This document shows, piece after piece, positions 1 to 64,000 of a stretch of 64,000 nucleotides of DNA (position 1 is the stretch's first letter; every line of letters starts with the position of its first letter). Under the pieces are notes generated by a model. The model made no database searches. It worked only from the letters and a program-made list of their open reading frames with translations, and was not told the origin of the DNA. The translations under genes were made by a program, and so were the position numbers. Source of the DNA: Erythrobacter sp. AP23 (GTDB lineage: Bacteria; Pseudomonadota; Alphaproteobacteria; Sphingomonadales; Sphingomonadaceae); NCBI RefSeq assembly GCF_001542855.1, contig NZ_LNBY01000001.1:62001-126000 (forward strand). Direction: 5' to 3'.

Positions 1-253
1 CCGCTATCCGCTCTTCGTCGGCATTTGGCTTGCCGTCATCGCGCTGCTGATGATTTCGAATATGGCGACGCCGAGCTGGACCTCGCTGCGTCCGCGACGC
101 GGCATTCGTCTCGAGGTGCTGGCATTCGTCGGATTGCTGTTCGCAGCCTTGCTGGTCGAACCCTGGTGGACGCTGAGCGCAATCTGCGCGGGCTACCTCG
201 TGCTTCTGCCTTACAGCCTTGTCCGCTACGCGCGGATCAAGCGGCGCAGTTGA
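1..253 (+). CDS. pssA: Phosphatidylserine synthase, C-terminal end (partial)
   Basis: Open from the left edge, so only the last 83 codons are visible. The product would condense CDP-diacylglycerol with L-serine in the inner membrane, the first committed step to phosphatidylethanolamine. The visible part carries the sequence LMISNMATPSW, typical of the segment between the last transmembrane helices of the CDP-alcohol phosphotransferase type of PssA, then two hydrophobic helices and a basic tail ending RIKRRS. The catalytic DG..AR motif lies off the window. The assignment rests on this C-terminal pattern and on the neighbouring lipid genes; another CDP-alcohol phosphotransferase is possible but less likely. 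Confidence 0.7.
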   Translation, partial: RYPLFVGIWLAVIALLMISNMATPSWTSLRPRRGIRLEVLAFVGLLFAALLVEPWWTLSAICAGYLVLLPYSLVRYARIKRRS

Positions 254-476
254 TTTTCGCGCGCAGAGCGCGATCCGTGCCGGAGCGATCGAATGCGGCA
301 CAACCACCCGCAGTCACAGTCCGGCGCAGCAACGGCAGGGCGGGTGCTGCGCCGTTTCTCAGTTCACGCCGAAGAATGCCGAAAGCACACCACCAGCGCA
401 GTGCGCTATCGGCAAGCACACATACCGTTGCCACGGCGATGGCAACCAGCAGGGCAAACAGGAACAGTGCGAACAT
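237..476 (-). CDS. Small hypothetical membrane protein (79 aa)
   Basis: Not recognised. The protein starts MFALFLFALLVAIAVATVC, one strong hydrophobic helix that could be a membrane anchor or signal, followed by a basic and cysteine-containing tail. The ATG at 476 was chosen because an AAGGAG Shine-Dalgarno sequence sits 8 nt upstream; longer in-frame starts lack one. It is convergent with pssA and overlaps its last 17 nt. The good ribosome site and membrane helix favour a real gene, but no family could be assigned. Confidence 0.5.
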   Translation of the reverse strand: MFALFLFALLVAIAVATVCVLADSALRWWCAFGILRRELRNGAAPALPLLRRTVTAGGCAAFDRSGTDRALRAKINCAA

Positions 477-826
477 CTCAAAGTCTCCTTCCCGGCTGTC
501 GACAGCGCTGTTGACAGGACGGGGATATTGGGTGGAAAACCCGCCTTGCACGTCGGTTGTTCCGACGATGGAGGCAATGTTCTCTTTTTGTTCCAGCCTG
601 TCAAGCGCTATTTGCGACCGGATGCTCTTTTCGATTGACGAATTGAGTCTGGATTTTTGCGCCCGGCAGCGCTAAGGGCGCGCCGTCCGCACAGGTTTCG
701 GTCGATTCCCGGCTGCCACCAAGCGGGCAAATCCACATGGAAGGCGCACATACCGGTGCCCGCCGCGGGACATGACCGCATTCGGGTTCCAGCTTTCCAG
801 AGGTATAACCGGAAAGGAATATGACT
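477..826 (+). promoter_or_regulatory. Intergenic leader upstream of rpsB
   Basis: This 350-nt stretch holds no convincing gene. It must carry the promoters for the small minus-strand gene and for rpsB. A TTGACG at 635-640 is a possible -35 element, but no good -10 follows at the usual distance. The end of the leader has AAAGGA at 814-819, which sets the rpsB start at 827 (8 nt spacing) rather than the in-frame ATG at 821 (2 nt). A long rpsB leader could hold an S2 autoregulatory structure, but I could not identify one. Confidence 0.35.
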
Positions 827-1579
<753 letters not shown>

Positions 1580-1690
1580 GCCCTCCATTGACCGGGTGCC
1601 ATCACGCGCCCGTCACAAAGCGGAGTTAAGCGCCGGGCCGCCCCCCCAGTTGGCCCGGTGTCCGCGTATCATACGAAGAAGGAAACTATC

Positions 1691-2617
1691 ATGGCTGCAT
1701 TCACTGCCGCTGACGTAAAGGCCCTGCGCGAAAAGACCGGCGCGGGCATGATGGACGCCAAGAAGGCCCTCGAAGGCGCCAATGGCGATATCGAAGCCGC
1801 AGTCGACGCGCTGCGCGCCAAGGGCCTCGCTACCGCCCAGAAGAAGTCGAGCCGTACCGCGGCCGAAGGTCTCGTCGGCGTTGCCGTCGAAGGCACCAAG
1901 GGCGTGGCCGTCGAGGTGAACTCGGAAACCGACTTCGTCGCCAAGAACGACAAGTTCCAGGATTTCGTGCGCAAGACCACGCAGGTCGCGCTCAACGCAT
2001 CGAATGACGACGTCGAAGCGCTCAAGGCCGCTGCCTATCCCGATGGCGGAACCGTTGCCGACAAGCTGACCGACAATGTTGCGACCATCGGCGAGAACCA
2101 GCAGGTTCGCCGGATGAAGAGCGTTTCGGTCACCAACGGCGTGATCGTGCCTTACATGCACAATGCCGTCGCGCCCGACCTCGGCAAGATCGGCGTGCTC
2201 GTTGCGCTCGAGAGCGAAGGCGATGCCGCCAAGCTCGAAGAGCTCGGCAAGAAGCTCGCCATGCACATTGCCGCGGCCTTCCCGCAGGCGCTGACCGCCG
2301 AAGGTCTGGATCCGGCCGTGATCGAGCGCGAACGCGCGATCGCCAAGGAAAAGGCTGCCGAAAGCGGCAAGCCCGAAAACGTCCAGGAAAAGATGGTCGA
2401 AGGCGCGATCAACAAATACGCCAAGGAAAACGCGCTGCTCAGCCAGATCTTCGTGATGGACAACAAGACCCCCATAGCGCAGGTCGTCGAGCAGGCCGGC
2501 AAGGATGTCGGGGCCAAGGTCGAGCTGGTGGATTACGTCCGTTTTCAGCTGGGCGAAGGCATCGAGAAGGAAGAAGCCGACTTCGCCGCAGAGGTCGCTG
2601 CTGCCGTCGCCGGCTGA
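1691..2617 (+). CDS. tsf: Translation elongation factor Ts
   Basis: EF-Ts is the guanine-nucleotide exchange factor that releases GDP from EF-Tu in the cytoplasm. The 308-residue product starts [20 protein letters not shown], with the family signatures [16 protein letters not shown] near the N-terminus and [11 protein letters not shown] around residue 75. The ATG at 1691 is preceded by AAGGA at about 7 nt; an upstream in-frame ATG at 1658 would add non-family residues. It follows rpsB, and a strong terminator lies about 95 nt downstream, separating it from pyrH. Confidence 0.98.
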
Positions 2618-2711
2618 TTCTGTGTATTTCGCAAAATAAAAAACTGGCAAAGCAGTTCCTTCTATGAGCAATTGGCGAAGCCCGTAGTTATTCGGGTCGC
2701 TCGTATTCGGG

Positions 2712-2745
2712 AACGGTCGTCGGACTTCGGTTCGGCGGCCGTTTT
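2712..2745 (+). terminator. Rho-independent terminator with UUCG loop after tsf
   Basis: Positions 2712-2724 pair with 2731-2743 (about 13 bp with a few G-U pairs), closing on a C(UUCG)G loop at 2725-2730. The 3' arm runs into TTTT at 2742-2745. It is oriented to end the rpsB-tsf transcript. In the rest of the 326-nt gap (2618-2943) I see no gene; the pyrH promoter probably lies downstream of this hairpin. Confidence 0.7.
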
Positions 2746-2943
2746 CGTAAGCAACGCCGATTCGGTCGAATCCCTTCTGCTCCGACCGGCTGCGACCGGA
2801 TTTCTGGTCGTGACGCCATGGCGAAGCGGGCGCTCGCTCCGGCGTTGGAAAACGGCCGATCGCGAATTCCGCCACAATCCGCGCACTTGGCAGCGGCCTG
2901 TTGGCGCTCTAAGGCCGCGCAAACTTCTGCCAAGCGAGAATCC

Positions 2944-3669
2944 ATGCCTCTATCGACGATGAAACGTGTCCTCCTGAAGCTCTCGGGCGAAGTCTTGATG
3001 GGCGACCAGCAGTTCGGGATCGATCCGGCCTTCGTCATGGAACTGGCCAAGGAGGTGAAGACTGCCAAGGAAACCGGGCTCGAAATCTGCCTGGTCATCG
3101 GCGGCGGCAATATCTTTCGCGGGATGGCCGGGGCGGCGCAGGGGATGGACCGCGCGCAGGCCGACTACATGGGCATGCTCGCGACGGTGATGAACGCGCT
3201 GGCGATGCAAAGCGCGCTCGAACAGCTCGGGGTGCAAACACGCGTGCAGAGTGCGGTGCAGATGGACCAGGTCTGTGAGCCGGTGATCCGCAGACGGGCC
3301 GAACGCCACCTCGAAAAGGGCCGCGTGGTGATCTTTGCCGCCGGCGTCGGCGCGCCCTATTTCACCACCGACAGCGGTGCGGCGCTACGCGCGGCGGAAA
3401 TGAGATGCGACGCGCTGTTGAAGGGTACCAGCGTCGACGGGGTATATGACAGCGACCCCAAGAAGAATGCGGACGCAAAGCGCTTTGAAACCGTAAGTTA
3501 CGGTAAGGTTCTGGCCGACGATCTCAAGGTCATGGATGCCAGCGCCGTGGCCCTGTGCCGCGACAACAATATCCCGATCGTCGTCTTCTCGATCCGCGAA
3601 AAGGGCAATCTCGCCCGCGTGCTGAGCGGCGAGGGCACGCAGACGATCGTCACGAACACAGAAAAGTAA
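2944..3669 (+). CDS. pyrH: UMP kinase
   Basis: Phosphorylates UMP to UDP with ATP, the entry to UTP/CTP synthesis, and is usually a GTP-activated hexamer. The 241-residue product belongs to the amino-acid-kinase fold: [14 protein letters not shown] near the N-terminus is the ATP/UMP P-loop-like start, IGGGNIFRG follows at about 57-65, and [13 protein letters not shown] lies in the middle. The ATG at 2944 fits family length; the ribosome site is weak (AAGCGAG). It heads the pyrH-frr-uppS-cdsA-dxr-rseP run, with frr starting 12 nt later. Confidence 0.97.
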
Positions 3670-3681
3670 GAGGAATCCGCC

Positions 3682-4239
3682 ATGGCCAAGTACGACAAAG
3701 CCGATATCGAGCGCCGCATGAAGGGTGCCATCGAAAGCCTCAAGAGCGATCTGGCGGGTCTGCGCACCGGCCGGGCCAATACCAGCCTGCTCGATCCAGT
3801 GATGGTCGAGGTCTATGGCGCGATGATGCCGCTGAATCAGGTTGCCACCGTGAGCGCCCCCGAACCGCGCATGCTGAGCGTGCAGGTATGGGACAAGGCC
3901 AATGTCACCGCGGTCGAAAAGGGCATTGCCAAGGCCAACCTCGGGCTCAACCCGATGGTCGACGGGCAGAATGTCCGCCTGCCGATGCCCGACCTGACCG
4001 AGGAGCGCCGCAAGGAACTCGCCAAGCTTGCCGGACAATATGCCGAACAGGCGAAGATCGCGATCCGCAATGTTCGCCGCGACGGCATGGAGGCGCTCAA
4101 GGAAGACGAGAAGAAGAAGGAAATCTCCGAGGACGAGCAAAAGCGCGGTGAGGACGAGGTCCAGAAGTTGACCGACAAGTATGTCGGTGAGGCCGATGTT
4201 GCCGCCGCGCAGAAGGAAAAGGAAATCCTGACGCAGTAA
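3682..4239 (+). CDS. frr: Ribosome recycling factor
   Basis: RRF splits post-termination ribosomes together with EF-G so that subunits can be reused. The 185-residue product has the typical all-helical plus beta-domain arrangement: [20 protein letters not shown] near residues 30-50, then [22 protein letters not shown] around 90-111, and a highly charged C-terminal helix. AAGAGGA before the ATG gives a good ribosome site. It lies 12 nt after pyrH and 24 nt before uppS, a conserved order. Confidence 0.98.
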
Positions 4240-4263
4240 GGCGGCGGGACGCGGAGCGAGAGG

Positions 4264-4947
4264 ATGAGTGGGGAAGGGCGGCACGCCCGGCATGTGGCCA
4301 TCATCATGGATGGCAATGGCCGCTGGGCGAAACGCAAGCACCTGCCCCGCGCCATGGGGCATCGCAGGGGCGTGGAGGCCGTGCGCGAACTCGTACGTAG
4401 CCTCAAGGATACGCGTATCGAGTGTCTGACGCTCTACGCTTTCAGCAGCGAGAACTGGAAACGGCCCGAAGACGAGGTCGACGATCTGATGAATCTGATG
4501 CGCAGGTTCATCAAATCGGACTTGCCCGAATTTATCGCCAATGACGTCAAGCTCCATATCCTCGGCGATTGGCAGGGACTTGCGCCCGATATCGTCGCAA
4601 TGCTCGAGGATGCCCTGGAGAAGACTTCTCACGGCTCGCGGACGCTGGCTGTGGCGCTCAACTACGGCTCGCACGCGGAAATTGCGCAGGCTGCGCGGAA
4701 GGCGGCGGAGGAGGGCGAAGTGACCGAGGAGTCGATCGAGCGCCATCTCTACAGCGCGCCATTACCACCGCTCGACCTTCTGATCCGCACCAGCGGCGAG
4801 ATACGCCTGTCCAATTTTCTCTTGTGGCAGGCGGCATACGCGGAGATGCTGTTCGTCGACGTGCTGTGGCCGGACTTTACGCCGGATCATCTGAAGCACG
4901 CCTTGGCCGATTTCGCGGAGAGGGAGAGGCGATTTGGCGGACGCTGA
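4264..4947 (+). CDS. uppS: Undecaprenyl (di-trans,poly-cis) diphosphate synthase
   Basis: A cis-prenyltransferase that extends farnesyl diphosphate with isopentenyl diphosphate to the C55 carrier used for peptidoglycan and other surface polymers. The 227-residue product has the family start [16 protein letters not shown]; Asp16 of this segment is the expected catalytic Mg-binding residue. FSSENWKRP follows near residue 60 and [17 protein letters not shown] near 177. It overlaps the next gene, cdsA, by 14 nt, which suggests coupled translation of two isoprenoid/lipid steps. Confidence 0.97.
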
Positions 4948-5647
4948 AGCAGTGACGGATCAACCCGCACCGAAAAACCCGGACCTGCCGGTGCGGATCA
5001 TCTCGGCCGCGGTGATGATCGTCGTCGCCGCTGGAGCGCTGGTAGCAGGCGATCCGTGGTTCGGCTGGTTCATCCTGGCGGTTGTGCTGGCCACGATGAT
5101 CGAATTCGTGCTGCTGGTCGTCAAAGCGACGCAAAACATACCCTATCGCCTTGCCGGCATACTTGCCGGGGCGATCTATATAGGCATTGCGGGATATATG
5201 ATTTCGCGCTTTCCGCTGCCGATCGTCGTCGGTGTGGTTGGCTCGGTCATTGCGGTGGATACCTTCGCCTATTTCTTCGGTCGCACTCTCGGGGGGCCGA
5301 AACTTGCGCCCTCGATCAGCCCGTCGAAGACCTGGGCGGGCCTGTTCGGCGGAATTGTCGGCGCAACGGTGTGGATCGGCGGCTGGATTTATGTCGCGGC
5401 CCGTGCCGTGTCGGGCGAAACGACGATGTTCTTCGACCTCGCCGAGGCGGGGCAGATCCTGGCTCTCGGTGCCTTGACCGCGGTCGCGGCGCAGGCAGGC
5501 GACCTCTTCGAAAGCTGGCTCAAGCGAAAGGCGGGAGTAAAAGACAGCTCTCGGCTGATTCCCGGACACGGCGGTGTTTTTGATCGCACCGACGGAATGA
5601 TCCCGGTCATATTGCTGGCGGGCGTCTTGCTCGGCGCGGCGCGCTGA
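4934..5647 (+). CDS. cdsA: Phosphatidate cytidylyltransferase (CDP-diglyceride synthase)
   Basis: Makes CDP-diacylglycerol from phosphatidate and CTP in the inner membrane, the precursor for the pssA and pgsA products also found in this window. The 237-residue product has several hydrophobic helices and the CDS signature region [19 protein letters not shown] near the C-terminus. The best start is a TTG at 4934, preceded by GGAGAGG and overlapping the end of uppS; a GTG at 4952 is an alternative. At 237 residues it is shorter than the E. coli enzyme, as is common in alphaproteobacteria. Confidence 0.95.
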
Positions 5648-6795
5648 TGCGCTCGATCTCCATCCTCGGCGCGACCGGCTCGGTAGGCGAGCAAACGCTC
5701 GACCTCGTCCGCCGCAATTCCGGGGACTGGAAGGTGGTCGCCTTGACCGCAAATTCGAATGTCGAGGGCCTGGCGAAGGCCGCGCGCGAGTTCGGAGCGC
5801 GCATTGCGGTGGTGGCCGATGAGCGCCGCCTTGGCGAGCTGCGCGATGCGCTTGCGGGCACCGGAATCGAAGCGGCGGCGGGTCGCGCGGCATTGTGCGA
5901 AGCTGCTTCGCGCCCGGTCGATATCACCGTCGCCGCCATCGTCGGCTGCGCCGGGCTTGGCCCGGTCATGGCCGCGATCGAGCAGGGCGGCACCATCGCA
6001 TTGGCGAACAAAGAGGCGCTGGTGTCCGCCGGAGAAGTCATGACCGCGGCGGTCGCGAAGCACGGCGCGACCCTGTTGCCGGTCGATAGCGAGCACAACG
6101 CTATCTTCCAGTGCCTGCAGGGCGGCCGGATCGAGGATGTACGTTCGATCACGCTAACGGCCAGCGGCGGGCCGCTGCGCACGGTTGCGGATCTTTCCGC
6201 GGTGACGCCCGAGCAGGCCATCGCGCATCCCAACTGGGACATGGGCGCCAAGATCAGCGTCGATTCCGCGACCATGTTCAACAAGGGTCTCGAACTGATC
6301 GAGGCACACCACCTGTTCCCGATCGATCTCGAGCGCATCCGGATCGTGGTTCACCCGCAAAGCGTGATCCACTCGATGGTCGAGTATCGCGACGGGTCGA
6401 CTTTGGCTCAGCTCGGACCATCCGACATGCGGGTGCCGATCGCCTCCTGCCTCGCCTGGCCGGCGCGGATGGATACGCCGATGGCACCGCTCGACCTGCC
6501 CGCCATCGGCGAGATGACTTTTTTTGCCCCTGACGAAGTGCGGTTCCCCGCGACGAAGCTCGCCCGCGAGGCCGCGGAAGCGGGCGGGGCGGCGCCGGCG
6601 ATGCTCAATGCCGCAAACGAAGTGGCGGTTGCAGCTTTCCTGACGCGTAAGATTGCGTTCAGCAGGATTGCGGTAGTGGTGGAAAGCGTCCTCCAGCAAG
6701 GCGACTTGCCTAATGCGCCGCGGACCCTCGAAGAGGTTATGCGCGTTGACGAGGACGCACGTATCCGTGCCACCCACTTGCTGGAGCCCGCCTGA
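5647..6795 (+). CDS. dxr: 1-deoxy-D-xylulose 5-phosphate reductoisomerase
   Basis: Catalyses the NADPH-dependent rearrangement and reduction of DXP to MEP, the second step of the non-mevalonate isoprenoid pathway that supplies uppS. The 382-residue product begins with the nucleotide-binding motif ILGATGSVGEQTLDL, then has ANKEALVSAG near 120, VDSEHNAIFQC near 146 (metal-binding acidic residues) and an SGGPLR loop near 174. The ATG overlaps the cdsA stop by one base (TGATG), a translational-coupling arrangement. rseP follows 2 nt later. Confidence 0.98.
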   Translation: MRSISILGATGSVGEQTLDLVRRNSGDWKVVALTANSNVEGLAKAAREFGARIAVVADERRLGELRDALAGTGIEAAAGRAALCEAASRPVDITVAAIVGCAGLGPVMAAIEQGGTIALANKEALVSAGEVMTAAVAKHGATLLPVDSEHNAIFQCLQGGRIEDVRSITLTASGGPLRTVADLSAVTPEQAIAHPNWDMGAKISVDSATMFNKGLELIEAHHLFPIDLERIRIVVHPQSVIHSMVEYRDGSTLAQLGPSDMRVPIASCLAWPARMDTPMAPLDLPAIGEMTFFAPDEVRFPATKLAREAAEAGGAAPAMLNAANEVAVAAFLTRKIAFSRIAVVVESVLQQGDLPNAPRTLEEVMRVDEDARIRATHLLEPA

Positions 6796-6797
6796 CC

Positions 6798-7940
6798 TTG
6801 GAATTCGACCTGCCCCTTTGGCTTTATTACGTAATCGGCTTCCCGCTGCTGTTGGGGCCGCTGGTCACCTTTCACGAACTCGGCCACTATCTCGTCGGCC
6901 GCTGGTTCGGCGTGCACGCAGAGGCTTTCTCGGTCGGTTTCGGCGAGGAAATCTGGGGCTTCACCGACAAACGTGGCACGCGCTGGAAGCTTAGCGCGCT
7001 CCCACTTGGCGGCTATGTCCAGTTCAAGGGCGACATGAACCCGGCCAGCATTCCCGATGCTGAAGCGACCGCGCGTGCCAGCGCCGAGGAGCGCACGGGC
7101 AGCTTCCATCACGCCGCCCTGTGGAAGCGCGCGCTGATCGTCTTCGCCGGTCCGGCGACCAATATCTTGCTGACGCTCGGCATTTTCGCGAGCTTCTTCG
7201 CGTTCTACGGCAAGCCTGTGCCCGCCGATGTCGATCAGCAGATGACGGTGGCCGAATTCGCCGAAATCTCGACTGCACGTGAAGCCGGTATTGCAGTCGG
7301 CGACCGGATTGTCGCTGTCGAGGGCGAGCGCGTCGAGGATTTCCGCGACGTGCAGGATTCGGTGATGCTTTATCCTGGTCGCACGCTGGACATCACCGTC
7401 GTGCGTGACGGCGCGGAACGGACTTTCGCCGTACCGGTGCGCAGTGTCGAGATGACCGATCGGTTCGGCAATGCCTCGAGAATCGGCATGATAGGTGTCG
7501 CTTCGGGCGGGTCGGAGCTCGAATTCGTGCCTCAGGGGCTGGGGTCTTCGCTGGGCCTGGCGGTCGATCATTCGATCGGCATCGTCGACATGATGGTGAC
7601 GGGAATCGGTCAGATCTTCACCGGTGAACGGTCGGTTCAGGAACTCGGCGGGCCGGTGAAGATCGCCAAGTTCTCCGGCGAGCAGCTCAGTCTCGGCGCG
7701 ATGGCCTTCATCAATTTCGCCGCGCTGATTTCGCTTAACTTGGCATTCATCAACCTCCTGCCAATCCCGGCCCTCGACGGCGGGCACCTGGCTTTCTACG
7801 CGGCAGAAGCGGTCCGCCGTAAGCCGGTCGGGCCCCGCGGTCAGGAAGTGGCGTACCGCGCCGGCGTGGCCCTCGTGCTGATGCTGATGGTGTTCGTCAC
7901 GATCAACGATCTGGCGACGCTTCCCGTTTTCGGGAATTAG
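6798..7940 (+). CDS. rseP: Site-2 membrane metalloprotease RseP
   Basis: An intramembrane zinc protease that cleaves anti-sigma factors and signal-peptide remnants within the inner membrane. The 380-residue product has the zinc-binding HELGH at residues 26-30 in the first helix, a periplasmic PDZ domain at roughly 135-215 (EAGIAVGDRIVAVEGERV), and the second metal motif in LPIPALDGGHL near 325. Only one PDZ domain is evident, whereas E. coli RseP has two. The start is a TTG at 6798, 2 nt after dxr. Its position before bamA is the conserved envelope-stress arrangement. Confidence 0.96.
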   Translation: MEFDLPLWLYYVIGFPLLLGPLVTFHELGHYLVGRWFGVHAEAFSVGFGEEIWGFTDKRGTRWKLSALPLGGYVQFKGDMNPASIPDAEATARASAEERTGSFHHAALWKRALIVFAGPATNILLTLGIFASFFAFYGKPVPADVDQQMTVAEFAEISTAREAGIAVGDRIVAVEGERVEDFRDVQDSVMLYPGRTLDITVVRDGAERTFAVPVRSVEMTDRFGNASRIGMIGVASGGSELEFVPQGLGSSLGLAVDHSIGIVDMMVTGIGQIFTGERSVQELGGPVKIAKFSGEQLSLGAMAFINFAALISLNLAFINLLPIPALDGGHLAFYAAEAVRRKPVGPRGQEVAYRAGVALVLMLMVFVTINDLATLPVFGN

Positions 7941-8105
7941 CCGGGGAAAGGGAGCGGGATACCGGCAATTTACCGCAGCAACGCTTGATCGGCGAAGGCG
8001 CATCGGGCAGGGGACGGCAGGGCTGCCCCGCTCAGTGCGGCCTGACGCCGGATCGGGGCTGCGACAGCCGGGTCTGCTGTAAGTGCAACGAGGACGGGAA
8101 TCTCC

Positions 8106-10811
8106 TTGTCGATGACTGATTTTGCTTTTGCCGCCACGCGACGCAAGAACCCTGCCGCGCGGCTGGCGATCGGCCTGTTGGCCGGCACCATGCTTGCAGG
8201 GATGCCCGCTATGGCCTTCGCACAGGAAGAGGGCGCGGAAACGCCGGCCCCGGCGCTGGTCGTACAGCAGGATGTTGTGCAGACCATCGCCGTGAGCGGC
8301 GCCCAGCGTCTCGAGCCGCAGACGATCCTGTCCTACATCAAACTGCGCCCAGGCGATGTCTGGACGCAGGCGGCCGGCGACGAGGTCCTCAAGGACCTTT
8401 ACGCGACCGAACTCTTTTCCACCGCCAGCGTTGTGAACAATGATGGCAATGTGGTGATCACGATCGTCGAGAACCCGGTGATCAATCGGATTATCCTGGA
8501 GGGTAACCGGCGGATCAAGAACGACAAGATCCTGCCCGAGATCAAACTTTCGCCGCGCCAGATATTCACCCGTTCGAAGGTCCGCGCCGACGTGGCGCGC
8601 ATTATCGAACTCTACAAGCGCCAGGGCCGCTTCGCCGCTACCGTCGAACCGAAGATGGTCGAACTGTCGCAAAACCGCGTCGATATCGTCTTCGAAATAA
8701 GCGAGGGTCCCAAATCCAAGGTCCGCCAGATCAACATCATCGGCAATGAGGCCTTCTCCGACGGCGAGCTGCGCGGCGAGATGGTGACCAAGCAAGCGCG
8801 TCTCACCAGCTTCCTCAGTTCGAACACCAGCTACGACCCCGATCGGTTGGCCTTCGACCAGCAGAAATTGCGCCAATTCTATCTGACCGAAGGCTACGCC
8901 GATTTTCGCGTTGTCTCCGCAGTCGCCGAACTGACGCCGGACAAGCGCGATTTTATCATCACCTATGTGGTCGAGGAGGGCGAGCGGTACAAATTTGGCG
9001 ATGTGTCGGTCGACTCTCAGATCCGCGACTTCGACAATGACGCGATGACCGCGCGCCTGCCAATGCAGGGGGGGGACTGGTACGACGCCAAGCTCGTAGA
9101 AGACACGGTCGAGCAGTTGAGCGAGCTGGCCGGCACTTTCGGCTACGCCTTTGCCGATGTGCAGCCGCAGTTCCGCCGCAATCCCGACGACCTGACGATG
9201 AACGTGACCTTCGTGCTTCGCGAAGCGCCGCGCGTCTATGTCGAGCGGATCGATGTGAACGGCAATACGCTGACGCAGGACAAGGTCGTGCGCCGCGAAT
9301 TCCGGCTTGCAGAAGGGGATGCCTTCAATTCGCTGTCGGTCGCGCGTTCGACCGCGCGTATCAATTCGCTCGGCTATTTCCAGGAAAACTTCGAGATCAA
9401 CCAGGTCGAGGGCAGCGCACCCGATCGGATCGTGCTCGAAGCCAATGTCGAAGAACAGGCAACCGGCGAATTGCAGCTGTCGGCGGGCTTTTCGAGCCTT
9501 GAGAGCTTCATCCTTGCTGGCTCCATCCGGCAGCGCAATTTCCGTGGCCGCGGCCAGACGGTCGGCTTGAGCCTGAACTATTCGCGCTTCTCGCAATCGG
9601 CACAGGTGAGCTTCAGCGAACCCTATGTGTTCGACCGGAACATTTCCGCCGGCGTCGACATTTATCGCCGCGATCTCAACAGCTTCAACTTCCGCAACAA
9701 CGAACGCAATACGACGTATGAGCAGTCGCAAACAGGCATCTCGATCCGTGCCGGCGTCCCGTTGACCGAATATGTAAGTGCGATTGGCAGCTACACTTTC
9801 GAATATGAGGATGTAAGTCTCGACGAGTCGATCTATTTCTCCGATCGCGATGGCGATGGAGTGGCGACCTGCGACCCTTTGCGGGCCAGCCGCTTCCTTT
9901 GTGAAGCCATCGGTGAACGGACGAGTTCGATTGTCGGGCTAACGCTTACCTACAATACGCTCGACAGTCGCCTTCGACCGACTCGCGGTGAAAGGGTGAG
10001 TTGGACGACCGAGTTTGCCGGGCTCGGCGGTGACGTGAAATATGTCCGTTCGCGCGCCCAGGCGGGTAAGTTTTGGCCGGTCGGGGGTGGTTTCATCTTC
10101 TCGGTCACCGGTGAAGGGGGGTGGATACGCAGCCTTGAAGACAACGACGTCGCTGGTCGCGACGATGTCCTTCTGACCGATCGATTCTTCCTTGGCGAAC
10201 CGCAGTTCCGGGGTTTCGATATTCGCGGTGTTGGCCCCCGCATCGTACGCCTGTCCTATATCGATGACGACGAAGATCCGACGACGCCGGATGTGCCCGA
10301 GTCGATCGAAGATGCCCTGGCGGGCAACAACCGCGTCGACGATGCCTTGGGTGGCAAGGCATACTACCTCGGCAGGGCCGAACTCGAAATTCCTTTGGGC
10401 AGCGGTGCGCGCGAAATGGGCCTGCGGCCGTCGATCTTTCTCGACGTCGGCTCGCTGTTCAGCGTCACTCGTCCCATACTGCAGGATTTCCCTAACGGGG
10501 TGCAGAACACCGACGCCAATGGAAATCTCGAGTATCTCCAGAGTTCGCTCGATGCGGACGGGAATACGGTTGTAACCGTCGTCACCGACCCCATCGCGCC
10601 CGATGGAACTGCCAACGAGCCGAACATCATTTTTCCGGCCTTCCGGGAAGTGTTCGTGGGCGATAGCCCGTCGCCGCGCATTTCGGTCGGTTTCGGGGTC
10701 AACTGGAACTCGCCTTTCGGTCCATTCAGGATCGATATCTCTCACGTGCTCAAGAAGCAGGTCGGAGACGATACCAAGACCTTCTCCTTCAATGTAGGAA
10801 CGCAATTCTAA
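8106..10811 (+). CDS. bamA: Outer membrane protein assembly factor BamA
   Basis: The central Omp85 protein of the BAM complex that inserts beta-barrel proteins in the outer membrane. The 901-residue product has a signal peptide ending near AMAFAQE, then five POTRA repeats over roughly residues 55-425, and a C-terminal barrel ending in the aromatic residue of NVGTQF. The loop signature VRGF is present as QFRGFDIRG. The start is ambiguous: TTG 8106 has AGGA 11 nt upstream, while ATG 8112 lies two codons later. It overlaps skp by one base. Confidence 0.97.
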   Translation: MSMTDFAFAATRRKNPAARLAIGLLAGTMLAGMPAMAFAQEEGAETPAPALVVQQDVVQTIAVSGAQRLEPQTILSYIKLRPGDVWTQAAGDEVLKDLYATELFSTASVVNNDGNVVITIVENPVINRIILEGNRRIKNDKILPEIKLSPRQIFTRSKVRADVARIIELYKRQGRFAATVEPKMVELSQNRVDIVFEISEGPKSKVRQINIIGNEAFSDGELRGEMVTKQARLTSFLSSNTSYDPDRLAFDQQKLRQFYLTEGYADFRVVSAVAELTPDKRDFIITYVVEEGERYKFGDVSVDSQIRDFDNDAMTARLPMQGGDWYDAKLVEDTVEQLSELAGTFGYAFADVQPQFRRNPDDLTMNVTFVLREAPRVYVERIDVNGNTLTQDKVVRREFRLAEGDAFNSLSVARSTARINSLGYFQENFEINQVEGSAPDRIVLEANVEEQATGELQLSAGFSSLESFILAGSIRQRNFRGRGQTVGLSLNYSRFSQSAQVSFSEPYVFDRNISAGVDIYRRDLNSFNFRNNERNTTYEQSQTGISIRAGVPLTEYVSAIGSYTFEYEDVSLDESIYFSDRDGDGVATCDPLRASRFLCEAIGERTSSIVGLTLTYNTLDSRLRPTRGERVSWTTEFAGLGGDVKYVRSRAQAGKFWPVGGGFIFSVTGEGGWIRSLEDNDVAGRDDVLLTDRFFLGEPQFRGFDIRGVGPRIVRLSYIDDDEDPTTPDVPESIEDALAGNNRVDDALGGKAYYLGRAELEIPLGSGAREMGLRPSIFLDVGSLFSVTRPILQDFPNGVQNTDANGNLEYLQSSLDADGNTVVTVVTDPIAPDGTANEPNIIFPAFREVFVGDSPSPRISVGFGVNWNSPFGPFRIDISHVLKKQVGDDTKTFSFNVGTQF

Positions 10812-11491
10812 TGAAACTCTTTGCCAAAGCCATTGCTGCCGCCGCTCTTGCAGGCACAGCAGCCATCGCGACCCCCGCCGCTGCACAGGTCAACGGCATC
10901 GCAACCAGCAGCCCCGAAGCGGTGATCGTGCGCAGTCAGGCGCGCATCAACGCCTACCAGCAGATCGACCAGCAATATTCGGCGCAGATTACCCAGCTGC
11001 GTACGCTTCGCCAGGAAATGCAGACGCTGCAACAGAGCCTCGATACCGATAACAACGGCCAGCTCACGCAGGCCGAAGCGCAGGCCAACCCGACTGTCGT
11101 CCAGCAGATCCAGCAGAAGGAGCAGCAGCTTGCGCAGACGTCGCAGCCGATCGTGCTTGCGCAAACCTACGCCATCGAGCAGCTGATCGACGATTACCAG
11201 AATGTTCAGCAGCAGGTCGTGCAGCAGAAGAATATCCAGCTCTTGCTTACTCCGGACGCCATCCAGTGGGCCCCCGAGGGTGTCAACGTGACGAGCGATC
11301 TCGTGGCGGCAATGAACCAGCGTGTGCCGAGCGTACAGATCACGCCGCCGCAGGGCTGGCGCCCGCGTCAGGAATCGCTGCAGACGCAGCAGACGGTTTC
11401 GCAGGTCCTGCTGGGCGTCGCGCAGCAACAGGCCGCCCAGCAAGCCGCGCAGCAGCAGCAGCAGCCGGCGACGCAGCCGACCGGTCGCTGA
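10811..11491 (+). CDS. skp: OmpH/Skp-family periplasmic chaperone
   Basis: A Skp-like holdase for outer-membrane proteins in transit through the periplasm. The 226-residue product has a clear signal peptide cleaved near AAAQV, then a long coiled-coil-forming region rich in Gln (residues about 45-200), and a Gln/Ala-rich disordered tail. Unusually, residues 78-89 ([12 protein letters not shown]) match a canonical 12-residue EF-hand calcium loop. The start codon overlaps the bamA stop. Length exceeds E. coli Skp (161 aa). The family call comes from context and coiled-coil composition more than from a strict motif. Confidence 0.85.
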
Positions 11492-11513
11492 TCGTAGCAG
11501 CAGGAGCAGGGGA

Positions 11514-11966
11514 ATGAGCGAAACCGGTTTCGACGTCGTCGAGGTGCTGAAGCGCCTGCCGCATCGCTATCCCCTGCTGCTGGTCGATCGGGTCAAGGAA
11601 CTGGCCGTCGACGAGCGCATTCATGCGGTCAAGGCGGTCAGCTTCAACGAGGATTTCTTCCAGGGGCATTTCCCCGGCGCGCCGATTATGCCCGGTGTGC
11701 TCCAGATCGAGGCGCTGGCGCAGGCCGCGGGTGTGCTCGCGGTTGAAAGCCTCGGCCTCGCGGGTTCGGGCAAGCTCGTCTACTTCATGGCGATCGAGAA
11801 TGCGAAGTTCCGTGCGCCAGTGACGCCCGGCGTGCTGCTCGATCTGAAGGCCGAATTCGTCCAGAAGCGCTCCCGTGTGTGCAAATTTGCGGGCGAGGCT
11901 TCGGTCGATGGCAAGGTGACCTGTGAAGTGCAGTTTACCGCGATGATTGCCGACGCACCCGAATAA
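11514..11966 (+). CDS. fabZ: 3-hydroxyacyl-[ACP] dehydratase FabZ
   Basis: Dehydrates (3R)-hydroxyacyl-ACP to trans-2-enoyl-ACP in type II fatty acid synthesis. The 150-residue hotdog-fold protein has the [12 protein letters not shown] start, the active-site His52 in [12 protein letters not shown] and Glu66 in the helix [10 protein letters not shown]. The ATG at 11514 has AGGAG and GGGGA upstream and is 22 nt after skp; the upstream extension of the frame is not family-like. In many Gram-negatives lpxD sits just before fabZ and lpxA just after; neither is here. Confidence 0.97.
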
Positions 11967-12061
11967 GGTTGCCAAATTCGGCGCTCGCGGCTATGCGCGC
12001 GCCTTCTCCACAACACAGCTGGACCGGTCGGAACCGTTCCGAGGCTAGAAGGACGTTTACA

Positions 12062-12289
12062 ATGAAGGCCGAAGGTCACCCCGATTACCACATGATCACG
12101 GTCAAGATGACCGATGGTACCGAATTCCAGACGCGCTCCACCTGGGGCAGCGAGGGCGATACGCTGACGCTCGATATCGACCCGACCAGCCACCCGGCAT
12201 GGACCGGCGGCACCAAGCAGATTCAGGAAGGCGGCCGCGTTGCAGCCTTCAACAAGCGTTTCGGCGGCCTGTCGCTCAAGAAGAACTGA
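12062..12289 (+). CDS. rpmE: 50S ribosomal protein L31 (bL31)
   Basis: A small subunit-bridging protein of the large ribosomal subunit. The 75-residue product starts [20 protein letters not shown] and contains no cysteine, so it is the zinc-independent (C-minus) version. AAGGA lies about 8 nt before the ATG. A 95-nt gap separates it from fabZ, so it may have its own promoter. A strong terminator follows 26 nt after the stop. Confidence 0.96.
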
Positions 12290-12314
12290 GCGCGGCGAGC
12301 CTCGAAGTTTTGGG

Positions 12315-12347
12315 AAGGGCGGTCCTGCGAGGCCGCCCTTTTTGTTT
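12315..12347 (+). terminator. Rho-independent terminator after rpmE
   Basis: An AAGGGCGG stem at 12315-12322 pairs with CCGCCCTT at 12333-12340, with a 10-nt loop and a following TTT-G-TTT run. It closes the long plus-strand block that begins with pyrH. It lies between convergent genes, but only the plus orientation has the T-run. Confidence 0.85.
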
Positions 12348-12354
12348 CGACCGA

Positions 12355-12672
12355 TCAGTCTGCACACTCGATACAGCGCGTCGCGATCGGTCGAGCTTCG
12401 AGGCGGGCGCGTGCGATCTGCTTCCCGCAGCGGCTGCAGGCGCCATAGGTCCCGTTCTCGATCCGCAACAGCGCCATGCGTACCTGTCCGATCTCCTGCC
12501 GCAGGACATCGTCAATTCCTTCCAAGGCTTCGTCGTCCGCGAGATCGACCGCCTGTTCGCTCGAATCTGCGTCGAGCGGGTGGCGCAGGTCATCTTCGAT
12601 GACCTCGGCGCGTGCGAGCAGATCTGCGAGGCGTGTTTGCAGCTTGGCGCGAATATCGCTGTAGTCGGTCAT
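12355..12672 (-). CDS. DksA/TraR-family C4 zinc-finger protein
   Basis: Proteins of this family bind the secondary channel of RNA polymerase or act as small zinc proteins modulating transcription. The 105-residue product has a predicted coiled coil over residues 5-75 and a C-terminal zinc finger with Cys79, Cys82, Cys100 and Cys103 (CSRCG...CIEC). The acidic stretch DLADDEA near 43-49 resembles the DksA coiled-coil tip. ATG 12672 was preferred over GTG 12678 because GGGAG lies 8 nt upstream of it. It is shorter than DksA (about 150 aa), so it is a DksA-like paralogue rather than DksA itself. Confidence 0.85.
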   Translation of the reverse strand: MTDYSDIRAKLQTRLADLLARAEVIEDDLRHPLDADSSEQAVDLADDEALEGIDDVLRQEIGQVRMALLRIENGTYGACSRCGKQIARARLEARPIATRCIECAD

Positions 12673-12740
12673 TACCACACTCCCGATTGGTCCAATTCTC
12701 GCTGACTACCATGAATGCCACGAGCGAAATTTGTCTTGCG

Positions 12741-13163
12741 TCAATTTTCGCTGCGTTCGAACCGCATGATGCCGACGTAGCTGTATTCGCCGCCATCAGC
12801 GGGATGGCTTTGGCCATCGAATACCGGAACCTCGGGCAGATCGTAAATCGTCAACCCGTCCACGCAAGCGAGATTGAGACCGTATTGGTCGGGTTCGGAG
12901 CGCAGTTGGTGGAACGGGTGTATACCGCACTTCGAACAGAACCGGTGCTTCGCCTGCCCGCTGCCGAAGGTATATAGCACAAGGGCATCTCGCCCCGCCG
13001 TGATCTCGAGGCTGGCCATGGGTACATCGAGCATCACCACCCCCTTCATCGCGCAGATCGTGCAATTGCACCGCCGGATTACGGGCTCCTCGGGCATGGT
13101 GAAGCGGAACCGAACCGTCCTGCAATGAGAGCCGCCTTCGTAGATCTTGCCGCCCTCGATCAC
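12741..13163 (-). CDS. GFA (glutathione-dependent formaldehyde-activating)-fold protein
   Basis: A member of the CENP-V/GFA beta-tent fold, a zinc-binding domain whose founding member was linked to S-hydroxymethylglutathione formation. In most homologues the substrate is unknown. The 140-residue product has the cysteine pattern GGSHC near residue 14, CNCTIC around 32-37 and FCSKCG near 75, matching the family's two zinc sites. It lies directly downstream of the dioxygenase gene with a 1-nt gap, so the two are probably co-transcribed. Confidence 0.85.
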   Translation of the reverse strand: MIEGGKIYEGGSHCRTVRFRFTMPEEPVIRRCNCTICAMKGVVMLDVPMASLEITAGRDALVLYTFGSGQAKHRFCSKCGIHPFHQLRSEPDQYGLNLACVDGLTIYDLPEVPVFDGQSHPADGGEYSYVGIMRFERSEN

Positions 13164-13164
13164 C

Positions 13165-13800
13165 TCACCATCCCCAGGGTTTCTCGCGATACCATTTGGT
13201 GATGACGTATTTGAGCCCTTTGCGCACCTTCATGCCGTGGTGGAGCGTATTGGGATTCTCGCTGAGATCGGGGCGGCGGTTGTTCCAGCAGATCAGCTTG
13301 CCCGCCTCGGGCTGGAAGGTTTTTCCCACCGCCTTGAACCGCGTCGCGCCGCCGGCCTCGACGTCGTTAAGATAGATCATGAATGTCCAGGTTCGCTGCC
13401 CGGCAACCGAGCAGTATTTGGCCCAGTCGGAACCGCCCGGATTGAAATAGTCGCAATGCGGTTTAAATTCCTGTCCAACCTCGTAACGCTGGCCTTGCAG
13501 CGGTTCGCCATGCGCCGGATCGATTCCATTCAGCGCATACAGCCGCTCTTCCAGCGATCGCACGGCGGGCTCGTCCGTTTCGAGATCGCATGTCTCGCTG
13601 GTGCGAAAATAGCGATCATCGCCCGCATCGGCGAGCGTCGAGGGACGGCGATCCTGTTCGATCAGGCGAATCAGTTCTTCGCGCAGATCGTGAGGCACGA
13701 AGTCACGCAGTTGAAACAGTTCAAGTTTGTCGCTCGGCACGCGTTGCATTCCTTCGACCATCAGCAAGCGCTCGCTGGAAGATTCGCCGGGACCCTTCAT
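13165..13800 (-). CDS. 2-oxoglutarate/Fe(II) dioxygenase, prolyl 4-hydroxylase type
   Basis: Predicted to hydroxylate a protein or small substrate using Fe(II), O2 and 2-oxoglutarate. With the ATG at 13800 the product is 211 residues. The double-stranded beta-helix metal triad is visible as His115 and Asp117 (KPHCDYF) and His187 (LHHGMKV), with the 2-oxoglutarate-binding Lys197 in GLKYVITKW. EAGGATRF near 148-155 is also typical of P4H proteins. The start is uncertain: the frame is open to a TTG at 13905, and there are ATG codons at 13761 and 13752. The natural substrate is unknown. Confidence 0.85.
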   Translation of the reverse strand: MKGPGESSSERLLMVEGMQRVPSDKLELFQLRDFVPHDLREELIRLIEQDRRPSTLADAGDDRYFRTSETCDLETDEPAVRSLEERLYALNGIDPAHGEPLQGQRYEVGQEFKPHCDYFNPGGSDWAKYCSVAGQRTWTFMIYLNDVEAGGATRFKAVGKTFQPEAGKLICWNNRRPDLSENPNTLHHGMKVRKGLKYVITKWYREKPWGW

Positions 13801-13993
13801 CGCAGCAAGGATAGCGCGCTTGCAGTTCCCGGCAACTGCGAAAGAATGTTGCGCAGGGCGCGGGTGATTGCGATTTTCGCTTCCCAATCGGCCCTCATTG
13901 TGCAACAGGCACGCGCCGTTGCGTTGGGCGGGTTGACGCTGCCGCGCGCAAGCGTATCAGGCCCCCCTTTCCCGGGCGGTTCCGGGGGCATGT

Positions 13994-14071
13994 GGCGATC
14001 GTAGCTCAGTTGGTTAGAGCGCCGGTTTGTGGTACCGGAGGTCGCGGGTTCGAACCCCGTCGATCGCCCCA
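13994..14071 (+). tRNA. tRNA-His (GUG)
   Basis: A cloverleaf with anticodon loop TTGTGGT, anticodon GTG. The acceptor stem 13995-14001 pairs with 14061-14067, and an extra 5' G at 13994 stands opposite C14068, the G-1:C73 identity pair of tRNA-His. The D stem is GCTC/GAGC and the T loop is TTCGAAC. CCA is encoded at 14069-14071. Confidence 0.97.
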
Positions 14072-14123
14072 TTTTCTCCCCTCTTGTTGGCCGTCCTTCA
14101 ACGCTCTTAGGGGGCAAGCAGGC

Positions 14124-15188
14124 ATGACGGCGTTCTGGACCGAAGCGGATTTCGACGACCACGAACTGGTCGAGGTAGTTCGCGATGCGAAACGCGGCCT
14201 GACTGCGATCATCGCGCTGCACTCCACCCATCTCGGCCCAGGCGCGGGAGGTACGCGCTTCTGGCACTATACCGAACCCGCCGATGCCATGCGCGATGCG
14301 CTGCGCCTGTCGCGCGGCATGAGCTACAAGAACGCCATGGCCGGCCTGCCGATGGGTGGTGGCAAGGCAGTCATTCTCGCCGAGAAGGACAAGACCAAGA
14401 CGCCCGAAATGCTCGCTGCCTTCGCCGATGCCGTCGAAGCGCTGGGCGGGCAATATGTTACCGCCGAGGACGTCGGCATATGCGAAGCCGACATGGCAGC
14501 GGTGGCCGAGCGCACGCAATACGTTTCGGGCCTGCCGGTCGAGGGCGAGGATGCGGCTGGCGGAGATCCGGGGCCCTTTACCGCGCTTGGGATTTTCCTC
14601 GGCATCAAGGCTGCGATTCGACACAAGTTGGGCAAGGACAGCGTAGAAGGCGTGCATGTTGCGCTCCAGGGTACCGGCAGCGTTGGCGGCGGTGTCGCCC
14701 GCTTGTTGGCTCGCGACGGCGCCAAGCTGACCCTGTCGGACATCCATCACGACCGCGCCGAAGCCCTGGCCGCCGAGCTCGGCGCGGATACGGCCGCGTC
14801 CGATGCGATAATGTCGGTCGCATGCGATGTCTTCAGTCCCAATGCGCTGGGCGCGATTCTCGATGACGAAGGCATCGCGCGGCTAGATTGCCAGATCGTG
14901 GCAGGCGGTGCGAACAACCAGCTGCGCCGCCCCGAGCATGGGCCCATGCTGGCCGAGCGCGGTATCCTCTATGCGCCCGATTACGTTATCAATGCAGGCG
15001 GAATCATCTCGGTTACTCTCGAGTATCTGTGCCGCAAGGACAAGGCGCCTTGCGACATCAACGAAGTGCGCAAGCGCATCGCGCTGATCCCGGGACGGCT
15101 CGAGCAGATCTGGCACGAAAGCGACAGAAGCGGCGCCTCACCGGATCAGGTTGCCGACCGCATGGCGCAGGAACTGATCGGTCGCTGA
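14124..15188 (+). CDS. Leucine/Glu/Phe/Val dehydrogenase family protein
   Basis: An NAD-dependent oxidative deaminase of branched-chain or aromatic amino acids. The 354-residue product has the catalytic-lysine motif PMGGGKAVI (Lys81), a second substrate lysine in MSYKNA (Lys69), HLGPGAGGTR near the N-terminus and a Rossmann GTGSVG at 183-188. ATG 14124 gives a family-like start; the frame is open into the tRNA region, where no gene is expected. The length and motifs are closest to leucine dehydrogenase, but phenylalanine or valine specificity cannot be excluded by eye. Confidence 0.9.
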   Translation: MTAFWTEADFDDHELVEVVRDAKRGLTAIIALHSTHLGPGAGGTRFWHYTEPADAMRDALRLSRGMSYKNAMAGLPMGGGKAVILAEKDKTKTPEMLAAFADAVEALGGQYVTAEDVGICEADMAAVAERTQYVSGLPVEGEDAAGGDPGPFTALGIFLGIKAAIRHKLGKDSVEGVHVALQGTGSVGGGVARLLARDGAKLTLSDIHHDRAEALAAELGADTAASDAIMSVACDVFSPNALGAILDDEGIARLDCQIVAGGANNQLRRPEHGPMLAERGILYAPDYVINAGGIISVTLEYLCRKDKAPCDINEVRKRIALIPGRLEQIWHESDRSGASPDQVADRMAQELIGR

Positions 15189-15247
15189 ACTGCGCTCTTG
15201 CGACGCCGGGTGAGCGCTGTCAAAGCGGGGCGGAACGGTAATTTTCG

Positions 15248-15970
15248 ATGCACGGCTTCGCGAACCCCAAACGCTTCCTCACGCTCGCCAGCTTGCTGAC
15301 CCCGCTGTTGTTGGTCGGCGGCCTGCTAGTGAGCGCTGCGGCGCTCTATTGGGGCCTGTTTCACGTCCCGCCCGATCGATTGATGGGGGAAACGGTACGA
15401 ATTCTGTTCCTTCACGTTCCAGCCGCATGGCTGGGAATGGGGGGATGGAGCGCGATTGCGATTGCCAGCCTCGTCTTCCTCGTCTGGCGGCACCCACTGG
15501 CCGCGCTTGCCGCCCGCGCCGCGGCGGTGCCGGGGCTGGTCTTTACAGTGATATGCCTTGCCACCGGTTCGATCTGGGGGCGCCCGACCTGGGGCACGTG
15601 GTGGGTGTGGGACGGCCGACTGACGAGCATGCTGGTGCTGGCCTTTCTTTATCTCGCCTATATCGCGCTGGCACAGGCAGCCGAGCGTGAGGGTGTATCC
15701 GCGCGCATTCCGGCGATCTTCGGCCTGCTCGGCGCAATCAACATCCCGATCATCAACCGCAGCGTCGTGTGGTGGAACTCGCTCCACCAGCCTCCGAGCA
15801 TAACGATGGGTAAGAGCGCCATCGACGGCGAATTTCTGGCGCCGCTGCTGGTCGCGGTGCTGGGCTTCTCGCTTGTGTTCGGAGGTGTGGTCCTCGCCCG
15901 CATGCGCGCATTACTTGCCGATATCCAGGCCGAGGCGCGCCTGCGTCGCCGGGCGATGGAGTCTGCATGA
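15248..15970 (+). CDS. ccmC: Heme exporter/handling protein CcmC
   Basis: An inner-membrane protein that loads heme onto CcmE for cytochrome c maturation. The 240-residue product has six hydrophobic helices and the tryptophan-rich heme motif WGTWWVWDGRLTS near residues 117-129. Conserved histidines lie in the periplasmic loops before and after it (FLHVPAAW, NSLHQPP). It is the first gene of a seven-gene run, ccmCDEFGHI, in which each gene overlaps the next by 4 nt. ccmA and ccmB are not in this window. Confidence 0.97.
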   Translation: MHGFANPKRFLTLASLLTPLLLVGGLLVSAAALYWGLFHVPPDRLMGETVRILFLHVPAAWLGMGGWSAIAIASLVFLVWRHPLAALAARAAAVPGLVFTVICLATGSIWGRPTWGTWWVWDGRLTSMLVLAFLYLAYIALAQAAEREGVSARIPAIFGLLGAINIPIINRSVVWWNSLHQPPSITMGKSAIDGEFLAPLLVAVLGFSLVFGGVVLARMRALLADIQAEARLRRRAMESA

Positions 15971-16110
15971 TGAGGGAAGCGCTCGACCAGTGGGATTTCG
16001 TTGTCGCAGCCTATGCGGTGGGTATCGTCGGCACGCTTGCCATGGTGGCTTGGGCGTGGATCGACATGAAGCGTGCGGAAAAGCGCCGCGCGGAGAGCAG
16101 GCGTAAATGA
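15967..16110 (+). CDS. ccmD: Heme exporter protein CcmD
   Basis: A 47-residue single-helix membrane protein that stabilises the CcmC-CcmE complex. It has a short acidic start (MMREALDQWDF), one hydrophobic helix at about 13-33 and a strongly basic tail (KRAEKRRAESRRK), the pattern expected for CcmD. It overlaps both neighbours by 4 nt (ATGA). Confidence 0.9.
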   Translation: MMREALDQWDFVVAAYAVGIVGTLAMVAWAWIDMKRAEKRRAESRRK

Positions 16111-16577
16111 ACGCATTGAAACCCAAGCACCAGCGGCTCGTTCTGGTCGTCCTTGCCTTGGTTGCACTGGTCGGGGCGGGCCTTCTGGCGGCGTATGCCC
16201 TGCGCAACCAGGCGAGCTACTTCTACCTCCCCGAGCAGATGTTAGCCGACCCGCCCGAAGTGGGTCAGGCAGTACGGCTTGGCGGCATGGTCGAGGAAGG
16301 CTCGCTGCACACCGCCGCCGACGGCATCACGCTGACCTTTGCCGTTACAGGCAATGACGGTTCGCGCGTGCCGGTCCGTTTCAGCGGCATCGCGCCCGAC
16401 CTCTTCGTCGAAGGTTCGGGCGTGGTGGCCGAGGGGCGCCTCGGCGCCGATGGCACTTTCGTGGCCGACAACCTCCTCGCAAAGCATGATGAGAATTACG
16501 TCCCGCGCGAGCTGCAGGAAATGGAGCAGCACCAGGCCGCTAAGATGGCCGAGGAAACGACGGTCGGTCTCGAATGA
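16107..16577 (+). CDS. ccmE: Heme chaperone CcmE
   Basis: A membrane-anchored periplasmic chaperone that carries heme covalently from CcmC to CcmF. The 156-residue product has an N-terminal basic segment and one anchor helix (residues 10-30), then an OB-fold domain. The heme-binding histidine is His127 in LLAKHDENYVP, with Tyr131 as the second conserved residue. Overlaps of 4 nt on both sides show tight coupling with ccmD and ccmF. Confidence 0.97.
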   Translation: MNALKPKHQRLVLVVLALVALVGAGLLAAYALRNQASYFYLPEQMLADPPEVGQAVRLGGMVEEGSLHTAADGITLTFAVTGNDGSRVPVRFSGIAPDLFVEGSGVVAEGRLGADGTFVADNLLAKHDENYVPRELQEMEQHQAAKMAEETTVGLE

Positions 16578-18529
16578 TTGCAGAACTCGGCCTTGCAGCC
16601 CTGTGGCTCGCCGCGGCGCTAGCCGCATTGCAGATGATCGCGGGCTTCATGGCGGTGCGTCAGGGCGCTTCGAGCGAGCTTGCCAGCCTGATCCGCCCTG
16701 CCGCGGTGGTGCAGGGCGTGTTGGTGACTTTCTCCTTCGCCATGCTGGTATGGTTGTTCGCGATCACCGATCTCTCAGTGAAGCTGGTGGCCTCGAATTC
16801 CCATTCCATGAAACCGCTGATCTTCAAGCTCTCGGGTAGTTTCGGAAATCATGAGGGCTCGATGCTGCTGTGGGTTATGGTGATGGGCCTTGCCGGCGCA
16901 CTGATCGCCGCGGTCGAAAAGCGCCTGCCGGAAAATACGATGAATGCGACGCTGGCAGCGCAGGGCGTGGTTTCGCTTGGTTTCTACGCCTTCCTGCTGC
17001 TGAGTTCGAACCCCTTCGAGCGCCTTCCGACACCGGCAGCGGAAGGCATGGGCTTAAACCCGCTGCTGCAGGATATCGGCCTCGTCTTCCATCCGCCTAC
17101 GCTCTATCTGGGCTATGTCGGCCTTTCGGTTGCCTTCAGCTTCGCAGTGGGCGCATTGCTTACACGACAGGTGACGCCGAATTTCGCACGCGCGATGCGA
17201 CCCTGGGTCCTGGGCGCCTGGGTGATGCTGACTATCGGGATCACCGCGGGAAGTTATTGGGCCTATTACGAACTCGGCTGGGGTGGCTGGTGGTTCTGGG
17301 ACCCGGTGGAAAACGCCTCGCTCATGCCATGGCTCGCCGCGACTGCGCTGCTCCATTCGGCGAGTGTCCTCGCCAGCCGCGACGCCTTGCGCACCTGGAC
17401 CATCATGCTCGGCGTGGTCGCATTTTCGATGAGCATGGTGGGCACCTTCCTCGTGCGTTCGGGCATCCTCACCAGCGTGCATGCCTTCGCGGTCGACCCG
17501 GAACGCGGCACCTTCATCCTAGTCTTGCTCGGCATTTTCATCGGTGGGGCGCTGCTGCTATTCGCCCTGCGCGCGAATACGATCAGGGAGGGGGAGCGGT
17601 TCGCGCTGGCCAGCCGTGAGGGGGCGCTGGTGTTCAACAACGTCATGTTGAGCGCGATTCTCGCCATCGTCTTACTCGGCACGCTCTACCCACTTCTGAC
17701 CGAGGCGTTCGACGTGCGCGTTTCGGTCGGTCCGCCTTACTTCAATCCCGTAGGGGCGATCTTCACCATCCCGATGTTCGCCGTCATGGCGGTGGGACCG
17801 CTGCTGCGTTGGCGGCAGGACCGGATCGACCGGATCGGCAAGGAAGTCGCCCTGTTTGCCGCGCTGGTGCTGGCCGCGCTGGTCCTGGTGAGCCTGCTTT
17901 CCGAGATTGCCATCCTGCCGCTGCTGGGTCTTGCATTCGGTCTCGGCTTGGCCGTCGCCAGCCTGATGCCGCTACGCAGGCGCAAGCTTTCGCGCACGCC
18001 GCTGTCCACCTGGGGGATGATCGTGGCGCATTTCGGTGTCGCCGTTGCGCTGCTCGGCATGGCGAGCGAAAGCGCTTTTACCGAGGAACGGCTGGCCGCG
18101 GTCGAGGAAGGCGGCAGCGCCACAGTCGGGCCGTGGACGGTGGTCCTACAGGGGGTCGAACCCGTCGCCGGACCAAACTGGACCGCGATCGAAGGACGGC
18201 TTGCGGCAAGCTATGGCGGAGGCGAGGCTCGGGTCCTCACCCCGCAATCGCGAAACTTTTGGGCGCCGCTGCAGCAAACCACCGAAAGCGCACTCTCTAC
18301 CCGCTGGAACGGCCAGCTCTATGCCGTGGTCGGCGACCGCGCGGCCGATGGGCGCTGGCAATTGCGGCTATGGTGGAAGCCCTTCGTAACGCTGATCTGG
18401 TATGGCGGACTGCTGATTGCGCTGGGGGGTGTCCTTGCGTTGGTCGGCCGGGTCCATAGCGATCTGCGACACCGGCGCCTCGCTTCGCGCATTGCCGAAC
18501 GGCGCGCCGACCGGGAGGCGGTCGCATGA
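16574..18529 (+). CDS. ccmF: Heme lyase subunit CcmF
   Basis: The large inner-membrane subunit of the cytochrome c heme lyase, which receives heme from CcmE and attaches it to apocytochrome CxxCH motifs with CcmH and CcmI. The 651-residue product is rich in transmembrane helices and has the WWD signature GWGGWWFWDPVENASLMPW near residues 234-252. Length is normal for the family. It overlaps ccmE and ccmG by 4 nt. Confidence 0.98.
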   Translation: MIAELGLAALWLAAALAALQMIAGFMAVRQGASSELASLIRPAAVVQGVLVTFSFAMLVWLFAITDLSVKLVASNSHSMKPLIFKLSGSFGNHEGSMLLWVMVMGLAGALIAAVEKRLPENTMNATLAAQGVVSLGFYAFLLLSSNPFERLPTPAAEGMGLNPLLQDIGLVFHPPTLYLGYVGLSVAFSFAVGALLTRQVTPNFARAMRPWVLGAWVMLTIGITAGSYWAYYELGWGGWWFWDPVENASLMPWLAATALLHSASVLASRDALRTWTIMLGVVAFSMSMVGTFLVRSGILTSVHAFAVDPERGTFILVLLGIFIGGALLLFALRANTIREGERFALASREGALVFNNVMLSAILAIVLLGTLYPLLTEAFDVRVSVGPPYFNPVGAIFTIPMFAVMAVGPLLRWRQDRIDRIGKEVALFAALVLAALVLVSLLSEIAILPLLGLAFGLGLAVASLMPLRRRKLSRTPLSTWGMIVAHFGVAVALLGMASESAFTEERLAAVEEGGSATVGPWTVVLQGVEPVAGPNWTAIEGRLAASYGGGEARVLTPQSRNFWAPLQQTTESALSTRWNGQLYAVVGDRAADGRWQLRLWWKPFVTLIWYGGLLIALGGVLALVGRVHSDLRHRRLASRIAERRADREAVA

Positions 18530-19050
18530 GCTGGCGTCTTTGGGTCCCGCTGTTCGCTTTCGCGCTGTTCGTCGGCCTTGCCGCCTACCAGCTCACGCAG
18601 CCCAAGGACGAATTCGTCCAGAGCCGCATGGTCGGCGAGGAATTGCCCTATTTCGAGCTTCCGCCCGCGATGGACGGTGTCGAAGGCGTGTCCAATGCAA
18701 GTTTTGCCGACGGCCAGCCGCGCCTGCTCAATATCTGGGCGAGCTGGTGTCTGCCATGCATCGCCGAGGCACCGCATCTCGAAAGCCTGAAAGAGCAGGG
18801 CGCCGAAATCGTGGGCGTCGCTATTCGTGACCGGCCTGAGGACGTTGCGCGTTTCCTCGCGCAGCACGGCAATCCTTACAGCAGGATAGGACGTGACGAT
18901 CTGTCCGAAGTACAACTCGCCATCGGATCGTCGGGCGTGCCCGAAACCTTCGTCATCGATGGCAGTGGGGTGATCCGTCACCAGCACATCGGCGATATCC
19001 GGGCCGATGACGTGCCACGCCTGCTGGCAGAGCTGGAGAAGGCCCGGTGA
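18526..19050 (+). CDS. ccmG: Thiol:disulfide interchange protein CcmG (DsbE)
   Basis: A membrane-anchored periplasmic thioredoxin-like reductant that keeps apocytochrome c or CcmH thiols reduced. The 174-residue product has an N-terminal anchor helix (residues 4-22) and the active site WASWCLPC with Cys75 and Cys78. A cis-proline loop (SGVPETF) near residue 144 completes the thioredoxin fold. It lies inside the ccm operon with 4-nt overlaps. Confidence 0.96.
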   Translation: MSWRLWVPLFAFALFVGLAAYQLTQPKDEFVQSRMVGEELPYFELPPAMDGVEGVSNASFADGQPRLLNIWASWCLPCIAEAPHLESLKEQGAEIVGVAIRDRPEDVARFLAQHGNPYSRIGRDDLSEVQLAIGSSGVPETFVIDGSGVIRHQHIGDIRADDVPRLLAELEKAR

Positions 19051-19454
19051 TCCGCCCTCTCGTCGTTTCGTTCATCTTGATGCTCGCCTTCCCGCTTGCC
19101 GCCCAGCAGAGCATGCCGCCGGCACCCTATGCCTACCGCCAGCTCGACGATCCGGTGCAGGAGGCTGCCGCACAGGACCTCATGGAGACGCTGCGCTGCC
19201 TGAAATGCCAGTCGCAATCGATCGCCGATAGCGATGCGCCGATGGCGGGCGATATGCGTCACCAGGTCCGTATCCGGATCGCCGCGGGTGAAAGCCCCGA
19301 CCAGATCCGCGGCTGGCTGACGCAGCGCTATGGCGACTATGTGAGCTATAAGCCGGTGGTAAGTGCGACGACCTGGCCGCTGTTTGCCATACCCATCCTG
19401 CTTTTGGCGCTCGCGGGCGGGGTGCTCCTCGGCAGGTACCGGAGGCGCGCATGA
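19047..19454 (+). CDS. ccmH: Cytochrome c maturation protein CcmH
   Basis: A thiol-redox component of the heme lyase that handles the apocytochrome CxxCH cysteines. The 135-residue product has a cleavable signal peptide and the LRCLKCQSQSIADSDA motif with Cys51 and Cys54. A conserved MRHQVRIRIAAGES helix and GDYVSYKP follow, then a C-terminal membrane helix. This is the short CcmH form; the TPR part is encoded separately by the next gene (ccmI). Confidence 0.96.
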   Translation: MIRPLVVSFILMLAFPLAAQQSMPPAPYAYRQLDDPVQEAAAQDLMETLRCLKCQSQSIADSDAPMAGDMRHQVRIRIAAGESPDQIRGWLTQRYGDYVSYKPVVSATTWPLFAIPILLLALAGGVLLGRYRRRA

Positions 19455-20107
19455 GTTGGCTGCCGATCCTCGCCCTGGCCGCACTGGTGTTCGGCCTTGC
19501 GGTGTATCTGCTCAAGCTCCCGCGCAGTCTGTGGATGCTGTTCGGATCGGCTCTGCTGTTCGGTTTGGCAGGCTATGCGATGCAAGGAAACCCCGGCCAG
19601 CCTGCCGCGCCTACCGCGCCGGTTGCCGAGGAGGCTTCGCAGACCGGCGAACTCCTGGTCGAGGCGCGGCGCGAGTTCTATCCCGAGGGTCGTCTGCCCT
19701 CGCGCTTCGTCGTCACCGCCGACGCCTTTACCCGGCGCGGCCAGCACGCGCAGGCAGCCAATTTCCTCCGCAATGCCGTGGCCGAGAATCCGCAAGACAG
19801 CGAGGCCTGGCTGGCACTGGGCAATGCGCTGGTCGAGCATGCCAACGGCCAGCTTACTGCGGCCGCGCTTTACGCATACTCGCGGTCCGAGCAGGTCGCT
19901 CCCGCCAATCCCGCACCGACCTATTTTCTTGGCCTCGCTTACCTTCGCGCAGGCGAGCCGGGACGGACCCTCGCACTGTGGCGCGAATTGCTCGAAAATG
20001 CGCCCGAAGGCACCGATTGGCGCGGGCCGCTTGCCGCGCGACTCGAACGTCTGGAAGCGATGCTGGGGGTAGGCCCTGTTTCTTCCACGGAAGAAACCGA
20101 AGGATAA
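19451..20107 (+). CDS. ccmI: Cytochrome c maturation TPR protein CcmI (CycH)
   Basis: An apocytochrome c chaperone that presents the substrate C-terminus to the CcmF/CcmH lyase. The 218-residue product has two N-terminal membrane helices (about 3-20 and 27-44), then a periplasmic domain with TPR-like repeats, the clearest being AWLALGNALVEHANGQLT and YFLGLAYLRAGEPGR. It is the last gene of the operon. It is shorter than the 400-residue CcmI of some rhizobia. Confidence 0.85.
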   Translation: MSWLPILALAALVFGLAVYLLKLPRSLWMLFGSALLFGLAGYAMQGNPGQPAAPTAPVAEEASQTGELLVEARREFYPEGRLPSRFVVTADAFTRRGQHAQAANFLRNAVAENPQDSEAWLALGNALVEHANGQLTAAALYAYSRSEQVAPANPAPTYFLGLAYLRAGEPGRTLALWRELLENAPEGTDWRGPLAARLERLEAMLGVGPVSSTEETEG

Positions 20108-20210
20108 CAGCCCCATGCGCGACTTGTTGCGAGTGCGAAGCCTTGCTGCTAACGCCCGCGACTTCGCCACTTAGGCCGAGAGACACGATGTTGTCGGAAC
20201 CCATTCCCGC

Positions 20211-22157
20211 ATGACAGAAAACGCTCCCGCGTCATCCCCGCTGAACGAAGGTGTGCCGCCTGCGAATTCGCATGGCGGGCACGGCCGCAGCGGTTCGCGC
20301 GCGGCTCTGGCCGTGGGTGCGATCGGTATCGTCTTCGGCGATATCGGGACAAGCCCGCTCTATGCCTTTCGCGAGACCTTTTCCGGGGCGGCGAGCATTG
20401 CCATCGACCGGATGCACGTGCTGGGCGTGGTCAGCCTGATATTCTGGTCGATGCTGCTGGTCGTCGCGATCCAGTACGTTACCATCCTGATGCGTGCGGA
20501 CAACAAGGGGCAGGGCGGCAGCCTTGCCCTTGTCGCACTGCTATCGCGCCATGTCGGCAAGACGAAATACGCCTGGCTCGTGGTTCTGCTGGGCGTGTTC
20601 GCCACGTCGCTATTCTATGGCGACAGCATGATCACCCCGGCCATATCGGTCCTTTCGGCTGTGGAGGGGCTGACCGTGGTCGACGAAGGATTGTCCTCCT
20701 ACGTCATACCCATCGCGCTTGTGCTGCTGGTCTTCCTGTTCGTTCTCCAACGACGGGGCACGGCCAAGGTCGGGGCGCTGTTCGCCCCGGTGATGATCGT
20801 CTGGTTCCTGACGCTTGCCGGGCTGGGCCTCAACCAGATCATCCAGAACCCGGACATCCTCTGGGCGCTCAACCCCTACTACGCGGTGATGTTCTTCGTG
20901 ACCGACGGTTTCATCGCCTTCCTTGCGATGGGCGCGGTGGTGCTGGCGGTGACGGGTTCCGAAGCGCTCTATTCGGACATGGGCCATTTCGGGCGCGGGC
21001 CGATGCGTCTGTCGTGGTTCGGTTTCGTCATGCCGTGCCTGCTGCTCAACTATTTTGGGCAGGGCGCGATGATCGCAGGGCTCCCGTCCGAGCAGGCGGC
21101 GGAAGTCGTCAAGAACCCCTTCTTCCTGCTGGCGAGCGAGGAATTCCGCCTCCCGCTGGTGATCCTCGCCACCGTGGCGACCTTCATCGCCAGCCAGGCG
21201 GTTATCTCGGGCGCCTTCAGCATCACGCATCAGGCGATGCAGCTGGGCTTCATGCCGCGGCTGTCGATCCGCCACACCAGCGAAACCGAAGCGGGCCAGA
21301 TTTACATTCCGGTCGTCAACTGGGCGCTGATGGTGGCGGTCATCATCCTGGTGCTGACCTTCCAGACCTCCTCCAACCTTGCCAGCGCATACGGCATCGC
21401 GGTGACGGGCGCGGTGACGATCGACACGCTGCTGATGGGCGTGCTGTTCGTCGGCGTATGGAAGTGGAAGTGGTGGTACGCCGCGCCGGTGGTGATCTTC
21501 TTCCTGATCATCGACGGTGCCTATTTCGCCGCAAACCTGTTCAAGGTGCCCGATGGTGGCTGGTTCCCGCTGGTCGTGGGCCTCATTGCCTTCACCCTAC
21601 TCACCACATGGGCGCGCGGTCGCAAGCTGATGCGCGACCGGATGAGCGAGACAGCGCTGCCGATCGAGATTTTCGCCAAAAGCGCCAAAAATTCCGCCAC
21701 TCGCGTGCCCGGCACCGCCATCTTCATGGCCAGCCAGACGGCGGGCGTGCCTTCCGCGCTGCTGCACAATATCAAGCACAATAAGGTGCTGCACGAACGC
21801 GTGGTGATCCTGACCGTTCTGATCGCCGATGCACCCTATGTCGATCCGGAGGAGCGCTGCGAATATCACGACCTAGGCGACGGCTTCTATCGCGCGATCC
21901 TGCACTACGGCTTCATGGAAGAGACCGACGTTCCGCAGGGGCTGAAGAAGATGCAGCGCTGCGGCGGCGAGTTCGACATGATGCACACCAGCTTCTTCCT
22001 CAGCCGCCAGACGCTGCTCGCCAGCGACAAGCCCGGCATGCCGATCTGGCGCGAGAAAGTCTTCGCCTGGATGCTGCGCAATGCCGCGACCGCGATGGAC
22101 TTCTTCCGGCTGCCAACCAACCGGGTGGTCGAGCTCGGGAGCCAGGTGGAAATCTAG
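20211..22157 (+). CDS. kup: Low-affinity potassium uptake protein Kup
   Basis: A proton-coupled potassium symporter of the KUP/HAK/KT family in the inner membrane. The 648-residue product has twelve or so helices and the family signature [17 protein letters not shown] near residue 45, [17 protein letters not shown] near 141 and a cytoplasmic C-terminal domain. The ribosome site of ATG 20211 is weak. The 103-nt gap after ccmI suggests a separate transcription unit. Confidence 0.97.
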
Positions 22158-22223
22158 TCTCTGTGGGGTAGGCTCGATACGGAGGGTCGTGTCGTGCGCG
22201 CTGCGAAGCTGCAGGAGGCTCTC

Positions 22224-22709
22224 TTGGACACCGTCATTCCGATCCCTGCATGGATCACTTTGATTTCGGCTACGATCATGGGAGGCGTATATTTCGCCTT
22301 CTCCACTTTCATGATGCCCTCGCTCGACGCGCTCGGAAGCGCGCGTGGCATGGAGGCGATGCAGTCGATCAACAAGGTGATTGTGCGATCGCTTTTTCTA
22401 CCGGTGTTTTTCGGGGGCACGCTCACGAGCGCAGCCGTTGCAGTTGTTGGTCTCTACGACATGGGTCGGCCCGGTGCGGTCATGCTCGTGGCGGGTGGAG
22501 CCCTCTATTTCTTCGGCATGTTCGTTGTGACGGTGGTCGGTAAGGTGCCGCTCAACAATGCCCTTGAGACCGAAAAACCCGGCAGCCAAGCTGGCGATGT
22601 GATGTGGTCGCGATATCTGGCCGCATGGGTTCGATGGAACCATGTGCGGACCCTATCCTGCTTAGCCTCGACCATCTGCTTGGTGAGCGCGATCGACCGG
22701 CTTGGCTAG
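22224..22709 (+). CDS. DUF1772 (anthrone-oxygenase-like) membrane protein
   Basis: A small four-helix inner-membrane protein of unknown function; the DUF1772 family includes fungal anthrone oxygenase-like members, but no reaction can be inferred here. The TTG at 22224 was chosen because GCAGGAGG precedes it by 7-8 nt, giving the family-like start MDTVIPIPAWITLISATIMGG (161 aa). A longer GTG start at 22194 lacks a ribosome site. It is convergent with yciB, whose stop is 5 nt away. Confidence 0.7.
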   Translation: MDTVIPIPAWITLISATIMGGVYFAFSTFMMPSLDALGSARGMEAMQSINKVIVRSLFLPVFFGGTLTSAAVAVVGLYDMGRPGAVMLVAGGALYFFGMFVVTVVGKVPLNNALETEKPGSQAGDVMWSRYLAAWVRWNHVRTLSCLASTICLVSAIDRLG

Positions 22710-22714
22710 ATTAC

Positions 22715-23362
22715 TCACGCCGTCGGCGGTTCGTCCTTAATCACCTCGTCCTTTTCCTCCAGCGCCAGGCCATGCTTCAGCAGCATCGGGATCTGGGTGA
22801 AGGTGAACAGGAAGCTCAGCGGCATGAACACCCACAGCTTGGCCCAGAGCCAACTTTCGAAGCTCAGATGCAGGCGTAAGACCTCGTTGAGGCCGGCCAT
22901 GAACACGAAAAACAGGCCCCAATTGCGCGACAGTTTGAGCCAGCCTTCGCGGTTCAGGCCTTCGAAGGCCGCCTCTAACAAGATCTGCAGTAGCGCCTTG
23001 CCGCGCAGCCAGCCGCCGATCAGCAGCGCGCCGAACAGCAAATAGATCGCGGTCGGCTTGATCTGGATGAACTTCTCGTCCTGCAGCCAGATGGTCAGCC
23101 CGCCGAACCCCACGATCAGCGCGGTCGAGAGGATCAACATCGGGCTGACATGGCCGAACTTGAACTTGCTGAAGACGAGTGCCACCACCGCCGCGATCAT
23201 GAAGGCGATGGTGCCGTAGATCACCGCCGCGATCTCGCCGAAGGTCGAGGTCTCGGGCGGCTGGTAGAACTTGTAGACCCCGAGGAAGACCAGCAGCGGG
23301 CCATAGTCGACGAGGATGTTGAGCCAGCCGGATTTGGATTTGGGTGCGGTGTCTTCGGTCAT
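22715..23362 (-). CDS. yciB: Inner-membrane septation protein A (YciB/IspZ)
   Basis: A polytopic inner-membrane protein connected with cell division and envelope synthesis. The 215-residue product has five to six helices and family motifs WLNILVDYGPLLVFLGVYK at the N-terminus, RNWGLFFVFMAGLNEVL near 146 and WLWAKLWVFMPLSFLFTF near 172. It starts with an ATG overlapping the ftsY stop by one base. It is the last gene of dapF-mtaB-ftsY-yciB. Confidence 0.95.
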   Translation of the reverse strand: MTEDTAPKSKSGWLNILVDYGPLLVFLGVYKFYQPPETSTFGEIAAVIYGTIAFMIAAVVALVFSKFKFGHVSPMLILSTALIVGFGGLTIWLQDEKFIQIKPTAIYLLFGALLIGGWLRGKALLQILLEAAFEGLNREGWLKLSRNWGLFFVFMAGLNEVLRLHLSFESWLWAKLWVFMPLSFLFTFTQIPMLLKHGLALEEKDEVIKDEPPTA

Positions 23363-24288
23363 CAAGCCACTCCCGCGATGACGCGCGCGACGAGGTCGGG
23401 GTCGAAGGGACGCAGATCGTCGATCTTCTCGCCCACGCCGATCGCATGGATCGGCAGGCCGTATTGCTCGGCCGCCTGCACCAGCACGCCGCCGCGCGCT
23501 GTGCCGTCGAGCTTGGTCATGACAAGGCCGGTGACCCCCGCGACTTCCTTGAACACGTCGATCTGGTTGAGCGCGTTCTGGCCATTGGTCGCATCAAGTA
23601 CCAGCACCACGTCGTGCGGTGCTTCGGGATTGAGGCGGCCAAGAACTTTGCGGATCTTGGCCAGCTCGTCCATCAACTCGCGCTTGTTCTGGAGGCGGCC
23701 TGCCGTGTCGACGATGAGCACATCGGTGCCGATCTCGGTCGCTTTCTTGACGGCATCGAACACGATGCTGGCCGGATCGCCGCCCTCGGGGCCGCGCACG
23801 ATCGGCACGTCGATGCGGTCGGCCCAAGTGGCGAGCTGGCCGATGGCCGCGGCGCGGAAAGTATCGCCTGCCGCCAGCATCACGGCGTAATCGTCTTCCT
23901 GGAAGAGATGCGCCAGCTTGGCGATGGTGGTGGTCTTGCCGCTGCCGTTGACGCCGATCACCAGCAGCACCTGCGGGCGCGGGAAGGCAGTGATCTCGAG
24001 CGGCTTGGCGACGGGACGCAGGATGGCGGCGATTTCCTCGGCCACCGCTTCCTTCAGCTCGGACTCGCTGATTTCGAGACCGAAACGCTTGGCGCGCAGC
24101 TTTTCGCGAATGCGCGCAGCAGCAGACGGGCCGAGATCCGACAGGATCAGCGCATCCTCGACATCGTCCAGTGTTGCATCGTCTAGCTTGGCCGTGCCCA
24201 CCACTTCGGTGAGGTTGCTGGTCAGTTTTTCGGAGGTTTTGCGAAATCCTCCGAACAGCCGGTCGGTCCAGCTTTGCTTCTCTGTCAT
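23362..24288 (-). CDS. ftsY: Signal recognition particle receptor FtsY
   Basis: The SRP-receptor GTPase that delivers ribosome-nascent-chain complexes to the Sec translocon at the inner membrane. The 308-residue product has the NG domain: helical N-part, P-loop GVNGSGKT at 112-119, GDTFRAAA near 141, DTAGR near 195 and TKLDGTARGG near 258. The acidic A domain of E. coli FtsY is absent, usual in alphaproteobacteria. It overlaps mtaB by 4 nt. Confidence 0.98.
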   Translation of the reverse strand: MTEKQSWTDRLFGGFRKTSEKLTSNLTEVVGTAKLDDATLDDVEDALILSDLGPSAAARIREKLRAKRFGLEISESELKEAVAEEIAAILRPVAKPLEITAFPRPQVLLVIGVNGSGKTTTIAKLAHLFQEDDYAVMLAAGDTFRAAAIGQLATWADRIDVPIVRGPEGGDPASIVFDAVKKATEIGTDVLIVDTAGRLQNKRELMDELAKIRKVLGRLNPEAPHDVVLVLDATNGQNALNQIDVFKEVAGVTGLVMTKLDGTARGGVLVQAAEQYGLPIHAIGVGEKIDDLRPFDPDLVARVIAGVA

Positions 24289-25460
24289 TCTAGAAGGCCA
24301 TTCTCGTGCTTGGTCGGCGTGACCGCGATGATCGACCCGGCGGGCGTGCCTTCGGGTACGGAAACACGGGCGAAATGCGGCGTGTAGCCGGTCCCGTCAC
24401 GCTCGGCGAGGACAGTGTGCGGCTTATCGACGAGCGTCGTCAGCCACTCGTCGCGCGCCTGCGTTGTGGCCGTGCGCAGTTGGGCCGCACGGCGTTTGAT
24501 CTCGGCGCGTTCGACCTGCGGCATGCGCGCGGCGGGGGTGCCGGGGCGAGGCGAATAGGGAAAAATGTGCCCGTGGACTATTTTGAGTTCGCGAATAATC
24601 GAGAGATTGGCCGCATGATGCTCGTCGGTTTCGGTCGGAAAGCCCGCGATCAGGTCCGCGCCCACCGCCAGATCGGAGCGAAGCGCCGCCAGACGGGTGA
24701 TCAGATCCACTGCATCGCCGCGCAGATGCCGCCGCTTCATGCGCTTGAGAATAAGATCGTGACCATGCTGCAGCGACAGGTGCAGGTGCGGCATCAGCCG
24801 CTGCTCATGGGCGAAAAGCTCGAACAGCAGTGGGTCGATTTCGATCCCGTCGAGCGAGGACATCCGCAGCCGCCGGAGCTGGGGGAAAGTGTCGAGCACC
24901 GCGCGCACCAGCTCGCCGAGCGGAGGCGCGCCAGGCAGATCGTGGCCCCATGACGTCACATCGACGCCGGTCAGCACCACTTCGGGCGCGCCATGGTCGA
25001 GATGACGTTCCACCTCGGCCAGAACCTGCGCGATGGTCAGCGAGCGACTGGGGCCGCGCCCTTGCGGGATGACGCAAAAGGTGCAGGCATGGTCGCACCC
25101 GTTCTGCACCGCGATAAAGGCGCGGGTGCGGTCCTGCGGGGCGGAGGGCGCCTCGGGCGGGATGTTCCAGGCACGGGCGTCGAGCTTGGAAGTGTTGGCG
25201 ATCAGCCCGTCGACTTCGGGCATGGCGGCGAGCTGATCGCGCTCGATATCGGCAGCGCAGCCGGTCACCAGCAGGCGCGCATCGGGATTGGCACGGCGTG
25301 CGCGGCGGATCGCCTGGCGGGTCTGGCGCACGGCCTCGCTGGTCACCGCACAGCTGTTTACCACCACGAGGTCGCGTTCCTTCGCCAGCATGGCGCGGAT
25401 TTGCTCGCTTTCGGAGATATTCAGGCGGCAACCGAGCGAAATGACTTGCGCCTCGCTCAT
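24285..25460 (-). CDS. mtaB: tRNA methylthiotransferase MtaB (MiaB-like)
   Basis: A radical-SAM enzyme predicted to methylthiolate t6A37 of tRNA to ms2t6A. The 391-residue product shows the N-terminal UPF0004 cysteines Cys11, Cys37 and Cys68, which bind the auxiliary cluster, and the radical-SAM CxxxCxxC at Cys122, Cys126 and Cys129. A TRAM-like C-terminal part follows. The start at 25460 overlaps the dapF stop by 4 nt; a longer start at 25475 is less family-like. Confidence 0.95.
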   Translation of the reverse strand: MSEAQVISLGCRLNISESEQIRAMLAKERDLVVVNSCAVTSEAVRQTRQAIRRARRANPDARLLVTGCAADIERDQLAAMPEVDGLIANTSKLDARAWNIPPEAPSAPQDRTRAFIAVQNGCDHACTFCVIPQGRGPSRSLTIAQVLAEVERHLDHGAPEVVLTGVDVTSWGHDLPGAPPLGELVRAVLDTFPQLRRLRMSSLDGIEIDPLLFELFAHEQRLMPHLHLSLQHGHDLILKRMKRRHLRGDAVDLITRLAALRSDLAVGADLIAGFPTETDEHHAANLSIIRELKIVHGHIFPYSPRPGTPAARMPQVERAEIKRRAAQLRTATTQARDEWLTTLVDKPHTVLAERDGTGYTPHFARVSVPEGTPAGSIIAVTPTKHENGLLE

Positions 25461-26266
25461 GCGAAGTCGCCCCATTCGAAGCTGCCACGATAGCTTTCGG
25501 TCGCAGGGCCGGTCATGCGAATGCGGTTATCGTCGCCCCATGCGATCACGAGGTCTCCACCCGGCAGGGTCACGGTCACCTCGCGGTCGGCAAGTCCTCT
25601 GCGCATGGCGTGGATCGCTGTGGCGCAGGCCCCGGTGCCACAGGCGCGGGTGAGGCCGACGCCACGCTCCCACACGCGCAAGCGGATGTGTTCACGGTTC
25701 TCGATGGTAGCGACATTGACGTTGACACGTTCGGGGAACAGCGGATCGTTTTCGATCTCGGGTCCGACCTCGTCGAGCGGAACCGCGTCGGCATTTTCGA
25801 CGAAGAAGATCACATGCGGATTACCGACATTGACCGCACCGGGCTGGTCGAGCCCGTCCCAGCCGACGGGCATTATCGCAGTGTCCATGGCGTAGGCGAG
25901 GGGAATCGCGTCCCAGTCGAAGCGCGGTTTGCCCATGTCGACGCTCGCTCCACCGCTTGCCGGTTCGACATGGATCACTCCACCAGACGTCTCCACGCTG
26001 GCGTCAGCTCCATGCAGCAACGCGACCGCGCGGCTCGCATTACCGCAAGCCTCTACCTCGCCGCCGTCATGATTGAAGATCCGCATGCGAAAATCGGCGG
26101 TTTCGCTGGGTTCGAGAAGGATCAGCTGGTCGCAGCCGATGCCGGTGCGCCGATCCGCCAGGGCCCGCGCAATCGCGGCATCGATTGCAGGAACAGCGCG
26201 CGCACGCGCATCGAGCACGACAAAGTCGTTGCCCAGCCCATGCATCTTGGTGAAATCGACGCGCAT
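25457..26266 (-). CDS. dapF: Diaminopimelate epimerase
   Basis: Converts LL- to meso-diaminopimelate for lysine and peptidoglycan. The 269-residue product begins MRVDFTKMHGLGNDFVVLD and has the two catalytic cysteines in EACGNASR (Cys74) and RACGTGACA (Cys209). ATG 26266 gives the family start; ATG 26278 is four codons upstream and also possible. It leads a four-gene operon with 1-4 nt overlaps (dapF-mtaB-ftsY-yciB). Confidence 0.97.
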   Translation of the reverse strand: MRVDFTKMHGLGNDFVVLDARARAVPAIDAAIARALADRRTGIGCDQLILLEPSETADFRMRIFNHDGGEVEACGNASRAVALLHGADASVETSGGVIHVEPASGGASVDMGKPRFDWDAIPLAYAMDTAIMPVGWDGLDQPGAVNVGNPHVIFFVENADAVPLDEVGPEIENDPLFPERVNVNVATIENREHIRLRVWERGVGLTRACGTGACATAIHAMRRGLADREVTVTLPGGDLVIAWGDDNRIRMTGPATESYRGSFEWGDFA

Positions 26267-26313
26267 CCTGCGGCGCATCTATGCACTCGACGCGGAAGCG
26301 TCCAGTGTGCGTA

Positions 26314-28005
26314 TCAGCCCGCGCGCTTGCCTTCGCCGCGCTTGGTCTCCTGTGCGGTGAAGTCGACTTCGGTCACGTTGTCGAGCTTGTCCTTGGAGAG
26401 AAGGCCCTTCTGGTTCAGCCGTTCCAGCACCTGCGCCGCCGGCTCGGGGCGACCATAGTGATAGCCTTGGCCCTTCATCGTGCCCATACGCTTCAGCGCT
26501 TCGAGCACGAATTCGTTTTCGATCCCTTCGGCGGTCACGGGAAGTTTCAGCCCGTCGCTCATGGCGAGGATTGCGTCGACCAGTTTGGCGCCGTGTTCGT
26601 CTTCCTTGAGTTCGGCGATGAAGGCCCGGTCTATCTTGAGCCTGTCGAATGGCAAGCTGCGGAGCTGTGCCAGGCTCGAATATCCGGTACCGAAATCGTC
26701 GAGGCTGACGCAGACACCCTGATTGCGCAGGCTGCTGATCATTGAGCGAACCATGCCGACATTGTCGTGCAGACAGCTCTCGGTAATCTCGATATCCAGC
26801 CTGTTGGGCGGGAAATTGTGCAGTACGAGCAATTTGAGCAGCTTTTGCGCAAACCACGGATCGCGCATCTGCACGGGCGAGATGTTGACCGACAGCGTGA
26901 GCTCCGAATCCCACTGTTTGGCATCCTCGAAGGCCTGCTCGATCAGCGCTTCGCTCATCTCTCCTATCACACCGATTTCTTCGGCTATGGGAATGAAGAT
27001 GTCCGGGCCGACCACGCCCATTTCGGGCGATTCCCAGCGCGCCAGCATTTCGAAACCGACCAGCTCGCCACTCTCGATATCGATCTGTTGTTCGTAGTAC
27101 GGCCTAAATTCGCCATTGGCGATGCCGCGGCGGATGCCCGCCTCGAGCTCGTTGCGAAAACGCAGCTCGTTCTCCATCGACGGTTCGAACCAGTAGAACC
27201 GGTTCTTTCCCTGCTTCTTGGCGTGATACATGGCGATATCCGCCTTATGCATCAGCTTTTGCGCGGAAGGCGTGCCGTTGCGTACACCGTCCATCTGGGT
27301 GCTCGAGGCAATGCCGATCGACATGGTTACCTCGATCGCGGAATCGGCATATTCAACCGGCCGTGCGACCTGCTCGATCATTCGCGTCGCCAATTGGTCA
27401 ACGCGGTCGGGAACCTGGGGAGGATAGGGCACGACGCAAACGAATTCGTCTCCGCCAAGCCGTGCCAGTGCGCCCCCGTCGGGTAGCAGGCGCTGGATGC
27501 GCGCGGCGGTTGTCCGCAAGACTTCGTCGCCGGCCTGGTGGCCGTGCAGATCGTTGACCTGCTTGAAGCTGTCGAGATCGATCGCAATTGCCGCGAGCGC
27601 GTTTTCCCGGCGCTCGAGCTCGGCCAGCAATTGCCCCAGCACGGCGGTGAAACTGCGGCGGTTATGGCATCCGGTCAGATGGTCGATATCGGCGAGGCGG
27701 CGCGCCTCTTCTTCGGACTCGCGGCGGCTCTTAAGCTCTTCGGTGAGCGCCTTGTAGCGGTGCCAGCCCAAGAGGATCAGCGCGATATTGAGGAGCAGAG
27801 CATTGGTGAGCGCGACATCGAGAGAGGGTGCATCGCCGTTCCATGCCAAAAGCAAATTGGGCAGGACCACGCCAGCCGTGCCGACGAAGAGGATAATCGC
27901 AGCAAAGGCGATCCCAAGAGTCACGATATCGTGATCGCTACGGGCAGCCTCTTTGCCTCGGCGCGCGGTCCGATTTCCGGTCGCATCTGAACTTTTCCGG
28001 ACCAA
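26314..28005 (-). CDS. Membrane-bound GGDEF-EAL cyclic-di-GMP protein
   Basis: Predicted diguanylate cyclase/phosphodiesterase. The 563-residue product has two N-terminal helices (about 28-50 and 64-81) with almost no periplasmic domain, then a GGDEF domain with an intact GGDEF at 184-188. The EAL domain has the signature as EML (Glu319-Leu321), keeping the metal-binding glutamate, and later the ITES, DDFGTG and EGIE motifs. Both activities may be intact. No RxxD inhibitory site is obvious before GGDEF. The start is a TTG with an AAGGGGG ribosome site. Confidence 0.93.
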   Translation of the reverse strand: MVRKSSDATGNRTARRGKEAARSDHDIVTLGIAFAAIILFVGTAGVVLPNLLLAWNGDAPSLDVALTNALLLNIALILLGWHRYKALTEELKSRRESEEEARRLADIDHLTGCHNRRSFTAVLGQLLAELERRENALAAIAIDLDSFKQVNDLHGHQAGDEVLRTTAARIQRLLPDGGALARLGGDEFVCVVPYPPQVPDRVDQLATRMIEQVARPVEYADSAIEVTMSIGIASSTQMDGVRNGTPSAQKLMHKADIAMYHAKKQGKNRFYWFEPSMENELRFRNELEAGIRRGIANGEFRPYYEQQIDIESGELVGFEMLARWESPEMGVVGPDIFIPIAEEIGVIGEMSEALIEQAFEDAKQWDSELTLSVNISPVQMRDPWFAQKLLKLLVLHNFPPNRLDIEITESCLHDNVGMVRSMISSLRNQGVCVSLDDFGTGYSSLAQLRSLPFDRLKIDRAFIAELKEDEHGAKLVDAILAMSDGLKLPVTAEGIENEFVLEALKRMGTMKGQGYHYGRPEPAAQVLERLNQKGLLSKDKLDNVTEVDFTAQETKRGEGKRAG

Positions 28006-28155
28006 TCCCGCCCCCTTGGAGTATTTGGACTGCCCTGCGATAGCCGCAATAGGACTAAAAACACGTTAATCGTGGGTCTTGCCGGGGTGGCCAGCGCGCG
28101 CGCATCGGTCTACCCGAACCCGTACCGAGGAGTAACCGACGGAGCAGATCCCGCG

Positions 28156-28563
28156 ATGCGTTATTGGCTGATGAAATCCGAACCCTTCAAGTACAGCTGG
28201 GACGATCTCGTCGCCGAGAAAGAGGGTACATGGGACGGTGTGCGCAACCACCGCGCCAAAAACAATCTCGCCGCGATGGAGGTGGGCGACCAGGCCTTCT
28301 TCTACCACTCGCGCGAGGGCCTCGAAATCGTCGGCATCTGCGAAGTGAGCGTGGCGGGCATCACCGATCCCACCGATCCCGAAGGCAAGTGGGCCGCGGT
28401 GAAGGTCAAGCCCAAGAGCAAGCTGCCACATCCGGTTACGCTCAAGCAGATCAAGGCCGAGCCGAAGCTTGCCGATTGCGAACTGGTCAAGCTCTCGCGC
28501 CTGTCGGTGGCGGAGATCAAGCCCGACGAATGGTCGGTAATCTGTGCCATGGCGGGCATTTGA
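28156..28563 (+). CDS. EVE domain protein (thymocyte nuclear protein 1-like)
   Basis: An EVE-fold protein of the PUA-like superfamily, thought to bind modified bases in nucleic acid. The 135-residue product has the typical MRYWLMKSEPFKYSWDDL start, then GVRNHRAKNNL, AFFYHS and the late LADCELVKLSRLSV segment. The single domain fills the whole protein. It starts 151 nt from the divergent GGDEF-EAL gene and is followed 71 nt later by an SDR gene. Confidence 0.93.
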   Translation: MRYWLMKSEPFKYSWDDLVAEKEGTWDGVRNHRAKNNLAAMEVGDQAFFYHSREGLEIVGICEVSVAGITDPTDPEGKWAAVKVKPKSKLPHPVTLKQIKAEPKLADCELVKLSRLSVAEIKPDEWSVICAMAGI

Positions 28564-28634
28564 TCGGGCAGACCGAAGGAACGCCTTGGTGCAGTCCACC
28601 GTTGCCGAGATGACCCCAGCAACGGAGACCAGAC

Positions 28635-29384
28635 ATGAAGCGGTTCGAAGGCAAGCGTATCCTCATTACCGGCGGCACCAGCGGCATGGGCCTGGCCGGT
28701 GCGAAGATGATCGTCGATGAGGGTGGCGAAGTCGCCGTGACCGGCACGAGCCAGGATCATCTCGAAGAGGCTGGTGCGGCGCTGCCGTCGGGATCGCTGG
28801 TATTGCGAAACGACGCGTCCGATCCCCAGGCGGCCAAGGAGTTGGGTGCAAAGGTCAAGGGGCAGATGGGCATGATCGACGGCGTGTGGTTGAATGCCGG
28901 GTTCGGCAAGTTCGGCGACAACGAAAGTGTCGATGCCAAGATGTTCGACGGTATGACCAACGTGAATGTGCGCGGGCCCGTGTTGCAGATGGCCGAGTTG
29001 ATTCCGGTGGTCGCCGACGGCGGCTCGGTGGTCGTGACGGCTTCGGTCTCGCCGTATCTCGGCCAGCCACAGGGTGCCGTCTATGCCGCTACTAAGGGTG
29101 CCGTGACCGCTTTGGCGCGGAGCTGGGCGGCCGATCTCGCCGGTCGCGGCATTCGAGTGAACTCGATTGCCCCCGGGCCGATCGAGACCAATTTCTTCGA
29201 CGGCATGGGCATTCCCGACGACCAGGTCGAAGAACTGACCGAGCAGATCGAGAAGCAGGTGCCGTTGGGCCGTTTTGGGTCGGCCGACGAGGCGGCGCAG
29301 GTGGCGCTGTTCCTGCTGTCCGACCAGGCGAGTTACGTCACTGGCTCGCAATATGTGGTCGATGGCGGAATGACGATGCGCTGA
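28635..29384 (+). CDS. Short-chain dehydrogenase/reductase
   Basis: A classical NAD(P)-dependent SDR; substrate unknown. The 249-residue product has the cofactor motif TGGTSGMG (residues 12-19), LNAGFG in place of NNAG, the active-site serine in VVTASVS and the YAATK tyrosine/lysine pair. A C-terminal NSIAPGPIETNF segment and SYVTGSQYVVDGGMTM are also typical. A ribosome site (GGAG) precedes the ATG. It converges with the ThDP enzyme gene, 3 nt apart. Confidence 0.92.
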   Translation: MKRFEGKRILITGGTSGMGLAGAKMIVDEGGEVAVTGTSQDHLEEAGAALPSGSLVLRNDASDPQAAKELGAKVKGQMGMIDGVWLNAGFGKFGDNESVDAKMFDGMTNVNVRGPVLQMAELIPVVADGGSVVVTASVSPYLGQPQGAVYAATKGAVTALARSWAADLAGRGIRVNSIAPGPIETNFFDGMGIPDDQVEELTEQIEKQVPLGRFGSADEAAQVALFLLSDQASYVTGSQYVVDGGMTMR

Positions 29385-29387
29385 CGT

Positions 29388-31055
29388 CTAGCGATCGCGT
29401 AACCCGCTCACACTCGCGCCGCTGGCGGCGAGTTGTTCGATATCTATGGTGCAATGGATCAGTCGCAAGCCGCTGCGTCCTTGGGCAGCCACGAGCGCCT
29501 GCTTGAACTCCTCGGTCGTGGAGGCGCGAGCCGACCAGCCGCCAAAGGCTTCTGCCAAGGCCGCGAAATCGGGATTGGCAAGACGGGTCGCACTGATCCG
29601 GTCTTCGCCCGGGAACTCGCGTTCCTGGTGCATGCGGATCGTGCCATAGGCCGAGTTGTCGACCAGGATTACGATCAGATCGGCATTGTGCTGGACGGCA
29701 GTGGCAAGCTCCTGTCCGTTCATCAGGAAATCGCCGTCACCCGCCACGGCGACGACAGTGCGTTGCGGAAAGCGTAGCGCGGCGGCAACCGCTGCCGGTA
29801 CGCCGTAACCCATAGCCCCGCAGGTAGGAGCTAGCTGAGTAGGAAATCCTTCGTAGCGCCAGTAGCGATGCCACCAGCTCGAAAAATTGCCCGCGCCGTT
29901 GCAGATGATCGTGTCGGCGGGCAGCGTGTCGCGCATGAATTGCACCGCCTGGCCCATGTCGAGCGCGTGATCGTTGGGATGTGCGGTCGCCCAGGCCTGC
30001 CATTCCGCATGCGCTTCGGCCCCGGCGTCGAAATCGATCACCGCGCCGTCGTCCCACAGCGCGGCGCTTTCGGCGAATTCGTCCATACTGGCACAGATCG
30101 CGAGATCGGCGGGATAGACGCTGCCCAGCTCGTTCGGATCCGGGTGCACATGCACCAGCTTGCGCTCGGTAGCAGTGAGAGGCGGCACCGTGTAGCCATC
30201 GGTCGTCGCCTCGCCCAGCCGCGCGCCGATGGCCAGGATCAGATCGGCCTGTTTTACGCGCTCGACCAGCTTGGGATTGGGCCCGTAGCCCAAATTGCCC
30301 GCGTAGACCGGGCTCGACGGCGAAATTGCGTCCTGCCGCCGAAAGGCCGTCGCGACGGGAATGCCGAGCCGTTCGGCGAAAAGCTGGAAATGCGCGCGAG
30401 CCTTGGCATTCCAGCCCGCGCCGCCGATGATCGCGATGGGCGAGGCGGCGTCCGCAAGCAGCGCCATCATGGCCTGCATCGCGTCGGGGCAGGGAGCCTG
30501 TGCGGGCCTCTCGGCGCGCGCGCGCGGGGTAGCGTTGGTCGCACGGCTGAGCATGTCCTCGGGCAGCGCCAGGACAACGGGTCCCGGACGGCCCGAGATG
30601 GCGGTTGAATAGGCGCGCGCGATGTATTCCGGAATGCGGTCGGCGCTGTCGATCCGCGCGGCCCATTTGGCTATCGGACCGAAGAAGGCGGCAAAATCGA
30701 CTTCCTGGAAGCCTTCGCGGTCGTGCATTTCGCTGTCGACGTCGCCGACGAAAAGAATCATCGGCTGTGAATCCTGCATCGCGACATGCACGCCGATGCT
30801 GGCATTGGTGGCGCCTGGCCCGCGCGTGACGAAAGCCACGCCTGGCCGCCCGGTCATCGCTCCGTCGGCACAGGCCATGAAGGCGACGCCGCCCTCCTGT
30901 CGGCAGGTAACCACATCGATCGTGTCTTGCCGACAGAGCCCGTCGAGCACCTGCAGGAAGCTCTCGCCGGGAACGGTGAAGATACGGTCGCAACCCTGCG
31001 CGATCAGGCAGTCGACGAGGAGCTGGGCGGCTTGCGGTGTGTCGGGCGCAGTCAT
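29388..31055 (-). CDS. Thiamine-diphosphate-dependent enzyme, acetolactate synthase-like
   Basis: A large three-domain ThDP enzyme. The 555-residue product (from ATG 31055) has the cofactor-activating glutamate Glu31 in FTVPGESF, a central Rossmann-like domain, and the ThDP-binding GDGDFLMNGQELATA motif in the C-terminal part. It resembles acetolactate synthase large subunits and related decarboxylases, but no regulatory-subunit gene is nearby, so the substrate is uncertain. The frame extends upstream to a TTG at 31121, but a CtrA-like TTAACCAT element lies there, favouring the later ATG. Confidence 0.85.
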   Translation of the reverse strand: MTAPDTPQAAQLLVDCLIAQGCDRIFTVPGESFLQVLDGLCRQDTIDVVTCRQEGGVAFMACADGAMTGRPGVAFVTRGPGATNASIGVHVAMQDSQPMILFVGDVDSEMHDREGFQEVDFAAFFGPIAKWAARIDSADRIPEYIARAYSTAISGRPGPVVLALPEDMLSRATNATPRARAERPAQAPCPDAMQAMMALLADAASPIAIIGGAGWNAKARAHFQLFAERLGIPVATAFRRQDAISPSSPVYAGNLGYGPNPKLVERVKQADLILAIGARLGEATTDGYTVPPLTATERKLVHVHPDPNELGSVYPADLAICASMDEFAESAALWDDGAVIDFDAGAEAHAEWQAWATAHPNDHALDMGQAVQFMRDTLPADTIICNGAGNFSSWWHRYWRYEGFPTQLAPTCGAMGYGVPAAVAAALRFPQRTVVAVAGDGDFLMNGQELATAVQHNADLIVILVDNSAYGTIRMHQEREFPGEDRISATRLANPDFAALAEAFGGWSARASTTEEFKQALVAAQGRSGLRLIHCTIDIEQLAASGASVSGLRDR

Positions 31056-31103
31056 GTCAGCGGCGGTTAGCCCGGCAATCGGAGCGGCGCAATCACGACA
31101 ATC

Positions 31104-31182
31104 ATGGTTAATTCTTCCCAATCCGTGCCAAAGGGGGACAGCTTCGACTCCGAAGGATACCGAATGGTTAAAAATTAGTTAA
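31104..31182. promoter_or_regulatory. CtrA-like binding elements in divergent intergenic region
   Basis: A perfect TTAA-N7-TTAA spans 31168-31182, and ATGGTTAA (reverse complement of the CtrA half-site TTAACCAT) occurs at 31104-31111 and 31164-31171. They lie between the divergent ThDP enzyme gene and a small membrane protein gene. The consensus is that known for the alphaproteobacterial cell-cycle regulator CtrA; actual binding is inferred. Confidence 0.5.
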
Positions 31183-31191
31183 CGCAACATC

Positions 31192-31386
31192 ATGAGACGC
31201 GCATTGGTTCTGACGAGCGAAGCCCATCGCCACTGGTTCCGGGCAAGCCTCCCGCAACGCCGCAGCGGCTTTGCCGACCTGCCCGCTGGCGGTATGACCG
31301 ACTGGCGCCTCACCGCCGACGATGTGCGCGGTGCGGCAACGACATATTTTGCCACCGTCGCGGCGGTCCTCGCCTTCATAATCTAG
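31192..31386 (+). CDS. Small hypothetical protein with C-terminal membrane helix (64 aa)
   Basis: Not recognised. The start MRRALVLTSEAHRHWFRASL is basic and amphipathic, and residues 48-64 (ATTYFATVAAVLAFII) form one hydrophobic helix that ends the protein, so it may be tail-anchored. The ATG is 9 nt after a CtrA-like element and has no clear Shine-Dalgarno. It converges with the MFS gene. It could be a real small protein or a chance frame. Confidence 0.5.
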   Translation: MRRALVLTSEAHRHWFRASLPQRRSGFADLPAGGMTDWRLTADDVRGAATTYFATVAAVLAFII

Positions 31387-31398
31387 ATGATTTAGGCT

Positions 31399-32736
31399 TC
31401 AGGCTCCGGCGGCGGCGGCCAGTTCGGCAGCTGCGTTCTCCGCCGCGATCAGCCGCTTCGCCAGCCAGGCCGAGAACAGGCACATCGCCGCGCAGAGCAA
31501 TACCTGCTCGGTGATCGGAACGCCTGCCGCGCTCAGTGCCATGGCGATCAGCGAGCCGGCCACCATCGCCCCCGAATTGACGATGTTGTTTGCCGCGATC
31601 GTGCGCGAAGCCGTGTCGGGCGAGACCCGCGTGGTCAGAAATGCATAGAGCGGTACCACGAACATGCCGCCCGCCACCGAAATTCCCAGCAAGCATAGCA
31701 GCAGCACCGTGGCCATCGGCCAGGCGATGAATTCGCTAACGCCGAGCAGGCTGGCGGGCTGGTCCGCCTCCCACATCTTGGCAACGATGTAGAAGGCGAC
31801 CACGAACAATCCCATTGCAATCACCGAAACGGGCGCAAAGCGGGCGGAGACACGACCCTTGAGCAACGCATTCACCGCCACCGATCCGATCGCGACACCC
31901 ACGGAGAATACCACCAAGAACAGGCTTGCAACTTCGGGGCTGGCCATGATCGTATTCTTGGCCAGCGGCGGGAACTGAATGAACAGCACCGCGCCGATGG
32001 TCCAGAAGAAGCTGATCGCGAGAATGGCGTAATAGACTTCGGCATTGTGCATCGTGTCGCGCACCAGCTTCGCCGAAGCGCGCAAAATGTGCCAGTCGAG
32101 CTGCTCGACCTTGCCTAGCGGCGGGGCAGGGGGCACCTGACGGCTGACGAGATAGCCGATGCAGGCGGTCACGATGATGCCGATCGCTGCCCAGCCGGTA
32201 TGGTCGACCGCCAACGGTCCGGCGAGAATGGTACCGGCAAGGATCGCTATGTACGTGCCCGCCTCGACCAGCCCGGTCCCGGCAAGTACCTCTTCTTTCT
32301 TCAGATGTTGCGGCAGGATCGCGTATTTGATCGGGCCGAGAAAGGTCGATTGCACCCCCGTCAGGAACAGCGCGAGCAGCAGCAGCGGGATCGCCACCGC
32401 ATGCACCAGAATACCCTGCCAGGCCATGTATAGGCCTGTCGCACCGATCACCATCAGTCCGATCTCGCAGGCCTTCACCACACGGATGATCTTGGCCTTG
32501 TCGCGCATGTCGGCCAGCTGCCCGGCCAGCGCGGAGAGAATGAAGAAAGGCAGGATGAAAAGCGCGCTGGCGAGCCCGCTGAAGCTCGCCTCGGTACTCT
32601 CGTCATTATACACTGCGTAAACGACGAACAGGACCATGGTGGTCTTGTAGAGATTGTCGTTGAAAGCGTTGAACAGCTGCGTCACGAACAGCGGCAGGAA
32701 GCGCCTGCGACGCAGCAGATGAGTGGATGTAAGCAT
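31399..32736 (-). CDS. MFS transporter, LplT-like (lysophospholipid flippase type)
   Basis: A 445-residue major facilitator with about twelve helices. The N-terminus (FVTQLFNAFNDNLYKTTMVL) and FLGPIKYAILPQHLKKEEV near residue 145 resemble LplT and the transporter half of fused Aas proteins, which move lysophospholipids for re-acylation. No acyltransferase is fused here. ATG 32736 has a G-rich ribosome site (GGGGGG); the frame opens further to 32802. Substrate is inferred from family similarity only. Confidence 0.8.
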   Translation of the reverse strand: MLTSTHLLRRRRFLPLFVTQLFNAFNDNLYKTTMVLFVVYAVYNDESTEASFSGLASALFILPFFILSALAGQLADMRDKAKIIRVVKACEIGLMVIGATGLYMAWQGILVHAVAIPLLLLALFLTGVQSTFLGPIKYAILPQHLKKEEVLAGTGLVEAGTYIAILAGTILAGPLAVDHTGWAAIGIIVTACIGYLVSRQVPPAPPLGKVEQLDWHILRASAKLVRDTMHNAEVYYAILAISFFWTIGAVLFIQFPPLAKNTIMASPEVASLFLVVFSVGVAIGSVAVNALLKGRVSARFAPVSVIAMGLFVVAFYIVAKMWEADQPASLLGVSEFIAWPMATVLLLCLLGISVAGGMFVVPLYAFLTTRVSPDTASRTIAANNIVNSGAMVAGSLIAMALSAAGVPITEQVLLCAAMCLFSAWLAKRLIAAENAAAELAAAAGA

Positions 32737-32850
32737 GACCCCCCGGGCGAAACCCAATCGTGCGCCCGACTCTAGTGCCAACGTGGTGGCGGACAAGGGC
32801 ACAGAGCGGCTTTTGCGACGGGACGATTGCCGCTAGGGCATGCGGCCAAG

Positions 32851-33444
32851 ATGCTGAACCTGCCCAACATCCTCACCCTTTCGCGCATTTTTGCCATCCC
32901 ATTGCTCGCCTGGTTTCTCTGGTGGCCGGGATGGGAGGCGGGCTACCTGCTGGCTTTCGGGCTTTACTGCCTGATGGGAATTACCGATTACTTCGATGGT
33001 TATCTGGCGCGCACCAGCGGGACCGTATCGAAGCTCGGCATCTTCTTGGATCCGATCGCCGACAAGATCATGGTTGCCGCGGTGATCCTGGTGCTGGCCG
33101 CTCAAGGCGTGTTGCGCGGCCCCTATGTGGGCGACATGCACGTGATTGCAGGACTTATCATCCTGATGCGCGAGATTGCCGTGTCGGGTCTGCGCGAGTT
33201 CCTCGGACCACTGCAGGTCTCGGTACCGGTCTCCAAGCTCGCCAAGTGGAAGACGACCTTCCAGATGGTTGCCCTAGGCTCGCTGATCCTCGGCCAAGGG
33301 CTGCCGCGCTGGACTGTGATGATCGGCGAAGTCGAAGCGAATATCCCGCACACCGTTGGCCTCACGACGCTATGGGCCGCTGCGGTTCTGACGGTGATTA
33401 CCGGATGGGACTATCTGCGCGTCGGTCTTAAGCACATGGACTAG
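32851..33444 (+). CDS. pgsA: CDP-diacylglycerol-glycerol-3-phosphate 3-phosphatidyltransferase
   Basis: Makes phosphatidylglycerol phosphate in the inner membrane, the first step to phosphatidylglycerol and cardiolipin, from the CDP-diacylglycerol made by CdsA. The 197-residue product contains the complete CDP-alcohol phosphotransferase motif: Asp46, Asp49-Gly50, Ala53-Arg54, Gly63, Asp67 and Asp71. The start MLNLPNILTLSR at 32851 is family-like. There are about six helices. It is followed by a gap with no gene. Confidence 0.95.
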   Translation: MLNLPNILTLSRIFAIPLLAWFLWWPGWEAGYLLAFGLYCLMGITDYFDGYLARTSGTVSKLGIFLDPIADKIMVAAVILVLAAQGVLRGPYVGDMHVIAGLIILMREIAVSGLREFLGPLQVSVPVSKLAKWKTTFQMVALGSLILGQGLPRWTVMIGEVEANIPHTVGLTTLWAAAVLTVITGWDYLRVGLKHMD

Positions 33445-33748
33445 AGTCCCATCCTCGCGCGCCAAGATCGTCGATCGCAAGCAAGAAGGCTACCCGATGG
33501 TCGAGGGGGCGGGGACAAATCGGTGGCGAAGCAAGAAGGTGGAAAGGTGGAAGAACCCAGGTTTAGATCGTCTGCGGGGAATGGGTGAGAACGAACAAAA
33601 GGTATGTCTCGACGAGTACTACCGTTCCATTATCGAATACAATTGGGGCCCTGTAGAGAGGTAAATCCCGAATTTACCTTACATTCACCGGGTGCGGCTA
33701 TGTATTGTCGGATGATCCTGCTTGCTGGGCAAGCTTTCCGGAGATCCG
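33445..33748 (+). promoter_or_regulatory. Intergenic region with a perfect 7-bp inverted repeat
   Basis: No gene is apparent in these 304 nt, which are less GC-rich than the neighbours. GGTAAAT at 33660-33666 and ATTTACC at 33672-33678 form a perfect inverted repeat with a 5-nt spacer (CCCGA), 71 nt before the next start. It looks like an operator for a dimeric regulator. A direct repeat AAGCAAGAAGG occurs near 33479 and 33524. Confidence 0.4.
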
Positions 33749-34726
33749 ATGAGAACCATCGCATTGAATTTGGCCGTTTCGGCGGCAGCCGTTGTTCTCG
33801 GTCTCTGGATCGAGAGCGCGGTCATGGCGCTTACTGGCGCGGACGGTGCCAAGTTGGTGATCGGTCGGTTGGTGATCTGGGGCTCGCTGATCGGTGCAGT
33901 CGTTGGCTGGATCTTCCGGGATCGCGTCGCGGCGATGTTGTCCCGCGTGGCCGCACAGCTCGAATCCAGACAGGTCGTAGCCCTCGATCGAATTCCCAGG
34001 GCCAGCTTGGCCGAACGGACTTTGAACGCCTTATTCGTCCTATCGGCATTGCTGCTCACCGTTTTCGCCATGCTCGATGCGCAAGCGTTCACGGTGCTTT
34101 TTTACGAAGACGGACCGTTCGAGTACGGCTCGGCAATCCTTTACGGGATTGCCAGCGCATCCTGCATTGTCCTCGCCGCTCGGGCGAGCGGACGTACGAG
34201 GTTGCGTAGCTGGCTGATCGGCCTCGCCTTATTGTTCCTGTTCGTGGGCGGGGAAGAGATCAGCTGGGGCCAGCGCTTGTTCGGCTTCGACACGCCCGAG
34301 GAGCTTGCCGCGATCAACGTGCAGGGGGAATTCACCCTGCACAATGTTTATTCCAATTCGCTGTTTGTTTACCCCGGTCTGGCGGTGACGGCAGCACTGC
34401 TTTTTCTTTTACCATTGCTGCACGCCCATCAGCCGCTCTGCCGGCGCCTTCTCGATGCGCTGGAGTTTCCGGTGGCATCGGTGAGCTGCGCGTGGCTCTT
34501 CGGCTTATCGGTCGTATGTTATGGCATAGTTGGGCTCACGCTCGGAAGTCCCACGCCGCTTCCCATCAACTGGTCCGAATTCCTGCCGCACTATGACGAC
34601 GAGATGCTCGAGTTTCTCGTATCGGCACTCTTCGCGATCCAAAGCGTGTCCGGGTGGCGGCTGTCGCTCAGGGGATCGACCGAGCCGGTATTGAGTGCTG
34701 GTGAAGAGGTTCAGCCCTTTCGCTAG
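33749..34726 (+). CDS. Polytopic membrane protein of unknown function
   Basis: Not assigned to a named family. The 325-residue product has about seven to eight hydrophobic helices. Polar motifs lie at the membrane faces: YEDGPFEYGSAI (residues 119-130), GGEEISWGQR (167-176) and NVQGEFTLHN (190-199), with acidic, Trp and His residues that look catalytic or metal-binding. I recall similar membrane proteins in other bacteria with the same EEISWGQ and LHN pair, but no function. The ATG at 33749 has GGAG 6 nt upstream. It converges with oxyR. Confidence 0.75.
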   Translation: MRTIALNLAVSAAAVVLGLWIESAVMALTGADGAKLVIGRLVIWGSLIGAVVGWIFRDRVAAMLSRVAAQLESRQVVALDRIPRASLAERTLNALFVLSALLLTVFAMLDAQAFTVLFYEDGPFEYGSAILYGIASASCIVLAARASGRTRLRSWLIGLALLFLFVGGEEISWGQRLFGFDTPEELAAINVQGEFTLHNVYSNSLFVYPGLAVTAALLFLLPLLHAHQPLCRRLLDALEFPVASVSCAWLFGLSVVCYGIVGLTLGSPTPLPINWSEFLPHYDDEMLEFLVSALFAIQSVSGWRLSLRGSTEPVLSAGEEVQPFR

Positions 34727-34739
34727 GGCGATCGCAAGT

Positions 34740-35636
34740 TCATCCCGCGCGCAGCTCTTCGGCCAGCAATTCGAAATCGTCCCGCCGGGGCGAGTTCTTG
34801 CGCCAGATCAGCGCGATCTCGCGCGTGGCGCTTTTCGATTTGAGCGGGCGGGCGACCACCTCGGTCCCGGCTAAAATGCCCGCATCCACCGCCATTTTGG
34901 GCAGCATGGTGAGGCCGAGGTCATTGTCGACCATCTGCACCAGCGTGTGCAGGCTGGTGCCTATCATGGTGGCAGAGGCGCGCAATTCCGGGCGGTTGCA
35001 GGCGGCAAGCGCGTGGTCCTTGAGGCAGTGCCCGTCCTCGAGCAGCAACAGCCGGCCTTCGTCTATCATGCTTGGCGGTATGAGGTCGGGCGGATCGCGC
35101 GGGTCATCCTTGGGAAAGGCGACGTAGAGTTCGTCGTCGGAGATATGCGCTTTCTCGACCTCGCCGGTGGCGAAGGGGAGGGCGAGCAGAACGCAATCGA
35201 CGCGCCCGTGCTGGAGCGATTCGACCGCGTCCTGGCTGGTTTCCTCGCGCAGGAACAGCTCCAGGTCGGGCCGTTCCTTGCGCAGGCGCGGCAGAAAACG
35301 GGGCAGCAGGAAAGGGGCGATAGTCGGGATGACGCTCATGCGGAGCTGCCCCGCCAGTGGCTTGCCTGCGGCCTGAACAAGGTCCGCCAGTTCCTCCGCC
35401 TCGCGCAGGATGCGGTGCGCCTTGTCGACGACCTGATTGCCCAGCGCCGTGAAGCGCACCACGCGACGGCTGCGCTCGACCAGAGTCACGCCGAGCAGCG
35501 ATTCGAGCTCGCGAATGCCTGCCGACAGCGTCGATTGCGATACGAAGCTGGCCTCCGCCGCGCGGCCGAAATGGCCGTGTTCGTGCAGCGCAACGAGATA
35601 TTGAAGCTGCTTGAGGGTCGGAAGGTAGGTGCTCAC
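34740..35636 (-). CDS. oxyR: Hydrogen peroxide-inducible genes activator OxyR (LysR family)
   Basis: A LysR regulator sensing peroxide through a reversible disulfide. The 298-residue product has an N-terminal winged helix-turn-helix (residues 5-65) and two cysteines, Cys204 and Cys213, in LEDGHCLKDHALAAC, with the same nine-residue spacing as Cys199 and Cys208 of E. coli OxyR. This is strong support for OxyR rather than a generic LysR. Its ATG overlaps the rnd stop by 4 nt, so it is translated from the rnd transcript. Confidence 0.92.
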   Translation of the reverse strand: MSTYLPTLKQLQYLVALHEHGHFGRAAEASFVSQSTLSAGIRELESLLGVTLVERSRRVVRFTALGNQVVDKAHRILREAEELADLVQAAGKPLAGQLRMSVIPTIAPFLLPRFLPRLRKERPDLELFLREETSQDAVESLQHGRVDCVLLALPFATGEVEKAHISDDELYVAFPKDDPRDPPDLIPPSMIDEGRLLLLEDGHCLKDHALAACNRPELRASATMIGTSLHTLVQMVDNDLGLTMLPKMAVDAGILAGTEVVARPLKSKSATREIALIWRKNSPRRDDFELLAEELRAG

Positions 35637-36835
35637 TCCGCTGCCTGCGCTTCGACCATGCCCGCATGGACCTCGTCGACATGGGTCATCAGCAACCGTC
35701 CGTCCTTGACCGCGAAGGCGAGCCTACCTTCGACCAGTTCGAGCGCGTCCTTGCCGAACACGTCGTAGCGCCAACCCTCGAGGATCTTGAGATCGCGCAC
35801 ACCGGCGGCCAGCGCTTCCATCTCGTCGGCCTTGGTCAGCAGCCGTGCAGCGACATCGATTTCGCGCGCGCGGATCTTGAGCAGCAACTTGAGCAAGTCG
35901 GCGACCAGTGCGCCTTCCTTGCCCAGCGGCGCGCCGCGCTTGGGCTTGTCGGGCATTTCGTCCTTCGGCAGCGGCTCTGCCTTTTCAAGCACTTTCATAA
36001 GACGCTTGCCGATGTCGTTGTCTTTCCACGCATTCGACAGGCCACGAACCTTTGTAAGTTCGGCCTGCTTCTTGGGCGGGTGGCTGGCGATATCGGCCAG
36101 CGTCTCGTCGCGCATGATGCGCCCGCGCGGGATGTTCTTGTGCTGCGCCTCGCTCTCGCGCCATGCTGCCAGCGCCTTGAGTCTGCCAAGCACGGCAGGG
36201 TTGCGTCCCGGCGAGCGGATGCGCTGCCAAGCCTTGCCCGCGTCGTTGGCATAATTCTCCGGATCGGCGAGCTTTTCCATCTCGGCATCGAGCCAGGCTC
36301 CGCGACCGGTCTTGATCAGCTTTTTGAGGATGCGCGGGAAGATCTGCGCCAGATGAGTCACGTCGCCGATCGCATATTCGATCTGGCGGTCGGTCAGCGG
36401 GCGGCGGCTCCAGTCGGTGAAGCGCGCACCCTTGTCGATCGTCAGGCCGAGCCAGCTCTCGACGAGATTGGCATAGCCGATCTGTTCCGACTGGCTGATC
36501 GCCATCATCGCGATTTGCGTGTCGAAGATCGGCTGCGGGGTCTTACCGGTGAAATTGTAGACGATTTCGACATCCTGCCCGCCGGCATGGAAGACCTTGA
36601 GCACATCTTCATTGTCGCACATCAGGTCCCACAGCGGGGTAAGGTCGATACCCTCGGCCAGCGGGTCGATCGCCGCGGCCTCTTCCTCATTGCCGATCTG
36701 CACCAGGCACAGCTCGGGCCAATAGGTGTTCTCGCGCATGAATTCGGTATCGACGCAGACGAAATCGCTTTTCGCCAGACGCTCGCACAATTCGGCGAGC
36801 GGTTCGGTCTCGGTAATCAGATCGTGTATTTTCAT
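35633..36835 (-). CDS. rnd: Ribonuclease D
   Basis: A 3'-5' exoribonuclease that trims tRNA and other stable RNA precursors. The 400-residue product has the DEDD exonuclease domain: Asp29 and Glu31 in CVDTEFM, the GGQD motif near 85, and further acidic residues near 141-159 (QIEYAIGDVTHL). An HRDC domain follows at roughly 205-290. It starts MKIHDLITETEPL and shares a 4-nt overlap with downstream oxyR. Confidence 0.95.
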   Translation of the reverse strand: MKIHDLITETEPLAELCERLAKSDFVCVDTEFMRENTYWPELCLVQIGNEEEAAAIDPLAEGIDLTPLWDLMCDNEDVLKVFHAGGQDVEIVYNFTGKTPQPIFDTQIAMMAISQSEQIGYANLVESWLGLTIDKGARFTDWSRRPLTDRQIEYAIGDVTHLAQIFPRILKKLIKTGRGAWLDAEMEKLADPENYANDAGKAWQRIRSPGRNPAVLGRLKALAAWRESEAQHKNIPRGRIMRDETLADIASHPPKKQAELTKVRGLSNAWKDNDIGKRLMKVLEKAEPLPKDEMPDKPKRGAPLGKEGALVADLLKLLLKIRAREIDVAARLLTKADEMEALAAGVRDLKILEGWRYDVFGKDALELVEGRLAFAVKDGRLLMTHVDEVHAGMVEAQAAE

Positions 36836-37047
36836 CGTGTCTTTTCGTGTTCAGTCGGGCGGAGTGCCGCCCCCGGGCGAGGCCCATCGGTAGTGCGGGG
36901 TCATCCCGCAGGCGCAGGTTAGCGGTATTGCCGCCAGGCCTGCAATCGCGCGAGCGGGGCTATGCACCGCCGCGACGCGCGCCGCTTTAGACCTGCCACA
37001 TGCGCGGTCAAGCGAGTCTTAACGCTTGCGCGCTATCGCTGCTGCGC

Positions 37048-37905
37048 ATGGGGCGGATCGATCCACGCGAGCAATTCGACGCGCAATCGGCAGACTGGCC
37101 GTTCGATCGCGCACGCTTGCGCGCTGCCTATCCGCACACGGCGCAGCCACTCGACCACGCGCTGGAGGCCGAGTGCTGTTTCACGTGGGCGCGGCTGGAG
37201 GACATCTTCGATTGTGGTGACCGCTCGCTGATCGAAGTGCGCGAGGATGGTGTCGAGGGTCGCTTCCGTCCGCTTTCCGATCTGCCCGCCAAGCTCGGGC
37301 CGCTGGTTGCTTCGCTGAGCGAAACGAAGCGCTGGATCATGTTGCGCGATCTTGCACGCTGGCCCGAATTCGAGCGGGTCGTCGCGGAGATCCTTGCCGG
37401 CATCGCGCCGGTGGCCGCGCCGCACACGGGCGAACTGCTCAAGCCCGTCGCCTTCCTCTTCGCCAGCTCGCCGGGTCTGCTAACCCCGCTGCATTTCGAT
37501 CCCGAATACAATATTCTGTTCCAGATCGCCGGACACAAGCGCTTCACCGTGCTGCCGCAGGCATGCGGCCTGCCTTCGGCGGCAGACAATGAACGCTTTC
37601 ATCGCACCGGCGACAACCTCCTGCCCTGGACGCCGCAGCTGGCCGAACATGCTCTGCACTTCGACATGGGCCCGGGCGATGCGCTCTACGTGCCGTTCAA
37701 GGCGGCGCATACGGTCACGGTAGGCGACAGCCCGTCGATTTCGCTGTCGGTTACCTGGCGATCGCGCGACAGCCTGCTGCAGGACGATGCCTGGGCAATG
37801 AACGGGTTGCTCGCGCGATGCGGAGTGAGGGCGCCGAAGCCGGGCGGCCGACCCTGGGTCCGTGCGGGTACGCTTAGGGCACTGCGCCGCGCCCGACTGG
37901 CTTAG
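37048..37905 (+). CDS. JmjC/cupin-like dioxygenase-fold protein
   Basis: A protein with a cupin fold resembling JmjC hydroxylases. With the ATG at 37048 it is 285 residues. The iron-binding HxD is in PLHFDPEYNILFQIAGHKR near residue 150-170, and the distal histidine in LYVPFKAAHTVTVG near 220-235; TVLP and the late WRS segment are also usual in this family. Homologues hydroxylate proteins or have lost activity. The start is uncertain: the frame is open from 37000, and no clear ribosome site is visible. Confidence 0.75.
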   Translation: MGRIDPREQFDAQSADWPFDRARLRAAYPHTAQPLDHALEAECCFTWARLEDIFDCGDRSLIEVREDGVEGRFRPLSDLPAKLGPLVASLSETKRWIMLRDLARWPEFERVVAEILAGIAPVAAPHTGELLKPVAFLFASSPGLLTPLHFDPEYNILFQIAGHKRFTVLPQACGLPSAADNERFHRTGDNLLPWTPQLAEHALHFDMGPGDALYVPFKAAHTVTVGDSPSISLSVTWRSRDSLLQDDAWAMNGLLARCGVRAPKPGGRPWVRAGTLRALRRARLA

Positions 37906-38025
37906 GCGCCAACCAGACGAATCTTGACAAATCGGCCCCCGATGGCTGTTAGGGGCGCGCTTTCGCGCGGCGCCCGAATGCGCGCGCGGCCCCAATCAAT
38001 TTCCGGCAGAAAGATCGAGCTTTTC

Positions 38026-39843
38026 ATGCACGCCTACCGTACCCATACCTGTGCTGCGCTGACCAAGGACAATGTCGGCGAAACCGTCCGCCTTTCCGGC
38101 TGGGTGCATAACAAGCGCGACCATGGCGGCGTGCTGTTCGTCGACCTGCGCGACCATTATGGCATCACCCAGATCGTCGCGGACGAGGACAGCCCGGCGC
38201 TCCCCGTTCTCGACAAAATCAAGCTGGAATCGGTCGTCACGATCGATGGCACAGTCAAGGCGCGGGCCGATGTGGCCGTGAACCCGAACCTGCCGACCGG
38301 CGAAATCGAGGTGTTCGCGCGCGAGGTGAGCGTGCAGAGCCGCGCGGACGACCTGCCGCTGATCGTCAACTCGGCCGAAGACTATCCTGAAGAGACGCGC
38401 CTCAAATACCGGTTCGTCGACCTGCGCCGCGAGCGCGTCCACAACAACATCATGCTGCGCAACCAGGTCATTACGAGCCTGCGCCGCCGCATGACCGACC
38501 AGGGCTTCAGCGAATTCCAGACGCCGATCCTCGGCGCATCGTCGCCCGAAGGCGCACGCGACTACCTCGTACCCAGCCGCCTCCACCCGGGCCGTTTCTA
38601 CGCGCTCCCGCAGGCACCGCAGATGTTCAAACAGCTGCTCATGGTCGCCGGTTTCGACCGCTACTTCCAGATCGCGCCCTGTTTCCGTGACGAAGACCTG
38701 CGCGCCGATCGCAGCCCCGAATTCTACCAGCTCGACTTCGAGATGAGCTTCGTGACGCAGGAAGACGTCTTCCAGGCGATCGAGCCCGTGCTCGCGGGTG
38801 TGTTCGAGGAGTTCGCGAACGGCAAGAGCGTGACTCCGGCCGGTGAATTTCCGCGCATCCCCTATGCCGAAGCGATGCTGAAATACGGCACCGACAAGCC
38901 CGACCTGCGCAACCCGTTGATCATCTCGGACGTCACCAGTCACTTCGAGAAGAGCGGTTTCGGTCTGTTCGAGAAGATTGTCGGCACGGGTGGCAAGGTT
39001 CGCGTGGTTCCCGCCCCGACAACGCACGAGAAGAGCCGCAAGTTCTTCGACGAAATGAACGAGTGGGCCCGCCGCGAAGGTTTTGCCGGCCTCGGTTACG
39101 TCACCCGCAAGGGCGGAGAGTTCGGCGGCCCGATCGCCAAGAATCACGGCACCGAAGGCATGGAAAAGCTCTACGCCGAACTCGGCCTCGGTGAAAACGA
39201 CGGCCTGTTCTTCGCCGCGGGCAAGGAAAAGGAAGCCGCCAAGCTCGCGGGCGCCGCACGCACCCGCGTTGCCGAAGAGCTGGGCCTCATCGAGGAAGAT
39301 TGCTTCAAGTTCTGCTGGATCGTCGATTTCCCGATGTTCGAGTACGACGAAGAATTGAAGAAGGTCGATTTCAGCCACAACCCCTTCTCGATGCCGCAGG
39401 GCGAGATGGAAGCGCTGGAAACGAAAGACCCGCTCGAAATCCTCGCCTGGCAGTACGACATCGTCTGCAATGGTTATGAGCTGTCCTCGGGCGCCATCCG
39501 TAACCACCGCCCGGACATCATGTACAAGGCTTTCGAGATCGCCGGTTATAGCCAGGCGGATGTCGACGAAAACTTCTCGGGCATGATCGAGGCTTTCAAG
39601 CTGGGCGCACCGCCGCACGGTGGCTCGGCACCGGGCATCGACCGCATCGTGATGCTGCTCGCCGACGAGCCGAACATTCGCGAAGTGATTGCCTTCCCGC
39701 TCAATCAGAAAGCGCAGGACCTGATGATGGGCGCGCCCTCGCTCGTCAGCCCGCGCCAGTTGCGTGACGTGCACATCCGCACGGTCGATGCGCCCAAGCC
39801 CGATGGGGCCGAAGCGACTCGGGTCGATCGATCCGGGAACTGA
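38026..39843 (+). CDS. aspS: Aspartyl-tRNA synthetase (possibly nondiscriminating)
   Basis: Charges tRNA-Asp, a class II synthetase. The 605-residue product has an N-terminal OB-fold anticodon domain ([19 protein letters not shown]), class II motif 2 [18 protein letters not shown] near residue 220, the bacterial GAD insertion, and the C-terminal [12 protein letters not shown] motif 3. The bacterial-type length and insertion are seen. Whether it also charges tRNA-Asn depends on whether an asparaginyl-tRNA synthetase exists, which is not visible here. ATG 38026 fits the family start. Confidence 0.97.
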
Positions 39844-39967
39844 GGGCAGCTATCAAATTCATCGAGCGCTCCCCATATAGCGGAAAATCAGTGGCCCTTG
39901 CCTAAGCCTGCGCCGTTCATTAGGGCGACAGGCAATTCATAAACCCCCAAATTCGAGAGGGACAAAA

Positions 39968-40204
39968 ATGAGCGATACTGCCGACCGCGTGCAGAAGATT
40001 GTCGTCGAGCACCTCGGCGTCGAGGCCGACAAGGTCACCCAGGAAGCAAGCTTCATCGACGATCTCGGTGCGGACAGCCTCGACATCGTCGAGCTGGTTA
40101 TGGCCTTCGAGGAAGAATTCGGCGTGGAAATCCCCGACGATGCTGCCGAGAAGATCACCACGGTCGGCGACGCGACCAAGTACATCGAAGAGCACAAGGG
40201 CTAA
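39968..40204 (+). CDS. acpP: Acyl carrier protein
   Basis: A small acidic carrier of growing acyl chains in fatty acid synthesis. The 78-residue product has the 4'-phosphopantetheine attachment Ser37 in [19 protein letters not shown] strong ribosome site (GAGAGGGA) precedes the ATG. A terminator-like hairpin lies downstream, between it and fabF, consistent with high ACP and lower FabF expression. Confidence 0.99.
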
Positions 40205-40242
40205 GCCCTGCTGCCTTCATGCCCGCTACCGTGCGGGTTCGG

Positions 40243-40284
40243 ACAGGCCCGACCCGCTAACAGGGCCGGGCCTGTTGTCTTTTT
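40243..40284 (+). terminator. Terminator-like hairpin between acpP and fabF
   Basis: ACAGGCCCG at 40243-40251 pairs with CGGGCCTGT at 40267-40275 (9 bp), followed by TGTCTTTTTG. It starts 39 nt after the acpP stop and ends 13 nt before the fabF ATG. It probably attenuates read-through from acpP into fabF. Confidence 0.75.
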
Positions 40285-40296
40285 GCGGAGAATAGC

Positions 40297-41556
40297 ATGC
40301 GTCGTGTGGTCGTAACCGGACTTGGCCTCGTCACCCCGCTGGGCGGCGATGTCGAAACCTCGTGGAAGAACCTGATTGCGAGCGAGAGCGGGGCGGGACC
40401 GATCACCCGCTTCGATGCCTCGAACCAGAAGGCGACCATCGCCTGCGAGGTGAAGCCGAAGGACCACGAATGGGGCTTCGATCCCGACAAGCGCGTCGAC
40501 CACAAGGTGCAGCGCCAGGTCGATCCGTTCATCGTATACGGGATCGATGCCGCCGGACAGGCGCTCGAAGACGCCGGGCTCACCGAGATGGACGACGACC
40601 TCAAACAGCGGACCGGCGTTTCAATCGGCTCGGGTATCGGGGGATTGCCGGGCATCGAAAGCGAATCGATTGTCCTGCATGAGCGCGGACCGGGCCGGGT
40701 GTCCCCACACTTCGTCCATGGCCGCCTGATCAACCTCATCAGCGGCCAGGTTTCGATCAAATATGGCCTCATGGGCCCGAACCACGCGGTCGTTACTGCC
40801 TGTTCGACCGGAGCACACTCGATCGGCGATGCGGCGCGCATGATCGCGCTCGACGATGCCGATGTGATGCTGGCGGGCGGTGCGGAAAGCACTATCAACC
40901 CGCTGGGCGTCGCCGGTTTCGCGCAGGCGCGCGCACTCAACATGAGCATGAACGATCGCCCGACCGAGGCGAGCCGCCCCTATGACAAGGATCGCGACGG
41001 CTTCGTCATGGGCGAGGGCGCAGGCGTGGTGGTGCTCGAGGAATACGAGCATGCCAAGGCACGCGGCGCGACGATCTATGCCGAAGTGGTCGGCTATGGC
41101 CTGTCGGGCGATGCCTATCACGTCACCGCGCCGCACCCCGAAGGCAAGGGCGCCGAGCTGGCGATGCGCATGGCACTCAAGAAAGCGGGGATGGCCCCGG
41201 GCGACATCGATTACGTCAATGCGCATGGCACGTCGACCATGGCCGACACGATCGAGCTAGGCGCGGTCAAGCGCGTTATGGGGGACGACCTTGGCGGCGC
41301 GTCGATGAGTTCGACCAAGTCGGCAATCGGTCACTTGCTCGGGGGGGCAGGCGCGGTGGAAGCGATCTTCTGCATCCTCGCGATCCGCGATCAGGTGGTT
41401 CCGCCCACGCTCAACCTTCACAACCCCGATGAGGGCACCGAGGGCGTGGACCTGGTCCCGCTCAAAGCCCGGCAGCGCGAGGTAAGAGCAGCCCTCAACA
41501 ACAGTTTCGGCTTCGGCGGCACCAACGCATCGCTGATCGTCAAGAAGGTCGACTGA
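40297..41556 (+). CDS. fabF: Beta-ketoacyl-ACP synthase II (FabF)
   Basis: Condenses acyl-ACP with malonyl-ACP during chain elongation. The 419-residue thiolase-fold protein has the nucleophile Cys169 in TACSTGAHS, and the histidines of VNAHGTSTMADT and KSAIGHLLGGAG. Length is normal. A GGAG ribosome site precedes the ATG. It is followed 1 nt later by mltG and preceded by acpP, the usual fatty-acid-synthesis pair. Confidence 0.98.
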   Translation: MRRVVVTGLGLVTPLGGDVETSWKNLIASESGAGPITRFDASNQKATIACEVKPKDHEWGFDPDKRVDHKVQRQVDPFIVYGIDAAGQALEDAGLTEMDDDLKQRTGVSIGSGIGGLPGIESESIVLHERGPGRVSPHFVHGRLINLISGQVSIKYGLMGPNHAVVTACSTGAHSIGDAARMIALDDADVMLAGGAESTINPLGVAGFAQARALNMSMNDRPTEASRPYDKDRDGFVMGEGAGVVVLEEYEHAKARGATIYAEVVGYGLSGDAYHVTAPHPEGKGAELAMRMALKKAGMAPGDIDYVNAHGTSTMADTIELGAVKRVMGDDLGGASMSSTKSAIGHLLGGAGAVEAIFCILAIRDQVVPPTLNLHNPDEGTEGVDLVPLKARQREVRAALNNSFGFGGTNASLIVKKVD

Positions 41557-41557
41557 G

Positions 41558-42529
41558 GTGAAGAAGGCCGGGTGCCTCCTCGCAGGCGTCCTTTCGCTGG
41601 CCCTTGCCGTCGGGGCGATCTGGTTCCTCTCCGGCTGGTGGGGCAGTGCCAAAGTGGAGGAGGACACGAGCTTCATCGTCCCCTCTGGCGCGAGCCTCAC
41701 TTCGGTCGCGGAGAAACTCGCCGACGAAGGTCTGATCTCCGATGCCGACGGGTTCCTGCTGCGGGCGAAAATCTTCGGCTCGTCCGACCCGATCATGGCG
41801 GGCGAGTTCCTTCTACCGGCCGGTGCCAGCAATGCAGCCATTCTCGACACCTTCCAGCACGGCGAGGTCATCCGCCGCTTCGTAACCATTCCCGAGGGGC
41901 TGCCCTCGATCCTGGTACACGAGCGGTTGATGGCGGAAGAGCATTTGACGGGCGAGATTCCCGTTCCGGTCGAAGGCTCTGTACTGCCCGACACCTATGA
42001 TTTCGAGCGCGGCGAAGCCCGTAGCGCGGTGCTTGCCCGTATGCAGGCGGCGATGCAGAATTACCTTGCAGAGGCTTGGCCCAAGCGCGCGCCCGATATC
42101 GCGGTCGACAATGTCAGGGACGCGGTGATCCTAGCTTCGATTGTCGAAAAGGAGACCGGCAAGCCGAGCGAGCGACGAATGGTCGCCGGACTTTATTCGA
42201 ACCGGGTGAAAGACGGTATGCTGCTGCAGGCCGATCCGACGATCATCTACCCGATCACCAAGGGTAAGCCGCTTGGGCGCCGCATCCGCCAGTCCGAAAT
42301 CGCCGCGATCAACGACTACAACACTTACACGATGGTCGGCCTTCCCAAGGGACCGATCACCAATCCGGGGCGCGAGGCGATTGCTGCCGTGCTCGATCCC
42401 GCCGAGACCAGCGCGCGCTACATGGTCGCCGACGGCACCGGTGGACACGCCTTTGCGGAAACGCTGGAAGAGCATAATCGCAACGTCGCCGAGTGGTTCG
42501 AAATCCGCCGCGAACGCGGGGAAATGTGA
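41558..42529 (+). CDS. mltG: Endolytic peptidoglycan transglycosylase MltG
   Basis: Cleaves nascent glycan strands at the inner membrane to set chain length. The 323-residue product has an N-terminal anchor helix (residues 5-25), a LysM-like segment, EGSVLPDTYDF near residue 140 and the catalytic glutamate Glu197 in ASIVEKET. The C-terminal YMVADGTGGHAFAETLEEHN is also family-typical. The start is a GTG one base after the fabF stop. The next gene overlaps by 4 nt. Confidence 0.96.
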   Translation: MKKAGCLLAGVLSLALAVGAIWFLSGWWGSAKVEEDTSFIVPSGASLTSVAEKLADEGLISDADGFLLRAKIFGSSDPIMAGEFLLPAGASNAAILDTFQHGEVIRRFVTIPEGLPSILVHERLMAEEHLTGEIPVPVEGSVLPDTYDFERGEARSAVLARMQAAMQNYLAEAWPKRAPDIAVDNVRDAVILASIVEKETGKPSERRMVAGLYSNRVKDGMLLQADPTIIYPITKGKPLGRRIRQSEIAAINDYNTYTMVGLPKGPITNPGREAIAAVLDPAETSARYMVADGTGGHAFAETLEEHNRNVAEWFEIRRERGEM

Positions 42530-43056
42530 GCGGCGCCACCGACGCTCCACTGATCGTGACCGCGCAATTGCCGCACGATCTCCACGCGCGCTTCACCGCT
42601 CTGCGCAACGAGCATTTTCCGCCCGAGCGCAACTATCTCGAGGCGCACGTCACGCTGTTCCACGCGCTACCGCCGATGTGCGAGGGGGAAGCCGGCACCT
42701 ACCTCAAGAGCATCGCCGCCGAATTTGCGCCGGTCGAGGGGCGGGTAGAGGGGCTGATGTCGCTAGGGCGCGGCACGGCTATCAAGCTGTCGAGCCCCGA
42801 CATGCTCTCGCTGCGGGACATGATCGCAGAGCATTTTCGCGGCATGCTCACCCTGCAGGACCAGCATCGCCCGCGGCTCCATGTCACCATTCAGAACAAG
42901 GTCAGCGGTAAGGAGGCCAAGGCGCTGCAATCGGCGCTGGCTGGATTGATCGAGCCGCGGCCCTTTGCCTTCCGCGGCCTCGCGCTGTTCCGTTATCGCG
43001 GCGGACCGTGGGAGCCGGTAAAGGAATTTGCATTCAGGGGCCGCGGCGCGGCATAA
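42526..43056 (+). CDS. 2'-5' RNA ligase family (2H phosphoesterase) protein
   Basis: A 2H-superfamily protein; bacterial members can ligate or cleave 2'-5' phosphodiester bonds, but the biological substrate is unknown. The 176-residue product has the paired HxT motifs HVTLFH (near residue 42) and HVTIQN (near 122), the catalytic histidines of the fold. The GTG start at 42526 overlaps the mltG stop (GTGA). Confidence 0.88.
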   Translation: MSGATDAPLIVTAQLPHDLHARFTALRNEHFPPERNYLEAHVTLFHALPPMCEGEAGTYLKSIAAEFAPVEGRVEGLMSLGRGTAIKLSSPDMLSLRDMIAEHFRGMLTLQDQHRPRLHVTIQNKVSGKEAKALQSALAGLIEPRPFAFRGLALFRYRGGPWEPVKEFAFRGRGAA

Positions 43057-43083
43057 GGGCCGCATAGTCAGGGGGACCGGAAC

Positions 43084-43767
43084 ATGGCCGGACTTACCAC
43101 GATCTTGGCCTATGGCGCGGCCCTGCTGGCCGTCGTCGCCATGGCCACGACAACCATAAGGCAGTTGCGTTACGCGATGCTGACTGCCGGGCTGGCGGCG
43201 CTCGGGCATTTTGCACTCACCGACCAGATCGGCTGGGCGATCGTCTGCTTTGTTTTCGTTGCGGTGAACGGTGTACAGATCTGGGTGCTGCGCCGCCGGG
43301 CCCGGCGCGGGGCGATGCTTGAGGAAGAAGTCAGCCTGTTCGACCGGCTGCTCGGCATCGACGATCCCGGTCGCCAGCAGCATCTGCGCGATCTGATGCA
43401 ATGGCGCGATGTCGAGGAGGGCGAGGTGCTGATGCGCCAGCATCAGCCCGACCCGCCGCTGATCTATGTTGCGCGCGGCGGGGTGCATGTCGAATGCGAT
43501 GGCAAAATCGTCGGCACCTGCGGTCCGGAAGAGTTTCTCGGCGAAATGAGCCTTGTGTCCGGTCAGACCGCTTCGGCCACCGTGATCGTCGCCCAGCGCT
43601 CCCGTGTGGCGACCTTCGACCGCGACGCGCTGGCGCATTACGCACGCGCCGTGCCCGAGGTCGACACGGCGCTCACCCACGCCCTCAATCGCGGTCTCGC
43701 GGCCAAGGTAAGGCGTATGAACGAGGTGGCTGCGCAAGGCTCGGCGGAAAACGCGCCGAAGGCGTAA
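43084..43767 (+). CDS. Membrane-anchored cyclic-nucleotide-binding protein (Popeye-like)
   Basis: The 227-residue product has three N-terminal hydrophobic helices (residues about 7-67) and a C-terminal cNMP-binding beta-roll (about 100-200) with the phosphate-binding-cassette-like segment GPEEFLGEMSLVSGQTASATV. The arrangement resembles eukaryotic Popeye (POPDC) proteins and the bacterial popeye-like family. Most CNB proteins have an Arg near the cassette; here QTASA replaces the usual RSA, so cAMP binding is not certain. It follows the 2H gene by 27 nt. Confidence 0.8.
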   Translation: MAGLTTILAYGAALLAVVAMATTTIRQLRYAMLTAGLAALGHFALTDQIGWAIVCFVFVAVNGVQIWVLRRRARRGAMLEEEVSLFDRLLGIDDPGRQQHLRDLMQWRDVEEGEVLMRQHQPDPPLIYVARGGVHVECDGKIVGTCGPEEFLGEMSLVSGQTASATVIVAQRSRVATFDRDALAHYARAVPEVDTALTHALNRGLAAKVRRMNEVAAQGSAENAPKA

Positions 43768-43847
43768 TTGCGCGGTTGACCATGCGTGCCGACCGCCCTA
43801 AATGCGCCGCCTGCCGTGCGGGCGTCTGCCCCGGCATGCCTCTTTGG

Positions 43848-43924
43848 GGCGGAGTAGCTCAGGTGGTTAGAGCAGCGGAATCATAATCCGCGTGTCGGGG
43901 GTTCAAGTCCCTCCTCCGCTACCA
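43848..43924 (+). tRNA. tRNA-Met (CAU), elongator type
   Basis: A 77-nt cloverleaf. The anticodon stem-loop GCGGA-ATCATAA-TCCGC gives anticodon CAT. The acceptor GGCGGAG pairs with CTCCGCT; discriminator is A43921 and CCA is encoded at 43922-43924. The anticodon stem lacks the three G:C pairs of an initiator, so it is elongator Met; a tRNA-Ile2 (lysidine) cannot be excluded by eye. Confidence 0.9.
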
Positions 43925-44283
43925 AAACTTCCCGTAGATTAGGAAGCCGATCGACTGCAGCGACTGCGATCGCTGACGACCGATATGCCGTGGGCGCACT
44001 GGGAACGGGTCGAACCGCGGCCTCCGGGCGGTCCCTTGACGATTGCCGAGTGCCGGTGTCCGCCTTTTCTCGGTGCTCTGCTCGCGGGCAATTGGTTAAC
44101 GATTTGGTAAGGATATTCGCTCAACCATCATTGCCATATCGGTCCCGGTTGGAAACCAACGGGGAATTGCCGCATTTTTAATGGGTTGAGTTGCGTACTT
44201 GGGGTCTGTCGGTAGGAATCTCGGTTCCCGCCTAGTGTTTTGGATGGATGTGGCTGATCCGCCGGGATCAGGGGGTTTGAAGG
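43925..44283 (+). promoter_or_regulatory. Upstream region of the hybrid kinase, with CtrA-like element
   Basis: No gene is seen in these 359 nt. TTAA-N7-GTAA at 44096-44110 matches the CtrA consensus TTAA-N7-TTAA with one change. A GTTGG-AAA-CCAAC hairpin sits at 44148-44160. The kinase start is 173 nt further on; its promoter probably lies in this region. Confidence 0.35.
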
Positions 44284-46695
44284 ATGCCAGATACTCGAGA
44301 GATGACGGCGGAACGCCTTGGCCAGATCGTCGAGGGCGCCGCGGCGGAAATCTATATTTTCGGCCACGACGACCTTCGCTTTCTTCTCGTAAACAAGGGC
44401 GCGCGGGACAATCTCGGTTACTCTAAAAAAGAGCTGGCTCGCCTCCACCCGTGGGATCTGAAGCCCGACTACACCAAGAAACAATTCATCGAATTCGTTC
44501 GGCCGCTGCTCGACGGCCGCGAAGAGCACCTGCAATTCGAGACCGTCCACGAGCGGAAGGATGGATCGACCTACGACGCCAGCGTGCGCCTGCAACTTAT
44601 CTCGAGCGACGACCTTCCGGTTTTCTATGCCGCGATCCAGGACATCACCGAGCAGAACCAGGTGCGTAAGGAGCTCCAGGAAGTATCCGGCCGTCTCGAT
44701 GCCATCCTCAATAACACCACCATGGCAGTGTTCATGATGGACGAGCGGCAGCACTGCTCGTTCATGAACAAGGCCGCGGAAGAGCTGACCGGATACACAT
44801 TCGAGGAGACCCGAGGCAAACCGCTGCACGATGTGCTGCACCACACCTATCCCGATGGTCGGCCGTTCCCGATCGAGGAATGTCCCATCGACCGTGCCTT
44901 TCCCGAGAACCACAAGACGCAGGGCGAGGAAGTCTTCGTCCACAAAGACGGCAGCTTCTATCACGTCGGCTTTACAGCTTCGCCGGTGATAGATTCCGAC
45001 GGGACCCCCGTGGGCACTGTCATCGAAGCACACAACATCGAAGAAGAATTGCAAGCCAGGGAAGCTCTGACTTCGTTCAACGCCGCATTGAGGAACCGGG
45101 TGGACGAGGCAATGACCGAGCGGGAAGAGCTCGAAGTCCAGCTCGTTCAGGCACAGAAGATGGAGGCGCTTGGCCAGCTAACCGGCGGAGTGGCACATGA
45201 TTTCAACAATCTGCTCCAGGTAATCGGCGGCAATCTGGAGCTGCTCAAACAGGACCCGATCATCGATGGGCGCAATACTGCGCGCATCAACAATGCCATT
45301 TCCGGAGTCGAGCGCGGGGCGAAGCTGGCCTCGCAATTGCTCGCCTTCGGCAGGCAGCAGCCGCTCAATCCCAAACCGATCAATGCCGGTCGCGTCCTGC
45401 GCGGGATGGGCGACATGCTGCGCCGCACGCTGGGCGAAATCGTGCAGATAGAGACCATCGTTTCCGCCGGTCTGTGGAACTGTCTGGCCGACCCGCGGCT
45501 CCTGGAGAATGTGCTGCTCAACCTGGCGATCAACGCGCGCGATGCGATGAACGGCCGGGGCAAGCTGACGCTGGAAGCTGGCAATGCCTCGCTGGACGAA
45601 GAATACGTCGCCGCAAATCCCGACGCCTCGGTCGGAAAATACGTTATGATCGCGGTAACCGATACGGGACGTGGCATCCCCGAGGAGAGCCTGTCGAAGG
45701 TCTTCGAGCCGTTCTTCACGACGAAAGCACCTGGCGAGGGCACGGGATTGGGCCTTTCGATGGTCTTCGGTTTCGTCAAGCAGTCGGGCGGGCATATCGC
45801 AATCTACAGCGAAGAAGGGGAGGGCACGACCGTCCGCATCTATCTTCCGCGGACGCACAAGGAGGAAATGTCCAAGCGCCCAGCATCCGGATTGGTGACT
45901 GCCCAGGGCAATGACGAGGTAATTCTGGTCGTGGAGGACGATGAGGATGTCCGCGCGACCGTGGTCGAACAGCTCGGCAACCTCGGTTACCGCGTAATCG
46001 AGGCATCGAGCGCCGATAGCGCGCTGGCCATCATCCAGTGCGGAATTTCGATCGACCTACTGTTCACAGACGTCGTCATGCCAGGTAAATTACGCTCTCC
46101 CGAGTTGGCGCGCATGGCCAAGGAGCGAATGCCGAACCTCGCGGTTCTGTTTACCTCGGGCTATACCAAGAACGCGATCGTCCATGGCGGGAAGCTCGAT
46201 GACGATATCGAGCTGATCAGCAAACCCTATTCCACGGAGCAGCTAAGTCAGAAGATTCGGGCGACGTTGGACATGGCCTGCGAAGCTGAGGCCGCGGACA
46301 CGATCGAAGCGGTTAGGGATCGCCAAAATGGCAATGGTAAGGGCACCGACGGGGACCGGATCGGCCGGGCCCTTGTCGTCGAGGATGAGCCGCTTATCCG
46401 CATGACCTTGATCCGCCCCTTGGAGCGCGCCGGCTACGAAGTCTTGGAGGCCGATTCTCTCAAGATGGCACGGGAAAGGATCAAACGTACCCAAGTCGAC
46501 GTCGTCGTCTCCGATTTCGGGCTGCCGGACGGTAAAGCCACTCAGTTCCTGCAAGAGGTCCTGCAGAAGAACCCCGACGTCGACATCGTTCTGGCGACAG
46601 GCGGCAATGTCCCCGAAGAGCTGGAGCAGATGCCCGTTTCGATTCTCAGAAAGCCCTTTTCGGGTGATGCCCTAAAAAAGGCGCTGGGACTCTAG
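44284..46695 (+). CDS. Hybrid sensor histidine kinase, PAS-PAS-HK-REC-REC
   Basis: A soluble hybrid kinase of 803 residues with no membrane helix. Order: PAS (about 10-125), PAS (about 135-255), a coiled coil, HisKA with His305 in GGVAHDFNNLL, an HATPase_c domain with N417 (INARD), DTGRG and GTGLGL, a first receiver with Asp596 in FTDVVMPG, and a second receiver with Asp744 in VVSDFGLPDG. It lacks a neighbouring response regulator; the signal may be passed to a phosphotransferase elsewhere. Signals are unknown. The ATG has GGGGG upstream. Confidence 0.93.
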   Translation: MPDTREMTAERLGQIVEGAAAEIYIFGHDDLRFLLVNKGARDNLGYSKKELARLHPWDLKPDYTKKQFIEFVRPLLDGREEHLQFETVHERKDGSTYDASVRLQLISSDDLPVFYAAIQDITEQNQVRKELQEVSGRLDAILNNTTMAVFMMDERQHCSFMNKAAEELTGYTFEETRGKPLHDVLHHTYPDGRPFPIEECPIDRAFPENHKTQGEEVFVHKDGSFYHVGFTASPVIDSDGTPVGTVIEAHNIEEELQAREALTSFNAALRNRVDEAMTEREELEVQLVQAQKMEALGQLTGGVAHDFNNLLQVIGGNLELLKQDPIIDGRNTARINNAISGVERGAKLASQLLAFGRQQPLNPKPINAGRVLRGMGDMLRRTLGEIVQIETIVSAGLWNCLADPRLLENVLLNLAINARDAMNGRGKLTLEAGNASLDEEYVAANPDASVGKYVMIAVTDTGRGIPEESLSKVFEPFFTTKAPGEGTGLGLSMVFGFVKQSGGHIAIYSEEGEGTTVRIYLPRTHKEEMSKRPASGLVTAQGNDEVILVVEDDEDVRATVVEQLGNLGYRVIEASSADSALAIIQCGISIDLLFTDVVMPGKLRSPELARMAKERMPNLAVLFTSGYTKNAIVHGGKLDDDIELISKPYSTEQLSQKIRATLDMACEAEAADTIEAVRDRQNGNGKGTDGDRIGRALVVEDEPLIRMTLIRPLERAGYEVLEADSLKMARERIKRTQVDVVVSDFGLPDGKATQFLQEVLQKNPDVDIVLATGGNVPEELEQMPVSILRKPFSGDALKKALGL

Positions 46696-46717
46696 ATCCG
46701 GCCGCGCGGACCTCCGG

Positions 46718-46754
46718 CTGGCCGAATTCGTCGATCCACTTCGACGACGGCCAG
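46718..46754 (+). repeat. Stem-loop after the hybrid kinase gene
   Basis: CTGGCCG at 46718-46724 pairs with CGGCCAG at 46748-46754, and TCGTCG at 46728-46733 with CGACGA at 46742-46747; the loop is 8 nt. It starts 23 nt after the kinase stop. There is no T-run, so it is not a clear intrinsic terminator; it may protect the mRNA 3' end. Confidence 0.5.
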
Positions 46755-46932
46755 TACCGGAAATTCCGCCACGGGTGCTTCACAAGGAGTTAGCGCAGCC
46801 GACGCCCCTGATTGCATAGCCACGGCTGACGCGGTTAGAAATACCTCGGCATGGCGCACCTAACGTCCTCGACAGGATGCGCCTATGATGCTGGAAGCGA
46901 TACACTACAGAATTTCGGAAAAGGAACTGCAG

Positions 46933-47409
46933 GTGGCCGAGCTTTCGCACATCGACGAACAGGGCCGGGCGAGAATGGTCGATGTGGGCGACAAACCTGT
47001 CACCCGGCGCAGGGCGAGCGCTGAGGGTGAATTGCGATGCGCGTCCGAAACGCTTGCGGCAGTGAAGGCAGGGCAGACGCCGAAGGGTTCAGTCGTCGCA
47101 ACCGCGGAATTGGCCGGAGTTATGGCCGGCAAGCGAACCGCCGATCTGATCCCGCTGTGCCATCCCTTGCCGCTCTCCAAGGTCGAAGTCTCGATCGGCC
47201 TCGATGAGGAACTGCCCGGTTTTCGGGTTGCCGCCATAGTCCGCACCGAGGGTCGTACCGGCGTGGAAATGGAGGCGCTGACCGCTGTTTCGGTCGCCTG
47301 CCTAACGTTATTCGACATGCTCAAGGCAATCGACAGGACGATGACGATCGGGACGATCCGCGTGACCTCGAAGGAGGGTGGACGCTCCGGTAATTGGCAG
47401 AGGGCATGA
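46933..47409 (+). CDS. moaC: Cyclic pyranopterin monophosphate synthase MoaC
   Basis: Acts with MoaA in the first step of molybdenum cofactor synthesis, forming cPMP. The 158-residue product has the family start [19 protein letters not shown], the [15 protein letters not shown] motif near residue 67, and [20 protein letters not shown] near 105. A GTG at 46933 was chosen: AAGGA lies 7 nt upstream and the length then fits MoaC; the frame is open to 46885. It overlaps moeA by 4 nt. Confidence 0.96.
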
Positions 47410-55927: not shown

Positions 55928-57166
55928 TCAGCGCGTTGCGATCAGTACTCCGAGAAAGGCGAAGCCGATGGCGATCAAAGCGCCCGACAGCCAGCGCCAT
56001 CGCTCCATCCCGACCCACATGCCGCGGAAGCTCTGGCGCAAAGAGACCCCATCGCCGCGTTCCTTGGCTATCCGTAAAGAGTAAATTGCCGCACCCGACA
56101 ATGCGAGGCCGGTCATCGCCAACCCGAACAGGAACCATGGAATCTTGGTCCAGTAGCCGCCGAAGTTTCCGAAATGCAGCGGATCGGCCATTTCGGAGAT
56201 GCGCTGGTGGACATTGAGATCGCGCCCGTCGGTAGTCAGCAGGACTTCGGCAGTTCTGGCATCGACATAGACGGCGTTCGAGCGCGGCCGCACCAGCACC
56301 GCTTCATACTCGCCATTGAGTTCGAGCACGCCATCTTCGCCCGGCAAACGCACGTTTTCCACGCGCAGACCGGGATATGCGGCCAGCGCTGCATCCACCG
56401 CCGGTCCTAAATCGCCAGGCCTCGCAATGATCTCGGTCGGAATTTCACGATCGACGCGGGGATGCGGCGCTGCGTTGCCGCCCAGGCTCTCGACGAAGTA
56501 CCAGATGCTGGTGAGCGTGATCAGCGCAACGAACCACAGCGACCAGACCCCGGCAAGCCGGTGGAAATCGCCCCACCAGGTCCGGGCATCGCGCGTCCGC
56601 AATGGCTTGGTGAAGCCGCGCCACCATTTCTTGTAGACGGCGAAGGAGGTGACGAGGCTGATCAGCAGGAGAAACGCCAGCGACGAGACGATCGGCACGC
56701 CCAGCCAGGTTGGCAAGTTGAGATGCCGGTGCATGTTCCTGAGCACGCGTTGCGCATCGACCCATGGGCCGGTCCCGAGGATCTCGCCGGTCGATGGATG
56801 CGCATGGAGGAAGAAAAGGTTGCCGGCCTCGTTCTCGACCGTCACCTTCGCAGCAAAGGCCGAGGCAGTCGGCGCCAAAATCGCATTCGCCTTGGCGACG
56901 CCTGGATATTCGGCTGCGTTGTGCGCGATTTCGGCCCAGGCCACCGGTCCTTCCACGCTGGAGGGGGCGACGCGCAGGCTGGGCTGGAGCAGCCAGTCGA
57001 TCTCCGCGCTCAGCACGGCCAGCGTCCCGGTGAACAGGATGAAGGCCATGAACAGGCTGAGCTTCAGCCCGACCCACTGATGCACCACCCACCACGTGCG
57101 GGCGGCCTTGGGCGCGGCTTTTCGATGCAGTCTGTGCTGCCTTTCGATATCCCGCGCCAGTTCCAT
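55928..57166 (-). CDS. PepSY domain membrane protein (putative ferrisiderophore reductase)
   Basis: The 412-residue product has an N-terminal helix WWVVHQWVGLKLSLFMAF, a PepSY-type periplasmic region (VENEAGNLFFLHAHPSTGEI), then helices with conserved histidines NMHRHLNLPTWLG and GDFHRLAGVWSLWF, a second PepSY-like domain near residues 250-320 and two C-terminal helices. It overlaps the preceding receptor gene stop by one base and is probably the inner-membrane partner of receptor 2, acting on the imported ferric siderophore. Confidence 0.9.
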   Translation of the reverse strand: MELARDIERQHRLHRKAAPKAARTWWVVHQWVGLKLSLFMAFILFTGTLAVLSAEIDWLLQPSLRVAPSSVEGPVAWAEIAHNAAEYPGVAKANAILAPTASAFAAKVTVENEAGNLFFLHAHPSTGEILGTGPWVDAQRVLRNMHRHLNLPTWLGVPIVSSLAFLLLISLVTSFAVYKKWWRGFTKPLRTRDARTWWGDFHRLAGVWSLWFVALITLTSIWYFVESLGGNAAPHPRVDREIPTEIIARPGDLGPAVDAALAAYPGLRVENVRLPGEDGVLELNGEYEAVLVRPRSNAVYVDARTAEVLLTTDGRDLNVHQRISEMADPLHFGNFGGYWTKIPWFLFGLAMTGLALSGAAIYSLRIAKERGDGVSLRQSFRGMWVGMERWRWLSGALIAIGFAFLGVLIATR

Positions 57167-59319
57167 CAGAACCTGTATCCCACCTCCACGAAGAGCGAAC
57201 GGGGCTCGCCGGGGAAGTGGCCGGTTCGCTCGATAAAGCCGGAAGCAGCGTATGTGGTATCGAACAGATTATCGACGCGGACCATCGCGCGGATCGGTCC
57301 GGTTTCGTAGATCAGCGAGGCATCGAAAACGAAGTAGTCGTTCACCGGTTGATCGCTGAGGCTGACGCGATCCGACACATAATCCCCGCCAAACGCGACC
57401 GCCAGGCCGAGATCGGGGAACTGATAGCGCGTCCAGAATCCGAGCTGGTGCTCGGGCGCGTTGGCGAAGCGATCACCCACGCTGTTAGAAAATCCGCCTC
57501 CGCCATTGTTCTCGGTAATCCGCGTATCGTTGTAGCCGTAGGCGAGCGTGGCCACCCAGTTGGGCGTGATGTCGGCGGCGATATCGACCTCGACACCCTT
57601 GCTTGTGACTTCGCCGAAAGCGACAAGATCATCCACGCCGTCGCCGCCCACATCGCCTCGCGGATCGGTCTGCAACAGATTCTGTCGGCGGATTTGGTAA
57701 GCCGACAGGCTCGACTGGATGCGTCCGCCCATCAGCGCGGTCTTGATCCCTCCCTCGACGATGTCGCCGGTCGTCGGCGCGAATGGACCACCGGCGAGCG
57801 GATCCTGGTCGTCAACGTCTTGGGGTTCGAAACTGTCGGCATACTGCGCGAACAGGGAGATCTCGTCGGTAACGCGATAGACAGCTCCTGCGCGATAGGT
57901 GACTTCTTCGTCTTCGAATACCGTTCCGTTCGCATTGTCGGTGAAGCTATCGAAGCGGACGCCGCCGGTCAGGATCAGGCGGCCGATCCTCAATTCGTCG
58001 AGCAGGTAAAAACCGAACCGTTCGCTGTCGGACAGCGATGTACGAAAGGCGGGGAGTGCGTAGGAGGTCGGGTCGGTTCGGCCGTATTGCGGATCGAACA
58101 GGCTCAGCGGATTGGGCAAGCCCGCAACATTGCTTGTTGTGCCGCGCAGCGCACGACCGGTGAAGTTGCTTTCGGCATCGAAGAAATCCGCGCCGACCAG
58201 TACGCGGTTGCCAAGGTTGCCGCCCAGGTCTGCGGACCAGACCGCATTGGCACCCAGCGAAAAGGTCTCCTGCGCACGAAGCTGGTCGCGAAACTGGCGC
58301 ACCGAGGAATCGATTTGTCCGTCCCCGTCGGAATCGAACAGCCCGCGCGGCTCGTGATAGTTCTGCATTTCCACCGCATCATTGTAGCGCGCGGTGACAT
58401 CGATGCTGAGATTGGGGGTCACATCGACCTCGATCCGGCCCTGGACGACGTCGGATTCCAGGTTGAGGAAGTCGCCCGGCTCGTTGTGATTCCAGCGGCG
58501 GCTGGTGCGGAACTCGCCATTGGCGTCCACCGGCACACCCCGCAACCGGTTGGCGTCCAGCTCCTGATCGTACCGCGTGGCCTGCAGGATGATCCGGGCC
58601 GGTCCTTCCTCGAATGAGACGCCGCCATCGACGATCAGCGTCCGCGAGCCGGCATTGAAGCGGAACAGGCCGCGGTCTTCGTAGAACACGCCGCCGCGTG
58701 CAGCGAAACCTCCGCCCAGTGGTGCGTTGATCTCTGCCGAACCGCCCACACGATCCTCGGTGCCGAGGATCGCCTTGATCTCGCCGGTGAACTCGTCCGC
58801 ATCGGGTTTCTTTGTGATGTAATTGAAGAGACCGCCGGGGGCGCCCGGACCATAGAGCATGCCGCTCGGGCCCTTGAGGAACTCGACCCGCTCGACGTTG
58901 AAGAGCTGCGGCACCGAAAAGCCGGCGTAGGGATCGCCGCGCAATCCGTCATAGAAGATTTCTTCCTGCCGGAACCCGCGTGCCGTCACGCCGGCATAGC
59001 TGAAAAAGCTGACGCCGGAGATATTGCGATAGAGATCCTGCGCGTCGCGGGCGCCCTGGTCTTCGATCAACTCCTGCGTGATCGAGGTGACGACCAGGCT
59101 CGATTCGAGCGGAGGCGTCGCCAGCTTTCCCGAGCTGGTTTCATCGACGCGGTACAGCTGCTGCGCGCGCCCGGTCACGATAATTGCGTTTGCGAGCGGC
59201 GTTTCCGCCTCGGCCGAGCCGCCATCGGCTTGCGCCATCGCCGGTGCTGCCGTCAGCCCCAAGGCTGCGCCCGACGCCAGGAAAGAGACCTTGAGTACCT
59301 TCGAACTGCGTACGTGCAT
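57166..59319 (-). CDS. TonB-dependent siderophore receptor (receptor 2)
   Basis: An outer-membrane receptor of 717 residues. It has a signal peptide ending near PAMAQAD, a TonB box-like IIVTG, a plug domain with TARGFRQEEIFYDGLRGD, VERVEFLKGPSGMLYGPGAPGG near 132, and a barrel ending in an aromatic residue (VGYRF). ATG 59319 has GAGG at 7 nt; the frame is open to 59346. A Fur-like element lies 50 nt upstream. It overlaps the PepSY gene by one base. Substrate unknown. Confidence 0.95.
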   Translation of the reverse strand: MHVRSSKVLKVSFLASGAALGLTAAPAMAQADGGSAEAETPLANAIIVTGRAQQLYRVDETSSGKLATPPLESSLVVTSITQELIEDQGARDAQDLYRNISGVSFFSYAGVTARGFRQEEIFYDGLRGDPYAGFSVPQLFNVERVEFLKGPSGMLYGPGAPGGLFNYITKKPDADEFTGEIKAILGTEDRVGGSAEINAPLGGGFAARGGVFYEDRGLFRFNAGSRTLIVDGGVSFEEGPARIILQATRYDQELDANRLRGVPVDANGEFRTSRRWNHNEPGDFLNLESDVVQGRIEVDVTPNLSIDVTARYNDAVEMQNYHEPRGLFDSDGDGQIDSSVRQFRDQLRAQETFSLGANAVWSADLGGNLGNRVLVGADFFDAESNFTGRALRGTTSNVAGLPNPLSLFDPQYGRTDPTSYALPAFRTSLSDSERFGFYLLDELRIGRLILTGGVRFDSFTDNANGTVFEDEEVTYRAGAVYRVTDEISLFAQYADSFEPQDVDDQDPLAGGPFAPTTGDIVEGGIKTALMGGRIQSSLSAYQIRRQNLLQTDPRGDVGGDGVDDLVAFGEVTSKGVEVDIAADITPNWVATLAYGYNDTRITENNGGGGFSNSVGDRFANAPEHQLGFWTRYQFPDLGLAVAFGGDYVSDRVSLSDQPVNDYFVFDASLIYETGPIRAMVRVDNLFDTTYAASGFIERTGHFPGEPRSLFVEVGYRF

Positions 59320-59368
59320 CAATAACCTCGAATAGCGAATCGCCAAGATTGGGCGGCTGTTGCGTGAT

Positions 59369-59387
59369 GCGACTAATTATCATTAGC
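59369..59387 (-). promoter_or_regulatory. Fur-like box upstream of TonB receptor 2
   Basis: On the minus strand, GCTAATGATAATTAGTCGC shows the first nine bases GCTAATGAT matching GATAATGAT of the Fur consensus at 8 of 9 positions, followed by a weaker second half. It lies 50 nt upstream of the receptor start. Iron regulation is inferred. The rest of 59320-59559 has no gene I can support. Confidence 0.55.
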
Positions 59388-59559
59388 ACTACGAGCAAGA
59401 TGTTTTCGCGCGTCGTTTTGCACAGTCGAGAGGAAAGCCGGGCGGCGTAGCAGCGGACCGGTCGAAGCGTCCGTGCGATTGGGCACCACTGCGCTTCGGC
59501 GAGCGGCGTGACCGTGGCGCCATGAGGCGCTTGCGCTATCTTGAGTTATATCGGGAAGT

Positions 59560-59634
59560 TGGCTGGGGTGGCAGGGATCGAACCTGCGAATGCCGGTACC
59601 AAAAACCGGTGCCTTACCACTTGGCTACACCCCA
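59560..59634 (-). tRNA. tRNA-Gln (UUG)
   Basis: On the minus strand the 75-nt cloverleaf begins TGGGGTG (59634-59628) and pairs with CACCCCA near the 3' end, with discriminator G and encoded CCA at 59562-59560. The anticodon stem-loop is CCGGT-TTTTGGT-ACCGG, anticodon TTG. The U1-A72 pair and G73 fit tRNA-Gln. Confidence 0.97.
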
Positions 59635-59648
59635 GCAGGTGCGCGCCC

Positions 59649-61058
59649 CTATAGCGCCTCCGGCGCGGAAGGGAAGGGGGTGGGCGCCGATTGCATGCGC
59701 CGCTCGGCCAGCTCGCCCTCGAAATGCGCAATCGTCTTGCGATCGAGCTTGTAGAAGAACATCGCGGCCCCTGCGGGGATGATGATGGCAGCGGGAACGA
59801 TCGCGAAGGCCAGGTCGATGCCAAGCTTTGCGGATTCGGTCTGGGCAGCGCCTGCTTCGAAACCGGTCAGTGCAAACAGCATTCCCGGCAGCGCTGCACC
59901 GACCGCCACACCGGTCTTGATCGCGAAGACCGCGCCGGAAACCGCCAGGCCGGTCATTTGCCGACCGGTGGACCACTCCAGGTATTCGGCGATGTCGGTG
60001 AACATCGAATAGGCCAACATCATCATCATGCCGAGTCCGACCCCGACGAAGACTTGCGCCGCGGTCTGGGGCCAAACCGCGTCGAGCGGCATCACGTGGA
60101 AGACGGCTATGGCTGCGACCTCGATCGACCCGGCAAGGATCAGCAAGTGCGCCTTGTCGAAGCGCCTCGCCATGGACGCGGCAAAGATCACCCCGACCAG
60201 CTGTCCTAGTGCGAAGGCGGTGTAGAACAGGCCGATTCGATCGAGGAAAAGGAAGAGCGGAGTGCCGTCATCGCCCGCTACATAGCGAAACCAGAACAGG
60301 GCGCTGCTTGCTCGCGATGCGAGTGCGACGGGGGTCAGCATGGCGGCGATCGCAACCGCTATCCAGGCAGGCGTGCGAACCAGCAGCTTGACATCGTCGC
60401 GCACGCGCCCGTTCGACGGTACGGGCGGGATGCGTTCCTTGCTCGCGAAGAAGGCGATAAGCAACGACAGCGCCCCGGCGCCCGAAATGACGAACATGGT
60501 CAGCATGATGCCGCGCCGCTCGTCGCCCGCGCCCAGTTCGCGTACCAGCGTCGTCGCGATGACAGCCACGGCCACCACCGCCAGGGCCGAGAAAACCATG
60601 CGATAAGCGGCGAAGGATGAGCGCGTGTCGGCATTGGGCGAAACCACGCCCATCAGCGCCGAATAGGGAACGTTGGTCGCGGTGAAGGCCACCATCGTCA
60701 GCGTGTACGTGACATAGGCCCACACCAGCATCGCATCGCTCGATAACTCGGGCGCGGCGAAAATTGCCGCACCGAACAGGCCGAAGGGAACCGCTCCCCA
60801 CAGCAGATAGGGTCGGTAGCGCCCCCAGCGGCTGCGCGTGCGGTCGCCGATCGCGCCCATCACCGGATCGGTCACCGCGTCGAAGAACTTGGTCAGCAGC
60901 AGCATCAGGCCCATTGCCGCAGGGCCAACGCCGCCCAGCTCGACGAAGAAGTAGAGCAGGTAGATGTTGAAGAAGTTGATGTAGAAGGACGAGGCGAGAT
61001 CGCCGATCCCATAGCCGATCTTCTCCAATCGGCCGGCCGCGGGAAGCGGCTTAGTCAA
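59649..61058 (-). CDS. GPH-family sugar:cation symporter (MelB type)
   Basis: A 469-residue glycoside-pentoside-hexuronide:cation symporter with twelve helices. It has the motif DAVTDPVMGAIGDRTRSRWGRYRPYLLWGAVPF in positions about 60-92, with the Asp residues that bind cation in MelB-like proteins, and EYLEWSTGRQMTGLA in the second half. The sugar cannot be read from sequence. The start is a TTG (61058) with GAGGA upstream. Confidence 0.9.
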   Translation of the reverse strand: MTKPLPAAGRLEKIGYGIGDLASSFYINFFNIYLLYFFVELGGVGPAAMGLMLLLTKFFDAVTDPVMGAIGDRTRSRWGRYRPYLLWGAVPFGLFGAAIFAAPELSSDAMLVWAYVTYTLTMVAFTATNVPYSALMGVVSPNADTRSSFAAYRMVFSALAVVAVAVIATTLVRELGAGDERRGIMLTMFVISGAGALSLLIAFFASKERIPPVPSNGRVRDDVKLLVRTPAWIAVAIAAMLTPVALASRASSALFWFRYVAGDDGTPLFLFLDRIGLFYTAFALGQLVGVIFAASMARRFDKAHLLILAGSIEVAAIAVFHVMPLDAVWPQTAAQVFVGVGLGMMMMLAYSMFTDIAEYLEWSTGRQMTGLAVSGAVFAIKTGVAVGAALPGMLFALTGFEAGAAQTESAKLGIDLAFAIVPAAIIIPAGAAMFFYKLDRKTIAHFEGELAERRMQSAPTPFPSAPEAL

Positions 61059-61127
61059 ACTTCGGTCCTCCCATGAAACCTATTGGGACCTCATGGGAGG
61101 GGGGAAGTCAAGTGCGGGCGGATTGCG

Positions 61128-61979
61128 TCAGAACTTCTTGCCGTCGAAATCGGCGGCCGAATGCCGCTCGAGCAGCTGTTCGTCCTCGTCGCCCCAGGCC
61201 TTGTTGACGATCCGGCCGCGGCGGACGGCGGGGCGTTCGGCAATCTGCTTCACCCAACGCTCGACATTCGCGTATTCGTGGATTGAGAGGAAGGTCTTCG
61301 CCTCTTCGTAGATCACGCCGAACACGAAGGGTGCGATCCACGGATAGGCCGCGATGTCGGCCACGGTATAGTCCTTGCCGCCAAGGAACTCGCTATCCGC
61401 CAGGCGTTTGTCGGCGACGTCGAACAGGCGCTTGGTCTCCATCGCATAACGGTTGATCGGATATTCGTATTTCTCGGGCGCATAGGCATAGAAGTGGCCG
61501 AAGCCGCCCCCGATGAAGGGTGCGCTGCCGACCTGCCAGAACAGCCAGCTGAGCACTTCGGCGCGAGTCTGGTCGGTCGGCAGGAAAGCGCCGAATTTCT
61601 CGGCCAGATGCATTAGGATTGCGCCGCTTTCGAACACGCGCACGGGTTCGTCCCCGCTACGGTCGAGCAGCGCCGGAATCTTCGAATTGGGGTTGAGGTG
61701 GACGAAGCCCGAGCCGAATTGGTCGCCTTCGCCGATATCGATCGTCCAGGCATCGTACTCCGCGCCAGAATGACCCGCCTCGAGCAGTTCCTCGAGCATA
61801 ATGGTCGCCTTTACGCCGTTGGGCGTGGCGAGCGAATAGAGCTGAAAGTCGTGCTTGCCGACGGGGAGAGGCTTGTCCTCGCGCGCGCCTGAAGTCGGAC
61901 GGTTGATGTTGGCGAAGCGGCCGCCGTTCTCGGCATCGAAAGTCCAGACCTTGGGCGGGTTGTAGGTTGCGTCTGCCAA
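61128..61979 (-). CDS. yghU: YghU-like glutathione S-transferase/disulfide-bond oxidoreductase
   Basis: A 283-residue GST of the Nu class; the E. coli homologue YghU binds two glutathiones and reduces disulfides. Visible: N-terminal extension with WTFDAENGGRFANINRPTSG, thioredoxin-like domain with LYSLATPNGVKATIMLEELL, NPNSKIPALLD, and the conserved ESGAILMHLAEKFG glutathione-binding helix near 117. The C-terminal all-helical domain follows. Start is TTG with AGGAG upstream. Confidence 0.93.
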   Translation of the reverse strand: MADATYNPPKVWTFDAENGGRFANINRPTSGAREDKPLPVGKHDFQLYSLATPNGVKATIMLEELLEAGHSGAEYDAWTIDIGEGDQFGSGFVHLNPNSKIPALLDRSGDEPVRVFESGAILMHLAEKFGAFLPTDQTRAEVLSWLFWQVGSAPFIGGGFGHFYAYAPEKYEYPINRYAMETKRLFDVADKRLADSEFLGGKDYTVADIAAYPWIAPFVFGVIYEEAKTFLSIHEYANVERWVKQIAERPAVRRGRIVNKAWGDEDEQLLERHSAADFDGKKF

Positions 61980-62073
61980 TTGCGTTCTCCTCGTTGCGGG
62001 GTGGCTAGTTCACCCAACCGTTCGTCGCAAGGTGGGGAACCGTGACAGCGACCCCACGGTTCTTCCCTTCGCT

Positions 62074-63075
62074 ATGACGAAGCTCATCTATGTCGACGAC
62101 GATCTGCCCGGCATTACGCGCAAGGGCGCGGGCAGGGGATGGGCCTATTACGATCCCGAAGGCAAACTGATCAACGATCCGGAGGAAAAGCGCCGGCTCA
62201 ATGCGATCGCACTGCCGCCAGCCTATGGCGATGCCTGGTTTTGCCCCGCACCCAACGGCCACATCCTCGCCACCGGCGTGGATGCGAGGGGTCGTAAGCA
62301 ATATCGCTATCACCCCGAATTTCGCACGGCGCGCGAGGGCGAGAAGTTCGACAGCTGCGTCAGCTTCGGGAGCCTATTGCCGCTGGTTCGCAAGCGTGTG
62401 GACGACGATCTGCGCGGCCGCACACTGACCCGCGAGCGGGCGATCGCCAGCGTAGTGCGGCTGCTCGACCTGGGCGCGGTTCGTATCGGGAACGAAGGCT
62501 ATGCAAAGCAGAACCGGAGCTTCGGTGCGACGACTTTGCGTAAGCGGCACGCCGAACTGACCGGCAAGACCTTGCGGCTGCGCTATAAGGGCAAGGGCGG
62601 CAAGCCGCGCGAGGTGACGCTATCCGATGGCAGCCTGTCGCGGCTGGTGCGCAAGATGCAGGATTTGCCCGGCCAGAACCTGTTCAAATACGTCGACGAG
62701 GAGGGCGAAGTGCAGGCGGTGGGCTCGTCCGACGTCAACGAATACCTCGCCGAAACCATGGGCGAGCGGTTTACGGCGAAGAATTTTCGCACCTGGCACG
62801 GCAGCGTGATGGCCTTTCAATGCCTGCTCGAAGGCGAGGGCGATCTTCCGATCAAGGCATTGCTCGACTGTGTCGCGGAACGGCTCGGCAATACGCCAGC
62901 GGTGACGCGCAAGAGCTATATACATCCGGCGGTGATCGATCTGGTCGAGCGGCAGGAGGAATGGCGTGCCGAGGCGCGCCTGCCGCGTGCGACCAAGTGG
63001 CTGACGCGCGAGGAGCGCGGGCTGATCGAGCTGCTTCAGACAAGTCCTGCGGCGGCGGAATTGCTGGCTGCCTGA
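62074..63075 (+). CDS. DNA topoisomerase IB (poxvirus type)
   Basis: A type IB topoisomerase that nicks one strand and relaxes supercoils through a 3'-phosphotyrosine. The 333-residue product has the core ALPPAYGDAWFCP, a GAVRIGNEGY arginine motif with Arg137, RTWHGS with Arg239 and His242, and catalytic Tyr282 in RKSYIHP. Cellular genomes of alphaproteobacteria sometimes carry this viral-like enzyme. ATG 62074 was chosen; a GTG at 62032 is weaker. Its stop lies 43 nt before the next reading frame. Confidence 0.93.
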   Translation: MTKLIYVDDDLPGITRKGAGRGWAYYDPEGKLINDPEEKRRLNAIALPPAYGDAWFCPAPNGHILATGVDARGRKQYRYHPEFRTAREGEKFDSCVSFGSLLPLVRKRVDDDLRGRTLTRERAIASVVRLLDLGAVRIGNEGYAKQNRSFGATTLRKRHAELTGKTLRLRYKGKGGKPREVTLSDGSLSRLVRKMQDLPGQNLFKYVDEEGEVQAVGSSDVNEYLAETMGERFTAKNFRTWHGSVMAFQCLLEGEGDLPIKALLDCVAERLGNTPAVTRKSYIHPAVIDLVERQEEWRAEARLPRATKWLTREERGLIELLQTSPAAAELLAA

Positions 63076-63092
63076 GAGGTGCCTTGCATATG

Positions 63093-63143
63093 GTATCCTA
63101 AAGGGATACTGGGCGGACATGCACTTGGCAGGGTTTAGGATAC
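63093..63143 (+). promoter_or_regulatory. GTATCC/GGATAC operator-like repeats before nadE
   Basis: GTATCC at 63093-63098 and GGATAC at 63104-63109 form a perfect 6-bp inverted repeat with a 5-nt spacer, 17 bp in all. A third copy, GGATAC at 63138-63143, lies just inside the following reading frame. The size and symmetry resemble operators of Cro/C1-type dimeric repressors. Confidence 0.6.
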
Positions 63144-63367
63144 GTGCCTTTCGAGAGGCGCATGATCCGCCGCTTAGCGCGGAGGAATTCGGCGCGCGTT
63201 TCGGCGATCCCGAACCCTGGCCCAGCCGCACCGTCTACGGCTGGGAAGCCAAGGGCAAGATCGCCCGCGCATCGGTCCAGAAACGCCTTGCCGAACTGGG
63301 CGTTTGCCAGCCCGCCGACTGGCTCGAACCCGCCCCTGAAGAACCCGACGAGAAAGGCCCCGCTACT
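63119..63367 (+). other. Helix-turn-helix-like segment, in frame with NAD+ synthase
   Basis: From ATG 63119 the frame reads 83 codons without a stop into the NadE ATG at 63368. The segment has FRIRAFREAHDPPLSAEEFG followed by SRTVYGWEAKGKIARAS and VQKRLAELG, the layout of an XRE/Cro helix-turn-helix. It then has a linker rich in Pro and Glu. It may be a real N-terminal fusion or a separate start for a small regulator that reads on into nadE. Confidence 0.6.
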
Positions 63368-64000
63368 ATGAGCGGAACCGACATCCATCCCTTTTACGAC
63401 CTGCATACGCACGGTTTCGTCCGCGTGGCGACCAGCACGCCAAAGGTGCGCACGGCGGATGTCGCCTATAATGCGCAGGGAATTCTGGAACAGGCGCGCA
63501 AGGCGGATGCGCAGTCGGTCGACCTGCTGCTGTATCCCGAACTGGCCCTGTCCTCCTACGCGCTGGACGATCTGCACATGCAATCGGCGCTGCTCGATGC
63601 GGTCGAGGATCAGATCGATGCGATCGTGGAAGCCTCGCGCGATCTTCTGCCGGTGCTCGTCTTCGGCGCGCCGCTGCGCCGCAACGGCCGCATCTACAAT
63701 TGCGCGCTGGTAGTGGCGCGCGGCGCACTGCTCGGCGTGGTCCCCAAGAGCTTTCTGCCCAATTATCGCGAATATTATGAAAAGCGCTGGTTCGCGCATG
63801 GTCGCGAGTGCGTCGGACTGACGATCCGCTGCGGCGTGCAAGATGTGCCCTTCGGCACCGATCTGGTTTTCTCAGCAAGCGACCTGCCGGGTTTCACCTT
63901 CGGGATCGAGATCTGCGAGGATTTCTGGTCGCCCAATCCGCCAGGCACGATGGCCGCGCTCGCCGGCGCGACGATCCTGCTCAACCTTTCGGCATCGAAC
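63119..64000 (+). CDS. nadE: Glutamine-dependent NAD+ synthase, 5' part (partial), with in-frame HTH-like N-terminus
   Basis: Makes NAD+ from nicotinate adenine dinucleotide using glutamine-derived ammonia. The family-typical start is MSGTDIHPFYDLHTHGFVRV at 63368, preceded by AAAGG at 10 nt. The N-terminal glutaminase (nitrilase-fold) domain is complete in its triad: Glu in LYPELALSSYA, Lys in VPKSFLPNYREYYEKRWF and Cys in GIEICEDFW. The synthetase domain lies beyond the right edge. The same frame is open upstream to ATG 63119, giving an 83-residue HTH-like extension not usual in NadE. If translation begins only at 63368 the enzyme is normal. Confidence 0.9.
   Translation, partial: MHLAGFRIRAFREAHDPPLSAEEFGARFGDPEPWPSRTVYGWEAKGKIARASVQKRLAELGVCQPADWLEPAPEEPDEKGPATMSGTDIHPFYDLHTHGFVRVATSTPKVRTADVAYNAQGILEQARKADAQSVDLLLYPELALSSYALDDLHMQSALLDAVEDQIDAIVEASRDLLPVLVFGAPLRRNGRIYNCALVVARGALLGVVPKSFLPNYREYYEKRWFAHGRECVGLTIRCGVQDVPFGTDLVFSASDLPGFTFGIEICEDFWSPNPPGTMAALAGATILLNLSASN

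Follow-up and report, generated by a model that had tools for sequence, protein, structure and literature searches.

The repressor types known for NAD are NadR, NiaR, NrtR and NadQ, and in the accessible part of the account that names them none of the four is built into NadE, the NAD-making enzyme (PMC12421817). NadR of Enterobacteriales resembles the protein described here (HTH-NadE) in that both link an N-terminal HTH to an NAD-metabolic enzyme, and NadR represses NAD genes (PMC12421817, as far as its available text goes). According to the available sections of PMC5343134, NadR is absent outside Enterobacteriales and the NadQ site has the consensus ttATRCTCannntGAGYATaa. The enzymes joined to the HTH differ between the two systems: NadR consists of an HTH, an NMN adenylyltransferase and a ribosylnicotinamide kinase, whereas HTH-NadE carries NadE, which acts at the last step, with other catalytic domains and in another lineage.

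The HTH-NadE fusion gene and its conservation

In the window (the whole stretch of 64,000 nucleotides that was analysed), the frame that begins with the ATG at 63119 continues in frame through the NadE ATG at 63368 with no stop codon between. The open frame measures 803 codons across the entire contig and the protein counted from the ATG at 63119 has 772 aa. The NadE part, a glutamine-dependent NAD(+) synthase, occupies 63368–64000 on the plus strand and continues past the window end to a stop codon at contig position 127435–127437. The complete fusion protein matches the NCBIfam NAD(+) synthase model NF002730 over residues 91–766 (score 1049.8 bits, above the cut-off of 473), with CN_hydrolase and NAD_synthase as the Pfam domains of the NadE part. 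Residues E141, K210 and C266 and the stretch S458-G459-G460-L461-D462-S463 are invariant across 34 aligned fusions; we take the former to be the glutaminase Glu/Lys/Cys and SGGLDS to be the synthetase motif, and both are also present in the window's own protein. The upstream neighbour is a DNA topoisomerase IB gene (62032–63075, plus strand; Pfam PF01028 and PF21338) that lies outside the system and marks a conserved locus, and the downstream neighbour is an EamA transporter gene.

The sequence-only reading had taken the NadE frame to be joined in frame to an HTH-like segment, which is borne out by the uninterrupted frame and by comparison of related nadE loci. NadE is present in 60/60 same-genus genomes; with all frames read, 42 carry the extension as an in-frame N-terminal HTH and 18 have none. 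In-frame HTH-NadE is also found in 79/80 named loci, mostly of Erythrobacteraceae (80 loci out of 86 confirmed matches in GTDB 220 contigs), the exception (L108) being a contig that ends ahead of NadE. No stop separates the HTH from nadE in any of the fused loci read (42 same-genus, 79 named), and the unfused relatives lack the HTH entirely. In two unfused genes (L039 and L040) the match to the query runs across a TGA, yet it begins only at residue 65 or 73, and these genes lie 70–79 nt past the upstream gene, with too little room for an HTH gene. A stop-loss artefact or an assembly error was ruled out because of the recurrence of the fusion in 42/60 same-genus genomes and 79/80 named loci.

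Across the family the HTH profile matches 69/397 genomes, 60 of which have frames of 564–1050 aa (counted as NadE fusions by length, save those actually read), and at class level it matches 16/385 genomes, the four strong matches all falling in the window's family. The six of the 18 unfused genomes that fell within the profile-searched order set showed no HTH of this family at E ≤ 0.001, and the topoisomerase IB gene still precedes nadE in 8/18 unfused same-genus genes. Judging from these reading frames, the HTH-NadE fusion occurs in many marine alphaproteobacteria. A comparison of 21 close pairs puts dN/dS at 0.146 (HTH), 0.44 (linker) and 0.062 (NadE), values that place the HTH domain under purifying selection.

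The HTH domain covers residues 1–71 (63119–63331, plus strand), as delimited by AlphaFold2 helices and conservation among homologues, and is followed by a variable linker of residues 72–83 (63332–63367, plus strand), recognized by its dN/dS in close pairs and its low pLDDT. The window's own 83 residues match no family in Pfam or NCBIfam; among the homologues, curated HTH models are matched with weak E-values (HTH_31 in 4/42, best E 0.0017, and HTH_3 in 4/42). For the domain alone (63 aligned sequences) AlphaFold2 predicts five helices at residues 3–13, 21–28, 36–44, 51–59 and 65–69 with a mean pLDDT of 91.7, reaching about 96–98 per block up to residue 70 and falling below 50 at residues 79–83 of the linker; in a full-length model of the relative L065 the HTH domain is kept (pLDDT 80–91) and residues 72–86 are below 50. 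The predicted helices and the weak HTH_31 and HTH_3 matches uphold the proposal that the extension of about 83 residues is an HTH-type domain. Foldseek with the domain model found no PDB chain at E ≤ 0.001, and a PDB sequence search with the HTH profile returned a single match (E 1.2), which was disregarded. VIA-align gave a designed DNA binder as the best match of the model (Z 7.4), with HigA at 7.0 and the P22 c2 repressor at 6.8; the nearest chains including P22 c2 and HigA have Z 6.4–7.0, all values being below 8 and within the range of common arrangements. Within the explanation that we favour, the domain is modelled as a lambda-repressor-like HTH, a fold assignment that lacks support from Foldseek and in which DNA binding is inferred.

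A candidate operator and its association with the HTH

The order ahead of the HTH ATG is CTTGC...GTATCCTAAAGGGATACT...ATG. It comprises a -35-like TTGC (63084–63087, plus strand) and a -10-like GATACT (63105–63110, plus strand) that ends 8 nt upstream of the ATG, so that the promoter has the form TTGC-N17-GATACT. The candidate operator GTATCC-TAAAG-GGATAC, a perfect 6-N5-6 palindrome at 63093–63109 recognized from the sequence and by comparison without binding data, is the most telling feature of the locus and one that the sequence-only reading had not noted; it spans the promoter spacer and the -10, which overlaps its right arm. Promoter activity is inferred, the TTG[N]-N17/18-[GT]ATA pattern being conserved upstream of fusions (background on promoters in the available parts of PMC8407463 and PMC4287350). 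With the -10 ending 7–10 nt from the ATG, this promoter is found in 40/42 same-genus fused, 77/79 named fused and 6/18 unfused loci. As controls, the pattern occurs in 29/20000 random 48-mers of the window, and at the required place in 4/20000 of such 48-mers and 14/18000 shuffled upstreams. Given the 8 nt between the -10 and the ATG, the mRNA is probably leaderless or nearly so, beginning on the HTH ATG or a few bases upstream, an inference from spacing with the start itself unmapped; a Shine–Dalgarno-like (SD-like) motif lies 5–18 nt before the HTH ATG in 24/98 fused loci, partly formed by operator bases, which leaves a short leader possible.

Perfect 6-N5-6 palindromes number 30 in the 64 kb, the operator among them, and the exact TATCC-N5-GGATA core has one copy in the 3.4 Mb genome, at the fusion's own promoter. 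A regulon scan of the 60 same-genus genomes, restricted to exact GTATCC-N5-GGATAC (leaving out inexact sites, GTAGCC and types B and C), recovered 17 sites in 15 genomes, nine before fused nadE and eight elsewhere. Seven of these eight were read (the G024 site was left out): six fall within long open frames, four of them in one conserved gene that presumably resembles TldD, and one is intergenic. No second regulatory target was found among the exact sites read in these 60 genomes. The intergenic one (G034:C14:20602-20618, L250) belongs to an unfused species, which lacks the HTH, and probably arose by chance.

The operator motif is present upstream of 40/42 fused loci versus 0/18 unfused loci of the same genus (Fisher 2e-13, uncorrected for relatedness) and of 79/79 named fused loci. 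Counting distinct fused loci only (98), a 6-N5-6 site is present in 96, as the A form in 75 and as the B form in 21, and the remaining two (L014 and L057) have a third sequence. The six unfused genes that keep the promoter (L037, L046–L049 and L051) show a spacing of 17, a distance of 8–9 from the -10 to the ATG and an apparently leaderless start. Their left arms match the right arm at only 0–3/6 bases in the fixed register (2–4 in the best register), compared with 5–6/6 in all 117 fused loci having a promoter match; by this sequence comparison, retention of the left operator arm thus goes with retention of the HTH. In a free palindrome control (any register, loop 3–8), to which the fixed-register test is the sharper alternative, 1/18 unfused upstreams reaches 6/6 and five reach 5/6, close to shuffles (3.5% and 42%).

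The type of site also follows the type of HTH. Of 121 fused loci (98 distinct), 88 carry the recognition segment PSRT[VI]YGWE with GTA(T/G)C..GATAC-type sites, 31 carry K[TA]QT[VI]FGWE with TTATC..GATAA sites, and two carry YNWE forms with the third site. Upstream of the HTH ATG in the two YNWE loci, L014 and L057, the sequence is GTCTnAAAGAATAAT, which is not a clear palindrome. In a tree built from NadE only, at least seven changes of HTH type are required among the fused proteins (for instance, L014 lies within an A-type clade with support 100/98 and L057 beside L017 with 97/95), with the operator type matching the HTH type in 60/60 rows. The relatedness-aware tests, restricted to independent well-supported pairs, point the same way in 4/4 pairs for fused versus operator and 4/4 for type A versus not A (p 0.125 each), and in 2/2 for A versus B and 2/2 for fused versus promoter-keeping unfused (p 0.5 each); they are underpowered, with too few pairs for significance. 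The operator types were defined post hoc, after the sequences had been seen, and type C fits only its two members. The best explanation of these comparisons appears to be that HTH and operator form one cassette, moving and changing jointly.

The reading that we consider likely is an enzyme that represses itself by way of a phage-type cassette of HTH and operator, in which binding, repression and expression are all inferred. A complete NadE would be preceded on one polypeptide by a lambda-repressor-like HTH and a flexible linker. Transcription from a sigma-70-type promoter, with its -10 overlapping the palindromic operator, would yield a leaderless or nearly leaderless mRNA from the HTH ATG. 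NadE is oligomeric, and the HTHs of the oligomer may grip the palindrome as a dimer and block RNA polymerase, an inferred use of the oligomer by which the amount of NadE, and perhaps its ligand state, would set its own synthesis in a homeostatic loop. Negative or otherwise direct self-regulation through the 63093–63109 site is likely to about the same degree, in the absence of binding, transcription start or expression data, while metabolite gating of the binding, likewise inferred, deserves perhaps half that credence. The earlier suggestion, an NAD synthase regulating itself through binding to its own operator, agrees with a palindrome that accompanies the HTH, is lacking where the HTH is lacking and switches type together with it, again with no binding data. 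A point against self-regulation is that the HTH is dispensed with in 18/60 same-genus species.

HTH-like domains have other roles in many enzymes, and HppE structures are among the structural matches of this one. The HTH might then no longer bind DNA and serve structure or protein contacts while another regulator reads the palindrome, but a separate regulator would leave unexplained why the operator is missing from 18/18 unfused loci and why the types agree in 60/60 rows, and we regard this as improbable. Marginally weaker is the idea that HTH-NadE activates its own promoter, for instance by keeping RNA polymerase on a weak -10. The -10 GATACT does depart from the ideal, and the promoter is found whether or not the HTH is present. 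However, the palindrome covers the spacer and the -10 itself, the usual position for a repressor, and the six unfused genes retain the promoter spacing without the HTH, which suggests that the promoter does not need help.

The fusion junction and relatives of the domain

An AAAGG ahead of the NadE ATG, noticed in the sequence-only reading, is indeed present at 63353–63357 (plus strand) as a possible Shine–Dalgarno sequence for an internal NadE start, and it is kept at the junction in L001 and its close relatives. A NadE motif served as anchor in 84 of the 98 distinct fused loci (drawn from 121), and the 14 that could not be anchored were excluded from junction counts; within 14 codons of the NadE boundary, 65 of the anchored loci have an ATG, two have only GTG or TTG and 17 have no start codon. 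L133 lacks ATG, GTG and TTG from behind the HTH start until five codons beyond the junction. Where no start codon lies near the boundary, the fusion, as read from these codons, is therefore obligatory, which is the case in some species. On the other hand, an SD-like motif lies 5–18 nt upstream of the junction ATG in 30/65 loci versus a background of 4.4% (codon-phased windows inside NadE), and with the AAAGG kept it is therefore plausible from the sequence that a second, short NadE is made from the internal ATG beside the fusion in the window species. That NadE comes mostly from the ATG at 63368, with the HTH a separate or vestigial product of a regulator that lost its stop, would suit these SD-like motifs and is the least credible of the alternatives, the HTH being under purifying selection and 17/84 anchored loci having no start codon near the junction and two only GTG or TTG.

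Seven loci hold an HTH of this family without either of the enzymes to which it is fused, three in genomes (L175, L176 and L227) and four in IMG/VR (L251–L254). In five of the seven the next gene is primase-like (L175:2968-3201, where the HTH stop overlaps the primase ATG as ATGA; L227:2475-2798, minus strand; L251:2977-3216; L252:709-1155; L253:2884-3315), and these five sit in (pro)phage-like DNA; L176 and L254 are followed by other genes. DUF7146 is above cut-off in all four primase-like genes tested, the L227 gene having been judged by eye; Toprim_3 is above cut-off in two of them and below in two, and L253 contains a DnaG zinc ribbon. PHROG matches for L227, L251 and L254 are mostly transcription regulators with weak E-values, one being an excisionase/repressor, and a PHROG search with L253 gave no match. 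GenBank phages yielded 22 weak records (best 33% identity), which were set aside, and a plasmid search for the HTH gave no match. The stand-alone regulators of alphaproteobacterial (pro)phages belong to the same domain family as NadE-HTH and are recovered by the same profile, and several are preceded, by eye, by a promoter-like TTGC and an inverted-repeat-like sequence; unlike NadE-HTH, they are unfused and have a primase-like gene next. A phage origin of the HTH domain is an inference from these relatives. The proposal of a regulator with a lost stop may describe this origin, given the stand-alone phage-type relatives, but it does not describe the present state, in which the fusion is widespread and 17/84 loci have no junction start.

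A second enzyme partner was observed for the domain. The NadE-HTH profile also recovered frames of 531–542 aa in another genus of the same family, in which the same HTH domain is fused to a class II DAHP synthase (TIGR01358, 683.9 bits against a cut-off of 614.7, tested on L177). In the 22 such loci read, from 22 genomes (L177–L183 and L229–L243), TTACCC-N5-GGGTAA precedes the HTH exactly in 19, with one base changed in two and as a variant in L233, and these palindromes end 9–12 nt upstream of the ATG, the same place as at nadE. The profile matches 63/151 genomes in this genus, and frames of 530–664 aa, of which only some were read, occur in 58/68 rows. Profile searches of 396 order, 385 class and 151 DAHP-synthase-genus genomes revealed no clear third enzyme partner, although first-look candidates were only partly scored (e.g., 15 of about 70 per genome) and a miss is possible; the weaker matches are, by eye, ordinary regulators or unrelated proteins.

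Proposed cassette capture and comparison with known systems

On balance, we lean towards a broader proposal: on two or more occasions, core biosynthetic genes of Sphingomonadaceae would have acquired a phage-type cassette of about 250 bp (leaderless promoter, 6-N5-6 operator and an HTH of about 70 residues), making NadE and class II DAHP synthase their own repressors. Within one genus the cassette would later have been replaced by versions of differing specificity, or deleted, several times, and NadE-HTH would form a fifth class of NAD regulator. The DAHP synthase case suggests a general route by which phage regulators come to exert feedback on a metabolic gene. The HTH/operator pairs, in three or four versions, may constitute a small natural recognition code. 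With regulator and regulated enzyme on one chain, a 17 bp candidate operator and natural lineages lacking both, autoregulation of the last NAD step is directly testable. No publication on an HTH-NadE or HTH-DAHP synthase fusion was found in the open-licence literature.

In logic, NadR comes closest to HTH-NadE. HTH-NadE is not a member of that group, Pfam giving only CN_hydrolase and NAD_synthase behind the HTH, and, unlike NadR, its own promoter holds the sole exact operator site found in the genome. NiaR, NrtR and NadQ are, like HTH-NadE in its proposed role, repressors of NAD synthesis or salvage, but they are unfused to NadE; membership of the NadQ or NrtR groups is not met either, as GTATCC-N5-GGATAC differs from the NadQ consensus and the fusion has no Nudix domain. 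BirA and PutA are enzyme-repressors whose folds, enzymes and targets differ from those of HTH-NadE, whereas the HTH and site described here sit on two unrelated enzymes.
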